This document shows, piece by piece, positions 1-64,000 of a DNA stretch of 64,000 nt. The first letter of the stretch is position 1; each line of letters begins with the position of its first letter. The stretch spans positions 1 through 64,000 of the forward strand of contig NZ_CALSFS010000015.1 in NCBI RefSeq assembly GCF_943736985.1. Reading direction: 5' to 3'. The position numbers and the translations under genes are program-made. The notes under the pieces were generated by a model. The model saw only the letters and a list, made by a program, of their open reading frames with translations. It was not told where the DNA came from and made no database searches. This stretch comes from Clostridium sp. Marseille-Q2269 (GTDB lineage Bacteria; Bacillota; Clostridia; Clostridiales; Clostridiaceae).

Positions 1-127
1 TTACCTTATCTTACTGGCTGTTACAAGAATGTTTCTTGTTTATTCTCTGTTTAATTTTCAAAGACCACATCGCCTCAGCGACTTTTATATCTTAACAAAT
101 CTGTTGTTCTTTGTCAAGAACTTTTTT
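1..127 (-). repeat. leader of a third rRNA operon (16S outside window)
   Basis: Bases 1-127 match, base for base by eye, the sequence upstream of the 16S genes at 38796-38922 and (one difference) 45486-45612. In those copies the 16S 5' end lies about 40 nt further left, so a third rRNA operon, transcribed leftward, must begin just outside the window. Only the leader and promoter are visible. Confidence 0.9.
89..117 (-). promoter_or_regulatory. rRNA operon promoter (copy 1)
   Basis: Read on the minus strand there is a perfect -35 TTGACA (117-112), a 17-nt spacer and a near-consensus -10 TAAGAT (94-89). The same arrangement occurs upstream of both complete rRNA operons in this window. Confidence 0.85.
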
Positions 128-160
128 GAAATTTGTTTTTGTCATTTTTAACAAATAAAA

Positions 161-214
161 AATAACAACTGTTCTTGTTTGTTCTAATTTCACAACCAAA
201 GAACAGTTGTTATT
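161..214 (-). terminator. terminator after the GNAT gene
   Basis: A perfect 16-bp inverted repeat (161-176 with 199-214, 22-nt loop) is followed on the minus strand by a T-rich run. It separates the GNAT gene from the rRNA promoter. It is unusually poor in G+C for a terminator, so its function is inferred from position and the T run. Confidence 0.6.
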
Positions 215-338
215 ATATCACATATAGTAAGGTTGTTTACTAATCAATATGCCTTTATACAAATTTAAATCCAATTTTTCTTTTAAATACTCTAATTAAC
301 TGAAAATAACTATATATGATACACCTAGCATAGTTTAT

Positions 339-1283
339 TTATATATTATTATTTACTATATAATAAGTAATATGATCTTGCCATTTTCCATCTATGTATA
401 AATAATTTTCATTTATACCTAGTTCTTTAAATCCACACCCTTTTAATACTTTTTGAGACCTAATATTGTCTACTAAAGTTGAAGCTTCTATTCTATGTAT
501 ATCAACTTCATTAAATGCATAGTCTATAAGCAATTTAAGTGCTTCTTTCATGTAGCCATTTCCTTGGAAATCTTTATCTATTGAATATCCTACATTACAA
601 TTTTTAAATACACCCATTATTATATTTGATATCTTTATCTTTCCTATAAATTTTTTATCTTTATATATGCCGAATTCTAGGCTATTTCCATTTAGGTATT
701 GTTTATATGAATCCATCAATAAATCTTTTTGACCCTTTAAAGTATAGAATGTTTTGTCTCGTGTAGGTTCATATTTTTTTAAATGATGTTCATTTCTTAT
801 ATAATAATCTAATAATTCTTCTGCATTTATAGGTGTTACAAGTTTTAATTTAATATTTTTTCCTTCTAAGTTTATCTCTTTATATAAATTACATCTTCTA
901 AAAGTATCTATATCCAATCCAAATAAAAACTCACTACTTTTTATACCTTCTATTAATCTACTATGGTTTATAACACCTTCTAGGTAAAACCCATATTCCA
1001 TAAAAATAGCTGGATTCATATTTTCATTTATTATAATATTTATTTTACAAATGCCTTTTTTGTAAAATAAATATTGTAAGAAATCTTTTAATATATAATT
1101 CAAATATATATTAGAATTTTCACCATCTCTATAAAAATTTAATCTAAAGCAACAATATTTATTTGTTTTAGATAATTCTAATATGAATATTCTACCTATA
1201 CTTATACCTGCAATATCTTTAATTATATATTCATTCACTGTACCTTTAGCTAATTCTATACTCACCTTAAACTTATTGCCCAT
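339..1283 (-). CDS. tandem GNAT-family N-acetyltransferase
   Basis: A 314-residue protein. Residues about 135-310 are a RimJ/RimL-type GNAT domain, with the usual run from the YSIDKDFQGNGYMKEAL segment (acetyl-CoA site) through the VLKGCGF strand-helix to the C-terminal strands. Residues 1-130 look like a second, degenerate GNAT-like half lacking a clear acetyl-CoA loop. The family moves acetyl groups from acetyl-CoA to amines; the substrate cannot be read from the sequence. An AGGAGAGA Shine-Dalgarno precedes the ATG. It lies between an MFS transporter gene and an rRNA operon, with its own terminator. Confidence 0.8.
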   Translation of the reverse strand: MGNKFKVSIELAKGTVNEYIIKDIAGISIGRIFILELSKTNKYCCFRLNFYRDGENSNIYLNYILKDFLQYLFYKKGICKINIIINENMNPAIFMEYGFYLEGVINHSRLIEGIKSSEFLFGLDIDTFRRCNLYKEINLEGKNIKLKLVTPINAEELLDYYIRNEHHLKKYEPTRDKTFYTLKGQKDLLMDSYKQYLNGNSLEFGIYKDKKFIGKIKISNIIMGVFKNCNVGYSIDKDFQGNGYMKEALKLLIDYAFNEVDIHRIEASTLVDNIRSQKVLKGCGFKELGINENYLYIDGKWQDHITYYIVNNNI

Positions 1284-1316
1284 AAACTCTCTCTCCTACA
1301 CATAAAGAATTTCAAA

Positions 1317-2444
1317 TCATTTTTTTGTATTTCTGTGTATTAAAAACATGAACATTAAAGAAATAAATAAACTTGCAGGAATAAGGCAATAGGCTTTATA
1401 AATACCTGCTAAGTCATTTAACCATCCCATAAAGAAATTTATACTCATATTTACAAATGAAGATAATGTTACTACTATACCTGTTATATAAGCACTATGA
1501 TTGGGATAGTTTTTACTAACAGTTAATACAGTAGTAGGATATACTATTGAAAAAAATATTCCAGATAATGATATCATTATTAATCCCATTTGTCCCAATG
1601 TTATCCCTGTTGTATACATTATCAAGGCTATGGCCAAAGACACACATACAGCTTTTATGTAGTTAAATTTTTCAACTACAAATCCACCTACCAATCTACC
1701 TAATGCAAATAAGGATGAAAATAAAAATATATAATATGAACTTTGATTCTTATTATATTTATATCCATTTTCCATCAGATTTACAAACCAATTTGCAGTA
1801 GCCATTTCACTAAAAGCATAAAATCCTAATCCAAATACATAAAAATATAGTAGTTTGTCCTTAAAAATTTCTTTCCATTCTAATTTATTATTTTCTTTGG
1901 ACTTGTCAATTTTAGGAACCTTAATAAAAAATAATAATATATATATTATAAGAGTTATAATTGATAAATAAATATATATTCTTCTCCAAGTTATGCCTCT
2001 ATACAAAAGCATTCCAGAAATTCTTTGAGATATAGCTAATCCCATTCCATAATTAAAATGAGTTAAATTCATTATTATTGCCTGAAAGCTTATAAAAATA
2101 ATAGGTATTATTGTATTATTGGATATAGCAAGAAAAGCTTGTCCTCCATTTATCATGAACATTCCTATAACAAGAATGCTGTAATTAGGCGCAAAATTTA
2201 ATAATAAAAATGATATACATATTATTAAAAGCCCTGTTCCATATACTGTCTTTTGGCCTTTCCTTTCACACAATATACCACCTAAATATGTAAATAATGT
2301 GTATCCTAATGTACTTATAGTAATCATTAATCCTATCTTAGTATTACTTACATTGAACTCATTTTTAAATATAGGTATAAAGATTCCTCTTGTACTATCA
2401 CAAACAGCTACCAATATCATGGTTAGAAACATATATAACAACAA
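1317..2444 (-). CDS. MFS transporter
   Basis: A 375-residue, almost wholly hydrophobic protein with the alternating membrane segments of the major facilitator superfamily and a basic loop (CERKGQKTVYG) after the second segment that matches the family's loop 2-3 motif. Substrate unknown. The best in-frame conventional start is TTG at 2444, but it has no Shine-Dalgarno. A strong GGGGGG (2484-2479) sits 7 nt before an in-frame ATC at 2471, which would add nine residues with a charged KEKNK start typical of MFS N-termini. The true start is therefore uncertain. Confidence 0.8.
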   Translation of the reverse strand: MLLYMFLTMILVAVCDSTRGIFIPIFKNEFNVSNTKIGLMITISTLGYTLFTYLGGILCERKGQKTVYGTGLLIICISFLLLNFAPNYSILVIGMFMINGGQAFLAISNNTIIPIIFISFQAIIMNLTHFNYGMGLAISQRISGMLLYRGITWRRIYIYLSIITLIIYILLFFIKVPKIDKSKENNKLEWKEIFKDKLLYFYVFGLGFYAFSEMATANWFVNLMENGYKYNKNQSSYYIFLFSSLFALGRLVGGFVVEKFNYIKAVCVSLAIALIMYTTGITLGQMGLIMISLSGIFFSIVYPTTVLTVSKNYPNHSAYITGIVVTLSSFVNMSINFFMGWLNDLAGIYKAYCLIPASLFISLMFMFLIHRNTKK

Positions 2445-2526
2445 TATTAAATTTTTATTTTTTTCTTTGATGGCTAATCCCCCCTAAATCTTTGCTCTTA
2501 ATAATTATAAAACAATCATATTCAAT

Positions 2527-3231
2527 TTATTTTATTATATCTTTTACCACTTCTCCTGCTATTATAAGTCCAGCACAAGGTGGAACAAAAGCTATGCTAG
2601 CTGTAATTGGTCTTCCTTTTTCATTTATTGGTCTATTAGCATTTTTTATTGGAGCTTCTTCTGAATATAAGACCTTAAGACTTTTTATATTTCTTTTTCT
2701 AAGTTCAGATCTCATAATTTTGGCTAATGGACATATCTTAGTATCATATATATCGGCTATTTTTAATTTAGTAGGACATAATTTATTTCCAGTTCCCATA
2801 CTACTTATTATATTTACATCATTATTAATACACCATACTATACTTAATATTTTTGAAGAAACCGTATCTATAGCATCTACAACATAATCTGTATTGTTAT
2901 CTATTATTTCATTTATGGTGTCCTCATCTATATATAATTTATGAGCTTTTACATTACAATTGGGATTTATAGATAATATTCTCTCTTTCATTAGCTCTAC
3001 TTTAGATTGACCAATAGTATTAACATTGGCATGAATTTGCCTATTTATATTAGTTATATCTACTGTATCTTTATCAACTATTGTTATATTTCCTACTCCT
3101 GACCTAGCTAATGCTTCTGTTACAAAGCTTCCAACACCCCCAACTCCTAAAACAACAACTTTACTTGTACTTAATTTTTCTACAGCTTCTTTTCCTATTA
3201 AAAATTCAGTTCTTTGTAACCAATTATCCAT
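2527..3231 (-). CDS. tcdA: tRNA threonylcarbamoyladenosine dehydratase
   Basis: A 234-residue ThiF/E1-like protein. It has the nucleotide-binding loop GVGGVG at residues 29-34, the acidic VDKD at about 52-55, and the CPLAKIMRSELRKRNI stretch characteristic of TcdA/CsdL. TcdA uses ATP to dehydrate t6A at position 37 of ANN-decoding tRNAs into the cyclic form ct6A. A GGAGG precedes the ATG. It lies just upstream of the MFS gene in transcription order, with no clear operon partner. Other ThiF-like activators are possible, but the length and the CPLAK region favour TcdA. Confidence 0.85.
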   Translation of the reverse strand: MDNWLQRTEFLIGKEAVEKLSTSKVVVLGVGGVGSFVTEALARSGVGNITIVDKDTVDITNINRQIHANVNTIGQSKVELMKERILSINPNCNVKAHKLYIDEDTINEIIDNNTDYVVDAIDTVSSKILSIVWCINNDVNIISSMGTGNKLCPTKLKIADIYDTKICPLAKIMRSELRKRNIKSLKVLYSEEAPIKNANRPINEKGRPITASIAFVPPCAGLIIAGEVVKDIIK

Positions 3232-3307
3232 TATAATCCTCCTTAACTTTACGACAATACTCTTATTTTATAACAAAATCAATTATTTAATCTACAAAAA
3301 TTATAAA

Positions 3308-3350
3308 AACCCCTATTCTTATATAACCGATCAATTTAAGAATAGAGGTT
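3308..3350 (-). terminator. terminator of the EFR1/Cys-rich peptide operon
   Basis: Inverted repeat 3308-3321 / 3337-3350 (arms about 12 bp with one mismatch), followed on the minus strand by TTTTTATAATTTTT. It is the first convincing terminator downstream of the small gene ending at 3612. Confidence 0.65.
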
Positions 3351-3611
3351 TAAATCATAAACAGTTTTATAAAGTTATATAAATATTTTACAACAAAACT
3401 AGTCCCAGCCTTTTTTAACCGTTAGATTGTTGTAAAATTATAATTTTAATAACAATATATAATCATTTAACCCTTATTCCGAAACATGAATTATACATTA
3501 TTAAAAAATAAAACTTTAAAAACTGTTATTATCTATTTTTACTAATATAATACATTTAAAATTTTACCATATTTTTATTATTTTATCAATATATTATATC
3601 TGTTCCATTAG
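3351..3611. other. non-coding stretch with a second hairpin
   Basis: No ORF of note. It contains an 11-bp perfect inverted repeat (3385-3395 with 3428-3438, 32-nt loop) that is not followed by a T run. It could be part of a 3' untranslated region or a small RNA; nothing further can be said. Confidence 0.4.
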
Positions 3612-3773
3612 TTATATATTTAATGTAGATTCAGTTTCTGAACAATACTTAGTAATTATACACTTTTCTATATTTCTAACACATTTTCTGCAAATACAAT
3701 TTTGCAAATTACCATCACAGTTACTTATTAATGTGTTTATACATTTACTACAATTATCGTTATTTATATTCAT
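3612..3773 (-). CDS. 53-residue Cys-rich peptide
   Basis: An ORF too short for ordinary gene calling: starts ATG at 3773, ends TAA at 3612, 53 residues with eight cysteines at positions 8, 11, 19, 26, 28, 31, 38 and 44 (CSKC, then CICRKC). AGAGGAA lies about 10 nt before the ATG. The start is only 18 nt after the stop of the EFR1 flavodoxin-ferredoxin gene, so the two are probably cotranscribed up to the 3308-3350 terminator. The spacing suggests metal or Fe-S binding, or a disulfide-rich fold; no family is recognised. It could assist or be reduced by the EFR1 protein, which is inference. Confidence 0.65.
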   Translation of the reverse strand: MNINNDNCSKCINTLISNCDGNLQNCICRKCVRNIEKCIITKYCSETESTLNI

Positions 3774-3791
3774 ATTATAACACCATTCCTC

Positions 3792-4580
3792 TTATTTTAT
3801 ATCTAATAATTTTATTATGTTTTTTTCTATTTGATCTATTCTTTTATCTTTATAAAATATTGCATTACTTGGACATATATATATACATCTTAAACATAAT
3901 ATACAATTACTATGAAAAACTATACCTCCATTTTCAAAAACTATATTACCTTTAGGGCAATTTCTAACACACATACCGCACTTAATGCAATGTTCTGTAC
4001 ATTTAATATTATTTGATAACTTTGGTAAAAATTTATTAAATCCTTTAGATGTTATTTTCCCAAATAATAATCTAGTTTTACTTATATTTTCTAAATATGT
4101 TTGTCCTGTTGAAAATTTGTCTATAATTATATCTACTTTTTTTTCTGCATTTGTTAATATATTTTCCATATCCACTTTAGTAGGCTTTTTCCCTACAGAA
4201 AAATAATAATTATTTATCATTTTTATATTAGCTTTTACAACTACATCATAACCTTTACTACTTAAAACTTTGCGCATATTTTCTGGCTCACAGGCAACAT
4301 TTGCACCTTGAGTAGAATATACCATGCATTTAATACTTTTTTTTACTTTAGGCATATTATTAACAAAATCTTGTACTAATTTTGGACCCATTTCAGCATA
4401 AATAGGTGTTCCTATTATTATAAAATCATAATTATTAATTTTCATAAATATATCATCATCAATATTTTCTATACTAACTTTATGTATAATATTGCCTAAT
4501 TTACTAAATTTATTTTCCATTAGATCAGCTACCCATTTGGTATTACCTGTTCCACTAAAATAAAATAGTATCCCTTTCAT
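3792..4580 (-). CDS. EFR1-family flavodoxin-ferredoxin protein
   Basis: A 262-residue fusion. Residues 1-160 form a flavodoxin-like domain with the FMN phosphate loop FSGTGNTKW (8-16). The C-terminus carries two [4Fe-4S] motifs, Cys198/201/204/208 followed by Pro, and Cys226/229/232/236 followed by Pro. Such proteins are cytoplasmic electron carriers passing electrons between flavin and Fe-S centres; the partner is unknown. A GGGAGG precedes the ATG. A Cys-rich peptide gene follows after 18 nt, probably in the same transcript. Confidence 0.85.
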   Translation of the reverse strand: MKGILFYFSGTGNTKWVADLMENKFSKLGNIIHKVSIENIDDDIFMKINNYDFIIIGTPIYAEMGPKLVQDFVNNMPKVKKSIKCMVYSTQGANVACEPENMRKVLSSKGYDVVVKANIKMINNYYFSVGKKPTKVDMENILTNAEKKVDIIIDKFSTGQTYLENISKTRLLFGKITSKGFNKFLPKLSNNIKCTEHCIKCGMCVRNCPKGNIVFENGGIVFHSNCILCLRCIYICPSNAIFYKDKRIDQIEKNIIKLLDIK

Positions 4581-4678
4581 GTTAATCCTCCCATCGTAAT
4601 ACCTTTATAAAATAAATTTTCAATATACAATAACATTATATAACATATTATATTTTAAAAAGTATTAAAACTTCCTTA

Positions 4679-4710
4679 AAAGGAGCTTAAGTTTAAACTT
4701 AAGCTCCTTT
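4679..4710 (-). terminator. palindromic terminator
   Basis: A 32-nt perfect palindrome (13-bp arms, TTTAAA centre) starts 5 nt beyond the stop of the gene at 4715-5431 and is followed on the minus strand by a T-rich stretch. Because it is symmetric it could also block plus-strand readthrough. Confidence 0.75.
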
Positions 4711-4714
4711 AGGA

Positions 4715-5431
4715 TTATTCATTTTCATCTCTATCATGCTCTTTTTTAAAATTAACTCTATATTTATCCATAACTTCACTAAATATATCTGCTGCTGGAG
4801 GGGGTGTATATGTTATAGCATTTGCTCCTGCTTCTATAGTTTCCATTATACTAGCTTCATTTGGTCCTCCTGTGGCTATTATAGGAAAGTCTGGGTATCG
4901 TTTTCTTATTTCTCTTACTATGTACGCTGTCTTTTTAGCTCCTGATATGTTAAGTATGTTAGCCCCTGAATTAATTCTGGTTTCTATATCTTCATATTGT
5001 GAAACAATTGTTACTACAATAGGGATATCTATGGTGTCTTTTATTTGTTGTATTACATCATTAGGAGTTGGATTGTTTACAACAACTCCCATGGCTCCTT
5101 TAAATTCAGCATCTAAAGCTAAATTAACCACTCTTTTCCCTGTAGTTAATCCTCCACCTACTCCACAGAAAACTGGTATATCTGCAGCTAATATTAAGGA
5201 TTGCGTTATTATGGGTTGGGGAGTAAAAGGATAAACTGCTATTACGGCATCTGCATTAGTATTTTTAATAACGGCAACATCTGTGCTGTATACAAAGGAT
5301 TTTATTCTTTTTCCAAAGACTCTAATACCACTAGCTTCTCTAATAATTGAAGGAACTTCTATCATATGGCTTCTCAATACACCTTTTATTTCTGGCACTC
5401 GTTTAAGTGTTTTATCACTTCTGTTGTTCAT
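4715..5431 (-). CDS. TIM-barrel family protein, function unknown
   Basis: A 238-residue protein with an alternating beta/alpha pattern and the phosphate-binding signature of (beta/alpha)8 barrels near the C-terminus (IIATGGPNE at about 190-200, then AGANAITYTPP). The motif VFCGVGGGLTTGKR at about 87-100 is distinctive. Clostridial homologues are, as I recall, annotated only as hydrolase, with no proven reaction. The last residues are acidic and probably disordered. AAGGAGG lies upstream of the ATG. It has its own palindromic terminator and appears monocistronic. Confidence 0.65.
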   Translation of the reverse strand: MNNRSDKTLKRVPEIKGVLRSHMIEVPSIIREASGIRVFGKRIKSFVYSTDVAVIKNTNADAVIAVYPFTPQPIITQSLILAADIPVFCGVGGGLTTGKRVVNLALDAEFKGAMGVVVNNPTPNDVIQQIKDTIDIPIVVTIVSQYEDIETRINSGANILNISGAKKTAYIVREIRKRYPDFPIIATGGPNEASIMETIEAGANAITYTPPPAADIFSEVMDKYRVNFKKEHDRDENE

Positions 5432-5558
5432 TTTTCCCCTTTTTCCTCCTTAAAAAGCTTTAATTTTTTAATAAATAATTCTATATATATTTATTAAAAT
5501 CCTTTTTATTTTTATACTCTTCTTAAAATTTTAAATTTATTCACGTGCAGTTGATATA

Positions 5559-6044
5559 CTAGTATTTCATTATCTTTGTTATTACATTTCTTCCTATTTC
5601 ATCTTCTTCCATATGATATATAGCTTCTTTTATAGGTATCCAATCCATCCATTCTACTTCCTCTGATTTATTTAACTCTCCACCTTCATATGTTGCCATA
5701 AATGTAATCATAACTATATCCTTAGTATCTAAATAGTCGCTTCCCAAATATTTTAAGTCTTTTATAGTAATTCCCGCTTCTTCTTTAACTTCTCTATGGA
5801 CAGTTTCTTCAATTGTTTCTCCGCTAGATACATATCCTGATAGAAGAACTTTAGAATTTTTAAATATGTAACTTTGCTTTAATAATAGGATTTTATCATC
5901 TTTAACTACACCTACTACAATACAAGGCTTGGGGGTATCAAAATACATTATATTATGATTTTTACAATATGGAACTCCGCCTTCATCCCAGCTGTATTTT
6001 TCAATTAATTTTTCTCCACATAGTGGGCAGTATTTAAATCTCAT
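5559..6044 (-). CDS. Nudix hydrolase with N-terminal zinc ribbon
   Basis: A 161-residue protein. Residues 70-92 fit the Nudix box exactly (G-x5-E-x7-RE-V-x-EE-x-G-I), the Mg2+-binding site that hydrolyses nucleoside diphosphates linked to another moiety. The N-terminus has Cys6, Cys9, Cys27 and probably His30, a zinc ribbon like that of NADH pyrophosphatase NudC, but the protein is shorter than NudC and lacks a clear SQPWPFPxS motif. NAD(H) or another nucleotide is a plausible but unproven substrate. Neighbour of sfsA on the same strand, 53 nt apart. Confidence 0.8.
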   Translation of the reverse strand: MRFKYCPLCGEKLIEKYSWDEGGVPYCKNHNIMYFDTPKPCIVVGVVKDDKILLLKQSYIFKNSKVLLSGYVSSGETIEETVHREVKEEAGITIKDLKYLGSDYLDTKDIVMITFMATYEGGELNKSEEVEWMDWIPIKEAIYHMEEDEIGRNVITKIMKY

Positions 6045-6097
6045 AATTTAGCTTAATAAAAAGCATTCCCTCCCCTTCCTATAATTTAAACTTCACT

Positions 6098-6790
6098 CTA
6101 AATTTCTATTGGTATAGGGTTATTTAAAGAAATACTATTTTCTTCAACTAAACAATCATAGGCAAAAATATCTACATTCTTTTCTTTTGCCAATCTTAAA
6201 GCTTCTCCAAACTTTTTATCCATTTTATAATATGGAGTAAACCTTTTTACACCGTTTAATTGTATTAAAAATAATATTCCTGCACCCATACCCTGATTTT
6301 TCACTTCTATTAGCTCTAGTATATGTTTTGTTCCTCTTTCTGTAGGGGCATCCGGAAACATAGTTAAGCCATCAACTTCAAGAGTTACTCCTTTTACTTC
6401 TAAATAATATATTTCTCCGTTTTCCTTTTCTAATTTAAAATCAAATCTACTTTTACCAAAGGTTTTTTCTCTCTTAATATTAGTATATTCATTAAGGGGA
6501 CTTATTTTAGATTGCTCTAATGCCTCATAAACCACTTTATTAGGTATCTGGGAATCTATATTTATAAGCATATTACCCTTGTATCCTGCTATTAAATCAT
6601 ATCGAGTTTTTCTATTTTCATTATTTTCTTCCCTCAATACAACTGTGGAACCTGGTATTAATATTTCTTTACATCTTCCTGTATTGGGTACATGCACTAC
6701 TTCTATTTCATTATTTATCTTTACATAAGCTTTAAATCTATTTGGTCTTTTTATGAATTCAGCTCTTAATACATTTTTTATTATTTTCAA
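6098..6790 (-). CDS. sfsA: SfsA family protein (sugar fermentation stimulation protein)
   Basis: A 230-residue protein matching SfsA along its whole length: the N-terminal FIKRPNRFKAYV, then VPNTGRCKE, the nuclease-like ESRFDFKL-type segment (KSRFDFKLE), YLEVKGVTLE, and FPDAPTERGTKHI. The D...E-x-K pattern resembles a PD-(D/E)XK nuclease core, although the family's activity is unsettled. The start is TTG at 6790: the family begins here and no other start lies in frame back to a stop at 6827-6829. The GGGGAGG is about 29 nt upstream, separated by a hairpin (see 6799-6826). Confidence 0.85.
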   Translation of the reverse strand: MKIIKNVLRAEFIKRPNRFKAYVKINNEIEVVHVPNTGRCKEILIPGSTVVLREENNENRKTRYDLIAGYKGNMLINIDSQIPNKVVYEALEQSKISPLNEYTNIKREKTFGKSRFDFKLEKENGEIYYLEVKGVTLEVDGLTMFPDAPTERGTKHILELIEVKNQGMGAGILFLIQLNGVKRFTPYYKMDKKFGEALRLAKEKNVDIFAYDCLVEENSISLNNPIPIEI

Positions 6791-6798
6791 ATTTATTT

Positions 6799-6826
6799 TA
6801 TCGAAAAAATTTCGATAATCCTCCCC
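6799..6826 (-). promoter_or_regulatory. sfsA ribosome binding site with intervening hairpin
   Basis: On the minus strand GGGGAGG (6826-6820) is followed by AT, then a perfect 8-bp hairpin with a TTT loop (6817-6799), then 8 nt, then the TTG start. Linear spacing is 29 nt, too long for initiation. With the hairpin formed the spacing becomes 10 nt. No other Shine-Dalgarno is closer. Confidence 0.6.
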
Positions 6827-6860
6827 TCATACTATATATAAATTCAAATATAATTATACA

Positions 6861-6883
6861 CATATCCACAGATTTTATCCACA
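6861..6883. promoter_or_regulatory. pair of DnaA-box-like sequences
   Basis: A perfect TTATCCACA (6875-6883) lies 5 nt after an ATATCCACA (8 of 9), in the sfsA-bofA intergenic region, about 48 kb from dnaA. Could be a DnaA-responsive promoter element or chance in AT-rich DNA. Confidence 0.35.
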
Positions 6884-6935
6884 TGTAAACTTGTGAATTG
6901 TTGAAAACTTTTACTTTTAAAACTTATTCACATGT

Positions 6936-7196
6936 TTATAAAAATAATTTAAATATTATAAGAAATATAACTCCAGGTATTCCAAAAAAACCTGCTATTA
7001 ATGCCGTCCATATATTTATGCCTATAGAAAAATTAAAAAATCCTCCAACAATATTTAAAAAAAACAATAATAATGTTCCTAAAACAGCATTTCCTATTAG
7101 ACTTAATAAAATTTTTAATGGCCACGAAAATATCTTTACCACTATAAATAACAAAAATATAGCTAATATAAAATAGGCAATATATTCTACTCCCAT
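6936..7196 (-). CDS. bofA: BofA family protein (pro-sigmaK processing inhibitor-like)
   Basis: An 86-residue integral membrane protein with two or three hydrophobic segments and the family's KIFSWPLK and GFFGIPGV motifs. In Bacillus, BofA sits in the outer forespore membrane and restrains the SpoIVFB protease that activates sigmaK. The longer ORF begins at a TTG (7214) that forms part of the Shine-Dalgarno region; the AAAGGAG is 8 nt before the ATG at 7196, so that start is chosen. It follows yaaL/recR as in Bacillus, but a terminator at 7300-7330 implies its own promoter, consistent with sporulation-specific expression. Confidence 0.85.
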   Translation of the reverse strand: MGVEYIAYFILAIFLLFIVVKIFSWPLKILLSLIGNAVLGTLLLFFLNIVGGFFNFSIGINIWTALIAGFFGIPGVIFLIIFKLFL

Positions 7197-7299
7197 AAGT
7201 TCAACTCCTTTCAATCTATATACTATATCTATATTCTATATTAATACTAAAAATTATATATTGTTTTAATATAATATTAAGTAAAAAATAATAAAAAAT

Positions 7300-7330
7300 A
7301 AACCACTAGATTTTTTGTTTCTAATGGTTT
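7300..7330 (-). terminator. terminator after yaaL
   Basis: Inverted repeat with 11-nt arms and one mismatch (7300-7310 / 7320-7330), followed on the minus strand by ATTTTTTATTATTTTTT. It closes the dnaX-ybaB-recR-yaaL transcript. Confidence 0.75.
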
Positions 7331-7344
7331 AATAATTATAAATT

Positions 7345-7590
7345 TTATCCTACTTGAACTTCTTTTATATTCTCACAATATTCTACTTTAATGCCCTTTT
7401 CTTTAGCTTGTTTTAGGAGATAAACATATTTAGATTTTAATGCCTCTTCCATATATATAGCATAATCAATTAATTTAGGATCATTTGTGTTTTCAAACAA
7501 TCTTCTACTATTGTCTATTTCTGATATCACGTTGTCTATGGATTCTAATAATAACTTTTCTCCATAAGCTCTATCTTTTAATTTTTTCAT
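7345..7590 (-). CDS. yaaL: YaaL family protein (DUF2508)
   Basis: An 81-residue, mostly helical, charged protein. Its place between recR and bofA and its size match the DUF2508/YaaL family. Function unknown. The start codon is ATG at 7590. Its GGGAGG Shine-Dalgarno is partly inside a hairpin that resembles an intrinsic terminator (7603-7642), so expression relative to recR may be attenuated. Confidence 0.8.
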   Translation of the reverse strand: MKKLKDRAYGEKLLLESIDNVISEIDNSRRLFENTNDPKLIDYAIYMEEALKSKYVYLLKQAKEKGIKVEYCENIKEVQVG

Positions 7591-7602
7591 TATAAAAAAC
7601 CT

Positions 7603-7642
7603 CCCATTTTATCTCCTATTTGAATAATAGACATAAAATGGG
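7603..7642 (-). promoter_or_regulatory. terminator-like hairpin overlapping the yaaL ribosome binding site
   Basis: On the minus strand CCCATTTTAT (7642-7633) pairs perfectly with ATAAAATGGG (7612-7603). The last GGG is the first half of the yaaL Shine-Dalgarno GGGAGG and is followed by TTTTTT directly before the start codon. The structure could both end recR transcripts and mask yaaL translation. Confidence 0.55.
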
Positions 7643-7663
7643 ATTTATATTCATAAATTTTTT

Positions 7664-8260
7664 TTATAATTCTATTCTTCCTTCTAAAGCTTTAGCTAAA
7701 GTAACTTCATCTGCATATTCTAAATCTCCACCTACTGGTACTCCATGAGCAATTCTTGTAACTTTAACTCCTAGAGGTTTTAATATTTTAGATATATACA
7801 TAGCTGTTGCTTCTCCTTCTACGTTAGGATTAGTAGCAACTATGACTTCATTTACACTACCATCTATTCTTCTTATTAATTCTCTTAATTTTATGTCTTG
7901 GGGACCTCTACCTGCCATAGGTGATATATTACCATGTAATACATGATATACTCCATTATATTCTCGTATTTTTTCCATAGACATTATGTCTTTAGGTTGC
8001 TCTATTACGCATATAATAGATTTATCCCTATTAGGATTACCACATATAGCGCAAGGATCTTTGTCTGTAAAGTTACCACATATAGAACAATATTTAATTG
8101 TCCCTCTTGCTTTTACTAAGGCCTCCGAGAATTCTTTTACCTCTTCTTTAGGTAAATTTAATACGTATAGAGTAAGTCTTTGGGCTGTTTTATAACCTAT
8201 ACCGGGTAATTTAGCAAACTCTTCTATTAATTTTTCTATAGCTATAGGATAAAAATCCAA
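7664..8260 (-). CDS. recR: recombination mediator protein RecR
   Basis: A 198-residue RecR: N-terminal helix-hairpin-helix ([17 protein letters not shown]), a four-Cys zinc finger (YCSICGNF...CAICGN, about residues 57-72), a Toprim domain ([14 protein letters not shown]...[13 protein letters not shown]) and the C-terminal [12 protein letters not shown]. With RecF and RecO it loads RecA onto gapped DNA. The start chosen is TTG at 8260 ([15 protein letters not shown]), 5 nt after GAGGTGA; the longer GTG start at 8269 lies inside that Shine-Dalgarno. Operon with ybaB and dnaX. Confidence 0.95.
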
Positions 8261-8293
8261 ATCTTTCACCTCTGTTTTTGCTTTAGCTTAAAT

Positions 8294-8635
8294 TTAGAAC
8301 ATTCCTGGTAAGTTCATTCCTCCAGTTAATCTTTTCATTTCGCTTGAAGTATCTTCTTCAGCTTTCTTTAAAGCTTCGTTACATGCACTCATTATTAAAT
8401 CTTGAAGCATTTCTATATCATCTTCATCTACAACTTCTGGTTTAATTTTTATGTCTATTATTTGTTTTTTTCCATTAGCAACAGCTATGACTGCGCCTCC
8501 ACCAACTGTAGCTGAAAATTCTTTCTTTTCCATTTCACCCTGCATTTTTTCCATATCTTGTTGAAGCTTTTGAGCCTGTTTTATTAAGTTATTCATATTT
8601 CCTCCACCCATGTTTGGAAATCCGCCTCTTGCCAT
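8294..8635 (-). CDS. YbaB/EbfC family nucleoid-associated protein
   Basis: A 113-residue protein with the Gly/Met/Asn-rich start, a central helix ([21 protein letters not shown]) and the conserved [16 protein letters not shown] strand region. Members are dimeric DNA-binding proteins of the nucleoid. It lies between dnaX and recR, the standard Firmicute arrangement, with AAGGAGG before the ATG. Confidence 0.92.
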
Positions 8636-8700
8636 AAAAAATTCCTCCTTAATATAAATAATTCGATTTTTATTATATCATAATTGTAATATTTAACTAG

Positions 8701-10326
8701 CTATTCATCAATTATTTCTACTATATTTTCTCCAAATGTATTTTTTAAAATCTCCTCTGGTAAATTTTCTTCTTTAATATTTTCTTCTACTTTATATATT
8801 ATTCTAATCTTTTCTTTTAGTACCTGAGAAAAAATTTCTTGTACTATTTTATTGTTCTCTGGTTTTTCCAATCTCTTTTTATTAAATGAGTATTGTTTAC
8901 TATAATTTAAAGTAATAGTTCCTTCTTTACAATTAGATATATTAGCAGTAACTAAAGCTGCATATAATACCATAAGCCGTCTTGCTTTAAAAGCTTCTAA
9001 TATATCATGCCACATTTTTTTTACATTTTCTATAGTTAGTTTAGAATCTTTATTATATTCCTCTATTACATTTTCTTCTATTTTATCATATTTTATATTT
9101 TCTTTAATTTTCTTTATTTCAAATTCTTTTGATTTTAGATTTTGATTGTCTTCTTTAGGTTTTAATGTTATATTCCCCGATTTTATAAGTTCTTCCATCT
9201 TATTAAGTCTTGAAAGTATTACTTCCTTAGATGTATCATATTCTATTTTACACATTTTAAGTACAGCTAATTCTAAATATATTCTACTTTGTTTTACCCA
9301 TTTAGATTGTTGTTCTGCTTCTTGAAGTATTCTTATATTTCTCATTATCTCTTCTATTCTTATTTTTTCAGCTTGCTCTTTTACTAAATCAATATTTTCA
9401 CTAGACATATCTAGTATTTCATTTGGATTATTACTTATCTTAACCATAAGTATATTTCTAAGATGTGTTATCATATCTTTTATAAAATTATATATATCTT
9501 TTCCGCTCAATACTATATCTTCTATTGTTCTCATAGATGCTTCTACATCTTTTTCTATTATACTATTTGTAAGTCTTAGTAGATTTTCATTAGTAACTAA
9601 ACCTAGCATATCTAAAACCTGATCGTACTCTACCTTTCCATCTCCAGTAGATATAACTTGATCTAGTATGCTAAGAGCATCCCTCATAGCTCCATCTGAC
9701 ATTCTAGCTATAAGATTAAGACTTTTATCATCTGCGTATATGCCTTGTTCTGATACTATTGATCTAAGTCTTTCAAATATTTCTTCATTTTTTATTCTTC
9801 TAAAATCAAATCTTTGACATCTTGATAATATAGTTATAGGAAGTTTTTGAGGATCTGTAGTGGCTAATATAAATATCACATTACTTGGAGGTTCTTCTAA
9901 AGTTTTTAAAAAAGCATTTACAGCTTCTTGAGTTAGCATATGGACTTCATCCATTATATAAACCTTATTTTTCCCCTCTTGTGGTGGATATTTTACATTT
10001 TCTATAACCTCTTTTATATCTTCTAATTTTCTCTTAGAAGCAGCATCCATTTCTATTACATCCATCAATGTTCCACTATTTATTTTTTTGCAAATTTCAC
10101 ATTCGTTACATGGCTCACCATCTTTAGGATTTAGACAATTTACTGCTTTTGATAATATTTTAGCTGTAGATGTTTTTCCTGTACCCCTTGTTCCACAAAA
10201 AAGATAAGCATGAGCTATTCTTTTCTCTATAACCTGATTTTTAAGTGTTACTGTTATGTGCTTTTGTCCAACTACATCTTTAAATGTTCTTGGTCTCCAC
10301 TCTCTATATAATGCGGTATAACCCAT
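8701..10326 (-). CDS. dnaX: DNA polymerase III subunits gamma/tau
   Basis: A 541-residue DnaX. Near the N-terminus are the Walker A loop GTRGTGKT, a four-Cys zinc module (CLNPKDGEPCNECEIC), Walker B with DEVHML, and the SRC sensor (LSRCQRFDF). Domain III and a lysine-rich tau-like tail follow. It is the clamp-loader ATPase of the replisome. The chosen start is ATG at 10326, 5 nt after AAGGTGG; the GTG three codons earlier overlaps that site. First gene of dnaX-ybaB-recR-yaaL, downstream of the SRP RNA. I see no obvious frameshift site separating gamma from tau. Confidence 0.95.
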   Translation of the reverse strand: MGYTALYREWRPRTFKDVVGQKHITVTLKNQVIEKRIAHAYLFCGTRGTGKTSTAKILSKAVNCLNPKDGEPCNECEICKKINSGTLMDVIEMDAASKRKLEDIKEVIENVKYPPQEGKNKVYIMDEVHMLTQEAVNAFLKTLEEPPSNVIFILATTDPQKLPITILSRCQRFDFRRIKNEEIFERLRSIVSEQGIYADDKSLNLIARMSDGAMRDALSILDQVISTGDGKVEYDQVLDMLGLVTNENLLRLTNSIIEKDVEASMRTIEDIVLSGKDIYNFIKDMITHLRNILMVKISNNPNEILDMSSENIDLVKEQAEKIRIEEIMRNIRILQEAEQQSKWVKQSRIYLELAVLKMCKIEYDTSKEVILSRLNKMEELIKSGNITLKPKEDNQNLKSKEFEIKKIKENIKYDKIEENVIEEYNKDSKLTIENVKKMWHDILEAFKARRLMVLYAALVTANISNCKEGTITLNYSKQYSFNKKRLEKPENNKIVQEIFSQVLKEKIRIIYKVEENIKEENLPEEILKNTFGENIVEIIDE

Positions 10327-10400
10327 TGTTACCACCTTCTTACCATAAATAATTGAAACTATATATAATATTATACACTAATATTTTATTATAAAAAATA

Positions 10401-10424
10401 AAAGGTACCATTAAAAGTACCTTT
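10401..10424 (-). terminator. terminator after SRP RNA
   Basis: AAAGGTAC (10401-10408) and GTACCTTT (10417-10424) form an 8-bp stem, followed on the minus strand by TATTTTTTAT, 15 nt beyond the SRP RNA 3' end. Confidence 0.8.
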
Positions 10425-10438
10425 AAAATTCTTATTAA

Positions 10439-10706
10439 ACCGTGCACTTCGCTTTGTCTGTTAACTTATGAGCGTTACCTGTATAGTTAGCTCAAACCAG
10501 GTTGATCCACGGCACACGAAAGTGTTCACTTACCGCTGCTTCCTTCCGGATCTGACGGAGTTCATGAATTTCCGTTGCGTGGGACCCAATTATCAACACC
10601 ACTTTTACAGGCCAGACCCCACAAGTTAAAGCCTAGGCGAAGAATTCAACCCTGCTATAGCGGATTGCAGGTTACAGGGCACCGCTAACTCCCCATCTAG
10701 CACGGA
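10439..10706 (-). ncRNA. ffs: signal recognition particle RNA (large bacterial type)
   Basis: On the minus strand the RNA has the universal SRP domain IV core (GGAAGGAAGCAGCG, about 10546-10533), preceded by TCAGATCC. The 5' part CCGTGCTAGATGGGGAG and 3' end GTGCACGGT pair, and both resemble Bacillus scRNA, as does the length of about 270 nt with an Alu-like domain. It binds Ffh and targets nascent membrane proteins. It lies between tRNA-Ser(GGA) and dnaX, as in Bacillus. The ends are approximate (the 5' end may reach 10710). Confidence 0.93.
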
Positions 10707-10715
10707 AAGATTAAA

Positions 10716-10805
10716 TGGCGGAGAGAGGGGGATTCGAACCCCCGATAGAGTTTCCCCTATACACGCTTTCCAGGCGTGCTCCTTAAACCGCTCGGACATC
10801 TCTCC
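10716..10805 (-). tRNA. tRNA-Ser (GGA)
   Basis: A 90-nt class II tRNA with encoded CCA (10716-10718), acceptor GGAGAGA, long variable arm, T loop GGTTCGAATCC and anticodon loop CTGGAAA giving anticodon GGA. Probably cotranscribed with the SRP RNA from the promoter at 10846-10874. Confidence 0.97.
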
Positions 10806-10845
10806 ATAAAATCTTTCAATTATTATTTTATTATCAACATAAAGT

Positions 10846-10874
10846 ATTATACTATGAAATTATAATAACTTCAA
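10846..10874 (-). promoter_or_regulatory. promoter of tRNA-Ser(GGA)-SRP RNA
   Basis: TTGAAG (10874-10869), a 17-nt spacer and TATAAT (10851-10846) on the minus strand, about 40 nt before the tRNA 5' end. No other promoter lies between the tRNA and the SRP RNA. Confidence 0.65.
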
Positions 10875-10960
10875 TACTTTAATATAATATTTATATAGAA
10901 TATATGTAATTTTTTTAAATAAAATACATTAAATGTATTTTTACTTTTTAAATTATAATT

Positions 10961-11407
10961 TTATAAATTTTTTCTTATACTTTTAAAAAAATTTGTTATT
11001 ATATTACTACACTCATCATTATATAGCCATTTAATACTTATATTACTTTTTAAATATTCGTTGTTTGTAATATTTACTATAGATCCACAAGCCCCTGCTA
11101 CAGGATCAAATGTACCTATATATAGTTCACTTAGTCTAGATTGAATTATTGCACTAGCACACATAGAACATGGTTCTAATGTTACGTACATCTTACATCC
11201 TTTTAGCCTCCAATTATTGATTGTATTACAAGCCTCTCTTATAGCTAATATCTCTGCATGGGCAGTGGGATCGTTTAATACTTCTTTTAAGTTATGACTT
11301 TTACCTATAATTTTATTTTCTTTAACTATAATAGCTCCAACAGGCACTTCTCCCTTTGCTAATGCTTTTTTTGCCTCCATAATTGCATATTCTATATAAT
11401 CATTCAT
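10961..11407 (-). CDS. tadA: tRNA-specific adenosine deaminase
   Basis: A 148-residue cytidine-deaminase-fold enzyme with the zinc and proton-shuttle motifs AHAEI (about residues 49-53) and TLEPCSMCASAI (about 77-88). TadA converts A34 of tRNA-Arg(ACG) to inosine; that substrate tRNA gene is also in this window (23492-23568). AAAGGAG sits 6 nt before the ATG. The gene is followed by SRP RNA/tRNA-Ser and preceded by a group II intron remnant. Confidence 0.93.
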   Translation of the reverse strand: MNDYIEYAIMEAKKALAKGEVPVGAIIVKENKIIGKSHNLKEVLNDPTAHAEILAIREACNTINNWRLKGCKMYVTLEPCSMCASAIIQSRLSELYIGTFDPVAGACGSIVNITNNEYLKSNISIKWLYNDECSNIITNFFKSIRKNL

Positions 11408-11467
11408 ATAAAACTCCTTTTTATTAGAATCTATTTATATACTATTATTTATACCTTTTTATATTTA

Positions 11468-12823
11468 ATCGAGTAGGAGGAAAAATTAATTAAATTTTCC
11501 CGACCTCTCACACCATCGTGCGTACCGGTCTGGTACACGGCGGTTCTTTAAGAATTATGTGCTTTCATATAAATAGCCGATAGGCTGCATAAACCTACGG
11601 TTTTAAAGAATTGATTATTTAGAGTAGTTTGTAAAATAGGACTATTAGCTATACGCCAGTATCCCTTTCGGGTATTGTCATATTTTATTGCTTGACTATG
11701 TGTATATCCCAGCTTTTTAAGATTTTTATATCTTGTTTTAACCCTTTTCCATTGTTTCCATATACACATTCTTATTCTTTGCTTAATCCATATTTCAAAA
11801 TTTTTGATTATTCCTTTACAGTTTGCTATTCCAAAATAGTTTATCCATCCCCTATTCAAAAGATTAAGTTTTATTATTCTTTCTTCTATCGTAAATGGTT
11901 TTGACCTACTGGTTATTTTTCTAACTTTATCTTTGTATCTATTAACAGCTTCAGTATATACTCTTAGTTTAGCAGTATACCTAGCTCAATAGAATGAAAA
12001 GCCTAGAAATTTTCTTCTCCAAGGTCTATCTACTTTGCTCTTATCTTTATTTATTTTTAATTTAAGTTTGTTTTCAATAAATAAAGTTATACTTTCCATA
12101 ACTCTGTTTCCTGCTCTTTGGCTTTTGACGTAGATATTACAATCATCAGCATATCTGCAACTGTCATTCTATCAATACCTGATTTACCTTTATTGGCAAC
12201 AACCTTTTTATAGGCTAGTTGCATATTTTCTCTTGACAATATTCTTTCTAACGAACCATATTCAAGCCCATCGGTTTCTTGTCTTGTAGTTGCCGTGATT
12301 ACCCTATGCACTCCGTGCTTATCCTTAGGTTCCACCTTACTTTTAGCCTTAGAGCCTAAATATTTAGTTTTCTGCAATTTTCGAGTATTCTTCGAAACTT
12401 GCAAGTTTTAAAACCTCCTAAAGTTCATTCCTTCCCACGCTAACGCGTATTTACGTGGTACTATGACCTCTGCTGACTTCTGATAGTTCAGCTACATATC
12501 ACTATGTAGGTTATCATTTATGAATTACATCGTCTGATGATATATCTATCAGATATCCCCAGGTAAGAACAACAACCTTCATCTCATGTATCTGCTACAT
12601 TTACTCCTAAGAATTTGAGTAGTGTTGGACTTTGTTTTGTTTAGCAAACTCGTCCGTCCTTAGTAAGCCTTGTATGTAGTTCGTATCCCTCAGACCGAGA
12701 CTTTGCCTCTGACTTCCTTCAGATTCCGTCTCACGATGGACACCCTTGTCATTAGCTAGTGGTTCCCACTACTAAGCCCACAACGGACTTTCACCGTCAA
12801 GTTGTTGCCCATGCTGGGCACAC
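11468..12823 (-). mobile_element. degenerate group II intron
   Basis: About 1.36 kb, transcribed leftward. The 5' end GTGTGCCC (12823) starts a domain-I-like region without ORFs (12405-12823) containing GACGGTGAAAGTCCG. The 3' end has a domain V hairpin (about 11546-11506, GAACCGCCGTG...GGTGTGAGAGG) and domain VI ending CCTCCTACTCGAT (11468). The internal reverse-transcriptase gene is broken. The intron lies directly behind the terminator of tRNA-Arg(CCT), the insertion habit of group IIC introns. Boundaries are inferred from conserved ends. Confidence 0.8.
11548..12404 (-). pseudogene. group II intron reverse transcriptase/maturase, broken
   Basis: An open start (TTG 12404, behind AGGAGG) encodes the N-terminal RT region through SLERILSRENMQLAYKKV and GKSGIDRMTVA. 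The sequence then jumps out of frame to the catalytic YADD motif (about 12150-12139), so roughly 130-150 codons of RT fingers/palm are missing. After YADD the frame runs through RRKFLGFSFY to a TGA (about 11987), then resumes in the same frame through the maturase/GIIM part (NRGWINYFG...GYWRIANSPIL). With a deletion-frameshift and a nonsense codon it cannot make an active enzyme. Confidence 0.88.
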
Positions 12824-12830
12824 TAAAATA

Positions 12831-12864
12831 AAGAGTCCTATAACTATTAAGCTATAAGACTCTT
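12831..12864 (-). terminator. terminator of tRNA-Arg(CCT)
   Basis: AAGAGTC (12831-12837) pairs with GACTCTT (12858-12864), with 4 more bp after one mismatch. On the minus strand TATTTTA follows, and the intron begins 8 nt beyond the stem. Confidence 0.75.
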
Positions 12865-12940
12865 GGTACGCCCGACAGGAATCGAACCTGCGGCACGCAG
12901 TTTAGGAAACTGCTGCTCTATCCTACTGAGCTACGAGCGC
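12864..12940 (-). tRNA. tRNA-Arg (CCT)
   Basis: A 77-nt cloverleaf with encoded CCA (12864-12866), acceptor GCGCTCG/CGGGCGT, D arm AGCTC, T loop GGTTCGATTCC, and anticodon loop TTCCTAA giving CCT. Confidence 0.97.
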
Positions 12941-13124
12941 TCATTTATTCTTTTTACTTTTAATAGTTTATTACAAATCCTTATTATTGTCAACAATTGT
13001 ATGTATCATAATTAATTTTAACTATAATTTTTACTATTATAGCTAATACTAAAATTAATAATTATTTAATTTATGTAGTATATTTCATTGTAGTATAATA
13101 TATGTAAAATAGGAGGTGTATATT

Positions 13125-13445
13125 ATGATGGAAGAATTCAAAAATATACTTTTGGCTGGTATTGGTTCAGCAGCTTATACCTATGAAAAAGCTTCTAAAT
13201 TAGTAGATGAAATGGTTGAAAAAGGTAAGATTACTATAAGCGAAGGTAAAGAATTGTCTGAAGAATTAAAGAGATCTATTAATCTTAATAAAAGGACTAA
13301 AAGTTCCTCAAAAGAAAAACCACTAACAAAAGAAGATATAATATCTATATTTAATGAATTAAATTTTGTTAATAAAAAACATCTAGATAATATAAATACT
13401 AGAGTAGAATCTCTAGAAAATAAAATTTCTCAATTAGACAAATAA
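13125..13445 (+). CDS. phasin-like small helical protein
   Basis: A 106-residue protein: an N-terminal amphipathic helix (FKNILLAGIGSAAYTYEKASKLVDEMVEKGKI), a charged linker, and a C-terminal coiled coil (NTRVESLENKISQLD). This matches the phasin-like/polyhydroxyalkanoate-granule-associated family often found beside ABC1 kinases; a storage granule role in Clostridium is unproven. The longest ORF starts at a GTG (13116) overlapping AGGAGG (13111-13116); ATG at 13125 lies 8 nt after it and is chosen. It has its own terminator and precedes aarF by 77 nt. Confidence 0.75.
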   Translation: MMEEFKNILLAGIGSAAYTYEKASKLVDEMVEKGKITISEGKELSEELKRSINLNKRTKSSSKEKPLTKEDIISIFNELNFVNKKHLDNINTRVESLENKISQLDK

Positions 13446-13452
13446 TATTAAT

Positions 13453-13475
13453 AAGCCCAACTAATGTTAGGGCTT
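13453..13475 (+). terminator. terminator after the phasin-like gene
   Basis: AAGCCC (13453-13458) pairs with GGGCTT (13470-13475), followed by TTATTTAT. Confidence 0.75.
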
Positions 13476-13522
13476 TTATTTATACTATAATTGTATATAA
13501 AAGTTATCAGAGAGGTATTAAG

Positions 13523-15121
13523 ATGCACTTAAATTCAGTACAAAGATTTAAAGAAATATTAAAGATATTAGCATTCTACGGTTTTGGTCATATAGTGGGT
13601 TCAAAATTTAATGAAGAAAAAGCTCCTGAAAACTTAAGAAAAGCCTTTGAAGAATTAGGTCCTACCTTTATAAAAATAGGTCAAATATTAAGCACAAGGC
13701 CGGATATATTGTCAGAACCTTACATACGGGAATTATCAAAACTTCAAGATAATGTACCTGAGGATAATTTTAGGGATATAAATGAATCATTTTTTAAAGA
13801 ATTTAATGTATCAATAGAAGAAGCTTTTTTAGACTTTAATAAAAAACCTTTAGCTTCCGCATCAATATCTCAAGTTTATTCCGCTAAACTTCATAATAAT
13901 CAAGAAGTTATAGTAAAAATTCAAAGACCTGAAATAAAAGAAAAAATGAATATGGATTTAGCAATAATAAAAAAAATATTTACCATTGGAAAGATAAAAA
14001 CACTTGAAACTTTGATAGATCCTAAAGAAGCCATAGATGAACTTATAAATGCAACAAATTTAGAATTAGATTTTAATAATGAAAAAGAAAATATGAAGAA
14101 ATTTAAAGATTTTAATAAAAATATAAAATATATTTATACTCCTAATACCATAGATAAATATTGTAGTACCAATATAATCACAATGGAAAAAATTTATGGT
14201 TTTAAAATAACTGATATAAACACCTTAGATAAATTAAATTATAATAGAAAAGATGTGGCTAATAAATTAGCTATATCCATATTAAAACAAATTTTTGAAT
14301 ATGGATTTTTCCATGGTGATCCTCATCCAGGAAATATTTTTATATATAAAGGTAAAATATGTTATATAGACTTTGGAATAATGGGAGCCCTAACACCCAA
14401 TTTAAAAAATTATTTGAATGAAGCTATGGTTGCTGTTGCTTTTAAGGATGTTGATAAGCTTATATCTGTACTCCTATCCATTGGAATAAAAAAAGGCTAT
14501 ATAGATAAAAATAATTTATTTGAAGATATAAATTATTTATTTGATATTTATCTTTCTACTCCACTAAAGAATATAAAAATGTCTACCATGCTTCAGCAAA
14601 TTTTCCAATGTGCTAGTCGTAATAATCTAGGATTGCCTAAGGAATTAACAATGCTAATAAGAAGTTTAATTATAGTAGAAGGTATATTAGAAAAAATAGA
14701 TCCTAACATTCAAATATTAGATATTGCTATACCATATGTAGAAAATAATAATAAGATTAATTTCTTTAAAAACATTAATTTAGATGAATTATTGTTAAAT
14801 AGTTATAAAACCACAGAGAATTTATCTAAAATTCCTAATAAAACTGTTCAATTACTAGATAATATTTTAAATGGTAGGTCAAAACTTCAACTAAATGTTC
14901 ATAGTTTAAATAGATCTATTAATTCATTAAACAGAATGGTAAATAGAATAGTTTTTGCTCTTATAATATCTTCAATGATAATCGGATCTTCTTTTATACT
15001 TACTTCCAATGTGGGCCCTAAATTATACAACATATCTATAATTGGTATATTGGGATATCTCATTGCAGCCTTTATGGGTTTTTGGCTTCTTATATCCATA
15101 ATAAAATCTGGGAAATTATGA
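13523..15121 (+). CDS. AarF/ABC1/UbiB family atypical kinase
   Basis: A 532-residue protein. The KxGQ motif (KIGQ, residues 51-54) and the Ala-rich ASASISQVY loop (111-119) that define the ABC1 family are present, with the VKIQRP lysine (about 132), the catalytic-loop HGDPHPGN and the metal-binding DFG. Two hydrophobic segments at about 475-530 anchor it in the membrane. Relatives in other organisms support ubiquinone synthesis, but clostridia of this group do not make ubiquinone, so its substrate is unknown, perhaps lipid-linked given the psd gene downstream. Transcribed against the direction of replication. Confidence 0.88.
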   Translation: MHLNSVQRFKEILKILAFYGFGHIVGSKFNEEKAPENLRKAFEELGPTFIKIGQILSTRPDILSEPYIRELSKLQDNVPEDNFRDINESFFKEFNVSIEEAFLDFNKKPLASASISQVYSAKLHNNQEVIVKIQRPEIKEKMNMDLAIIKKIFTIGKIKTLETLIDPKEAIDELINATNLELDFNNEKENMKKFKDFNKNIKYIYTPNTIDKYCSTNIITMEKIYGFKITDINTLDKLNYNRKDVANKLAISILKQIFEYGFFHGDPHPGNIFIYKGKICYIDFGIMGALTPNLKNYLNEAMVAVAFKDVDKLISVLLSIGIKKGYIDKNNLFEDINYLFDIYLSTPLKNIKMSTMLQQIFQCASRNNLGLPKELTMLIRSLIIVEGILEKIDPNIQILDIAIPYVENNNKINFFKNINLDELLLNSYKTTENLSKIPNKTVQLLDNILNGRSKLQLNVHSLNRSINSLNRMVNRIVFALIISSMIIGSSFILTSNVGPKLYNISIIGILGYLIAAFMGFWLLISIIKSGKL

Positions 15122-15212
15122 TACATTTTATAGCTTTTATTAATTTATTGACATTTATAAGTAATTAAATAATAATTATTGTATCATGCTATAATTAGAA
15201 AGAGGTTTTTTA

Positions 15213-16100
15213 ATGATAAAGTATTATAATAGAAAAAGTAAAAATTATGATATAGAAAATGTTGCTGGAGAAAAATATTTGAATTGGACTTATTCCTCTC
15301 CCATTGGTATGAATCTTTTAGAACTATTCATAAAGAAAAAAATTTTTTCAAAGTTGTATGGATTCTATTGCGACAGAAAAATAAGTAGTAAAAAAATAAA
15401 TAAATTTATTGATAATTTTAATATTGATATGTCTCTATCCCAAGATGATTCAAATAATTTTAAATGCTTTAACGACTTTTTTACTAGGAAATTAAAAAAA
15501 GAAGCTAGACCTATAAAAGTAGATGAAAATATTTTAATATCTCCTGGTGATGGAAAAATACTTGTATATGAGAGCTTAAATCTAAACTCAATGACTAATA
15601 TAAAGGGAATGAACTATAGTTTTTGTGAATTAATAAATGACAATAAAGTGGCAAAGAAATATGAGAATGGAACTTGTATAATATTAAGACTATGTCCTAC
15701 TGATTATCATAGATTTCATTTTATAGATAATGGTATGTGTGAAGAAAGCATAAAACTAGATGGCTTTTACTATTCTGTAAACCCAATTGCATTAACTAAA
15801 ATTCCTAGTGTATTTTGTAAAAACAAAAGAGAATACTCTATTTTTCATAGTGAAAATTTTCATGATGTAATATTTATGGAAGTAGGAGCTACTTGTGTAG
15901 GGTCTATAATACAAACTTATAAACCTAATACTAAAATTTTAAAAGGGGATGAAAAAGGTTATTTTAAATTTGGTGGATCTACAGTAGTTTTATTCTTTAA
16001 AGAAAATACTATAAAAATTCATGATGATATATTAAAGCAAAGTAACTTAGGATATGAAACAGCTGTTATAATGGGAGAGCCTATTGGAAATAAAAAATAA
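15213..16100 (+). CDS. psd: phosphatidylserine decarboxylase proenzyme
   Basis: A 295-residue protein with the self-cleavage motif F253-G-G-S256 (GGST rather than the LGST of many relatives), the PGDG aspartate (about D113) and the YHRFHF histidines (166/169). Processing at Ser256 makes the pyruvoyl cofactor of the alpha chain. It converts phosphatidylserine to phosphatidylethanolamine at the membrane. AGAGG precedes the ATG. No pssA is adjacent. It ends in the 16099-16128 hairpin. Confidence 0.93.
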
Positions 16101-16128
16101 AAGTCTTTCGATTTATCGAAAGACTTTT
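16099..16128. terminator. bidirectional terminator between psd and the integrated element
   Basis: A 13-bp perfect stem (16099-16111 / 16116-16128) with a 4-nt loop and A/T runs on both sides. It serves psd on the plus strand. Before the element integrated, it probably also ended the leftward tRNA-Arg transcript. Confidence 0.85.
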
Positions 16129-16133
16129 ATTTA

Positions 16134-16176
16134 ATGGTGCACCGGGCAGGATTCGAACCCGCGGCCAACTGGTTCG
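16134..16176. repeat. left attachment site (displaced tRNA 3' end)
   Basis: A 43-bp copy of the anticodon-loop-to-CCA part of tRNA-Arg(ACG), matching 23491-23533 except for one base (CGGCC versus CGACC). It lacks a 5' half and is not a tRNA gene. Confidence 0.92.
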
Positions 16177-16552
16177 CGACGTGCAGTTTTATAATGTTTT
16201 AAAATGCCTTCAAATCCGCTTAAATACTCATTCCATTTTTTAGTTAGTATTAACTTATACCTGTTTATTTTAAGCTATAAGGGGTAAAAAAAGGGGTAAA
16301 AATCAATATTACTTTTCATTGATAAATCCAATAAACATAACATTTATATGCATATATAAAAAAACGTAAAAATAATAAATAAAGGGTAAAAAAAATAATA
16401 TTTAAAAATATCAATATTTAGTGTACTTAGAGTACTGTACTATATAAAACCTAGTAATACCAATGTCTTAAAGTGTCAGTACACTAACTTTTTTACTGTA
16501 CTTTTAGAGTACTTAGAGTACTGTCAATATAATATTATCATATATATGTGAC
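16177..16552. other. non-coding left arm of the element
   Basis: No ORF. It holds a GGGGTAAAA pair (about 16279-16302) that reappears at the right end (about 23416-23437), and the GTAC-rich repeats at 16421-16524. Both are likely integrase arm or replication sites. Confidence 0.6.
16421..16524. repeat. GTAC-rich repeat cluster, left
   Basis: Contains GTGTACTTAGAGTACTG (16421-16437), AGTGTCAGTACACTAA (16472-16487) and AGAGTACTTAGAGTACTGTC (about 16506-16524). The first is the exact reverse complement of 22166-22182 in the right cluster. Confidence 0.75.
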
Positions 16553-16612
16553 AAAAATAGTAGATAAAAAGCTAATTTATATGCAAATTTTTAGCTTTTA
16601 TCTACTATTTTT
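16553..16612 (-). terminator. terminator of the capsid operon
   Basis: A long stem of about 20 bp (16553-16575 / 16591-16612) with T5-6 on both flanks, beyond the cos-like region downstream of the capsid gene. Confidence 0.75.
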
Positions 16613-16734
16613 TAGGTATATTCTTTAATAGATTTCATTGTATATTTTATTAGCAAACCTATATATTTCAAAGGGTTATCCCTATTTTTCATGCTAATTT
16701 TATACCTTTAAGCCCCTCCTTTCCTGCTATTTTT

Positions 16735-16823
16735 TCTCACGCATGCGAGAGAGTTGTTTTGTCGTGCCTACTACCCGTTCTCCCCATACTAAAAATTTTT
16801 TTCATTTTTTTGACCCGGGGTAC
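16735..16823 (-). other. cos-like region next to the capsid gene
   Basis: On the minus strand GTACCCCGGGTC (16823-16812) is followed by an A/T-rich spacer, GTATGGGGAGAACGGGTAG, and an 18-nt imperfect palindrome around CGCATGCG (16735-16752). It is much more G+C-rich than its surroundings and encodes nothing. It reminds me of the cohesive-end regions next to terminase genes of Firmicute cos siphophages. That likeness is from memory and needs a search. Confidence 0.45.
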
Positions 16824-16860
16824 TTACCATCTTTCCTCATTTAATATAGGTTTCTTCTGT

Positions 16861-17976
16861 TTAACTTTCTACTATTTCTATTTTGCAAATATGATTTTCT
16901 CTAATTGGCAACACATCTGCTCTAACCATTACACGCATTAATATAGTTCCTTTTTTTATATCATTCATTACCTTAAAATCTATTTGATTTCTTATACCAA
17001 CTGCAACAGCATTACTATCCATTACTAATACATGTTTAGGTTTCAATCCGTTACTTTCTATTTGAGTAAGGTTGCCATAAAATACTGGAGTTTGTATGTA
17101 CTGTCCTGTACTGTCTTTTAATATTTGTAGGCTATATAATTCATTAGGATTAATTCCAATTGTGTCAGGCTCTCCGTTTTCTTTTGATATTTCAAGTCTT
17201 GCTTTTGCTACCATATCATAATCAACACTTGACACTTGTATCTTTTTAATATCTACATTATCCATTATCCCATTAGGATAAACACCTTCTTTAGTTGATG
17301 CATTACTGTTTGTATATAAAAAATTATTATCTAAAGCTTTTGCAACTGCATCAGAAAAAGCTTTCATTAAAATATTTTCTATTTGGTAAACATCTTGTAT
17401 ATCTTCTTCAGCTACTTCAACATAACCATAAAGTGTTTTTGCTACTAAATCAACTGGCTTTAACCCTAATGAAGTATTCTTTCCTACTGCTCCACGTTCT
17501 TTAAAATCTAGTTCCATATCCTCATCAATTTTCCCTATACGAACCGTTCCAGTTTCCATAGGTACTATAGGACAATTGTTTAATAAAACTGACTTTTGAC
17601 ATGCGTTATAAATTATGTCAGCTGATATTCCAATAGGTGCAATTACACTCCCATCTGTTCTCTTTTGTATTTCCTGTTTTATATCTCCATTTTTTAATAA
17701 TACTTGTTGCGCAAAATTAGTAAAAGACATACCATCTTTAGCACCAAATTTCCTCTTAAAATCTGATTTACTCATTTTAGCAGCCTTAATTCCATTTTCC
17801 TTAATTGAATTAATTTTCATGCTTTGTTTTACTACTCCTTCTTCGCTTGAATTAGATGTACTAGCATTTTCTATAAGATTTATAAATGCATCTGCCATTG
17901 CTCCTTCATCTGTGCTTTGTAGAGCTTTTTGAATTTCTTCTTTAAATTCTTGTTTTAATATATCTTTACTTCTCAT
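16861..17976 (-). CDS. phage major capsid protein, HK97 family
   Basis: A 371-residue protein with the HK97-type order: a helical, charged N-terminal part (about 1-105) like a delta/scaffold region, then the core (IAPIGISADIIYNACQKSVLLNNCPIVPM), the spine-helix/P-domain segment with FSDAVAKALDNNFLYTN, and the A-domain strands near the C-terminus (HVLVMDSNAVAVGIRNQIDFKV). It would form the shell of an icosahedral head. Last gene of the leftward operon, 20 nt after the scaffold-like gene. GGGAGG lies 13 nt before the ATG. No portal or protease gene accompanies it. Confidence 0.85.
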   Translation of the reverse strand: MRSKDILKQEFKEEIQKALQSTDEGAMADAFINLIENASTSNSSEEGVVKQSMKINSIKENGIKAAKMSKSDFKRKFGAKDGMSFTNFAQQVLLKNGDIKQEIQKRTDGSVIAPIGISADIIYNACQKSVLLNNCPIVPMETGTVRIGKIDEDMELDFKERGAVGKNTSLGLKPVDLVAKTLYGYVEVAEEDIQDVYQIENILMKAFSDAVAKALDNNFLYTNSNASTKEGVYPNGIMDNVDIKKIQVSSVDYDMVAKARLEISKENGEPDTIGINPNELYSLQILKDSTGQYIQTPVFYGNLTQIESNGLKPKHVLVMDSNAVAVGIRNQIDFKVMNDIKKGTILMRVMVRADVLPIRENHICKIEIVES

Positions 17977-17996
17977 AGACTTAATAAATCCTCCCT

Positions 17997-18326
17997 TTAT
18001 TTATTATTTATATAATCATTAAATGTTACTTTTTCAACTTCTTTATTTATTGGTGATGAATAACCACTCGCCGGTGTAATCCCAGTAATTTTTGGCTTTT
18101 GTTCTATTGCATTAATTATATTTGAAAATCCCTCCAAAGTTTTGTTGTCATATTCATCACACATTTTTGAAAATAAATCTTCATTTATCATATATCCTTT
18201 ATTTGATACTGCTCCTTTAAATCCATTAATAGCTTTTTCTCTTTCTTTCCCGGCTATCATTTTTTCATATTCTGCTTTATAATCAATTTCCTGTTCTATA
18301 TTTTGATTTTTTATTTCATTTTCCAT
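17997..18326 (-). CDS. small phage protein, possibly scaffold-like
   Basis: A 109-residue charged protein: predicted helix at about 8-35 (EQEIDYKAEYEKMIAGKEREKAINGF), a central helical part, and a Pro/Gly/Ser-rich tail ending VTFNDYINNK. Its position directly upstream of a capsid gene is that of many scaffold genes, but no homology is recognised. The start is ATG at 18326, after GAGGAGG, 2 nt beyond the upstream stop; the longer start at 18350 would put the Shine-Dalgarno inside the gene. Confidence 0.6.
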   Translation of the reverse strand: MENEIKNQNIEQEIDYKAEYEKMIAGKEREKAINGFKGAVSNKGYMINEDLFSKMCDEYDNKTLEGFSNIINAIEQKPKITGITPASGYSSPINKEVEKVTFNDYINNK

Positions 18327-18328
18327 GC

Positions 18329-18592
18329 TTAATATTCCTCCTCTTCCCATTGGTTACAATTGACTATTGGCTTATTACTATTACTTTTATAACCTATTTT
18401 ACTGCATTCCCTTTCATATATAAGAACACCCATAGCGCTTTCTACAACGGGAGTATTATTATATTTACAAGTCACACAGGTTTTATTTTTGGTATTCCAC
18501 CAACACCTTTCTTCATGCTTTTCCATCGCACTTTTATTTATTAATCTTTTTTTATTGCAATGCTCACACTGAAAGATAATCCTTTCTTTCAT
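18329..18592 (-). CDS. small Cys-rich (zinc-finger-like) element protein
   Basis: An 87-residue protein with FQCEHC near the N-terminus, then HEERCWW, CVTCKYN and later Cys residues, suggesting one or two zinc-binding knuckles. Function unknown; it could be a regulatory or assembly factor. The start is ATG at 18592, 9 nt after AAGGAGG; the upstream ATG (18616) lies before that site and overlaps the previous gene. Confidence 0.6.
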   Translation of the reverse strand: MKERIIFQCEHCNKKRLINKSAMEKHEERCWWNTKNKTCVTCKYNNTPVVESAMGVLIYERECSKIGYKSNSNKPIVNCNQWEEEEY

Positions 18593-18608
18593 TTTCTTTA
18601 TCCTCCTT

Positions 18609-18926
18609 CTAATCATCTATATAAAAAATAATTTCTCGCCCTACTTCTTCTAAATAGTTTAAATCTGTTAATCCTTTTATAACTCCTTGCTTAAACATAT
18701 ATTTTTTTTCTATTGTTAACGATGAAATTAATGTTTGTGTAAATTCCTCTATTAAGTCATGATGTTCTTTTGGTAAAATCTTATATAAATTTGTTTCTAA
18801 TTCATTATACTTCTCACTAAGTTCTAAATATTCTTGAATTTTTTCTAAATTAGTTACGTTCTCCTCTAAACGATGAAATTCGCTTTCTATAACTTTATTT
18901 ATAATATTTTTTAATACTTTATACAT
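18609..18926 (-). CDS. hypothetical helical element protein
   Basis: A 105-residue, mostly helical acidic protein (KIQEYLELSEKYNELETNLYKIL, HHDLIEEFTQTLISS, FKQGVIKGLTDLNYL). The pattern resembles small clostridial mobile-element proteins of unknown role. AAGGAGG precedes the ATG. It stands between the primase gene and the small Cys-rich gene, in the same leftward operon. Confidence 0.65.
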   Translation of the reverse strand: MYKVLKNIINKVIESEFHRLEENVTNLEKIQEYLELSEKYNELETNLYKILPKEHHDLIEEFTQTLISSLTIEKKYMFKQGVIKGLTDLNYLEEVGREIIFYIDD

Positions 18927-19010
18927 TATTTTTTCCTCCTTGCATTTTTCGCTTCAATAGGATAAAATAAAGTTGGATTTGTAGTTCGTTCCTATCGGAA
19001 TGGACTTTTT

Positions 19011-21203
19011 TTATTTAAATGGAAAAATCCCATCTTTTATTTCTTCAATATCATTAATTTCAATATCAAGATAATATCCAACACTATTACTCTTTTTCTG
19101 TTTTATTCCAAAACTTGATAATTGCCTTCCAAAGTGAGTTGGATTCATAGGTATTATATTGTTTGATATGCACCAACTATCATAGACCTTGTAAACATCA
19201 CCTTTAGGAATTTTAATACCCTTCTTAGGCACTAAACTTATTTTTTCTTTAAAGAAAGCATATGCACTGTCAACTTCTTCTCTATATTCTTCCATTTCCT
19301 GTTCAGCCGCTTGGCTTTTAGTAATTTTCCATTTATTAGCTTTAATTCTTTGTAATCCTTCATAAGCCCACATAAAAACTATGTCTAACTCTTTATTTAT
19401 TATTTTGTCTGCTAGCTCAGTATCCTTCACCTTATCACATATACCCTCCGCAACTTCTTTCTCTGTACCAAAGGAAGTATTAAAAGGAATTATTATGGGT
19501 CTTCTGAAAAATCCTGTGGACTTATCCACTGCACTTGGCATACGGTTTAATCCAAAGAACATAGTCATATTAAAACCTAACCTAACTAAATCCTTATTTT
19601 TTCTATTTACTGTTACAGGTTCACCACATACCATTGATTTAAAAAATCCATGTATTTTTTTACCACTTAATTCATCATCACGCACTATATTGACATGTTT
19701 ACCTTCTGCAGCTGATATTGTAAAATCTCCGCCGAAATCACCCAATCCTATACCACAAATACACCTATTATCGCCTATTAAAGCCTCCTGTATATCAAAG
19801 GCTACACTTTTACCATTAGAACCTTCACCCTTGTATATAAAACTGTTTTGAATCTCTCTAGCGTGAGGAGATAACATAAGCCCCCATGTTTCCTGTAGCG
19901 TTATTACACTGCCTTTATCAAGTGTACTATCTAAAAACTTTTTAAACTCTGAATCAGTAAATCTATCTTCCCAGTCAGTTATATAATTGGCTTGAAATTG
20001 GACCTCTAACTTATACTCGGGACTATGTGATAAGAGTTTGTTATTCTCTATATCAATAATTCCATTTAAACAATTAATATAATTCTTTTCATCATTCACC
20101 TTTCTAGCGTCTGTACTGCTTAACATTAAAAGCTCCGCAAAATTCTTTGACTTAGTAACTGTTTTGTCTTTGTCATTTATGGCATATTCAAAAAACATTT
20201 TCTGGACTTCTTTCAGCTCCTTATATTCATAAAATCCTTTTTCAGTATCATATATAAACCATAAATTACCTTTTATATAACTGGGTTGTTTTTTTATTAT
20301 GTGCTGAACCAGTGCCCAATTGTTAACATTGCCTTTATCATCACAATAAGAAGGCAACACATATTTAAGAACACTATCAACCTTTCTTTCTACTTCTTCA
20401 AAAGTTAAAGGCGGCATAAACCAACAATTGTTATACATTATAGCCTGAGGTAATAACATTTCCTTTTTTCTCATAGTAGGATTATTTTTAATCATGTACC
20501 CTAGCCAACTTATTAAAGTGTTATCTCGACCTTCGCCCTCTTTTACAGATTTATAATATTTATTAGCCTTAAAATCCTTTACCGCTACACTTTGACCCTC
20601 TGAACTCTCTTTCTTTTGAGAAGGTTTATCTAAATTTATTAACTTATCAAATAAGGCTTGTGGCATATCTTGAATATCATGTGTATTTGGTTGATATTCC
20701 TTAATACTTTTATCAATCTTCACCTTACTATTAGGTAATACAATTAACCCACCATCTGTTCTTATATCTATTCCTGGAGCATAGTCAGCTTTATTTTTTA
20801 ATCCTTCTTTATATTTAAAATATAAATGTACACCACCTCGTGGAGTTATTACTGCAAATGTATTATTTATTTTTTCCTTATCCTCTTTTGAAAACTCTTT
20901 AATGAAATCTCTAAAATTATCAATTCCATTAATATCACTATTCCCATGATTAATATCAATATCTATAACCATAATATTGCTAATTTTTCCACATACAAGA
21001 GAGAACCCTGTAACTTGTCCACCTCTTACTTTTCCATCTACTTCCTCTTTATATATTGAGGATACTTCTTGAAGTTCATTTTGATTTTTAATCCAATAGT
21101 CTTTATTGCTCCACGGAACTACTGGTATTTTTGAGTAGTTTACTAATGGTACTATTGGGAATAATTTTTTTTCTATAATTGAAGTAAAATTTTCCCCTGT
21201 CAC
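19011..21203 (-). CDS. primase-polymerase / SF3 helicase (P4-D5 type)
   Basis: A 730-residue replication protein. The N-terminal prim-pol domain has the catalytic DID (81-83) and TPRGGVHLYF with His126, then GIDIRTDGGLIVLP. A D5-like linker is followed by an SF3 helicase with Walker A GSNGKS (461-466), Walker B-like RDDE (508-511) and the sensor FGLNRMP (550-556). A winged-helix C-terminus closes it. It would start replication of the excised element. The start is GTG at 21203, 5 nt after AGGTG and 8 nt after the upstream stop. Confidence 0.9.
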   Translation of the reverse strand: MTGENFTSIIEKKLFPIVPLVNYSKIPVVPWSNKDYWIKNQNELQEVSSIYKEEVDGKVRGGQVTGFSLVCGKISNIMVIDIDINHGNSDINGIDNFRDFIKEFSKEDKEKINNTFAVITPRGGVHLYFKYKEGLKNKADYAPGIDIRTDGGLIVLPNSKVKIDKSIKEYQPNTHDIQDMPQALFDKLINLDKPSQKKESSEGQSVAVKDFKANKYYKSVKEGEGRDNTLISWLGYMIKNNPTMRKKEMLLPQAIMYNNCWFMPPLTFEEVERKVDSVLKYVLPSYCDDKGNVNNWALVQHIIKKQPSYIKGNLWFIYDTEKGFYEYKELKEVQKMFFEYAINDKDKTVTKSKNFAELLMLSSTDARKVNDEKNYINCLNGIIDIENNKLLSHSPEYKLEVQFQANYITDWEDRFTDSEFKKFLDSTLDKGSVITLQETWGLMLSPHAREIQNSFIYKGEGSNGKSVAFDIQEALIGDNRCICGIGLGDFGGDFTISAAEGKHVNIVRDDELSGKKIHGFFKSMVCGEPVTVNRKNKDLVRLGFNMTMFFGLNRMPSAVDKSTGFFRRPIIIPFNTSFGTEKEVAEGICDKVKDTELADKIINKELDIVFMWAYEGLQRIKANKWKITKSQAAEQEMEEYREEVDSAYAFFKEKISLVPKKGIKIPKGDVYKVYDSWCISNNIIPMNPTHFGRQLSSFGIKQKKSNSVGYYLDIEINDIEEIKDGIFPFK

Positions 21204-21211
21204 TATATCAC

Positions 21212-21400
21212 CTACTTTTTAGTACAGTTTTTATTTGCCCATTCTTGGAGTAATTCACGATTTAAAAAATATTTTGAACCAACTTTCATACAGGGAAAAT
21301 CTTTCCTTTTCAGTAAATCTTGATACATCATATTTTTTCCTACTCCTAAAACCCTCATACCCTGTGTAGGGCTTATTAATATAGAATTGTTATCTTCCAT
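21212..21400 (-). CDS. excisionase/AlpA-like DNA-binding protein
   Basis: A 62-residue winged-helix protein: GMRVLGVGKNMMYQDLLKR is the helix-turn-helix and FPCMKVGSKYFLNRELLQEWA the wing, as in excisionase/MerR-like helix domains. Such proteins direct excision or activate the divergent operon. TGGAGG precedes the ATG. First gene of the leftward operon, divergent from xre across a region with operator-like palindromes. Confidence 0.78.
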   Translation of the reverse strand: MEDNNSILISPTQGMRVLGVGKNMMYQDLLKRKDFPCMKVGSKYFLNRELLQEWANKNCTKK

Positions 21401-21451
21401 TTTATTACCTCCATATATTTATTTTTTTTAGATATGCTTTAATTTAATATT

Positions 21452-21497
21452 GTTCTTGATGAACGATATTGGTATGTTTTGCGAACTTTTAAGTTCG
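21452..21497. promoter_or_regulatory. operator-like palindromes between excisionase and xre
   Basis: GTTC-N5-GAAC (21452-21464) and a perfect 16-nt palindrome CGAACTTTTAAGTTCG (21482-21497) share the GAAC/GTTC half-site. They lie in the 224-bp divergent region where a CI-type XRE repressor should bind. Confidence 0.6.
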
Positions 21498-21624
21498 GTA
21501 TATGTATATAATAAATCATTTAAGATTGTTTTGCAAGTATTTTTTTTAAAAATAGTGCTTTTTTGATTTGTTTAGGATATACTATAGATATAAAAATACT
21601 GTTTAACACTAGGAGGGAAGCAAA

Positions 21625-22080
21625 ATGAGTGTTGGAGAAAACATAAAAAAATATAGAAAAGAAAAGAGATTAACTCAAAAACAATTGGCTAAAGAAATAA
21701 ATTTATCGGAAATCAGTATAAGAAGATATGAAAAAAATATAAGCACTCCTACAATAGAAATTATAAAAAAAATTGCTGAAAAACTTAAAGTACCAGTTTC
21801 TTCTTTATTAGGTATTGAAAAGCTTGGTACTAGTGACACATATGTTAGTGATGAAAATAAAATTGCTCATGTATTCTCAAAGAAGGTTCTTGATGAATCG
21901 AAGTTTGGTACTGAAGATATTGAAACAATAAAATTAATTAGTGCTTATATAGGGCGTCTTGCTAATGAAAAAGGTATGAAATTTATTGAAGATTGGGGTA
22001 CCATAATTCAAGATGTTAAAGACATAATAAACGCAGACCTTGAAAGAGAAAAAATTAAATTGGGCACTAAAATAGATTAA
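21625..22080 (+). CDS. XRE-family transcriptional regulator
   Basis: A 151-residue repressor-like protein with an N-terminal helix-turn-helix at about residues 5-60 (RLTQKQLAKEINLSEISIRRYE), then LKVPVSSLLG typical of Cro/CI-type proteins and a helical C-terminus without a visible Ser-Lys autocleavage site. It probably keeps the leftward replication-capsid operon silent. Without self-cleavage, derepression might need an antirepressor, possibly from a helper phage (inference). TAGGAGGG precedes the ATG; int follows after 143 nt. Confidence 0.85.
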   Translation: MSVGENIKKYRKEKRLTQKQLAKEINLSEISIRRYEKNISTPTIEIIKKIAEKLKVPVSSLLGIEKLGTSDTYVSDENKIAHVFSKKVLDESKFGTEDIETIKLISAYIGRLANEKGMKFIEDWGTIIQDVKDIINADLEREKIKLGTKID

Positions 22081-22183
22081 CAGTACGCTAAGTACACCAA
22101 AGTACCATGCTTTTTTAGTGTACTGTTAGTGTCTTAATCCAGTAATATCAATGGTTATATGGATTCAGTACTCTAAGTACACT
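22081..22183. repeat. GTAC-rich repeat cluster, right
   Basis: Contains CAGTACGCTAAGTACACC (22081-22098), AGTGTACTGTTAGTGTC (about 22117-22133) and CAGTACTCTAAGTACAC (22166-22182), the last an exact inverted copy of 16421-16437. It fills the xre-int gap. Confidence 0.75.
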
Positions 22184-22223
22184 AATTTTTAAAAAACTAC
22201 ACCTATTAGAGGAGGTCTTTTTT

Positions 22224-23387
22224 ATGGCTAAAACAACTTATAAAAAGAAAGTCATAAATGGTAAAGAATATTATTTCTATAGGCTAAGACATAAAAACAT
22301 TAGAAAACCTAAAGATATTTATGGATCTACTGTAAAAGAACTTGATGCAAAAATTAAAAATATAACTAAAGAACTGGACAATAATATTACTGATAATAAA
22401 AAATATTATGGAGCATTTTTAAAGGACTGGTTATATAACACCCATATGGTAAATAAAAAACCTTCTACTAACGAAAGGTATGACGGTATTTTTAGAAATT
22501 ATATTGATAATAGTCCTATATTTGAAATAAGATTGAAAGACTTAAGTGCATCAGATATACAGAAGTATTATAACAGTTTAATAAGTAAAGGAAAAAGTAT
22601 AGCAACTATAAAAAATCTTCACAAAATCATATCTCCTAGCATTAGATATGCATATGATAATAATATGGTTATAAAGGATTTTTCTAGAGCTATAGTAATA
22701 CCTAAAGAAAAGGAAGAAAAAAGGCTAAAAAAAGTTAAAAAAGTAGAGCCATTTACTTTGGAAGAACAAATGCAGTTTATTGAAGTCATAAAAGGTCATG
22801 AATTAGAAATGTTATTTATTACTGCTCTTAATACTGGCTTAAGACAAGGAGAATTATTCGCTCTTACATGGAATGATATAGACTTTAAAACTTCCTGCAT
22901 AAATGTTAATAAATCATATAAAAGCGTAAAGAATATATCTACTGGCAAGTATGAAAGTATTATACAAACTCCTAAAACTAATAAAAGTATTAGACTTGTT
23001 CCTATACCAGTACCTTTAGTAAACAAATTAAAACAACATAAACTAGTACAAAAGGCTCAAAGATTAAAGATGGCTAATTTATATGAAAATAACACACTTG
23101 TTTTTTGTAATAAGTTTGGCAAGTATTTAGATAGTGGCAATGTACTAAAGAAATTCAAGAAAATACTTAAAAATAATGATCTAAAAGATAGAAAATTCCA
23201 TGATTTAAGGCATACTTATGCCACTAGATTATTTGAATTAGGAGAAAACCCGAAAACGGTGCAGGACTTGTTAGGGCATAGTAATATTTCCATTACACTT
23301 GATACCTATACTCACGTATTAGAAAGCATGAAGAAAAAAGCAGTATCAAAATTGAATGATTTATATATATCTATGGGGGTAAAATAG
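22224..23387 (+). CDS. tyrosine-type site-specific integrase
   Basis: A 387-residue integrase with an arm-binding N-terminus, a SAM-like core-binding domain (about 65-160) and a catalytic domain with the full set R207, K251, H326-x-x-R329, H352 and Y362. It recombines the 43-bp core in tRNA-Arg(ACG). GAGGAGG precedes the ATG. Its stop is about 100 bp from the attachment site in the intact tRNA, the usual position. Confidence 0.95.
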   Translation: MAKTTYKKKVINGKEYYFYRLRHKNIRKPKDIYGSTVKELDAKIKNITKELDNNITDNKKYYGAFLKDWLYNTHMVNKKPSTNERYDGIFRNYIDNSPIFEIRLKDLSASDIQKYYNSLISKGKSIATIKNLHKIISPSIRYAYDNNMVIKDFSRAIVIPKEKEEKRLKKVKKVEPFTLEEQMQFIEVIKGHELEMLFITALNTGLRQGELFALTWNDIDFKTSCINVNKSYKSVKNISTGKYESIIQTPKTNKSIRLVPIPVPLVNKLKQHKLVQKAQRLKMANLYENNTLVFCNKFGKYLDSGNVLKKFKKILKNNDLKDRKFHDLRHTYATRLFELGENPKTVQDLLGHSNISITLDTYTHVLESMKKKAVSKLNDLYISMGVK

Positions 23388-23458
23388 CCCTCTTTTTTTA
23401 TATAAAAAACCTATAAAGGGTAAAAAAGGGGGTAAAACTCTATTTATAATAAAATAAA

Positions 23459-23490
23459 AAACCGCTAAAACTTAGTAGTTTCAACGGTTT
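23459..23490 (-). terminator. element-borne terminator for tRNA-Arg(ACG)
   Basis: AAACCG (23459-23464) pairs with CGGTTT (23485-23490), with an inner AAAAC/GTTT pairing, followed on the minus strand by TTTTTTATTTT. It lies just inside the element's right end, so the element supplies the tRNA with a new terminator. Confidence 0.7.
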
Positions 23491-23533
23491 ATGGTGCACC
23501 GGGCAGGATTCGAACCCGCGACCAACTGGTTCG
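23491..23533. repeat. right attachment site within tRNA-Arg(ACG)
   Basis: The 43-bp core matching 16134-16176 apart from one base; it covers the 3' half of the functional tRNA. Confidence 0.92.
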
Positions 23534-23568
23534 TAGCCAGCTACTCTATCCAACTGAGCTACCGATGC
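23492..23568 (-). tRNA. tRNA-Arg (ACG)
   Basis: A 77-nt cloverleaf with encoded CCA, acceptor GCATCGG/CCGGTGC and anticodon loop CTACGAA giving ACG, the substrate of TadA (gene at 10961). Its 3' half is restored by the integrated element. Confidence 0.97.
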
Positions 23569-23618
23569 AAATTTAACATACTTATTTTAACATAAAACTT
23601 ATTATAAATCAATAATAA

Positions 23619-23648
23619 AAAGCATTTAACTTCAGAGTTAAATGCTTT
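23619..23648 (-). terminator. terminator after tRNA-Ser pair 1
   Basis: A 12-bp stem (23619-23630 / 23637-23648), 6-nt loop, then TTTTTATT on the minus strand. It touches the tRNA CCA end. Confidence 0.85.
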
Positions 23649-23738
23649 GGCGGAGAAAGAGGGATTTGAACCCTCGCACCGGTTACCCGATCTACGCCCT
23701 TAGCAGGGGCGCCTCTTCAGCCACTTGAGTATTTCTCC
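23648..23738 (-). tRNA. tRNA-Ser (GCT), copy 1
   Basis: A 91-nt class II tRNA with encoded CCA, long variable arm and anticodon loop CTGCTAA giving GCT. Confidence 0.97.
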
Positions 23739-23758
23739 ATAGCTTACTTGTATAAAAA

Positions 23759-23849
23759 TGGCGGAGAGATAGGGATTCGAACCCTAGGTACGGTCACCCG
23801 TACGCCGGTTTTCAAGACCGGTGCCTTAAACCAACTCGACCATCTCTCC
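23759..23849 (-). tRNA. tRNA-Ser (TGA), copy 1
   Basis: A 91-nt class II tRNA with encoded CCA and anticodon loop CTTGAAA giving TGA. First in a two-tRNA transcript. Confidence 0.97.
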
Positions 23850-23884
23850 ACGTTTTTTTCAATTTTCACTTGATCACATAATAA

Positions 23885-23913
23885 ATTATAACAACTAACA
23901 TAATATATGTCAA
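23885..23913 (-). promoter_or_regulatory. promoter of tRNA-Ser pair 1
   Basis: Perfect TTGACA (23913-23908), 17-nt spacer and TATAAT (23890-23885) on the minus strand, 36 nt before the tRNA. Confidence 0.85.
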
Positions 23914-23984
23914 CATATTTTTTAAATTTTTATATAAAAATACACAATATATTGTATATCTTAACAAAATTGTATAAAAAATGA

Positions 23985-24014
23985 AAAGCATTTAACTTCA
24001 GAGTTAAATGCTTT
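23985..24014 (-). terminator. terminator after tRNA-Ser pair 2
   Basis: The same 12-bp stem as at 23619-23648, followed on the minus strand by TTCATTTTTTATAC. Confidence 0.8.
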
Positions 24015-24104
24015 GGCGGAGAAAGAGGGATTTGAACCCTCGCACCGGTTACCCGATCTACGCCCTTAGCAGGGGCGCCTCTTCAGCCACTTGAGTACTT
24101 CTCC
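24014..24104 (-). tRNA. tRNA-Ser (GCT), copy 2
   Basis: As copy 1 except that the 5' acceptor strand reads GGAGAAG instead of GGAGAAA, giving a G-U pair at the base of the acceptor stem. Anticodon GCT; CCA encoded. Confidence 0.97.
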
Positions 24105-24125
24105 ATAGCTTACTTACATAAAAAA

Positions 24126-24216
24126 TGGCGGAGAGATAGGGATTCGAACCCTAGGTACGGTCACCCGTACGCCGGTTTTCAAGACCGGTGCCTTAAACCA
24201 ACTCGACCATCTCTCC
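24126..24216 (-). tRNA. tRNA-Ser (TGA), copy 2
   Basis: Identical by eye to copy 1; anticodon TGA; CCA encoded. Confidence 0.97.
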
Positions 24217-24243
24217 ACATATTTAACTTTGTAACGAAAATTA

Positions 24244-24272
24244 TTATAACATTTTAAGTAAACTTTGTCAAT
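24244..24272 (-). promoter_or_regulatory. promoter of tRNA-Ser pair 2
   Basis: Perfect TTGACA (24272-24267), 17-nt spacer and TATAAT (24249-24244) on the minus strand. Its spacer differs from that of pair 1. Confidence 0.85.
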
Positions 24273-24360
24273 ATTACTTTTATCTTAATTATATATAAAT
24301 ATCTAATATTTTTATTTATCTATATATACAAATACACTATTTTAAATAACAATTAATGGT

Positions 24361-24406
24361 GTTCTTATAAAAAATATAAATATGTATTTATATTTTTTAT
24401 AAGAAC
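24361..24406. repeat. 46-bp AT-only-centred palindrome after serS
   Basis: A perfect inverted repeat with 22-bp arms and a 2-nt centre, 11 nt beyond the serS stop. There is no distinct T run after it on the minus strand, but the arm itself contains TTTTTT, so it may still act as a terminator. Confidence 0.7.
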
Positions 24407-24417
24407 TAATACTTAGG

Positions 24418-25698
24418 TTATTTTATTATTTCTTTTTCACCCATATACCTTCTTAAAGCTTCTGGTATTGTAACTGATCCATCTTCATTTTGATAATTTT
24501 CAAGTATAGCTGCAACAGCCCTACCTATGGCAACACCTGATCCATTTAGTGTATGAACATACTTTGGTTTGGATTTCCCATGCTCTTTATATCTTATATT
24601 AGTACGTCTTGCTTGGAAATCCTCAAAGTTACTACAACTTGATATTTCCACATATCTATTATAACTTGGCATCCAAACTTCTAAATCATATTTTAATGAA
24701 GCTGTAAATCCTAAATCTCCCTTGCATATTCGTACAACTCTATATGGTATACCTAATTCTTTTAATACTTCCTCTACATCATTAATTAGCTTTCCTAGTT
24801 CTTCATAAGATTGTTCTTCTTTTGTAAATTTAACTAACTCTACCTTATTAAATTGATGTTGTCTAATAAGACCTCTTGTGTCTCTACCTGCTGATCCCAC
24901 TTCTGATCTAAAACAAGCACTATAAGCTACATATTTTAATGGTAATTCATCACCTTTTAAAATCTCATCTCGATATAAATTAGTTACTGGAACCTCAGCT
25001 GTTGGTATTAAAAAATAATCATCTTGTGAAATTTTAAAAGCATCTTCTTCAAATTTAGGTAATTGTCCTGTTCCTATCATACTTATTCTGTTAACTATAT
25101 AAGGTGGTAATATTTCTATGTATCCATGTTTTTCTGTATGTGTATCTAAAAAATAAGATATTAATGATCTTTCTAGCCTAGCTCCCAATCCTTTATAAAA
25201 AGTAAATCTTGATCCTGTTACTTTTCCAGCTCTTTCAAAATCAAGAATTTTTAAGTCTGTACCTATATCCCAATGAGTCTTAGGTTCAAAATTAAATTTT
25301 GTTGGCTCTAACCACTTTCTTATTTCCACATTATCTTTATCTGTTTGTCCATCTGGAACCTGATAATTTGGAATATTAGGTATTCTAAACATTATATATT
25401 GTATTTTTTCATTTATTTCAGATAAATTATCATGGAATTTTTTTATTTTTTCAGATAACTTCTTAATTTCAATCAATATACTGGAAAAGTCCTTTCCTTC
25501 TTTTTTAAATTTACGAACTTGAAAGGAAGCTCGATTTTTGTTATTTTTTAAAATTTCAACATTCGCTAAAATATTTCTTCTTTCTTCATCAAGTTTTAAT
25601 ACCTCATCAATTATATTTATGTCAAACTTTTCTCCCCTATTACTTAATTCTTCTTTTATTTTGTTTGAATTATTTCTTATTCTCTTTAAATCTAACAT
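24418..25698 (-). CDS. serS: seryl-tRNA synthetase
   Basis: A 426-residue class II synthetase: N-terminal antiparallel coiled coil (about 30-105) that grips the long variable arm of tRNA-Ser, then motif 2 ([23 protein letters not shown] split around residue 270) and motif 3 ([19 protein letters not shown]). It charges tRNA-Ser, and five tRNA-Ser genes lie in this window. Start ATG 25698; the only Shine-Dalgarno (GGGAGGG) is 34 nt upstream behind a hairpin. A T-box-like leader precedes it. Confidence 0.96.
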
Positions 25699-25707
25699 AA
25701 TATTTTA

Positions 25708-25739
25708 TTTATTGGCTGATCCAATAAATCTTCCCTCCC
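25708..25739 (-). promoter_or_regulatory. serS ribosome binding site with intervening hairpin
   Basis: On the minus strand GGGAGGG (25739-25733), AAGA, a perfect 8-bp hairpin with a 5-nt loop (25728-25708), TAAAATATT, then ATG. Folding shortens the gap from 34 to 13 nt. It parallels the sfsA arrangement at 6799-6826. Confidence 0.6.
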
Positions 25740-25756
25740 TTTATAATTTTGATTAT

Positions 25757-25960
25757 AAAAAAAGCCCTTCAATCCCTAAAAAGGGACGAAAAGCTCCCCG
25801 TTGTCATACTACTAATTCATAATAAATAATCCAATATTAATTATAACCCTATGGCTACTATTATTTATATCAGCCCCTCAGATATAAATTCACAATACAA
25901 CGCTATTAACTTACACCACATGTTAACGCTCTTAAAGCTTTATACAATTACTACTGTTAT
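25757..25960 (-). promoter_or_regulatory. T-box-like leader of serS
   Basis: A structured 200-nt leader ends in a terminator (GTCCCT/AGGGAT stem extended by AGCTTTTC/GAAGGGCT, then T7 at 25763-25757). Just before it is TGACAACGGGGAGC (25806-25793), close to the T-box/antiterminator sequence of Ser leaders (TGGCAACGCGGGAGC expected). Upstream are an AGTA element and an AAGAGCG hairpin, as in stem I. A TCT serine codon occurs in the putative specifier region, but I could not fix its place. Uncharged tRNA-Ser would favour readthrough. Confidence 0.65.
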
Positions 25961-26042
25961 GGAAAGGTTTTAATATTTATTTTATATATATTTTATATAA
26001 TTATACAAATACTATAACTTCATGTGAATTTTAAATAAACAC

Positions 26043-26396
26043 TTATTCGGTAATATTCTTAGTAGCTATTATATCTACTCCAGTATTTAAAATATTCTTA
26101 CAAATCACATCTCCAATTTCTATAGGACAACCTACGTATAATCTACTTAAAGCCTTTGAACATTCTATCCACAAAGATTTTTCCATAGGTTCACTACTTC
26201 TTACTGGTAGAACATTATATCTAGATCCTTTTATTCTAACTAATGTAGTAAGAACATCTTTAGTATTATTTATATAATTTTTAGCATAATCTATTCCTAA
26301 GTTGCATTTGTTCCCTTTTATAGTACTATAATCACTATCCTGAATACACACTATACATTTTTTATTGCATCCATTACAAATAAATTCTCTAATCAC
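26043..26396 (-). CDS. DUF1667 domain protein
   Basis: A 117-residue protein with an N-terminal Cys cluster (FICNGCNKKCIVCI) and another Cys at about 31, as in DUF1667 proteins, then a conserved VRIKGSRYNVLPVRSSEPMEK. Such proteins accompany GlpA-like FAD dehydrogenases and probably hold an Fe-S or zinc centre. It lies 17 nt after the oxidoreductase gene, with AGGA before the ATG. Confidence 0.85.
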   Translation of the reverse strand: MIREFICNGCNKKCIVCIQDSDYSTIKGNKCNLGIDYAKNYINNTKDVLTTLVRIKGSRYNVLPVRSSEPMEKSLWIECSKALSRLYVGCPIEIGDVICKNILNTGVDIIATKNITE

Positions 26397-26413
26397 TTTT
26401 TTTCCTCCTAAAA

Positions 26414-27811
26414 TTAAATTGTATCGAATTCTTTAATTCTACAGGGCGTAATCTTCGAATTCTTTGAATCCTTCACTATATCTGTCATAAACTTATTAGT
26501 TTCTCTGGCCAATATTGATGCAAGCTTATTTAGACAATAGGTTCCTTGACAACTACCAAATGCTGCTCCTGTTCTCCTTTTTATTCCTTCTAATGTACGT
26601 GCACCTAATGGTCTTCGTATTGCATCTATAATTTCTCCCTCTGTTACCTTATTACAAGCACATATTATCTTACCATATCTTTTATCCATGTTTATAATTT
26701 TATTTCTTTCTTCTAAAGATAATTCATTAAATTTATAATAATCTCTTCTTTTATCTATAAATTCCTTCTTGAGAACGCATTTAATATTATTAACTATAGT
26801 TTCTGTAATAATTTTTGCTATATAAGGTGTCATAGTTACTTGTCCATAATGATTAATTATAACTTTTATATATCCATTATCTATTAACCCATCATCTATT
26901 ACTATACTATCATCATAATATGGAAATTGATAAAATGTATTTATATCCATTTCATTAATTTCATCTAAAATGGTATAAGAAATATCTAATGTGTCCTTGT
27001 AATTTATCTTTTTATAAGTATCCACAGCTAAAACCATATTGCCTTGAACCGTTGGCACAGCCAATATTTTTTTTATATTTTCATTGTCACTTAACTTCAT
27101 CACTATATTATTAAATTCTTTTATAGAATTTTTTTCTATCAATAAATAATTAAAATTACTCATTTTATAGTTTCTTTTAGTATCTGAATATATTCCAAAG
27201 TTCTCATCAGGGGTTGTATTTATAACTATATTGCAATTAAACTTATTTTTATTTGTTATTATTCTATATCCTTTAGATAATTTTTGTATTTCTAATACTT
27301 GTTCTTCTAATTTAAAATTTACTCCATTATCAAAAGCTATTTCACCATAGGATATAGCTAAATCAAAAGGTGCTATAGATGCTGTATTTTTAGAATATAA
27401 CGCTTTTTTCAAATTCATATTTAAATTTGGTTCTATTTTTTCCACTTCATCCTTATTTAGTATTTCTATATTTTTTATGCCTCTTTCTAAGGCTTTTTTA
27501 TGCATATTTTCTATTTTAGCTACTTCATCATCATTTTTAGCTATTATTAATGATCCCGTTCTTTTAAAGGGAATTTTAAATTTTTTTGATATTTGTTCCA
27601 TAAGTTTATTACCATTCATCTCTAATTTTGCTGCTAGATCATTTTCACATTCTACGCCATCATAAACTACAGATGAATTTATAAATGCTACATCATCTGC
27701 TATATCATAGTCTTTTTCTATTAATGCTATATTTAAACTATATTTTGATAATTCATAGGCCAATGCACATCCAATTATTCCTCCACCTAATATCATTACA
27801 TCATAATCCAT
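26414..27811 (-). CDS. GlpA-like FAD-dependent oxidoreductase with BFD-type Fe-S domain
   Basis: A 465-residue protein. The N-terminal Rossmann motif GGGIIG (about 9-14) and IEKD bind FAD in the DAO fold. The C-terminal domain has CAC near 388-390 and GSCQGTYC about 35 residues later, the four Cys of a BFD-like [2Fe-2S] domain. Relatives oxidise glycerol-3-phosphate or an unknown amine/hydroxy acid. Usually a pyridine-nucleotide oxidoreductase gene stands between it and the DUF1667 gene; here it is absent. Probably cotranscribed with the L,D-transpeptidase gene 23 nt upstream. Confidence 0.85.
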   Translation of the reverse strand: MDYDVMILGGGIIGCALAYELSKYSLNIALIEKDYDIADDVAFINSSVVYDGVECENDLAAKLEMNGNKLMEQISKKFKIPFKRTGSLIIAKNDDEVAKIENMHKKALERGIKNIEILNKDEVEKIEPNLNMNLKKALYSKNTASIAPFDLAISYGEIAFDNGVNFKLEEQVLEIQKLSKGYRIITNKNKFNCNIVINTTPDENFGIYSDTKRNYKMSNFNYLLIEKNSIKEFNNIVMKLSDNENIKKILAVPTVQGNMVLAVDTYKKINYKDTLDISYTILDEINEMDINTFYQFPYYDDSIVIDDGLIDNGYIKVIINHYGQVTMTPYIAKIITETIVNNIKCVLKKEFIDKRRDYYKFNELSLEERNKIINMDKRYGKIICACNKVTEGEIIDAIRRPLGARTLEGIKRRTGAAFGSCQGTYCLNKLASILARETNKFMTDIVKDSKNSKITPCRIKEFDTI

Positions 27812-27834
27812 TTTTATCAGCCTTTCTCTCTATT

Positions 27835-28671
27835 TTAATAATGTATAATTATTAGAGATCTATTAGGTATGTTTTTATATAACCACTTGGAATCCTCCAT
27901 AGATACTCTTATACATCCATGAGATGTAGGAAATCCTAATTTATCTTTTTCCTCTTCTATTATATTACCATTTTTGTCTACAGGTATAGAATGAATTAAA
28001 TAATTTGCAAAAAATTTAATATAATATCTACCACCTTGTTTATATTTATTGCTATAAAAATATTTGCCCTTATCTGTAATATAAAATACACCTAATGGAG
28101 TTTCTGTATCTTGCTTTCCCATAACTCCTGTTGAACATTTAATACTTTTTATTATTTTATCATTTTTAAATACATTTATCTTTTGATCTATTAAATCCAC
28201 ATCTATTTTATATTCAGTATTTTTATGTAAAATTCCTTTAAGATTATCTTTGTTTTTTTTAATCCATCCTTTTCTTCCTATATTTCCTTCTTCACAAAAT
28301 ATATAACCATTTTTTTCTTTATAACTAACCACTATATCATCTACATTTAAATAATATAATACTTGACTTTTAGAATCAAACTCCTTATATACTGGTACTT
28401 TATTTTTATTTATATAATAAGTTTTTTTGAAACAAGTATTAGACGAGAACACTGATATTTCATCTTTGTTCTTTTTATTTATATCCATTTTGTTTTTATT
28501 TACTTCTTTTTCTGTATGTGTTAATTTATTTTTATTCATGTCTTTTGGACTATTGTTTGATTTATTGTTTTCATTATTTGTACTTATATATTTAGTTGTA
28601 TTTATAAAACAAGGTATAAATAATAATATTAAAGTAAATATGGCAATATATATTCTTTTTTTTAGTTTCAA
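27835..28671 (-). CDS. L,D-transpeptidase (YkuD domain), membrane anchored
   Basis: A 278-residue protein: basic N-terminus and one hydrophobic segment (about 6-24) as signal anchor, an Asn/Lys-rich linker, an SH3-like part (about 85-140), and a YkuD domain with the catalytic SHGCIRVSM (Cys253). It makes 3-3 crosslinks in peptidoglycan outside the membrane. Start TTG at 28671, 9 nt after GGAG. First gene before the FAD oxidoreductase; a functional link is not apparent. Confidence 0.88.
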   Translation of the reverse strand: MKLKKRIYIAIFTLILLFIPCFINTTKYISTNNENNKSNNSPKDMNKNKLTHTEKEVNKNKMDINKKNKDEISVFSSNTCFKKTYYINKNKVPVYKEFDSKSQVLYYLNVDDIVVSYKEKNGYIFCEEGNIGRKGWIKKNKDNLKGILHKNTEYKIDVDLIDQKINVFKNDKIIKSIKCSTGVMGKQDTETPLGVFYITDKGKYFYSNKYKQGGRYYIKFFANYLIHSIPVDKNGNIIEEEKDKLGFPTSHGCIRVSMEDSKWLYKNIPNRSLIIIHY

Positions 28672-28740
28672 ATTTAATCACTCCAAACTAATTTTCTATA
28701 TACCGTTATTATTTACATATAATTCTTAGTTTAATCAAAA

Positions 28741-28774
28741 AAAATAAAAGGTATGTAAATATACCTTTTATTTT
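28741..28774 (-). terminator. terminator after the UPF0182 gene
   Basis: A 14-bp perfect stem (28741-28754 / 28761-28774), 7 nt after the stop, ending the niaR-DUF362-UPF0182 transcript. Confidence 0.8.
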
Positions 28775-28781
28775 TGGTCAT

Positions 28782-31466
28782 CTATTTTATACTATTTAAT
28801 ACATCACCTAATTGGTTTATATTTTCACCATATTTAGACCAATCTCCATTCTTTTGAGCTTCTATTGCGTTATTATAATATTGTTGTGCTTTCTTTAGCT
28901 TAGAATCATCCACTATATCTTTCTTACTGTCTTTTTCATTCTTGTTATTTATATTAGTAGTTTTATCATTAAATATTTGTTTTATTCCATCTTCAATACT
29001 AGATGCTAACACTAATTTATCATTATAAGATAATATTAATCTTTTCATTTCTGGTATACTGTTTTTACCACTAGCTCTTAAATATAATGGCTCTATATAA
29101 ATAAGAGAATTTTTTATAGGCAATATTATTGTATCACCATATTGTACTTGAGATCCTTCTTTATTCCACAATGATAGCTCTTTTGATATACTAGTGTCTT
29201 GATTTATTTTTTGCTTGAATAAATATGGACTATATATTGTTTTATCTGAAGGTAATTTATATAATATTTTTTTACCATATTGATCTCCATCCATTCTTGC
29301 TCCAAATAAAGCTATCATATTATCCTTTTTCATTACATTAAAATAATTTAAAAGAACCATTTCTTCCTTATTTTGGTTTGGGAATTTCATAATTATATAG
29401 GGTGCATCATTTGTATTGGTTTCTCCTTCTACTTGCTTTTGATCCCTAGATACTTCCCATAAATCTTCCCCATTATAAAATACACCTGAATCTTTTACAT
29501 GATACTTTCCTAATACTTTACTCTGGATATTAAATAAATCCTTAGGATACCTAAAATGTTCCCTTATTTCTTTAGGTGCATATTTCTGATCTTTAAATAA
29601 TGCTTTAAATATTTTAGAATAATTTTTAATTATAGGATCATTTTTATCTGTTATATAAAAATTCATATTTCCATCTACAGAATCTATTACTACCTTAGCT
29701 GAGTTTCTTATATAATTTATATTATCGTAAGGCTCTGCATAAGGGTATCTATTTGTAGTTGTATAAGCATCTATTATCCAATATATTTTACCATTATATA
29801 TTACCATATAAGGATCACTATCGTATTTTAAGAAAGGAGCCACCTTTTTAGCTCTATCCACAATATTTCTATTTATTATTATTTTACTATCCTTATTTAT
29901 ATCTTTTGACAAAAGAAAATTAGCATCTTTTTTATTAATAGCAAATAACACTTTATTTATAAACGACATTTTAATCCCTGCATCACCATTATATTTATTA
30001 GTTTTGTTAGAATCCTCCTTAGGATAATCAAATTCACTTATATTAGTATTTACTATAGCATAATCATTGGTCTTCTCTCCAAAATATATTCTTGGATTAG
30101 TTATCTTTATATTTGTCTGATTATAAGGTGGTATATCTTTTATAACAAAATCAGGTTGTCCCTCACTAGTAACTGAATTAACTTTATTCATAACTGCTCC
30201 AAAACCATGAGTATATATTAAATGTCTATTTTGCCATGTATTAGGATTTAAAGCCTCTGTATCTATTTCTCTTGCCGCCAAGAATACTTGATTATATTTT
30301 CCGTTTATATTATATCTATCTATATCTACATCATTAAAGGCATAATAGTATCTTATTATTTGAACTTGATTATAAAATTCTAATGTAGGCTTAAAAGAAT
30401 TTATTCTTACGTTATCTATACTCGCTTTATTGTCTACTATATCTTGCTTTTGTAAATCATTTTTAATATCAAAATCTCTTACTTCAATATCATCTAAATC
30501 GAATGCTTTTTTGGTTAAATCTATATTATTTTTTATATAAGGTTGTTCTAAGGTTTTCTCATTAGATTTAACTATAAAATTTTGTACTAAAATTGAAACC
30601 ACATTTTGAGATATTATTAAAAACACAGTTATTCCTATACATATACTTATTGGCTTAAATTTACCCTTTAGTATACTTAATAACGTAATTATAGCTGAAG
30701 TTAACGTAACTACTACTATTATTTTATAAAACAACAAGGTAGCATGAACATCTGCATAACTAGCACCAAAAGATACTCCATTAGGACTATAAACTAAGTT
30801 CCATATTTTTATTAGATATCCAAAAGATATAAATAAAATTATAAGTGCAGATACAACAGCCAACTGTTTTCCTGCAAAAGATTTTATACCATGATTTATA
30901 TTGGTAAAATTTATATCTTTTTTACTTTGTATTTTATATTTAGCCTCTAAAACAAAGTAAGTTATAAGTGTAGTTATAACTAAAAATACTAGCAAAGAAA
31001 TTATAACTTTATATAAAGATTCAAAAAGAGGTAGTTTAAATACGTAAAAGGAAACATCTTTAAAAAATATAGGATCCTTTACATTAAAATCTACAGAATT
31101 ATTAAATTGTAATATCCTATACCAATAACTACTTGAAAATGTGTAAGATAAAAATACTGATACTACAAAATTAAAAATAAAAAATAATTTTTTAGCATAT
31201 TTTTTCTCACTTAATTCTATATTTATGGTGTTTTTATCTTTATTTGATATAAGGCTTTTGTAATATACCCATATAGATATAAAAAATATTATAAATATAG
31301 GAATCATTAACATTAATATAGATTTTATTTTAATAAAATAAACTGACAAATAATTTACTTCTTGAAACCATTTTATATTAATAATGAAATTTATTATTTT
31401 ATTAAAAAACACTATAAGTAATATAATTATGAATAGTGGTATAAATAATGTTTTTTTATTTTTCAT
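28782..31466 (-). CDS. UPF0182 family membrane protein
   Basis: An 894-residue protein with seven or so hydrophobic segments in the first 320 residues and a large soluble part, presumably extracytoplasmic ([37 protein letters not shown]), ending in a TPR-like C-terminus ([20 protein letters not shown]). It closely resembles the C. botulinum UPF0182 protein from memory. Function unknown. The start is ATG at 31466 with AGGTGA before it; the longer start at 31481 precedes that site and overlaps the DUF362 gene. Third gene of the niaR operon. Confidence 0.9.
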
Positions 31467-31470
31467 ATTA

Positions 31471-32634
31471 TCACCTACCATTTCTATTTAAGAGTCTTCC
31501 AATAAGAGAATATTTGGTTTCTATAGCCCCCTTAGGACATAGTTCCTGGCAACAAAAACATCTTATACATTTTTTCATATTCCAAATAGGTATTTTTTTC
31601 TCTCCTTTTTTCACCATATCTATAACATTTGGCTTTTCTGGACAAACTTCAGCACATCTACTACATCCTATACATTTTTCTTTTATTAAAGTAGGATCTG
31701 GTGCAATTATATCCTTTAAAAAATTTGTAACTTTGGGATTTATAAAATAAAAATCTCCACCTTCTCTACACAATTTAAAATCATTTACAGCCATATGATC
31801 TATTTTTTCCCCTAATACTTCTATATCTTTTAGAAAAACACTTCCCCAATTACTATCATAGGCTTCCTTTAATGTAGGAATTTCTAAAGGATTATCATAT
31901 CCTATTATTCTAACAGCAACAGAATCCACAGCTGTAATACTTTCTCCCATTATAATTGTATTTAAATTATAGGGGTTCCCACTCTTAGGACCATTTCCTT
32001 CCATAGCTATAATTCCATCTAGTATAGCGAAATCGGTTCCTAATAAAGTATTTAGGTCTAGTAACATCTTGCAAAAATTATTTGCATTAGGCATTCTTGT
32101 ATGCCAAGTAGCTTTTAAGGTTCCTGGTATACATCCAAATTGATTCTTTACTGCACCTGTAAAATAAGCCATAGCATGAGTTTTTAATTTTGGTAATGTT
32201 ATCAGCACATCCGTTTCATATGCATCTTTTGCTACAGTCCAAGATTTACATAAAATGGAATTGTCACATCTTACATTAACAGATTCTTTAAAATTATTAA
32301 ATTTAACATCATATTTTTTTGCTACATTAAGCAATCCAGATTTTTCAGCTGCTCTTTTAGAATCTCCAAATCCAGGAGAATCTCCAAAAGATATTTTATT
32401 AGAATAATCCTGTAATATTCTTATTACTGCTTCAAAAATCACACTGTTAGTTACTACTGGAGAACCCTCATTTTCTATACTAAGCATATTAGGTTTTAAA
32501 AGTACTTTGCTATTATAAGGTATAAGCTTTTTTAAAAATAAATCTCCACCTAAAATATCAAACCCATTTCTTATTGTTCTTTCTACTCTTTTCAAATCAT
32601 AGTCATCACATTTTAAAAGTGCTACTTTATCCAT
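31471..32634 (-). CDS. DUF362 domain ferredoxin-like protein
   Basis: A 387-residue protein: a DUF362 domain (KVLLKPN...SFGDSPG...[21 protein letters not shown]) followed by two [4Fe-4S] motifs ([12 protein letters not shown] and [12 protein letters not shown]) near the C-terminus. It is a cytoplasmic iron-sulfur protein of unknown reaction. The start is ATG at 32634, after GAGGAA, immediately after the niaR stop; the longer TTG start overlaps niaR. Tightly linked to niaR and the UPF0182 gene. Confidence 0.85.
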
Positions 32635-32635
32635 A

Positions 32636-33157
32636 TTATATTTCCTCATCAACTAAATAATTCTTCCTATTTAGCTCTTCTATTATTTTTTTCATTATAT
32701 GTTCATTATCTGAAGATATAGTATGTAAATGAATTCCTCCTGTAAGTATTAATAACGGTTCTGCTTTATTGTTTTTTATATTTTTTATAAAATTATCTAT
32801 ATCATACATAGATTTTATCATTAACATAGCTTTTATTTCTCCATATACAGGATGTTCTACTACTACATCTTCTACTACTCCACCAAATTTAACTATGGTC
32901 TCTAGTTCATTTTTTATATTGTTAGTATTATGACATACGGCAATAATTTTTCTTACTGATACTTTATTTTCATTAGGTATCATATAACCTTCAGGGGTAG
33001 CGATTATATTTTTTCCCCCAGCTCTCAAAATAGCTATATCTTTTACTATGACTTGTCTTGTAACTCCTAGTTTTTTGCCAAATTCATTACCTTTAACAGG
33101 TTTATTATTTTTTATTAATATATTTTCAATACTTTTTCTTCTTTCTATTGAATCCAT
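32636..33157 (-). CDS. niaR: NiaR-type niacin-responsive transcription repressor
   Basis: A 173-residue protein: N-terminal winged helix (RRKSIENILIKNNKPVKGNEFGKKLGVTRQVIVKDIAIL) and a C-terminal 3H domain with its conserved histidines (AVCHN, VEHPVYGE, GGIHLHTI), which bind a divalent metal and nicotinic acid. NiaR represses NAD synthesis/salvage genes in Firmicutes. None of those genes is adjacent, so regulation must act elsewhere or extend to its two operon partners. It starts the operon, 15 nt after the HD-domain gene. Confidence 0.88.
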   Translation of the reverse strand: MDSIERRKSIENILIKNNKPVKGNEFGKKLGVTRQVIVKDIAILRAGGKNIIATPEGYMIPNENKVSVRKIIAVCHNTNNIKNELETIVKFGGVVEDVVVEHPVYGEIKAMLMIKSMYDIDNFIKNIKNNKAEPLLILTGGIHLHTISSDNEHIMKKIIEELNRKNYLVDEEI

Positions 33158-33172
33158 AATATCACCACTTTA

Positions 33173-33688
33173 TTAATTTAAATTATCAATATATATTAAC
33201 AACCTTAATTCTTCATTTATGATATTCTCATTATGATGGTTTTTAATAAGATAAAGCATTTCATCAGTATATTTATTCCATTTTTTTAAAATACAATATC
33301 CTAAGTAAGGATGATTATAGTAAATATTAATTGATTTAAGATTTTTAATATTTTTTATTTGTGAATGTGTAATTTTATCCATTATCACTATTATGCTTTT
33401 TTTTATAATATTTACTTTATGAATAGATTTACCTATATCGTGTAATAAAGCTACTTTGATAAATTCATCTTTATTGAGATTGTATTTACCTTCTTCATAT
33501 AATTCTTCTATACCATAAGCTACCTTTATACAATGCTTTTGTTCACTTACTGATAATTTATTAAAAATATCTAATTCATCATCATCTAAATGCATTCTTA
33601 AATAGATCATATCATTATAATCTAATTTAGCAGTAGCATTCCAATGAAACTGTTTGATTCTATATAATATTTTATTAAACCTCCTCAC
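33173..33688 (-). CDS. HD-domain phosphohydrolase-like protein
   Basis: A 171-residue HD-domain protein: LLHDIGKS is the metal-binding HD pair, with further histidines in YNHPYLGY and IKNHHNE. Members hydrolyse phosphoesters such as nucleotides, but the substrate is not evident. The first gene after the terminator of the rRNA-tRNA operon, 15 nt before niaR, so probably cotranscribed with it. Confidence 0.78.
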   Translation of the reverse strand: MRRFNKILYRIKQFHWNATAKLDYNDMIYLRMHLDDDELDIFNKLSVSEQKHCIKVAYGIEELYEEGKYNLNKDEFIKVALLHDIGKSIHKVNIIKKSIIVIMDKITHSQIKNIKNLKSINIYYNHPYLGYCILKKWNKYTDEMLYLIKNHHNENIINEELRLLIYIDNLN

Positions 33689-33750
33689 CTAAATAATATT
33701 ATATTAATAGTTTACAATAAATCTATTATTTTTTAAATGGATATAAAAAA

Positions 33751-33784
33751 ATAAGATACTTATGAATTATCATAAGTATCTTAT
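33751..33784 (-). terminator. terminator of the left complete rRNA operon
   Basis: A 14-bp perfect stem (33751-33764 / 33771-33784) followed on the minus strand by TTTTTTTATAT, 6 nt after tRNA-Ala. Confidence 0.88.
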
Positions 33785-33790
33785 GTTTAA

Positions 33791-33866
33791 TGGTGGAGAT
33801 AAGGAGATTCGAACTCCTGACCCCCTGCTTGCAAGGCAGGTGCTCTCCCAACTGAGCTATACCCCC
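33791..33866 (-). tRNA. tRNA-Ala (TGC)
   Basis: 76 nt, encoded CCA, anticodon loop CTTGCAA giving TGC. Last gene of the rRNA operon. Confidence 0.97.
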
Positions 33867-33869
33867 AAA

Positions 33870-33946
33870 TGGTGGACCTTCAGGGACTCGAACCCCGGAC
33901 CTACCGGTTATGAGCCGGTTGCTCTAACCAACTGAGCTAAAGATCC
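33870..33946 (-). tRNA. tRNA with CAT anticodon (Ile2, or elongator Met)
   Basis: 77 nt, encoded CCA, anticodon loop CTCATAA. The acceptor/D arm GGATCTTTAGCTCAGTTGG resembles Bacillus tRNA-Ile2, whose C34 is changed to lysidine, more than its Met tRNA, so Ile2 is preferred. It is not an initiator: the 1-72 pair is G-C. Confidence 0.9.
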
Positions 33947-33955
33947 ATGTTTATA

Positions 33956-34071
33956 TCTGGCAACGACCTACTCTTCCACAGGGCTTCCCCTGCAGTACCA
34001 TTGGCGCTTTGAAGCTTAACCTTCGTGTTCGGCATGGAAACGGGTGTTACCTTCAAGCCATAATCACCAGA
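33956..34071 (-). rRNA. 5S ribosomal RNA (left complete operon)
   Basis: 116 nt; the ends TCTGGTGAT and TTGCCAGA pair. Contains the conserved GAACACCCG-like loop region (GGTAACACCCG). Confidence 0.95.
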
Positions 34072-34125
34072 TTATATTTGTTTGAAAGAATGTTCTTTCA
34101 AAATTACACAGTGAATTTTATTTTT

Positions 34126-37024
<2,899 letters not shown>

Positions 37025-37236
37025 TTAAAATTGTATTCTTACAAAGGATTTTTATACCTTTAGCTTTACTTTATTCACTGTGCAATTTTCAAAGAACATA
37101 GCTAGACATCCAAAACCTACGATTTTGTGATGATCAGCTACTTCTCAATTCTATTGAGAAGTTTCAATTTTGAGAGAATGGTCTCTCAAAATTAAACAGA
37201 GAATTCAGCCTTTTAGAAAGAATTTTCTTCTTTCTA

Positions 37237-38756
<1,520 letters not shown>

Positions 38757-38883
38757 TAAAGTTTAATCTCTTCTCAAATTCATTGACAAGGTTTATTACC
38801 TTATCTTACTGGCTGTTACAAGAATGTTTCTTGTTTATTCTCTGTTTAATTTTCAAAGACCACATCGCCTCAGCGACTTTTAT

Positions 38884-38912
38884 ATCTTAACAAATCTGTT
38901 GTTCTTTGTCAA
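38884..38912 (-). promoter_or_regulatory. rRNA operon promoter (copy 2)
   Basis: TTGACA (38912-38907), 17-nt spacer, TAAGAT (38889-38884), about 130 nt before the 16S 5' end; identical to copy 1. Confidence 0.88.
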
Positions 38913-38929
38913 GAACTTTTTTCAAATTT

Positions 38930-39794
38930 ATTTTCTTAAATCGGTCACCGTGTTTCAGCGACATGTATTATTATATCATCTTCATTTTTCATAATTACAT
39001 ATTTACATCTATTTATGCTAATTTATCAGCATTTTTCTCTTAATTATTACATATTACTCCGTTTTTTTTATGTAGATACACTTGGTAATGTTGCTGAATT
39101 TACATAAATATATCTATATATTTCTATATATTTCTATATAAAATTAAGTTTATTCTATTATCTCTAATTATTAAATAACAAATTTACAATATATATTTTA
39201 TTTATTTAAGAATAAAATTCATAATCTATTTTCAATATTAAAGCTCTATATAAAAAACCTATAATCATAATAATTAATAATATTTCTTTATAAAGATTTA
39301 ACTTTACTATATAATTTATATCATATGTTTATTTTAAATACTAGTAGTATTAAGATTACAAATTTACTCTATAATTATCAAATTAATTAATATGTACATA
39401 TTATAGTAGATAATACCTGAAAATATTCTACAATATATCACATATATACAAACTTATTAAATAATAATAGATAATAAAAATAAATTAATTAATAAAAGTT
39501 TTATTGTTGAAAATAGTTTTATTGTGTATAAAAAATATATTTATAATATCAAATTTAGATCTGTTTTTCTTGAATAATTTTTTATCAATGTAACAATAAA
39601 TATATTAATAATCATTATATTAAATGTATATTTAGTATAAGTATACAATATTGAAAAAGTTATCTTACATTAAATAAGAATAGAAATACTTTTAAAGCTA
39701 AAATTAATAAAAGATTATAAATTTAATAACATATAATAATATTTATAAAAATAACCGAAATTAATTAAATACTGATGAAGAGGAGTTTTTTTAT
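38930..39794. other. AT-rich gap upstream of the rRNA operon
   Basis: About 860 bp with no ORF, RNA motif or strong hairpin that I can support. It has only AT-rich sequence and short repeats such as ATATATTTCT (about 39111-39135). It separates the divergent rRNA promoter and the glycosylase gene. Confidence 0.6.
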
Positions 39795-40391
39795 ATGAAT
39801 GTAGAGCAATCTTTAAAAAATAAAATTAAAAATATTTCAGAAAATTATAAAGAAGAGAAAATAGGTGGATATATCACAGGTGATGGTCCTATTCCTTGCA
39901 ACATTTTATTTATAGGAGAAGCTCCTGGGAAAAATGAAGTAGAAGAAGGTAAACCCTTTGTTGGAATGGCGGGTAAAAATTTTCAAAACTATTTAAATTC
40001 TATAGGCCTTAACAGGGAAAGTGTGAGAGTTACTAATACTTGCTTTTTCAGACCAATACGGATTAAAGAAAGTAAAACTGGAAGAACAACTGTAAGCAAT
40101 AGGCCTCCAAAAGTTTCAGAAGTAGCTTTGTTTAGTTCTATATTAGATGAGGAAATTGATTTAGTAAATCCAAATTTAATAATAACCTTAGGAAATGTTC
40201 CACTAAAGAGACTAACGAATTTTAAGTCTATTGGTGAGTGCCATGGAAATGTTTATTTTATTGAATCCTTACATAGATATGTATTCCCAATGTATCATCC
40301 TTCATCTTTAACCTACAATAGAAGTGAAGAGTTTCATAATACCTATAAGACTGATTGGATTAAATTAAAAGAAGTGCTAGATAAAATTTAA
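39795..40391 (+). CDS. uracil-DNA glycosylase superfamily protein (family 4-like)
   Basis: A 198-residue protein with motif A IGEAPGKNEVEEGKPFVGMAGKNF (split about residues 40-63), the central NLIITLGNVPL and motif B MYHPSSLTYN. These fit family 4/5 uracil-DNA glycosylases, which remove uracil from DNA. The N-terminal CxxC that, with two later cysteines, holds the [4Fe-4S] cluster is missing: only Cys35, Cys83 and one further Cys near 148 are present. GAGGAG precedes the ATG. It is the only protein gene between two rRNA operons and is transcribed towards the origin. Confidence 0.82.
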   Translation: MNVEQSLKNKIKNISENYKEEKIGGYITGDGPIPCNILFIGEAPGKNEVEEGKPFVGMAGKNFQNYLNSIGLNRESVRVTNTCFFRPIRIKESKTGRTTVSNRPPKVSEVALFSSILDEEIDLVNPNLIITLGNVPLKRLTNFKSIGECHGNVYFIESLHRYVFPMYHPSSLTYNRSEEFHNTYKTDWIKLKEVLDKI

Positions 40392-40534
40392 ATCTAGGAC
40401 TTGTAATTATAAAAATATATTTTTATATAACTCCAAAGTTATATTATAAAAAATTTGTTATACTTAATTATACTCTGAAAAATATTAACATTAATATGTT
40501 TGTTTTATAATAAACTTTCTATTTTTTATATAAA

Positions 40535-40564
40535 AAAGCACTTTACAATTATGTAAAGTGCTTT
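40535..40564 (-). terminator. terminator of the right rRNA operon
   Basis: A 13-bp perfect stem (40535-40547 / 40552-40564), then TTTATATAAAA on the minus strand; touches the tRNA-Lys CCA end. Confidence 0.82.
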
Positions 40565-40639
40565 GGTGATCCACCGGGGAATCGAACCCCGGACAACATG
40601 ATTAAAAGTCATGTGCTCTACCAACTGAGCTAGTGAATC
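40564..40639 (-). tRNA. tRNA-Lys (TTT)
   Basis: 76 nt, encoded CCA, anticodon loop CTTTTAA giving TTT. It follows the 5S gene by 6 nt. Confidence 0.97.
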
Positions 40640-40645
40640 ATATCA

Positions 40646-40761
40646 TCTGGCAACGACCTACTCTTCCACAGGGCTTCCCCTGCAGTACCATTGGCGCTTT
40701 GAAGCTTAACCTTCGTGTTCGGCATGGAAACGGGTGTTACCTTCAAGCCATAATCACCAGA
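40646..40761 (-). rRNA. 5S ribosomal RNA (right operon)
   Basis: Same sequence by eye as 33956-34071, offset 6,690 bp. Confidence 0.95.
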
Positions 40762-40815
40762 TTATATTTGTTTGAAAGAATGTTCTTTCAAAATTACACA
40801 GTGAATTTTATTTTT

Positions 40816-43714
<2,899 letters not shown>

Positions 43715-43926
43715 TTAAAATTGTATTCTTACAAAGGATTTTTATACCTTTAGCTTTACTTTATTCACTGTGCAATTTTCAAAGAACATAGCTAGACATC
43801 CAAAACCTACGATTTTGTGATGATCAGCTACTTCTCAATTCTATTGAGAAGTTTCAATTTTGAGAGAATGGTCTCTCAAAATTAAACAGAGAATTCAGCC
43901 TTTTAGAAAGAATTTTCTTCTTTCTA

Positions 43927-45446
<1,520 letters not shown>

Positions 45447-45573
45447 TAAAGTTTAATCTCTTCTCAAATTCATTGACAAGGTTTATTACCTTATCTTACT
45501 GGCTGTTACAAGAATGTTTCTTGTTTATTCTCTGTTTAATTTTCAAAGACCACATCGCCTCAGCGACTTTTAT

Positions 45574-45602
45574 ATCTTAACAAATTTGTTGTTCTTTGTC
45601 AA
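45574..45602 (-). promoter_or_regulatory. rRNA operon promoter (copy 3)
   Basis: TTGACA (45602-45597), 17-nt spacer with one base change from the other copies (45586), TAAGAT (45579-45574). Confidence 0.88.
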
Positions 45603-45816
45603 GAACTTTTTTCAAATTTGTTTTAAAAGCTTGTTTTGCTTTCTTGTCCTTGTCTTAAGGACGAGATTTATTGTATCAAAATTTGATAATGTATTTATTA
45701 TATTAAATTGTATTTAACTAAAATATATCTACATTGCTTCTATTTTCATATTATTAGTTTTAATTTCTTATGTTGATACGTCTGGAGTAGTTGTGTTTTA
45801 TAATCAGTATATAAAT

Positions 45817-45848
45817 AAGAAAAATCAGCTTTTAAGCTGATTTTTCTT
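45817..45848 (-). terminator. terminator after gyrA
   Basis: A 15-bp perfect stem (45817-45831 / 45834-45848) with a 2-nt centre, beginning 2 nt after the gyrA stop. Confidence 0.85.
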
Positions 45849-45850
45849 AT

Positions 45851-48376
45851 TTATTCTTCATTCATAGTTTCTTCATTCATAGTTTCTTCATTCATAGTTT
45901 CTTCATTCATAGTTTCTTCATTCATAGTTTCTTCATTCATAGTTTCTTCTTCTATTATATCTTCACTTTTTATTTTAGCTATAGCAACTATCTTTTCTTC
46001 TTCACTAGTTCTCATTAGCTTTACACCCATTGCATTTCTACTAGTTTTAGATATTTCTGAAATATTTATTCTTATTGCCACATCACCACTATTTACTAAC
46101 ATAAGTTCATCATCTTCTTTTACAAATCTTGCTCCAACTATAGGCCCTGTTTTATCAGTTATCTTGTAAGTTATAACACCTTTTCCGCCTCTTCTATGAA
46201 TAGGATATTCTTCTATATCTGTTCTTTTTCCAAATCCATTTTCACTTATTGATAATAAAGCTTGATCTGCTAATACAACATCCATAGACACAGCCTTATC
46301 ATCTTTTCTTAGTGTTATGCCTTTGACTCCTGTTGCAACTCTCCCCATTGCTCTTACATCTTCTTCATTAAATCTTATGCAATATCCATTTTGTGTAACT
46401 ATTATTATTTCATTATTACCTTTAGTCATCTTTACATCTATTAGTTCATCATCTTCCTTTAAGTTTATGGCATTTAATCCGCCTTTTCTTATAGAAGAAT
46501 ATTTACTTATTTCTGTCTTTTTAACTATTCCATTTCTAGTACACATTACAAAATGCTTCATATCACCTATATCTTTTAATCCTATTATTGTTTGTATTTT
46601 TTCATTGTTTTCTATAGGTATAAGATTGATTACATTTGTGCCTTTAGCTGTTCTTCCTGCCTCAGGTATCTCATAAGCCTTAAGTTTATATACCTTACCT
46701 CTATTGGTAAAGAACAATATAGTGCTATGAGTTGATGTTACAAACATATTTTCTATAAAATCATCCTGTTTTGTAGATGTAGCTTGAATACCCTTTCCTC
46801 CTCTTTTTTGTGAAGAGTATGTATCCATATCTAATCTCTTTACATATCCACCATGAGTTAAAGTTACTATTACCTTTTTATCTTCAATTAAATCCTCTAT
46901 ATCTATATCATGTTCACCTTTTACTATTTCTGTTTTTCTTTCATCACCATATTTATTTTTTATCTCTGTTAATTCTTCTTTTATTATACTTAATACTAAT
47001 TCTTCCTTATCTAATATTTCTTTGAAATAACTTATTTTCTCCATAAGTTCTTTATATTCATCTTCTATTTTTTCTCTTTCTAATCCTGTAAGTCTTTGTA
47101 ATTTCATATCCAATATAGCTTGAGCTTGTTTTTCTGAAAGACTAAAGTTATTCATTAATCCTTCTTTAGCTTCAGCTGCAGTCTTAGAGGATCTTATTAA
47201 TTTTATAACTTCGTCAATATGATCTAAAGCTATTCTTAAACCCTCTAATATGTGGGCTCTTGCTAATGCTTTATCTAAATCAAATCTAGTTCTTCTTCTT
47301 ATTACTTCCTTTTGGAATTCTAAATAATGAACTAATATTTCTTTTAAATTTAAAATTTGGGGTTGATTATTTACCAAGGATAACATTATTATTCCAAATG
47401 TATCCTGTAGTTTTGTATGTTTATATAATTGATTTAGAACTATATTAGGATTTGCATCTCTTTTTAGTTCTATAACAATTCTCATACCATCTCTATCTGA
47501 CTCATCTCTTAGATCTGAAATTCCATTTATTTTTTTATCTTTTACAAGGTTAGCCATATTTTCTATAAGTCTAGCTTTATTAACTTGATAAGGTATTTCT
47601 GTAACTACTATTCTATTTCTACCTTTTTCTTCTTCAATTTCAGCTTTAGCCCTAATTATTACTTTTCCTCTACCAGTTTCGTAGGCTTCCTTTATTCCTC
47701 TTGTGCCCACAATCAAACCTGACGTAGGGAAATCTGGTCCTTTTATTTTAGTCATTAAATCAAGTATAGTTACATCTTCATTGTCTATTAGCATTGTTAT
47801 TCCATTTATAACCTCTGTTAAATTGTGAGGTGGAATATTAGTAGCCATACCTACTGCTATACCTGCAGAGCCATTAACTAATAGATTAGGAAATCTTGAT
47901 GGCAATACAGATGGTTCCTCTTCTTCACCATCAAAATTAGGAATAAAATCAACTGTGTTTTTATTTATGTCTTTTATAAGCTCCATAGATATTTTACTCA
48001 TTTTAGCTTCTGTATATCTCATTGCTGCAGCTCCGTCACCATCTACAGAACCAAAATTTCCATGACCATCTACCAATGTATATCTTATTGAAAAATTCTG
48101 AGCCATTCTTACTAAAGCTTCATAAACTGCTGTATCTCCATGAGGATGATACTTACCTAGTACATCCCCTACAATTCTTGCGCACTTTCTATAACCCTTT
48201 TCAGGAGATAATCCTAATCCTTGCATTGAATATATTATTCTTCTATGTACTGGCTTTAAACCATCCCTTACATCTGGCAATGCACGGCCAGCTATTACAC
48301 TCATGGCATAGTCTATATAACATTTCTTCATTTCTTTACTTACATCTACAGGCAAAATCTTTCCTTCGTTTAGCAT
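45851..48376 (-). CDS. gyrA: DNA gyrase subunit A
   Basis: An 841-residue GyrA: winged helix with the QRDR ([20 protein letters not shown]; Thr at the position of E. coli Ser83), the active-site tyrosine in AAMRYTEAK, tower and coiled coil, then the beta-pinwheel C-terminal domain with the GyrA box QKRGGKG. It ends in an acidic tail of six TMNEE repeats (45854-45943). With GyrB it introduces negative supercoils. AGAGGTG precedes the ATG; 25 nt after gyrB. Confidence 0.97.
45854..45943 (-). repeat. 15-bp tandem repeat in the gyrA 3' end
   Basis: Six exact copies of a 15-bp unit, in frame, each coding Thr-Met-Asn-Glu-Glu. They form the last 30 residues of GyrA. Confidence 0.95.
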
Positions 48377-48401
48377 GATTACACCTCTTTACAATCTTAT
48401 C

Positions 48402-50596
<2,195 letters not shown>

Positions 50597-50616
50597 AAAT
50601 TAATCTCCTTTCAGCC

Positions 50617-51711
50617 TTAAACTATTTTTATTTTTCCATTATTAACTAAATATAATTGAGATTGTTTTTTATGCAAGTATTTTTCTATTTCTTCTATGCC
50701 AGTACAGGTTATTATAGTTTGTATCTTATCAATAGAGTTCAATACAAACTTTTGCCTATTTGAATCTAGTTCAGATAATACATCATCTAATAAGAGTACA
50801 GGGTATTCCCCTATAATATCTTTTATTATTTCTAATGATGCAAACTTTAAAGTTAATACAGCTGTCCTTTGCTGTCCCTGTGATCCAAAAACTCTAGTAT
50901 CTATATTATTTATACTTACTTCAAAATCATCTCTGTGAGGACCAATAGAAGTTGAATTTCTCTCAAGATCTTTTTTCCTATTTTTTTTAAGAATCATTAA
51001 TAATTCTTTTTCTCCATTATCAAAATCTTTTATATTAGTTAAATACCTAAAATTTATGTCTTCTAAATTATTTGTTATCTTCTTATGTATATTTTTGCCA
51101 ATAATATTTAATTTATCCAAATATTTATTTCTCTCTTTAATTATAAAAGCCCCATATTTAGAAAGTTGCTCATCATAAATATCAATTATATCATTAATCT
51201 TGTTATTCCAACTTTTTAAAGCTATATTTCTTTCAGATAAAATTTTATTATATTGAACTAAGCTGTGATAATAAATATTATCAATTTTACATAGCTCTAT
51301 ATCTATAAACTTTCTTCTGTTTCCTGGGGAGTCCTTAACTATTCTTAAGTCCTCTGGTGAAAACATAACAACATTTAGGTTCCCCATAAGTTCAGATATC
51401 TTTTTTATTTTTATTTTGTTTACAGTTATAGCCTTTTTACCATCTTTAAATATGCTTATATCTATAATTTTATCTAATCTTTCCCTTGATACATATGTTC
51501 TTAAATATGTATTGCTCTTATCCCATTTTATAAGATTTTTATCTTTATTGGTTCTATGAGATTTTCCTATACTTGAATAATATATACTTTCTAGTATATT
51601 AGTTTTACCTTGAGCATTATTACCCACAAAAATATTTGTATTTGGGCTTAACTCTAAATACATATCATCATAATTTCTAAAATTTATTAAGTGCACATTT
51701 TTTATATACAT
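50617..51711 (-). CDS. recF: DNA replication and repair protein RecF
   Basis: A 364-residue SMC-like ATPase: Walker A GNNAQGKT (about 33-40), signature FGSQGQQRT, Walker B VLLLDDVLSELD. It acts with RecO/RecR at gapped DNA. The start chosen is ATG at 51711 (MYIKNVHLINFRNYD), 6 nt after AGGTG; the longer GTG start at 51720 overlaps that site. Confidence 0.96.
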   Translation of the reverse strand: MYIKNVHLINFRNYDDMYLELSPNTNIFVGNNAQGKTNILESIYYSSIGKSHRTNKDKNLIKWDKSNTYLRTYVSRERLDKIIDISIFKDGKKAITVNKIKIKKISELMGNLNVVMFSPEDLRIVKDSPGNRRKFIDIELCKIDNIYYHSLVQYNKILSERNIALKSWNNKINDIIDIYDEQLSKYGAFIIKERNKYLDKLNIIGKNIHKKITNNLEDINFRYLTNIKDFDNGEKELLMILKKNRKKDLERNSTSIGPHRDDFEVSINNIDTRVFGSQGQQRTAVLTLKFASLEIIKDIIGEYPVLLLDDVLSELDSNRQKFVLNSIDKIQTIITCTGIEEIEKYLHKKQSQLYLVNNGKIKIV

Positions 51712-51779
51712 TCTAAACACCTAAATTAATTATACCATAATATTTTTTAGTAACAATTATTTAAAATTCACATAAAAAT

Positions 51780-51986
51780 TTAAATAATTTTATATGTCTC
51801 ATTATTAAATTCTACCAGATCTCCTATTTTTAGTTTTTTACCTCTTCTTGTTTCTATTTCTCCATTAACTTTAACTTCTCCATTTTGTATAAAAAATTTA
51901 GCCTCTGAACCTAAAGTTGTTGCTCCGGACCATTTTAAAAAAGAATCTAATTTTATTATTTCTGAATTAATTTTTATTTCAATCAT
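51780..51986 (-). CDS. S4-domain protein RlbA/YaaA
   Basis: A 68-residue S4 RNA-binding protein (LDSFLKWSGATTLGSEAKFFIQNGEVKVNGE). In Bacillus the equivalent YaaA sits between dnaN and recF and aids 50S ribosome assembly. GAGGG before the ATG; 19 nt after dnaN. Confidence 0.9.
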   Translation of the reverse strand: MIEIKINSEIIKLDSFLKWSGATTLGSEAKFFIQNGEVKVNGEIETRRGKKLKIGDLVEFNNETYKII

Positions 51987-52005
51987 GTTTAAATCCCTCT
52001 TTTAA

Positions 52006-53109
52006 TTAATTATTGTTCAACCTTACTGGTAGAACTAAATAAGTACAATTGTTTATTTCTGTATTTTTTATAATACAAGGACTAACGCTACTTGAAAATT
52101 CTAAAACTACTTCATCATCTTCCATAGTTTTTAAAACATCTAAAAGATATTTTGAATTAAATGCAATTTGTAGATCTTCTCCTTGCAATACAACTTTTAA
52201 TTCTTCTCTAACCATTCCTAATTGAGAATTAGATGTTATTACAATTTTCTCATCTGAAAAATCAAATTTAACTAAATTAGTATTTCCCTCTTTAGCCATA
52301 AGAGAAGCTCTTTCTATAGAGTTTAAAAGTTCTAATCTTTTAGCTACTATTTTTAGATTATATTCTTCAGGTATTATAGATTTATAACTAATAAATTCTC
52401 CTTCTAATAATCTTGATATTATTTTTGTTTTACCTATACTAAACAAAATATGATTAGGAGTAAACGTGATATTTACATTTTTGTTATCTTCTTCTAAAAT
52501 TTTTGAAACTTCATTTAGTGTTTTTCCTGGAATAACTGCATTTATAGTAGTATCATTATCAACAATTTCACTTCTTAATGCTAATCTATATCCATCTAAA
52601 GCTACTAAATTTAACATCTTATCTTTTATTTGAAATAAAACTCCAGTAAGAATAGGTCTTGTTTCATCTTGAGCTGTAGCAAATATAGTTCCTTTAATCA
52701 TATTTTTTAATTTGTTTTCACCTATTGAAAATATCATATTTTCGTTGATTATAGGCGGATTAGGGAAATCATCTGGGTTCATATATATTAAGTTAAATCT
52801 AGAATTTTGACAGATTATTTCTATAGAATTATCTTCTAATGTATTTATTTCTATTAAATCATTAGGTAATTTTCTTATTATATCACCAAAAAGTCTAGCA
52901 TCTAAAACTATATTTCCATCTTCTATAATATTAGCTTTTACTCTAGTTTCAATACTAAGATCCATATCAGATCCAGTTAAAATTAATTCATCTTTAGTAG
53001 CCTTAATAAGTATTCCTGATAATATTGGTAAAGTTGATTTTCCTGTTACTGCTTTTTGAACTATAGATATACCTTCTAGTAATATGTTTTTTTCACAAGT
53101 TATTTTCAT
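52006..53109 (-). CDS. dnaN: DNA polymerase III beta sliding clamp
   Basis: A 367-residue clamp with three similar domains (typical start MKITCEKNILLEGISIVQKAV, YLVLPVRL C-terminus). It is the processivity ring of the replicative polymerase. AAGGAGG before the ATG. Separated from dnaA by 262 bp that hold the unwinding part of oriC. Confidence 0.97.
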   Translation of the reverse strand: MKITCEKNILLEGISIVQKAVTGKSTLPILSGILIKATKDELILTGSDMDLSIETRVKANIIEDGNIVLDARLFGDIIRKLPNDLIEINTLEDNSIEIICQNSRFNLIYMNPDDFPNPPIINENMIFSIGENKLKNMIKGTIFATAQDETRPILTGVLFQIKDKMLNLVALDGYRLALRSEIVDNDTTINAVIPGKTLNEVSKILEEDNKNVNITFTPNHILFSIGKTKIISRLLEGEFISYKSIIPEEYNLKIVAKRLELLNSIERASLMAKEGNTNLVKFDFSDEKIVITSNSQLGMVREELKVVLQGEDLQIAFNSKYLLDVLKTMEDDEVVLEFSSSVSPCIIKNTEINNCTYLVLPVRLNNN

Positions 53110-53169
53110 AAAATTGACCTCCTTTAGTTAACAATTTTTATTGTTAGGATAGAAATAGATAATATATTA

Positions 53170-53295
53170 TAGTAGTAGTAGTAGTAGTAGGGAGTGTTGA
53201 TATGTTGATAAGTGGTTTAAAGCCTAAAATATCAACAGTTTTTATAACAAAATAATTGTGGATAAGTTAACATTAAAATTAAGTGCTTATCCACA
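53170..53295. promoter_or_regulatory. oriC: oriC, unwinding part (DnaA-trio and boxes)
   Basis: On the plus strand seven perfect TAG units (53170-53190) are followed by GGAG, two DnaA-like boxes TGTTGATAT (53195-53203) and TGTTGATAA (53203-53211), and further on perfect boxes TGTGGATAA (53257-53265) and TTATCCACA (53287-53295). To the left is AT-only DNA (about 53155-53170). Box - GC cluster - trio - AT-rich is the basal unwinding layout known from Bacillus oriC. Confidence 0.85.
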
Positions 53296-53371
53296 GGAAA
53301 TATGTTTAATTTATATTTAGTACATTATCAACAAATAAATAAGATATTATTATAAACATTTGTATATTATA

Positions 53372-54709
53372 TTATTTTTGATTGATTCTTTTACTTAATT
53401 CGCTTATTGCATTTTGAAGACTTTCATCTTTTTTTAAGTTAGTAGATATTTTTTCATAAGCATGAATAACTGTAGTATGATCACGTCCTCCAAATTCTTC
53501 ACCAATTTTAGGCAATGACATGTCCGTTAGTTTTCTAGAGAGGTACATTGCTATTTGGCGAGGGAAGGCAATATTTCTTGTTCTTCTAGATGATTTAAAA
53601 TCTTCTATTTTTAGATTATAATAGTTTGCTATAACTTCTTGTATGATATCTATAGTAACTTGTTTTGTTTGTTTACTTGATATTATGTCTTTCAGGGCTT
53701 CAGAAGCTAAATCTACACTTATTTCTTTATTAGTAAGTGAAGAAAATGCTACTATTCTTATTAGAGCTCCTTCTAATTCACGAATATTTGACTTGATCTT
53801 TGTAGCTATATAAACCAGTACTTCGTTAGGAATATTTAAATTTTCTACATCAGCTTTTTTCTTTAAAATAGCCATTCTGGTTTCAAAATCTGGTGCTTGA
53901 ATATCAGCTATAAGGCCCCATTCAAATCTAGATCTTAATCTATCTTCTAATGTAGGTATTTCTTTAGGGGGGCGGTCACTTGATATAATTATTTGTTTGT
54001 TAGCTTCATACAGTGCATTAAAAGTATGGAAAAATTCCTCTTGAGTTCTTTCTTTTCCCGCAATAAATTGAATATCATCAACTAATAAAATATCTATATT
54101 TCTATATTTATTTCTAAATTCTACATTTTTATCATCCTTTATGGAATTGATTAATTCATTTGTAAATTTCTCAGAAGATACATAAACTACTTGAGATTTA
54201 GGGTTATTATCTAGTATGTAATGTCCGATAGCATGCATTAAGTGAGTTTTACCAAGACCAACTCCACCATATATAAATAAGGGATTATATGCTTTAGCGG
54301 GTGCTTCTGCTACTGCTAAAGATGCTGCATGAGCGAATCTATTACTATTTCCTATTACAAATGAATCAAAAGTATATTTGGGATTTAACATAGTAGACAT
54401 TTTATCATTTACAATTATATTTGATTTTTCATTATTCTGATTTCCCTCCATTTTTTCTTCAGTAGTTACAATAAATTCTATATTATATTTTTTAGATGTA
54501 AGTAATTTTATTGCATTAACTATAAGATCTTTGTATCTACTTTCAAGAATTCCTTTTGTAAAATCATTTGGTACAGCTAGTTTCAATGAATTATTTTCAA
54601 GAGAAATAGGATCAATACTTTTAATCCATGTATTAAAACTTACTTCTGTAAGTTCACCTTTTATGATATTTATGGCCTTCTCCCAGGTTTCTGTAAGGTG
54701 GGTATTCAT
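53372..54709 (-). CDS. dnaA: chromosomal replication initiator protein DnaA
   Basis: A 445-residue DnaA: domain I ([22 protein letters not shown]), short linker, AAA+ domain (Walker [11 protein letters not shown], Walker B LLVDDIQF) and domain IV with the box-binding [15 protein letters not shown]. It opens oriC. GGAGG before the ATG. Boxes on both sides of the gene suggest a bipartite origin and autoregulation. Confidence 0.98.
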
Positions 54710-54976
54710 AATTTAATCCTCCAGTCTTGATAGAAACTTAGAATGTTCACATATAGTAAACAAAATATAAACAACTTTATATACATTATTTATATTAACT
54801 TGACAATTGTTGAAAAAAATATTCACATGTTTATAATTATGGGTATATAAAAACCATAAATTTAATTATTAACATGAAAAATAGAAAAAAAATTAACAGT
54901 TATAAATAAGCTATAACTCGTGTAGATACTAACAGTAATAGGTATTAATGTGAAAAAATAAAATGAAGTAAACAAG

Positions 54977-55087
54977 TTATGCACAAAGTTATCAACAGCT
55001 GTGGATAAGTTATATGTATTAAAAGTTATCAACAGTCCTTTAATAATAATATCAAAACCTATATAGGTATTCAAGAAGTTATCCACA
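54977..55087. promoter_or_regulatory. oriC: oriC, DnaA-box cluster upstream of dnaA
   Basis: Five boxes in 111 bp: TTATGCACA (54977), TTATCAACA (54989), TGTGGATAA (55000, perfect, inverted), TTATCAACA (55026) and TTATCCACA (55079, perfect). They lie in the dnaA-rpmH region, where transcription and replication diverge. Confidence 0.88.
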
Positions 55088-55122
55088 AAAAAATAAAAAC
55101 TCCTTATATTGCTTTACTTTTC

Positions 55123-55151
55123 TTGACATTATAAGACTACAAATATATAAT
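55123..55151 (+). promoter_or_regulatory. promoter of rpmH-rnpA
   Basis: Perfect TTGACA (55123-55128), 17-nt spacer, perfect TATAAT (55146-55151), about 110 nt before rpmH. Confidence 0.88.
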
Positions 55152-55264
55152 TTAATAGTGAAACTTTAAATTAGGGGTATAATGTACGCAAATAAGGATA
55201 ACATCTTTAATATAAAAAAAGGATGTTAATTATTTATAAGATCTCAAAAGGAGGTGCTGTAGAA

Positions 55265-55399
55265 ATGTTCATGACATATCAACCAAAAAAGAGACAAAGA
55301 AAAAAGGAACATGGTTTCAGAAAAAGAATGAAAACTTCATCTGGAAGAAATGTTCTTAAGAGAAGAAGACAAAAAGGAAGAAAAAGATTGACAGCATAA
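55265..55399 (+). CDS. rpmH: 50S ribosomal protein L34
   Basis: A 44-residue, strongly basic protein beginning [18 protein letters not shown] and ending KGRKRLTA, as in clostridial L34. AAAGGAGGTG lies 10 nt before the ATG. Start of the rpmH-rnpA-yidD-yidC-jag cluster under a consensus promoter. Confidence 0.97.
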
Positions 55400-55438
55400 G
55401 GGCCGCAGCAGTGGCCTTTTTCTGCAGATGCAGAAAAA
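55398..55438 (+). terminator. overlapping hairpins between rpmH and rnpA (attenuator-like)
   Basis: Hairpin 1 (AAGGGCC/GGCCTTT, 55398-55419) with T5 is a terminator starting at the rpmH stop. Hairpin 2 uses those same T residues: TTTTTCTGCA (55417-55426) pairs with TGCAGAAAAA (55429-55438), directly before the rnpA AGGAG. The two cannot form together. Confidence 0.65.
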
Positions 55439-55453
55439 AGGAGAATATAGTCT

Positions 55454-55789
55454 ATGAAAGAAAATAAAATAAGAAAGAATAAAGAATTTAGACATGTATA
55501 TAGAAGAGGCAAGTCTTATTCTAATAAGCTTTTGGTATTATACATATATAAAAATAGGTATAATATAAATAGATTAGGTGTATCTGTCAGTAAAAAAGTT
55601 GGAAAAAGTGTGATTAGAAATAGAGTTAAGAGATTAATAAAAGAAAGCTATAGGTTAAATTTAAATGAAAATATGAAAACAGGGTATGATTTAGTTTTTA
55701 TAGCTAGAAATAGTTCTAATGATAAGGATTATAACGATATAGAAAATGCATTGATAAATTTATTAAAAAAGGCAGGCATATTTAATTGA
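55454..55789 (+). CDS. rnpA: ribonuclease P protein component
   Basis: A 111-residue basic protein with the RNR signature ([19 protein letters not shown]). It is the protein subunit of RNase P, which matures tRNA 5' ends. AAGGAG precedes the ATG. The upstream hairpins may lower its expression relative to rpmH. Its TGA overlaps the TTG start of yidD. Confidence 0.96.
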
Positions 55790-55995
55790 AGAATTTATTA
55801 ATATGTATTATTAAGATGTATAGAAAATATATATCTCCTTTAAAGAGACCTAGTTGTAGATTTTATCCTACTTGTTCTCAATATTCAATGGAAGCTATAG
55901 AAAAATATGGTGCATTTAAAGGCACTTTTATTTCAATAAAAAGAATACTAAGATGTCATCCCTTTAATGAGGGAGGATATGATCCTTTAAAATAA
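55786..55995 (+). CDS. yidD: membrane protein insertion efficiency factor YidD
   Basis: A 69-residue protein with the YidD pattern [27 protein letters not shown] and [13 protein letters not shown]. It assists YidC-dependent insertion. The TTG start (55786) overlaps the rnpA stop, so translation is probably coupled. Confidence 0.95.
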
Positions 55996-56021
55996 AATGG
56001 AAATTTAGGAGGTTTAAAAAT

Positions 56022-56675
56022 TTGCAATATTTAAAGAATGCGTTTGTTCAGTTCTTTCAATTTATACATGGAGCTGTATCAAATGTAATTAGCAATCCTA
56101 ACCTTTCTTATGGTATAGCCATAATTTTGGTTACATTAATAATAAGATTAATAATACTTCCTTTAAACATAAAGCAAACCAAATCTTCACTTAAGATGAA
56201 TGAAATACAACCAGAGATAAAAAAATTACAAGCAAAATATAAAAATGATCCTCAAAAATTAAATCAAAAAACTATGGAGATTTACAAAGAAAAAGGAGTA
56301 AATCCTTTAGGAGGATGTTTACCTTTAGTAATACAATGGCCTATATTTATAGCATTGTATTATGTATTTAATACTTTAACTGGTATAAATGGTGTAAGTT
56401 TTTTATGGGTAAAGGATTTAGCTAAGGCAGATGTAGTTTTAGCTGTACTTTCAGGTGCAACTACATATTTTTCAGGAACATTAATGGCAACTGGAGACAG
56501 TTCTCAAGCTGCACAAATGAAATCAATGAATATAGGTATGTCTATTTTCATGATAGTGATAAGTTGGAAATTAAAATCAGCCCTAGTATTATACTGGGTT
56601 ATAAATAATTTAATTCAAATAATACAAACAGTTGTAATGAAAAAATTAGAGCTAAGGGGTAAAGCCGAAGCCTAG
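56022..56675 (+). CDS. yidC: YidC/Oxa1 family membrane protein insertase
   Basis: A 217-residue insertase with about five membrane segments, the basic first cytoplasmic loop (KQTKSSLKMNEIQPEIKKLQ), and CLPLVIQWPIFIALYYV. It inserts and folds membrane proteins. The start is TTG at 56022, after GGAGG. Lies between yidD and jag. Confidence 0.95.
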   Translation: MQYLKNAFVQFFQFIHGAVSNVISNPNLSYGIAIILVTLIIRLIILPLNIKQTKSSLKMNEIQPEIKKLQAKYKNDPQKLNQKTMEIYKEKGVNPLGGCLPLVIQWPIFIALYYVFNTLTGINGVSFLWVKDLAKADVVLAVLSGATTYFSGTLMATGDSSQAAQMKSMNIGMSIFMIVISWKLKSALVLYWVINNLIQIIQTVVMKKLELRGKAEA

Positions 56676-56692
56676 GGGGTGTGACTTGGGGC

Positions 56693-57319
56693 ATGAAAGT
56701 TATTGAAATGACAGGTAAGACTATAGAAGAAGCTATTAATTATGGATTAAAGGAATTAAATACTTCTAAAGATAAGGTTGAAATAAAGGTTATTGATGAA
56801 GGAAGCAAAGGATTCCTTAATTTTATAGGTACAAGACCCGCAAAAATAGAGATGAAACTAAAAAAAGATTATGAAAAAGAGGCTAGAGATTTTTTAGAAT
56901 CTATATTAAAGAGTATGAATGTAGAGGCTAATATAACTATAAAGGAAAAGAAAGAAGTAATAAAAATAGATTTATCAGGTCCAGATATGGGCATAATTAT
57001 AGGATATAGAGGAGAAACATTAGATTCTCTACAGTATTTAGTTAGTCTTGTAATTAATAAAGACCAAAATAGTGAGTATAAAAGGGTTATACTAGATACA
57101 GAGAATTATAGAGATAAAAGAGAAGAGACACTAAAAAAACTAGCAAGAAGATTAGGTCATAAAGTAAGGGAAACTGGAAGACTTGTTAAATTGGAGCCTA
57201 TGAATCCTTATGAAAGAAGAATAATACATTCAGAACTTCAAAATAATAGCTATGTAGAAACATATAGTGAAGGTGATGAGCCTTTTAGAAAAGTTGTAAT
57301 AAATTTAAGGAAAGCCTAA
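56693..57319 (+). CDS. jag: RNA-binding protein Jag (KhpB-like)
   Basis: A 208-residue protein: Jag-N domain (EMTGKTIEEAINYGLKEL...GSKGFLNFIG), KH domain with GYRG loop (MGIIIGYRGETLDSLQYL) and R3H domain (ETGRLVKLEPMNPYERRIIH). It binds RNA and influences cell envelope functions. ATG at 56693 is preferred, 12 nt after AGGGGGT; the GTG at 56681 sits 1 nt from it. Its last codons are within the terminator at 57310-57332. Confidence 0.93.
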   Translation: MKVIEMTGKTIEEAINYGLKELNTSKDKVEIKVIDEGSKGFLNFIGTRPAKIEMKLKKDYEKEARDFLESILKSMNVEANITIKEKKEVIKIDLSGPDMGIIIGYRGETLDSLQYLVSLVINKDQNSEYKRVILDTENYRDKREETLKKLARRLGHKVRETGRLVKLEPMNPYERRIIHSELQNNSYVETYSEGDEPFRKVVINLRKA

Positions 57320-57332
57320 AGGCTTTCTTTTT
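57310..57332 (+). terminator. terminator overlapping the jag stop codon
   Basis: GAAAGCC (57310-57316) pairs with GGCTTTC (57321-57327), followed by TTTTT. The jag TAA lies in the loop. Confidence 0.85.
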
Positions 57333-57366
57333 ATATTATTGATAATATATAAAAAGAGGTGATTTT

Positions 57367-58752
57367 ATGAAGGAATTTGATACTATAGCTGCCATAGCAA
57401 CACCACTGGGAGAAGGTGGTATATCTATAATAAGAGTATCAGGGGATAAGGCATTAGATATAGTTAGTAGTATATTTAATGGGAAAAATGACAGACATTT
57501 AAATGATATAAAACCGTATACTATAAGATATGGATTTATAATTGAAAAAGAGAGTAAAGATATAATAGATGAAGTATTAGTAAGTTATATGAAAGGACCT
57601 AGAAGTTTCACAGCGGAAGATACTTTAGAAATTAATTGTCATGGAGGAGTAATCCCAACTAAAAACATTTTAAAAGAATTAATTAAATGTGGAGCAAGAC
57701 TTGCAGAGCCAGGTGAATTTACTAAAAGAGCTTTTTTAAATGGAAGAATAGATTTAAGTCAGGCAGAGGCTGTTATAGACATAATAAGATCAAAGACAGA
57801 TCTTTCTATGAAATCTGCATTAAAACAAGTGGAAGGAACTCTTTCAAATAAAATAAATTCTATAAGAAACAGAATGATTAAAATTATAGCACATATAGAG
57901 GCTACTGTAGATTATCCTGAAGATGATTTAGAAGAAATAACAGGGAAAAAAATCAAGATAGATTTAAATGGAATAATAGAAGAAATAGATAATTTGATAA
58001 GTGCCTCAGAAGAAGGTAAAATATTAAGAGAAGGGTTAAATACTGTAATAGTAGGAAAGCCTAATGTAGGAAAATCTTCTTTATTAAATGCTTTAATTAA
58101 CGAAAATAAAGCTATAGTTACAGAAATACCAGGTACTACAAGAGATGTTATAGAAGAATACATAAATATTGATGGGATACCAGTAAAAATAGTAGATACG
58201 GCAGGAATAAGAGAAACGGAAGATGTGGTAGAAAAAATTGGTGTAGAAAAATCAAAAGAAAAGATAAATGAAGCAGATTTAGTTATATTTATGTTGGATT
58301 TAAGTAGAAAAATAGATGAAGAAGATATTGAAATAATGAATTTTATAAAGAATAAGAAATATGTAATTTTATTAAATAAATTAGATTTAAATGAAGATTT
58401 AAATGTAGAAAATGATTTTATAGAAGGATTAGATTCTAAGTATATAATAAAAACATCAGTTAAAAATAATTCAGGATTAAAAGAGTTAAAAGAAAGCATA
58501 AAGGATCTTTTCTTTAGTGGAGAAATAAAGTCTGATGAACTTATAGTAACAAATGCTAGGCATCAAGAGGCTTTAATAAGAGCTAAAGAATCTTGTCTTC
58601 AGGCAATAGAAATTTTAGCAGATGAAATATCCATAGATTTAGCATCTATAGATATTAGAAATGCATGGAAATATCTTGGAGAAATTACTGGTGAAACTTT
58701 AGATGAGAACATTATAGATAAAATATTTTCTGAATTTTGTTTAGGAAAGTAG
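57367..58752 (+). CDS. mnmE: tRNA modification GTPase MnmE
   Basis: A 461-residue enzyme: folate-binding N-terminal domain ([19 protein letters not shown]), GTPase domain with G1 [10 protein letters not shown]2 PGTTRD, G3 DTAG and G4 NKLD, and the C-terminal FCLGK that carries the reactive Cys. With MnmG it modifies U34 of tRNAs to (carboxymethyl)aminomethyluridine. GAGGTG before the ATG. Confidence 0.97.
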
Positions 58753-58760
58753 GTAGTTAT

Positions 58761-60638
58761 ATGAAATATTTAGCTGGAGATTTTGATGTAGTAGTTATTG
58801 GGGCAGGTCATGCAGGGTGCGAAGCAGCATTAGCTTCTGCAAGAATGGGATGCAATACATTAATATGTACTATGAACTTAGATAGTATTGCTCTTATGGC
58901 TTGTAATCCTAATATAGGTGGAACAGCAAAGGGACATTTAGTAAGAGAAATAGATGCTCTAGGTGGTGAAATGGGAATAAATATAGACCATACATTTATA
59001 CAATCTAGAATGCTTAATACTTCTAAGGGGCCAGCAGTCCATTCATTAAGAGCTCAAGCAGATAAGAAAAGATATAGTGAAAGGATGAAACATTTATTAG
59101 AGAAACAAGAGAATCTTACATTAAGACAATTAGAAGTTATAAAAATAGATGTAGAAAATGATAAAGTTAAAGGCATTTTAACAAAAAATGGTGCATATTT
59201 TACTACAAAATCAATAATATTGTGTACTGGAACTTATTTAAAGGGTAAAATAATAATAGGAGATATAATATATAGTAGCGGACCAAGTGGATTATATCCA
59301 GCCAATGATTTATCTCAAAGTTTGTTAGATTTAGGAATAAATCTTAGAAGGTTTAAAACAGGAACTCCTGCAAGAATAAATAAAATGTCAGTAGATTTTT
59401 CTAAAATGATAGAGCAACAAGGGGATGAAAAGATAGTTCCTTTTTCCTTTATACATGATAAGTTAGAGAAAGATCAGATTTCTTGCTACTTAACTTATAC
59501 TTCAGAAGAAACTCATAAAATAATACATGAAAATATACATAGATCTCCATTGTATAATGGATCAATAGAAGGTGTAGGTCCAAGATATTGCCCATCTATT
59601 GAAGATAAGATTGTTAGATTTCCAGATAAGGATAAACATCAAATATTTATAGAACCTGAAGGTGAAAATACAGAAGAATTATATGTTGGGGGAATGTCTA
59701 GTTCATTACCAGAAGATGTTCAGATAAAGATGTATAGAAGTGTTCCAGGTTTAGAAAATGCAGAAATATTAAGGACTGCTTATGCCATAGAATATGATTG
59801 TATTGATCCTCAACAATTAAATTTAACTTTAGAATTTAAAAATATAAAAGGTCTATATGGAGCAGGTCAGTTTAATGGAAGTTCAGGTTATGAAGAAGCA
59901 GCAGCTCAAGGACTTATAGCTGGTATTAATGCTGTGTTAAAAATAAAAGAAAAAGAATCATTGATATTAAAGAGATCTGATGCTTATATAGGTGTACTTA
60001 TAGATGATCTAATAACCAAGGGAACCAATGAGCCTTATAGAATGATGACATCAAGAGCAGAATACAGGCTGTTATTAAGACAAGATAATGCAGATTTAAG
60101 ATTAACAGAAATAGGATATAAAATTGGACTTGTAAAAGAACATAGATATAATAAATTTTTAAATAGAAGAAAAAATATAGAAAATGAAATAGATAGATTA
60201 AGAAATATACAAATAACAGGGAAAAAAGAAGTAAATGAATTTTTATTGGCAAAGGATTCAGTTGAATTAAGAAAGCCTATTAGTTTATATGAATTAATAA
60301 AAAGACCAGAATTAGACTATTTTAAAGTTGAAGATCTAGATATTGAAAGACCCAATTTAAGTGAAGATGAAAAAGAAGAAGTAAATATAATTGCAAAATA
60401 TGAAGGCTATATAAATAAGCAGCTAGAACAAGTGGAGCAATTTAAAAAGTATGAAGATAGATTAATACCAAAGGATATAAAATATTCAGATATAAAAGGA
60501 CTAAGATTAGAGGCTATTCAGAAATTAGAAAAAATAAATCCTATAAATATAGGGCAGGCTTCTAGAATTTCAGGTGTATCACCGGCAGATATATCAGTAC
60601 TACTTATATATATGGAAAGAAAAAATAGAGAGAACTAA
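58761..60638 (+). CDS. mnmG: tRNA uridine-34 modification enzyme MnmG
   Basis: A 625-residue FAD protein: N-terminal [10 protein letters not shown] dinucleotide site, then [24 protein letters not shown] and the C-terminal domain that binds MnmE. Partner of MnmE. The start is ATG at 58761 ([14 protein letters not shown]), after TAGGTAG and 8 nt past the mnmE stop; a longer frame would run back into mnmE. Confidence 0.97.
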
Positions 60639-60661
60639 AAAATCTTTGTGGAGGTTTTTAA

Positions 60662-61381
60662 ATGGAATTTTTCAATATACTACAATCAGCATGTAATGAT
60701 GTTAATTTAGAATTTGATGAGAAAAAATACAATCAATTCATGAGCTATAAAAATCTAATACAGGAATGGAATAAAAAAATAAATTTAACAGCTATTGTTG
60801 AAGATGAAAAAATAATAAAGAAACATTTTATAGATTGTATAAAAATATTTAAAGCTACTCCTATAGCTGGGGCTAAAAGGTTAATAGATATAGGAACAGG
60901 AGCAGGATTTCCAGGTATACCTATAAAAGTATTAAAAGAGGATATAGAAGTAACCTTATTAGATTCTCTACAAAAGAGAATAAATTTTTTAAATATAGTA
61001 ATAGGTGATCTAAAATTAAAAAATATACACTGTTTACATGGAAGAGCGGAAGATTATTCCCAGGATGTTGAGTATAGACAGTCTTATGATATAGTAACAT
61101 CTAGAGCAGTGGCTAATTTAGCAGTTTTAAGCGAATTCTGTATTCCCTTTGCAAAAAAAGGAGGTTATTTTGTAGCAATGAAAGGACCTTCTGTAGAAGA
61201 GGAAATAACAGCAGCCACAAAAGCTATAGAAATTTTAGGTGGAAAACTAGAGGATATAATAAAAATAGATATAGAAGATACAGATCTAAAACACAATTTA
61301 GTTATTATAAAAAAAGTAAAAGAAACTAGTAAAAAATACCCTAGAAAACCAGGTATAATAAAAAAGAATCCTCTAAAATAA
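60662..61381 (+). CDS. rsmG: 16S rRNA (guanine-527-N7)-methyltransferase
   Basis: A 239-residue SAM methyltransferase with motif [17 protein letters not shown] (about 77-92), [15 protein letters not shown], and a basic C-terminal tail. It methylates G527 in 16S rRNA. GGAGG precedes the ATG. 23 nt after mnmG. Confidence 0.96.
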
Positions 61382-61480
61382 ATGTAATAATTTGCAACTT
61401 AAAAGTAATAAAAAAAAAGAGGAAATTTATATTTAAAGAAGAAATGTAAATAATAGGAAGAGAATAAGAGGGATGGTAGT

Positions 61481-62260
61481 ATGCAAAAAAATATTAATTA
61501 TATTTCCACTGAAAAAATTATTCCCAATTTATATCAACCTAGAAAATATTTTAATGAAGAAAGCATAGAAGAATTAGCTCAATCAATAAAAGTATATGGT
61601 ATAATTCAACCTTTATCTGTGAGACAGATAAAAGACGGTGAATATGAATTGGTTGCTGGAGAAAGAAGATTAAGAGCTGCTAAAAAGTTGGGGCTAAATG
61701 AAGTACCAGCAGTTATTATAGACGTTACAGATAAGGATTCTGCAGCAATAGCATTATTAGAAAATCTACAAAGAGAAGATTTAAATTGTTTTGAAGAAGC
61801 AGAAGCTTATCATAATTTAATACAAGAGCATTTTTATACTCAAGACAAATTATCAGAAGTAATTGGAAAAAAACAGTCTACTATAGCTAATAAAATGAGA
61901 TTATTAAAGTTATCTAAAGAAGTTAGAGAAAAAATATTAGAAAATAATTTAACAGAAAGGCATGGAAGAGCTCTGTTAAAAATTAATGATGAAGATAGAC
62001 AGCTAAAGATACTAGCTATTGTTATAGAAAAAAAATTAAATGTGAAAAACACAGAAGAGTTAATAGAAAAAGAATTGTGCAATGAAAGTGATAAAAATTT
62101 AGCTTCTGATGGTAAAAAAAGAATAAAAGGAATTTTTTCGCCAGTGGTTTACGTTAATACAGTAAAGCAAGTATTTGATAAATATGGTGTTAAAGCTAAG
62201 TATAGATCTAAAGATCTAGATGATAAAATTCAGATAACAATAACAATACCTAAAAAATAG
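61481..62260 (+). CDS. noc: ParB-family nucleoid occlusion protein Noc
   Basis: A 259-residue ParB-like protein: CTPase domain with GERRLRAAKKLG and ENLQREDLN, helix-turn-helix (TQDKLSEVIGKKQSTIANKMRLL) and C-terminal dimer region. The position after rsmG and before soj/spo0J matches noc. Unlike Bacillus Noc, the conserved domain begins almost at residue 1, so the amphipathic membrane-binding N-terminus is missing; an in-frame stop lies 10 codons upstream. AGAGGGA before the ATG. Confidence 0.88.
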   Translation: MQKNINYISTEKIIPNLYQPRKYFNEESIEELAQSIKVYGIIQPLSVRQIKDGEYELVAGERRLRAAKKLGLNEVPAVIIDVTDKDSAAIALLENLQREDLNCFEEAEAYHNLIQEHFYTQDKLSEVIGKKQSTIANKMRLLKLSKEVREKILENNLTERHGRALLKINDEDRQLKILAIVIEKKLNVKNTEELIEKELCNESDKNLASDGKKRIKGIFSPVVYVNTVKQVFDKYGVKAKYRSKDLDDKIQITITIPKK

Positions 62261-62264
62261 TAGA

Positions 62265-62280
62265 TGTTTCACGTGAAACA
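62265..62280. promoter_or_regulatory. parS: parS centromere site
   Basis: TGTTTCACGTGAAACA, a perfect 16-bp match to the parS consensus bound by ParB/Spo0J. It starts 4 nt after the noc stop and is followed by CTATTTTTTTT, so it may also act as the noc terminator. Confidence 0.96.
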
Positions 62281-62387
62281 TCTATTTTTTTTATTAAATT
62301 TTAATAAAGTCTCCTAAAAGCCTTTAATTATTATACTTTAAATTATATAATTAAATGTATAATAACAATTAATTAGGTGGTGAGGAA

Positions 62388-63152
62388 GTGAAAGTAATAT
62401 CTATTTTTAATCAAAAAGGTGGTGTAGGGAAAACTACAACCAGTATAAATCTATGTTCTTGTTTAGCTATGAATGGATATAAAATATTAAGCATAGACAT
62501 AGATCCCCAAGGAAATACTACCAGTGGAATGGGATTAGATAAAAATAGTCTAGAATTATCAGTATATGATATTTTAACCTCTGATGAAATAGGAATAAAA
62601 GAGGTTATAAAACAAAGTGAGCTTATAAGTAATCTTTATATTTTACCTTCAACTATGTCTTTAGCTGGTGCTGAAATAGAACTAATAGATAAATTAGACA
62701 GAGAAAGAATTCTTTTAAATAAATTAAAGGAAATAGAAGAAGATTTCGATTATGTATTTATTGACTGCCCACCGTCATTAGGATTATTAACAATTAATGC
62801 ACTTGCAGCTTCTAATAGTGTTTTAATTCCTATACAATGTGAATTTTATTCATTAGAAGGAGTGGGACAATTAGTAAATACTATTGAATTGGTACAGAAA
62901 TCACTTAATTCTGATTTGGAAGTTGAAGGTGTAATATTATCTATGTATGATATTAGAACTAGATTATGTAATGAAGTAGCAGACGAAGTAAAAAAATATT
63001 TTAACGATAAAGTATATAAGACAACTATACCTAGGAATGTAAGATTGGCAGAAGCACCTAGTTTCGGATTACCAATAATATTATATGATTCTAAATGTAG
63101 AGGTGCACAGGCATACAATAAATTAAGTAAAGAATTTATAGACAAACAATAA
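62388..63152 (+). CDS. soj: chromosome partitioning ATPase Soj (ParA)
   Basis: A 254-residue ParA: deviant Walker A KGGVGKTT (about 10-17), DPQGNTTSG, Walker B DYVFIDCPPSLG. It drives origin segregation with Spo0J and, in Bacillus, controls DnaA. GGTGAGG precedes the GTG start. 9 nt before spo0J. Confidence 0.96.
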   Translation: MKVISIFNQKGGVGKTTTSINLCSCLAMNGYKILSIDIDPQGNTTSGMGLDKNSLELSVYDILTSDEIGIKEVIKQSELISNLYILPSTMSLAGAEIELIDKLDRERILLNKLKEIEEDFDYVFIDCPPSLGLLTINALAASNSVLIPIQCEFYSLEGVGQLVNTIELVQKSLNSDLEVEGVILSMYDIRTRLCNEVADEVKKYFNDKVYKTTIPRNVRLAEAPSFGLPIILYDSKCRGAQAYNKLSKEFIDKQ

Positions 63153-63161
63153 AAGGAGGAT

Positions 63162-64000
63162 ATGATGTTGAATAAAAAGTCAGCATTAGGAAAGGGATTG
63201 GGAGCACTAATTCCTGAAAGATCCCAAGAAAATAAAGATAATATAAATACAATATCTATAAACTTAATAAAGCCTAACAATGAACAACCTAGAAAACATT
63301 TTGATGAAGAAAAAATAGCATATTTAGCTCAATCTATAAAAGAACACGGCATTATTCAACCATTAGTTTTAAAAAAAGAAGGAAATGTATATACTATAGT
63401 AGCGGGTGAAAGAAGATGGAGAGCTGCTAAATTAGTAGGTATAAAAAAAATACCAGCTGTAGTTATGGATTTGGATGACAGAAGTGTATTAGAAATATCC
63501 TTAATAGAAAATATACAAAGACAAGATCTAAATTGCATAGAAGAAGCTCAAGCTTATAAAAATTTAATAGATGAATTTAAAATAACTCAAGAAACTTTAA
63601 GTGTAAGAATAGGAAAATCTAGAACAGCTATTGCTAATTGTATGAGATTGTTAGCATTAGATAATAGAGTTCAGCAATATTTAATTGATGGTGTCATAAC
63701 AGAAGGACATGGAAGAGCCTTATTAGCTCTAAAAGACAAAGATTTTCAATATAAATTATCACAAACAATAATTGATGAAAATCTAAGTGTTAGAGAAGTA
63801 GAAAAGCTAATAAAAAACATATACAAAGATAAAAATAATAAAGACACAAAAAATAATGACATTCTTCCCTACTATAAAGATGTACAAAGTAAGTTAGAAA
63901 GCCTATTTAATACAAAGGTTAATCTACAAAATAATAAAAATAAAGGTAAAATAGAAATAGAATATTACTCAGAAGATGATTTGCAAAGAATATTAGATAT
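63162..64000 (+). CDS. spo0J: chromosome partitioning protein Spo0J (ParB), cut by window end
   Basis: About 279 residues visible; the stop is beyond the window. Begins KKSALGKGLGALIPE, then GERRWRAAKLVG and ENIQRQDLN (CTP-binding) and a helix-turn-helix (TQETLSVRIGKSRTAIANCMRLL). It loads at parS (62265) and slides to neighbouring DNA. Three consecutive start codons follow AAAAGGAGG: ATG 63162, ATG 63165 and TTG 63168 at 2, 5 and 8 nt. The last two are better spaced. Confidence 0.93.
   Translation, partial: MMLNKKSALGKGLGALIPERSQENKDNINTISINLIKPNNEQPRKHFDEEKIAYLAQSIKEHGIIQPLVLKKEGNVYTIVAGERRWRAAKLVGIKKIPAVVMDLDDRSVLEISLIENIQRQDLNCIEEAQAYKNLIDEFKITQETLSVRIGKSRTAIANCMRLLALDNRVQQYLIDGVITEGHGRALLALKDKDFQYKLSQTIIDENLSVREVEKLIKNIYKDKNNKDTKNNDILPYYKDVQSKLESLFNTKVNLQNNKNKGKIEIEYYSEDDLQRILD

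Follow-up and report, generated by a model that had tools for sequence, protein, structure and literature searches.

The window, a 64,000-nucleotide stretch of a Clostridium sp. Marseille-Q2269 contig, contains a 7,357-bp element that occupies a tRNA-Arg(acg) gene of this clostridial chromosome between 43-nt att repeats. The sequence-only reading had described these repeats as exact; a single mismatch splits them into 30 and 12 identical nt (16134-16176 vs 23491-23533). The distal copy (16134-16176, unstranded) is the 3′ part of tRNA-Arg, and the proximal one, by repeat comparison and the tRNA call, lies inside the intact tRNA-Arg(acg) on the minus strand (feature 23491-23568, the tRNA itself being 23492-23568). 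In one relative (L098), psd, tRNA-Arg(acg) and tRNA-Ser are found in that order without the element. The whole element gave one match to phages by blastn, of 43 nt, at the att/tRNA end. Shorter, unstranded repeats lie toward the ends. A direct repeat of the GGGGTAAAA type by the distal att (16272-16307, 86% to 23408-23443) is a possible integrase arm site, and similar repeats are found near both ends of two related elements (L079 and L080). Two GTACTTAGAGTACT repeats at 16423-16522, which have inverted copies at 22082-22095 and 22167-22180, are possible regulator, origin or arm sites; each end of L009 shows the pattern too, as does each end of L010, an element of C. beijerinckii HUN142.

The ORF list (at least 40 aa) bore out both the reality of the element and the gene coordinates of the earlier reading: int, xre, HTH_17/Xis, a prim-pol/helicase gene, three small genes and one intact HK97-type capsid gene. 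The tyrosine integrase (22224-23387, plus strand; Phage_integrase 6.3e-29) matches its counterparts in L007, L009 and L011 at 71-75%. Beside it are divergent regulators, an Xre-type repressor on the plus strand (21625-22080; HTH_3 4.4e-15) and an HTH_17 AlpA/excisionase-like protein on the minus strand (21212-21400; HTH_17 6.5e-8). The remaining genes are all on the minus strand. The replication protein, a primase-polymerase/D5-type helicase (19011-21203; Prim-Pol 1e-12, D5_N 2.8e-7, DUF5906 1.9e-12), matches its counterparts in L007-L011 at 60-75%. A 105-aa protein (18609-18926; sub-threshold DUF6809, 2e-4) has homologues in L007, L011, L084 and L085, and a 95-aa one (18329-18616) is zinc-finger-like (sub-threshold XAF1_C, 0.0024). 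A 117-aa protein encoded directly upstream of the capsid gene (17997-18350) is 63% to a 108-aa Oceanirhabdus protein (L009) that also sits directly upstream of a capsid gene and weakly matches a “virion structural protein” (E 0.014); our guess is that the 117-aa protein is an assembly helper. A Pfam scan of all eight element proteins gave no confident family for these three small ones. The capsid protein itself (16861-17976, 371 aa) matches PF05065 at 2.9e-18 over residues 109-367. An encapsulin identity for this gene was considered and dropped, there being no such family match.

Several of these features are those of PICIs: an integrase paired with a specific att site (tRNA-Arg), divergent regulators beside int, a replication (primase/rep) module of its own, and no lysis or tail genes among the eight scanned proteins, three of which lack a confident family. 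No cargo genes were recognised in the element. Neither the ORFs nor Pfam revealed terminase, portal or tail genes within 16134-23533, and only int, primase and capsid reach 300 aa in the ORF list, which leaves no space for genes encoding TerL or a portal. cf-PICIs are PICIs with their own portal, protease, TerS, TerL and MCP; here there is one capsid-type gene, and the other four are absent from 16134-23533. The broken structural genes of a defective prophage are not seen either: the frames are open, and all that remains of an older gene is the 3′ end of HNH, a few codons in the cos-like stretch.

Presumed packaging region and capsid gene

Following the capsid gene is a noncoding stretch (about 16700-16845, minus strand) that is 73-79% identical to the stretch that precedes TerS, downstream of HNH, in certain prophages. 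Within it are the closing codons of what was once an HNH gene, and a ribosome-binding stretch of the TerS type. The sequence-only reading had missed this region, which we regard as a decisive part.

A DNA search of 206 Clostridiaceae genomes returned seven strong matches to it, in six genomes (E 8e-22 to 2e-9), followed by a gap: one partial match at 2e-6 (G136) and the next at 1e-4. All seven directly precede a TerS-position gene and lie downstream of an HNH gene, and all belong to one clostridial prophage group. HNH adjoins the match in L214, L215, L217 and L160, and also in L161, where it is a 53-aa ORF; one extra ORF intervenes in L216 and L218. Labels were checked by Pfam for L161 (TerS, TerL, portal, protease, capsid) and L217 (HNH, TerS, portal, capsid), and those of the remaining prophage loci rest on blastp. 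In L214, the portal-like ORF is truncated and the 18 kb of the locus showed no capsid ORF; in L215, the capsid is split over two ORFs. In shuffle controls, L160 and L161 scored 76 and 73 against maxima of 36 and 38 in 200 shuffles; L159 scored 36 against a shuffled maximum of 35, and L158 did not exceed its shuffles. From their position, we presume that this stretch and the matching prophage junctions are cos sites.

The capsid protein resembles the same prophage group at one end only. Residues 1-36 are helper-type, with 16-20 of 36 identical to the capsids of that group (score 100 vs a maximum of 65 in 100 shuffles), whereas the shell shares 45-55 of 238-256 residues with them and belongs to a satellite clade. 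At the DNA level, a patch at the 5′ end of the gene (17883-17986) is 75% identical over 104 nt to prophage L161 (E 4e-13). When residues 1-108 were searched against the 206 genomes, the top nine matches had E <= 4.3e-4; eight of these were opened, and all eight are N-termini of prophage capsid-type proteins. Matches at L162 and L163 were dropped, the ORFs there not being capsids. In G100 (two prophages), G150 and G152, the N-terminal and packaging matches fall within the same prophage. The overlap is partial: the nine N-terminal matches lie in seven genomes, three with a strong cos match and four (G075, G078, G084, G089) without, and among the six genomes with a cos match, G101 and G165 have no N-terminal match at E up to 1 and G136 has one at only 0.023.

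In our tree, the shell falls among nine sequences from lone satellite capsids (support 100/99.7), although these were recruited by mutual similarity and their monophyly is thus partly by construction. Members include the capsids of the window element, C. beijerinckii, four further Clostridiaceae and the C. difficile plasmid pCD630; the first of these is on a long branch (1.33). Ordinary capsids were represented by 8 of the 24 loci L054-L077 plus four loci from the N-terminal search (L092 and L093 were unused). Outside these sets, a single-sequence capsid scan of viral contigs found no match, nor did tblastn of the capsid against phages at 1e-5; the N-terminus gave only chance matches to named phages (E 6). 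Judged by the contrast between its two parts, the capsid gene is chimeric, a helper-type 5′ end on a satellite-clade shell.

Related elements and the plasmid pCD630

Elements that share the gene order and also have att repeats, for which the sequence-only reading had suggested a search, do exist. Its picture is supported as well: the element looks like a satellite that replicates itself, makes one capsid-type protein and has to borrow portal, terminase and tail. L079 carries 57 nt at 96.5% identity to the HNH-TerS junction of a different tailed prophage, L219; of its three non-self DNA matches that were opened, this one is a packaging junction and the other two (L220, L221) lie elsewhere. Its N-terminus has no match among phages. 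When compared with 14 prophage loci as a panel, L010 and L081 showed neither a packaging patch nor an N-terminal match above shuffles, L080 and L079 were marginal (97 vs 88 and 73 vs 73 for shuffles), and L078 had a weak packaging patch (E 7e-5). The noncoding stretch of L080 had no standout packaging match beyond itself, the next best (1.3e-9) lying in a continuum. Across the class, 391 genomes were searched with a cutoff of E 1e-20, and only G005 gave a match, a capsid remnant with stops; in L084, the primase is broken into two ORFs. Ten viral loci with weak primase matches (L012-L021) and the weak primase loci L032-L047 were left out.

Other relatives carry more. L007, L008 and L011 have the same integrase/primase chassis with a full packaging cassette, running from portal to TerL with no tail gene recognised, and L009 has MCP, TerS and TerL; the capsids of all four are not of the window type in the tree. 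Labels for L008 (including its cassette), L161, L217 and L219 were checked by Pfam and stood, except that the L008 TerS had no terminase match and is assigned by position. In L085, L089 and L090, the capsid gene (282-285 aa) has a recognised scaffold gene as its neighbour.

pCD630 provides a parallel case. Like the element, it has a capsid gene that stands alone and whose shell belongs to that clade; with it comes a phage packaging block of 848 bp at 95.9% identity to phage JD033. By megablast, the block is present in 4 of 50,697 phage records, and these are the same four that, of 10 records, give the best capsid N-terminal matches. The first 66 nt of the pCD630 capsid gene are identical to three C. 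difficile phages at 64 positions, vs 53 and 54 for its satellite relatives. This excess fades by 90 nt (78-79 vs 73-77 of 90), and taken across the N-terminal part as a whole, pCD630 is further in dS from the phages (0.66-0.75) than from L005 (0.25). The pCD630-type shells are under purifying selection (dN/dS 0.18-0.20 in all three pairs). In phiCD08011, the gene at the TerS position carries the annotation hypothetical protein. Unlike the element, the pCD630 family consists of circular plasmids with a helicase-type replication gene and no annotated integrase, the HNH gene is kept, and the candidate helpers are Sherbrookevirus phages. The capsid gene is not universal: among plasmid records, the helicase is found in 54 and the capsid in 16. 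For small C. difficile elements, the particle data come from a plasmid resembling pCD-WTSI1 (PMC10993401); we considered this result as proof for the capsid-bearing members and dropped it, since pCD-WTSI1 has no annotated capsid gene. The noncoding DNA of pCD-WTSI1 gave one weak phage match.

Comparison with known satellites

The closest precedent is SaPIbov5, which is reported to carry the cos site of a helper along with a single capsid homologue of the HK97 fold, Ccm; this protein is found in pentamers only, does not assemble into capsids by itself and fails to complement a helper whose capsid gene is deleted (PMC8569155, PMC5052747). Like SaPIbov5 as described there, the element has its own integrase, regulators and replication genes and one HK97-type capsid homologue, the N-terminus of which resembles a short delta domain and which is the only head gene recognised. 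The cos-like stretch, if it is a helper packaging site, would be a further parallel. At 7.4 kb, the element is half the size of cos-type SaPIs (about 14 kb), is clostridial and has no recognised cargo. It also differs from SaPIbov5 in having a helper-type N-terminus on a shell unlike the helper’s, and a PDB profile search with the window capsid (E up to 1) matched no chain labelled Ccm.

Two Gammaproteobacterial PICIs, PmCI172 and EcCICFT073, are described as carrying a capsid homologue, which is what likens them to our clostridial element; EcCICFT073 carries cos sites too and, unlike the element, a decoration protein (PMC6092414). The sequence-only reading had proposed an intermediate design; that it is a new one is not supported, as SaPIbov5 already pairs a helper cos with Ccm, and both PICIs have capsid homologues. 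What does appear new, given that the Ccm-type design is known in staphylococci, is the clostridial clade, its chimeric build with an N-terminus of helper type, and the view of pCD630 given above. As for cf-PICIs, the integrase, Xis and primase of the cf-PICI-like L007, L008 and L011 are 57-71% identical to those of the element, which in contrast lacks their packaging cassette and whose capsid falls in a different clade.

Possible modes of action

Because the element combines a tRNA-Arg att site, its own regulators, integrase and replication, one capsid gene and homology to the region upstream of TerS, we read it as a satellite; probably, it is a cos-type, PICI-like satellite of Clostridiaceae whose capsid homologue works as Ccm does in SaPIbov5. 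Upon induction of a helper of the matching prophage group, the satellite would excise and replicate, and the helper terminase (with HNH) would cut at the copied packaging site. By way of its N-terminal (delta) segment, which is of helper type, the satellite capsid protein would enter the assembling helper procapsid; like Ccm, it would probably replace the helper protein only in part and redirect capsid size, giving heads that fit satellite DNA and spoiling those of the helper; helper portal, protease, neck and tail would complete the particle.

We are less sure, and on balance slightly doubtful, that a satellite capsid lineage has been refitted to unrelated helpers by swapping in two short helper pieces, one being the start of the capsid gene, which encodes the delta segment, and the other the HNH-TerS packaging junction, while the shell was kept, and that the same lineage occurs in islands and plasmids, which would make pCD630, the reference plasmid of C. 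difficile, a satellite of Sherbrookevirus phages. If so, a satellite could change helper by two short exchanges, and pCD630, a well-studied C. difficile plasmid, would be a testable satellite with named candidate helpers. Capsid-homologue piracy would then reach clostridia, beyond staphylococci and a few Gammaproteobacteria, and what the HK97 delta domain does in matching a satellite to its helper would be directly testable.

The sequence-only reading, which holds up in part, had suggested that the element may supply a shell protein, possibly one that alters capsid size. The one capsid-type protein stands, but by the precedent of Ccm, which is confined to pentamers, it might form only part of the shell. 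Full replacement, in which the satellite protein alone would build a capsid on the helper portal and use the helper’s protease, terminase and tail, is suggested by a full-length protein with a delta-like N-terminus and a complete shell domain, and by its distinct shell clade. The scaffold-plus-capsid pairs of L085, L089 and L090 would also be odd for a minor component, yet they fall in a capsid clade other than the window’s, and Ccm is reported neither to make capsids alone nor to complement a helper capsid deletion (PMC8569155, PMC5052747); we consider full replacement unlikely. Quite improbable, to our minds, is a purely interfering role, with the homologue poisoning helper heads and the satellite transferred as concatemers in normal helper capsids. 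It is reported that Ccm blocks its own helper (PMC8569155, PMC5052747) and that EcCICFT073, despite its capsid homologue, appears to be packaged in full-size capsids, but also that EcCICFT073 capsid-gene mutants still interfered, so the role is not a sure one (PMC6092414). Moreover, the helper-type N-terminus and the copied packaging stretch point to particle formation.

Compared with our preferred Ccm-like satellite, a prophage or capsid-forming island that has lost portal, terminase and tail seems very improbable. The chassis it shares with the full cassettes of L007, L008 and L011 and the partial one of L009 would fit such decay, as would the broken relatives G005 and L084. The sequence-only reading had named portal or terminase remnants beside the capsid gene of relatives as a sign of decay; such genes are present in those four loci, but next to capsids of a different clade. 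Its argument that intact frames speak against decay is strengthened by the separate shell clade, by purifying selection on the pCD630-branch shells, and by the fact that the element, pCD630 and L079 each keep a packaging junction although they lack terminase genes.

The element and its relatives

The satellite element spans 16134-23533 and is bounded by 43-nt repeats that reproduce the 3′ part of tRNA-Arg(acg); the copies, described as exact in the sequence-only reading, differ at one internal position. Its genes are int, xre, one for an HTH_17 protein, one for a prim-pol/D5-type replication protein, three small genes and the capsid gene, and, as that reading claimed, every one is open, including the 371-aa HK97-type capsid gene (16861-17976, minus strand). 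The element-free order psd - tRNA-Arg(acg) - tRNA-Ser is present in a Clostridiaceae genome (L098); psd was matched in 190 of 206 Clostridiaceae genomes, with a top identity of 67% among the matches listed. At 23608-24224 of the window, a tRNA-Ser(gct)/tRNA-Ser(tga) pair is duplicated in tandem (copies 96-98% identical, 366 bases apart). Near both element ends (16423-16522 and 22082-22180) lie inverted GTACTTAGAGTACT-type repeats, which the related elements L009 and L010 have too; these could serve as regulator or origin sites or as arm sites for the integrase.

With the primase as query, relatives sharing the integrase, Xis and primase were found to bear three kinds of cargo. L007, L008 and L011 carry a portal-to-TerL cassette with no tail gene recognised; by Pfam, that of L008 comprises portal, prohead protease, capsid, connector, HNH, TerL and head completion genes, with TerS named by position. 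Oceanirhabdus L009 carries MCP, TerS and TerL only, and C. beijerinckii L010 and L078 carry the capsid gene alone. The latter two have the same chassis with a lone capsid gene (one without portal or terminase). Relatives with att repeats, for which the sequence-only reading proposed a search, do exist: bounding repeats are present in several elements (33 nt in L010, 38 in L009, 48 in L011, 39 in L079, 19 in both L081 and L085; weak in L078, 13 nt, and L080, 12 nt). The site is a tRNA-Arg gene in L009, L010, L011 and L078; no tRNA was found in the L007 and L008 loci. In L009 (NZ_CP115913, 7233-16147), a satellite whose packaging set is partial and lacks a portal, the chassis lies at a tRNA-Arg(acg) adjoining tRNA-Ser genes.

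Replication modules are also exchanged on this chassis, since the lone-capsid elements L079 and L080 keep the integrase, Xis and capsid and have a rolling-circle-type Rep in place of the primase; a further lone-capsid element, L081, has a more distant integrase. Besides the integrase, replication protein and capsid, L010 and L078-L081 contain no ORF of TerL or portal length except a 314-aa protein of L078, which has no structural-family match. Sigma-factor-like or late-regulator-like genes precede the lone capsid gene in L079 (4497-5231), L081 (7962-8363) and L080 (8995-9531) and, as weak matches, in L078 (9366-9956) and L010 (5184-5597); none was recognised in the window. The window capsid gene is preceded by one for a 117-aa protein, with no family match to support a name, that is 63% kept in L009, there before a different capsid; its product may assist capsid assembly.

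Another arrangement, a 282-285-aa capsid gene behind a 186-198-aa gene, is found in L085 (7822-9265), L089 (8737-10177), L090 (9534-10955) and L091 (3200-4657). The smaller gene is a DUF4355/phrog_172 scaffold in the three scanned (L085, L089 and L090). No TerL was recognised by blastp in these four loci, of which L089-L091 are without defined ends; L089 also holds a 463-aa protein without an assigned family.

Origin of the window capsid gene

By tblastn against 50,697 phage records, the window capsid had no match at 1e-5; it matched 16 plasmid records, all from Clostridioides and including pCD630. A profile of the window, L010 and pCD630-type capsids, run on the 206 Clostridiaceae genomes, found five intact relatives (G002, G004, G030, G066 and G199; E below 1e-75), one contig-end fragment (G002) and one stop-bearing remnant (G005), set apart from ordinary prophage capsids at E 7e-15 and weaker. 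In the class-wide set of 391 genomes, the G005 remnant alone passed 1e-20. This remnant (G005:C1:1395667-1396055; L087, L124), in which stop codons interrupt a lone-type capsid gene, shows that lone-capsid elements also decay. When 37 shell domains were placed in a tree, the nine lone capsids came out together to one side of a branch supported at 100/99.7, with the cf-cassette, 285-aa and prophage capsids elsewhere. The lone capsids had been recruited by mutual similarity, so the tree reports separateness from the phages found and does not prove that phages lack shells of this type.

The N-terminus of the window capsid has other affinities. In residues 1-36, 16-20 of 36 positions agree with the capsids from four prophages (in G078, G089, G100 and G152), as against 45-55 of 238-256 positions in the shell; in the shell tree, the prophage group and the satellite clade are widely separated. 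The best nine matches in a family search with residues 1-108 had E <=4.3e-4, and all eight that were opened (G089:C66 was left out) are capsid-type N-termini. At the DNA level, 17883-17986, which covers 31 codons and the 10 bases before them, matches the beginning of the capsid gene of prophage L161 at 75% identity (E 4e-13). By these sequence comparisons, the window capsid gene is chimeric.

The candidate packaging stretch and the proposed role of the capsid protein

The noncoding region behind the capsid gene (~16700-16845) resembles the stretch preceding terS in tailed prophages, and keeps the last HNH codons, a CCCCGGGTC-AAAAAAATGAAAAAA stretch, a GACAAAACA...GTGAGAAAAAAT stretch and GAAAGGAG. 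Against the 206 genomes, seven matches in six genomes stand out (E 8e-22 to 2e-9), and all seven lie directly before a gene in the TerS position with an HNH gene upstream. L216 and L218 have one more ORF between HNH and match, and L161 has the HNH end as a 53-aa ORF. Pfam confirmed both TerS and portal in L161 and L217; in L214 the portal-like ORF is truncated, and its 18 kb showed no capsid ORF. In prophage L217 (10488-11939), an S-layer SbsC-type domain is fused to the C-terminus of the 483-aa capsid protein (Pfam). Similarity exceeded shuffled controls for L160 and L161 and barely for L159, but not for L158, phage phiCD08011 or the cassettes of L007 and L011; the L008 cassette scored just above them (34 vs 33), at a different place of the window. 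N-terminal and packaging matches occur in the same prophages in G100, G150 and G152; G075, G078, G084 and G089 have the N-terminal match only, G101 and G165 the packaging match only, and G136 the packaging match with a weak N-terminal one.

In the SaPIbov5 literature (PMC8569155; PMC5052747), Ccm is a cleaved capsid homologue of 355 aa, whose delta domain measures 87 aa and which shares 24% identity with the helper protein; it sits in pentamers, forms no capsids alone and redirects prolate heads to T=4. SaPIbov5 also carries the phi12 cos site and, because it thus carries its helper’s cos, we read the packaging stretch as a candidate cos site. The window element would then have the same pair of tools as SaPIbov5, a capsid homologue and a candidate packaging site. 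For this reason our first choice is that the window capsid protein probably acts as a Ccm-like assembly partner; full replacement of the shell by this protein ranks second and seems unlikely. The “intermediate design” that the sequence-only reading proposed has precedents: these papers already describe a capsid homologue combined with a helper packaging site in SaPIbov5, and PMC6092414 and the review PMC6893505 report capsid homologues in PmCI172 and EcCICFT073. Among the matches listed in the open-licence literature (subscription papers lay outside our scope), no paper was found that treats clostridial satellites with a lone capsid gene or presents pCD630 as a satellite.

Parallel cases in pCD630 and L079

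In the lone capsid of the C. difficile plasmid pCD630 (L001, NC_008226), 28-29 of the first 30 residues agree with Sherbrookevirus phages of C. difficile, compared with 22-27% in the shell. DNA patches from these phages lie at 489-626, the capsid gene start, and 1944-2791, an 848-bp block (HNH, HNH-TerS junction and start of the TerS-position gene) that is 95.9% identical to phage JD033; the four phage records with this block are the same four with the best N-terminal matches. Over 66 nt the capsid gene matches phages at 64 positions versus 53-54 for satellite relatives, a pattern that local exchange would leave; over 90 nt the gap is small (78-79 vs 73-77). Shell dN/dS is 0.18, 0.20 and 0.19 in three pairs, and 0.35-0.44 in the N-terminal part. 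From its sequence, pCD630 looks like a plasmid-form phage satellite. PMC6807378 lists pCD630-like elements as plasmids and says that experiments may be needed to tell phage, plasmid or intermediate apart. In PMC10993401, DNA of a pCD-WTSI1-like plasmid is reported to be protected in particles, and no capsid gene was found in the non-phage elements of that study; pCD-WTSI1 shares its helicase with the pCD630 family and has no capsid gene annotated, so the particle result counts as indirect support only.

The third case, L079, concerns the packaging junction alone; there, 57 nt match at 96.5% the HNH-TerS junction of tailed prophage L219, in which HNH, TerS and capsid were recognised by Pfam. 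Two other opened matches were not at such junctions, and the L079 N-terminus is not clearly helper-like. In a comparison with 14 prophage loci, L010 and L081 showed neither a packaging patch nor a helper-like N-terminus. In the pCD630-type element L005 (IMGVR_UViG_2740892348_000004, 1574-2314), a ClpP-type protease gene still overlaps the capsid start, as in phages.
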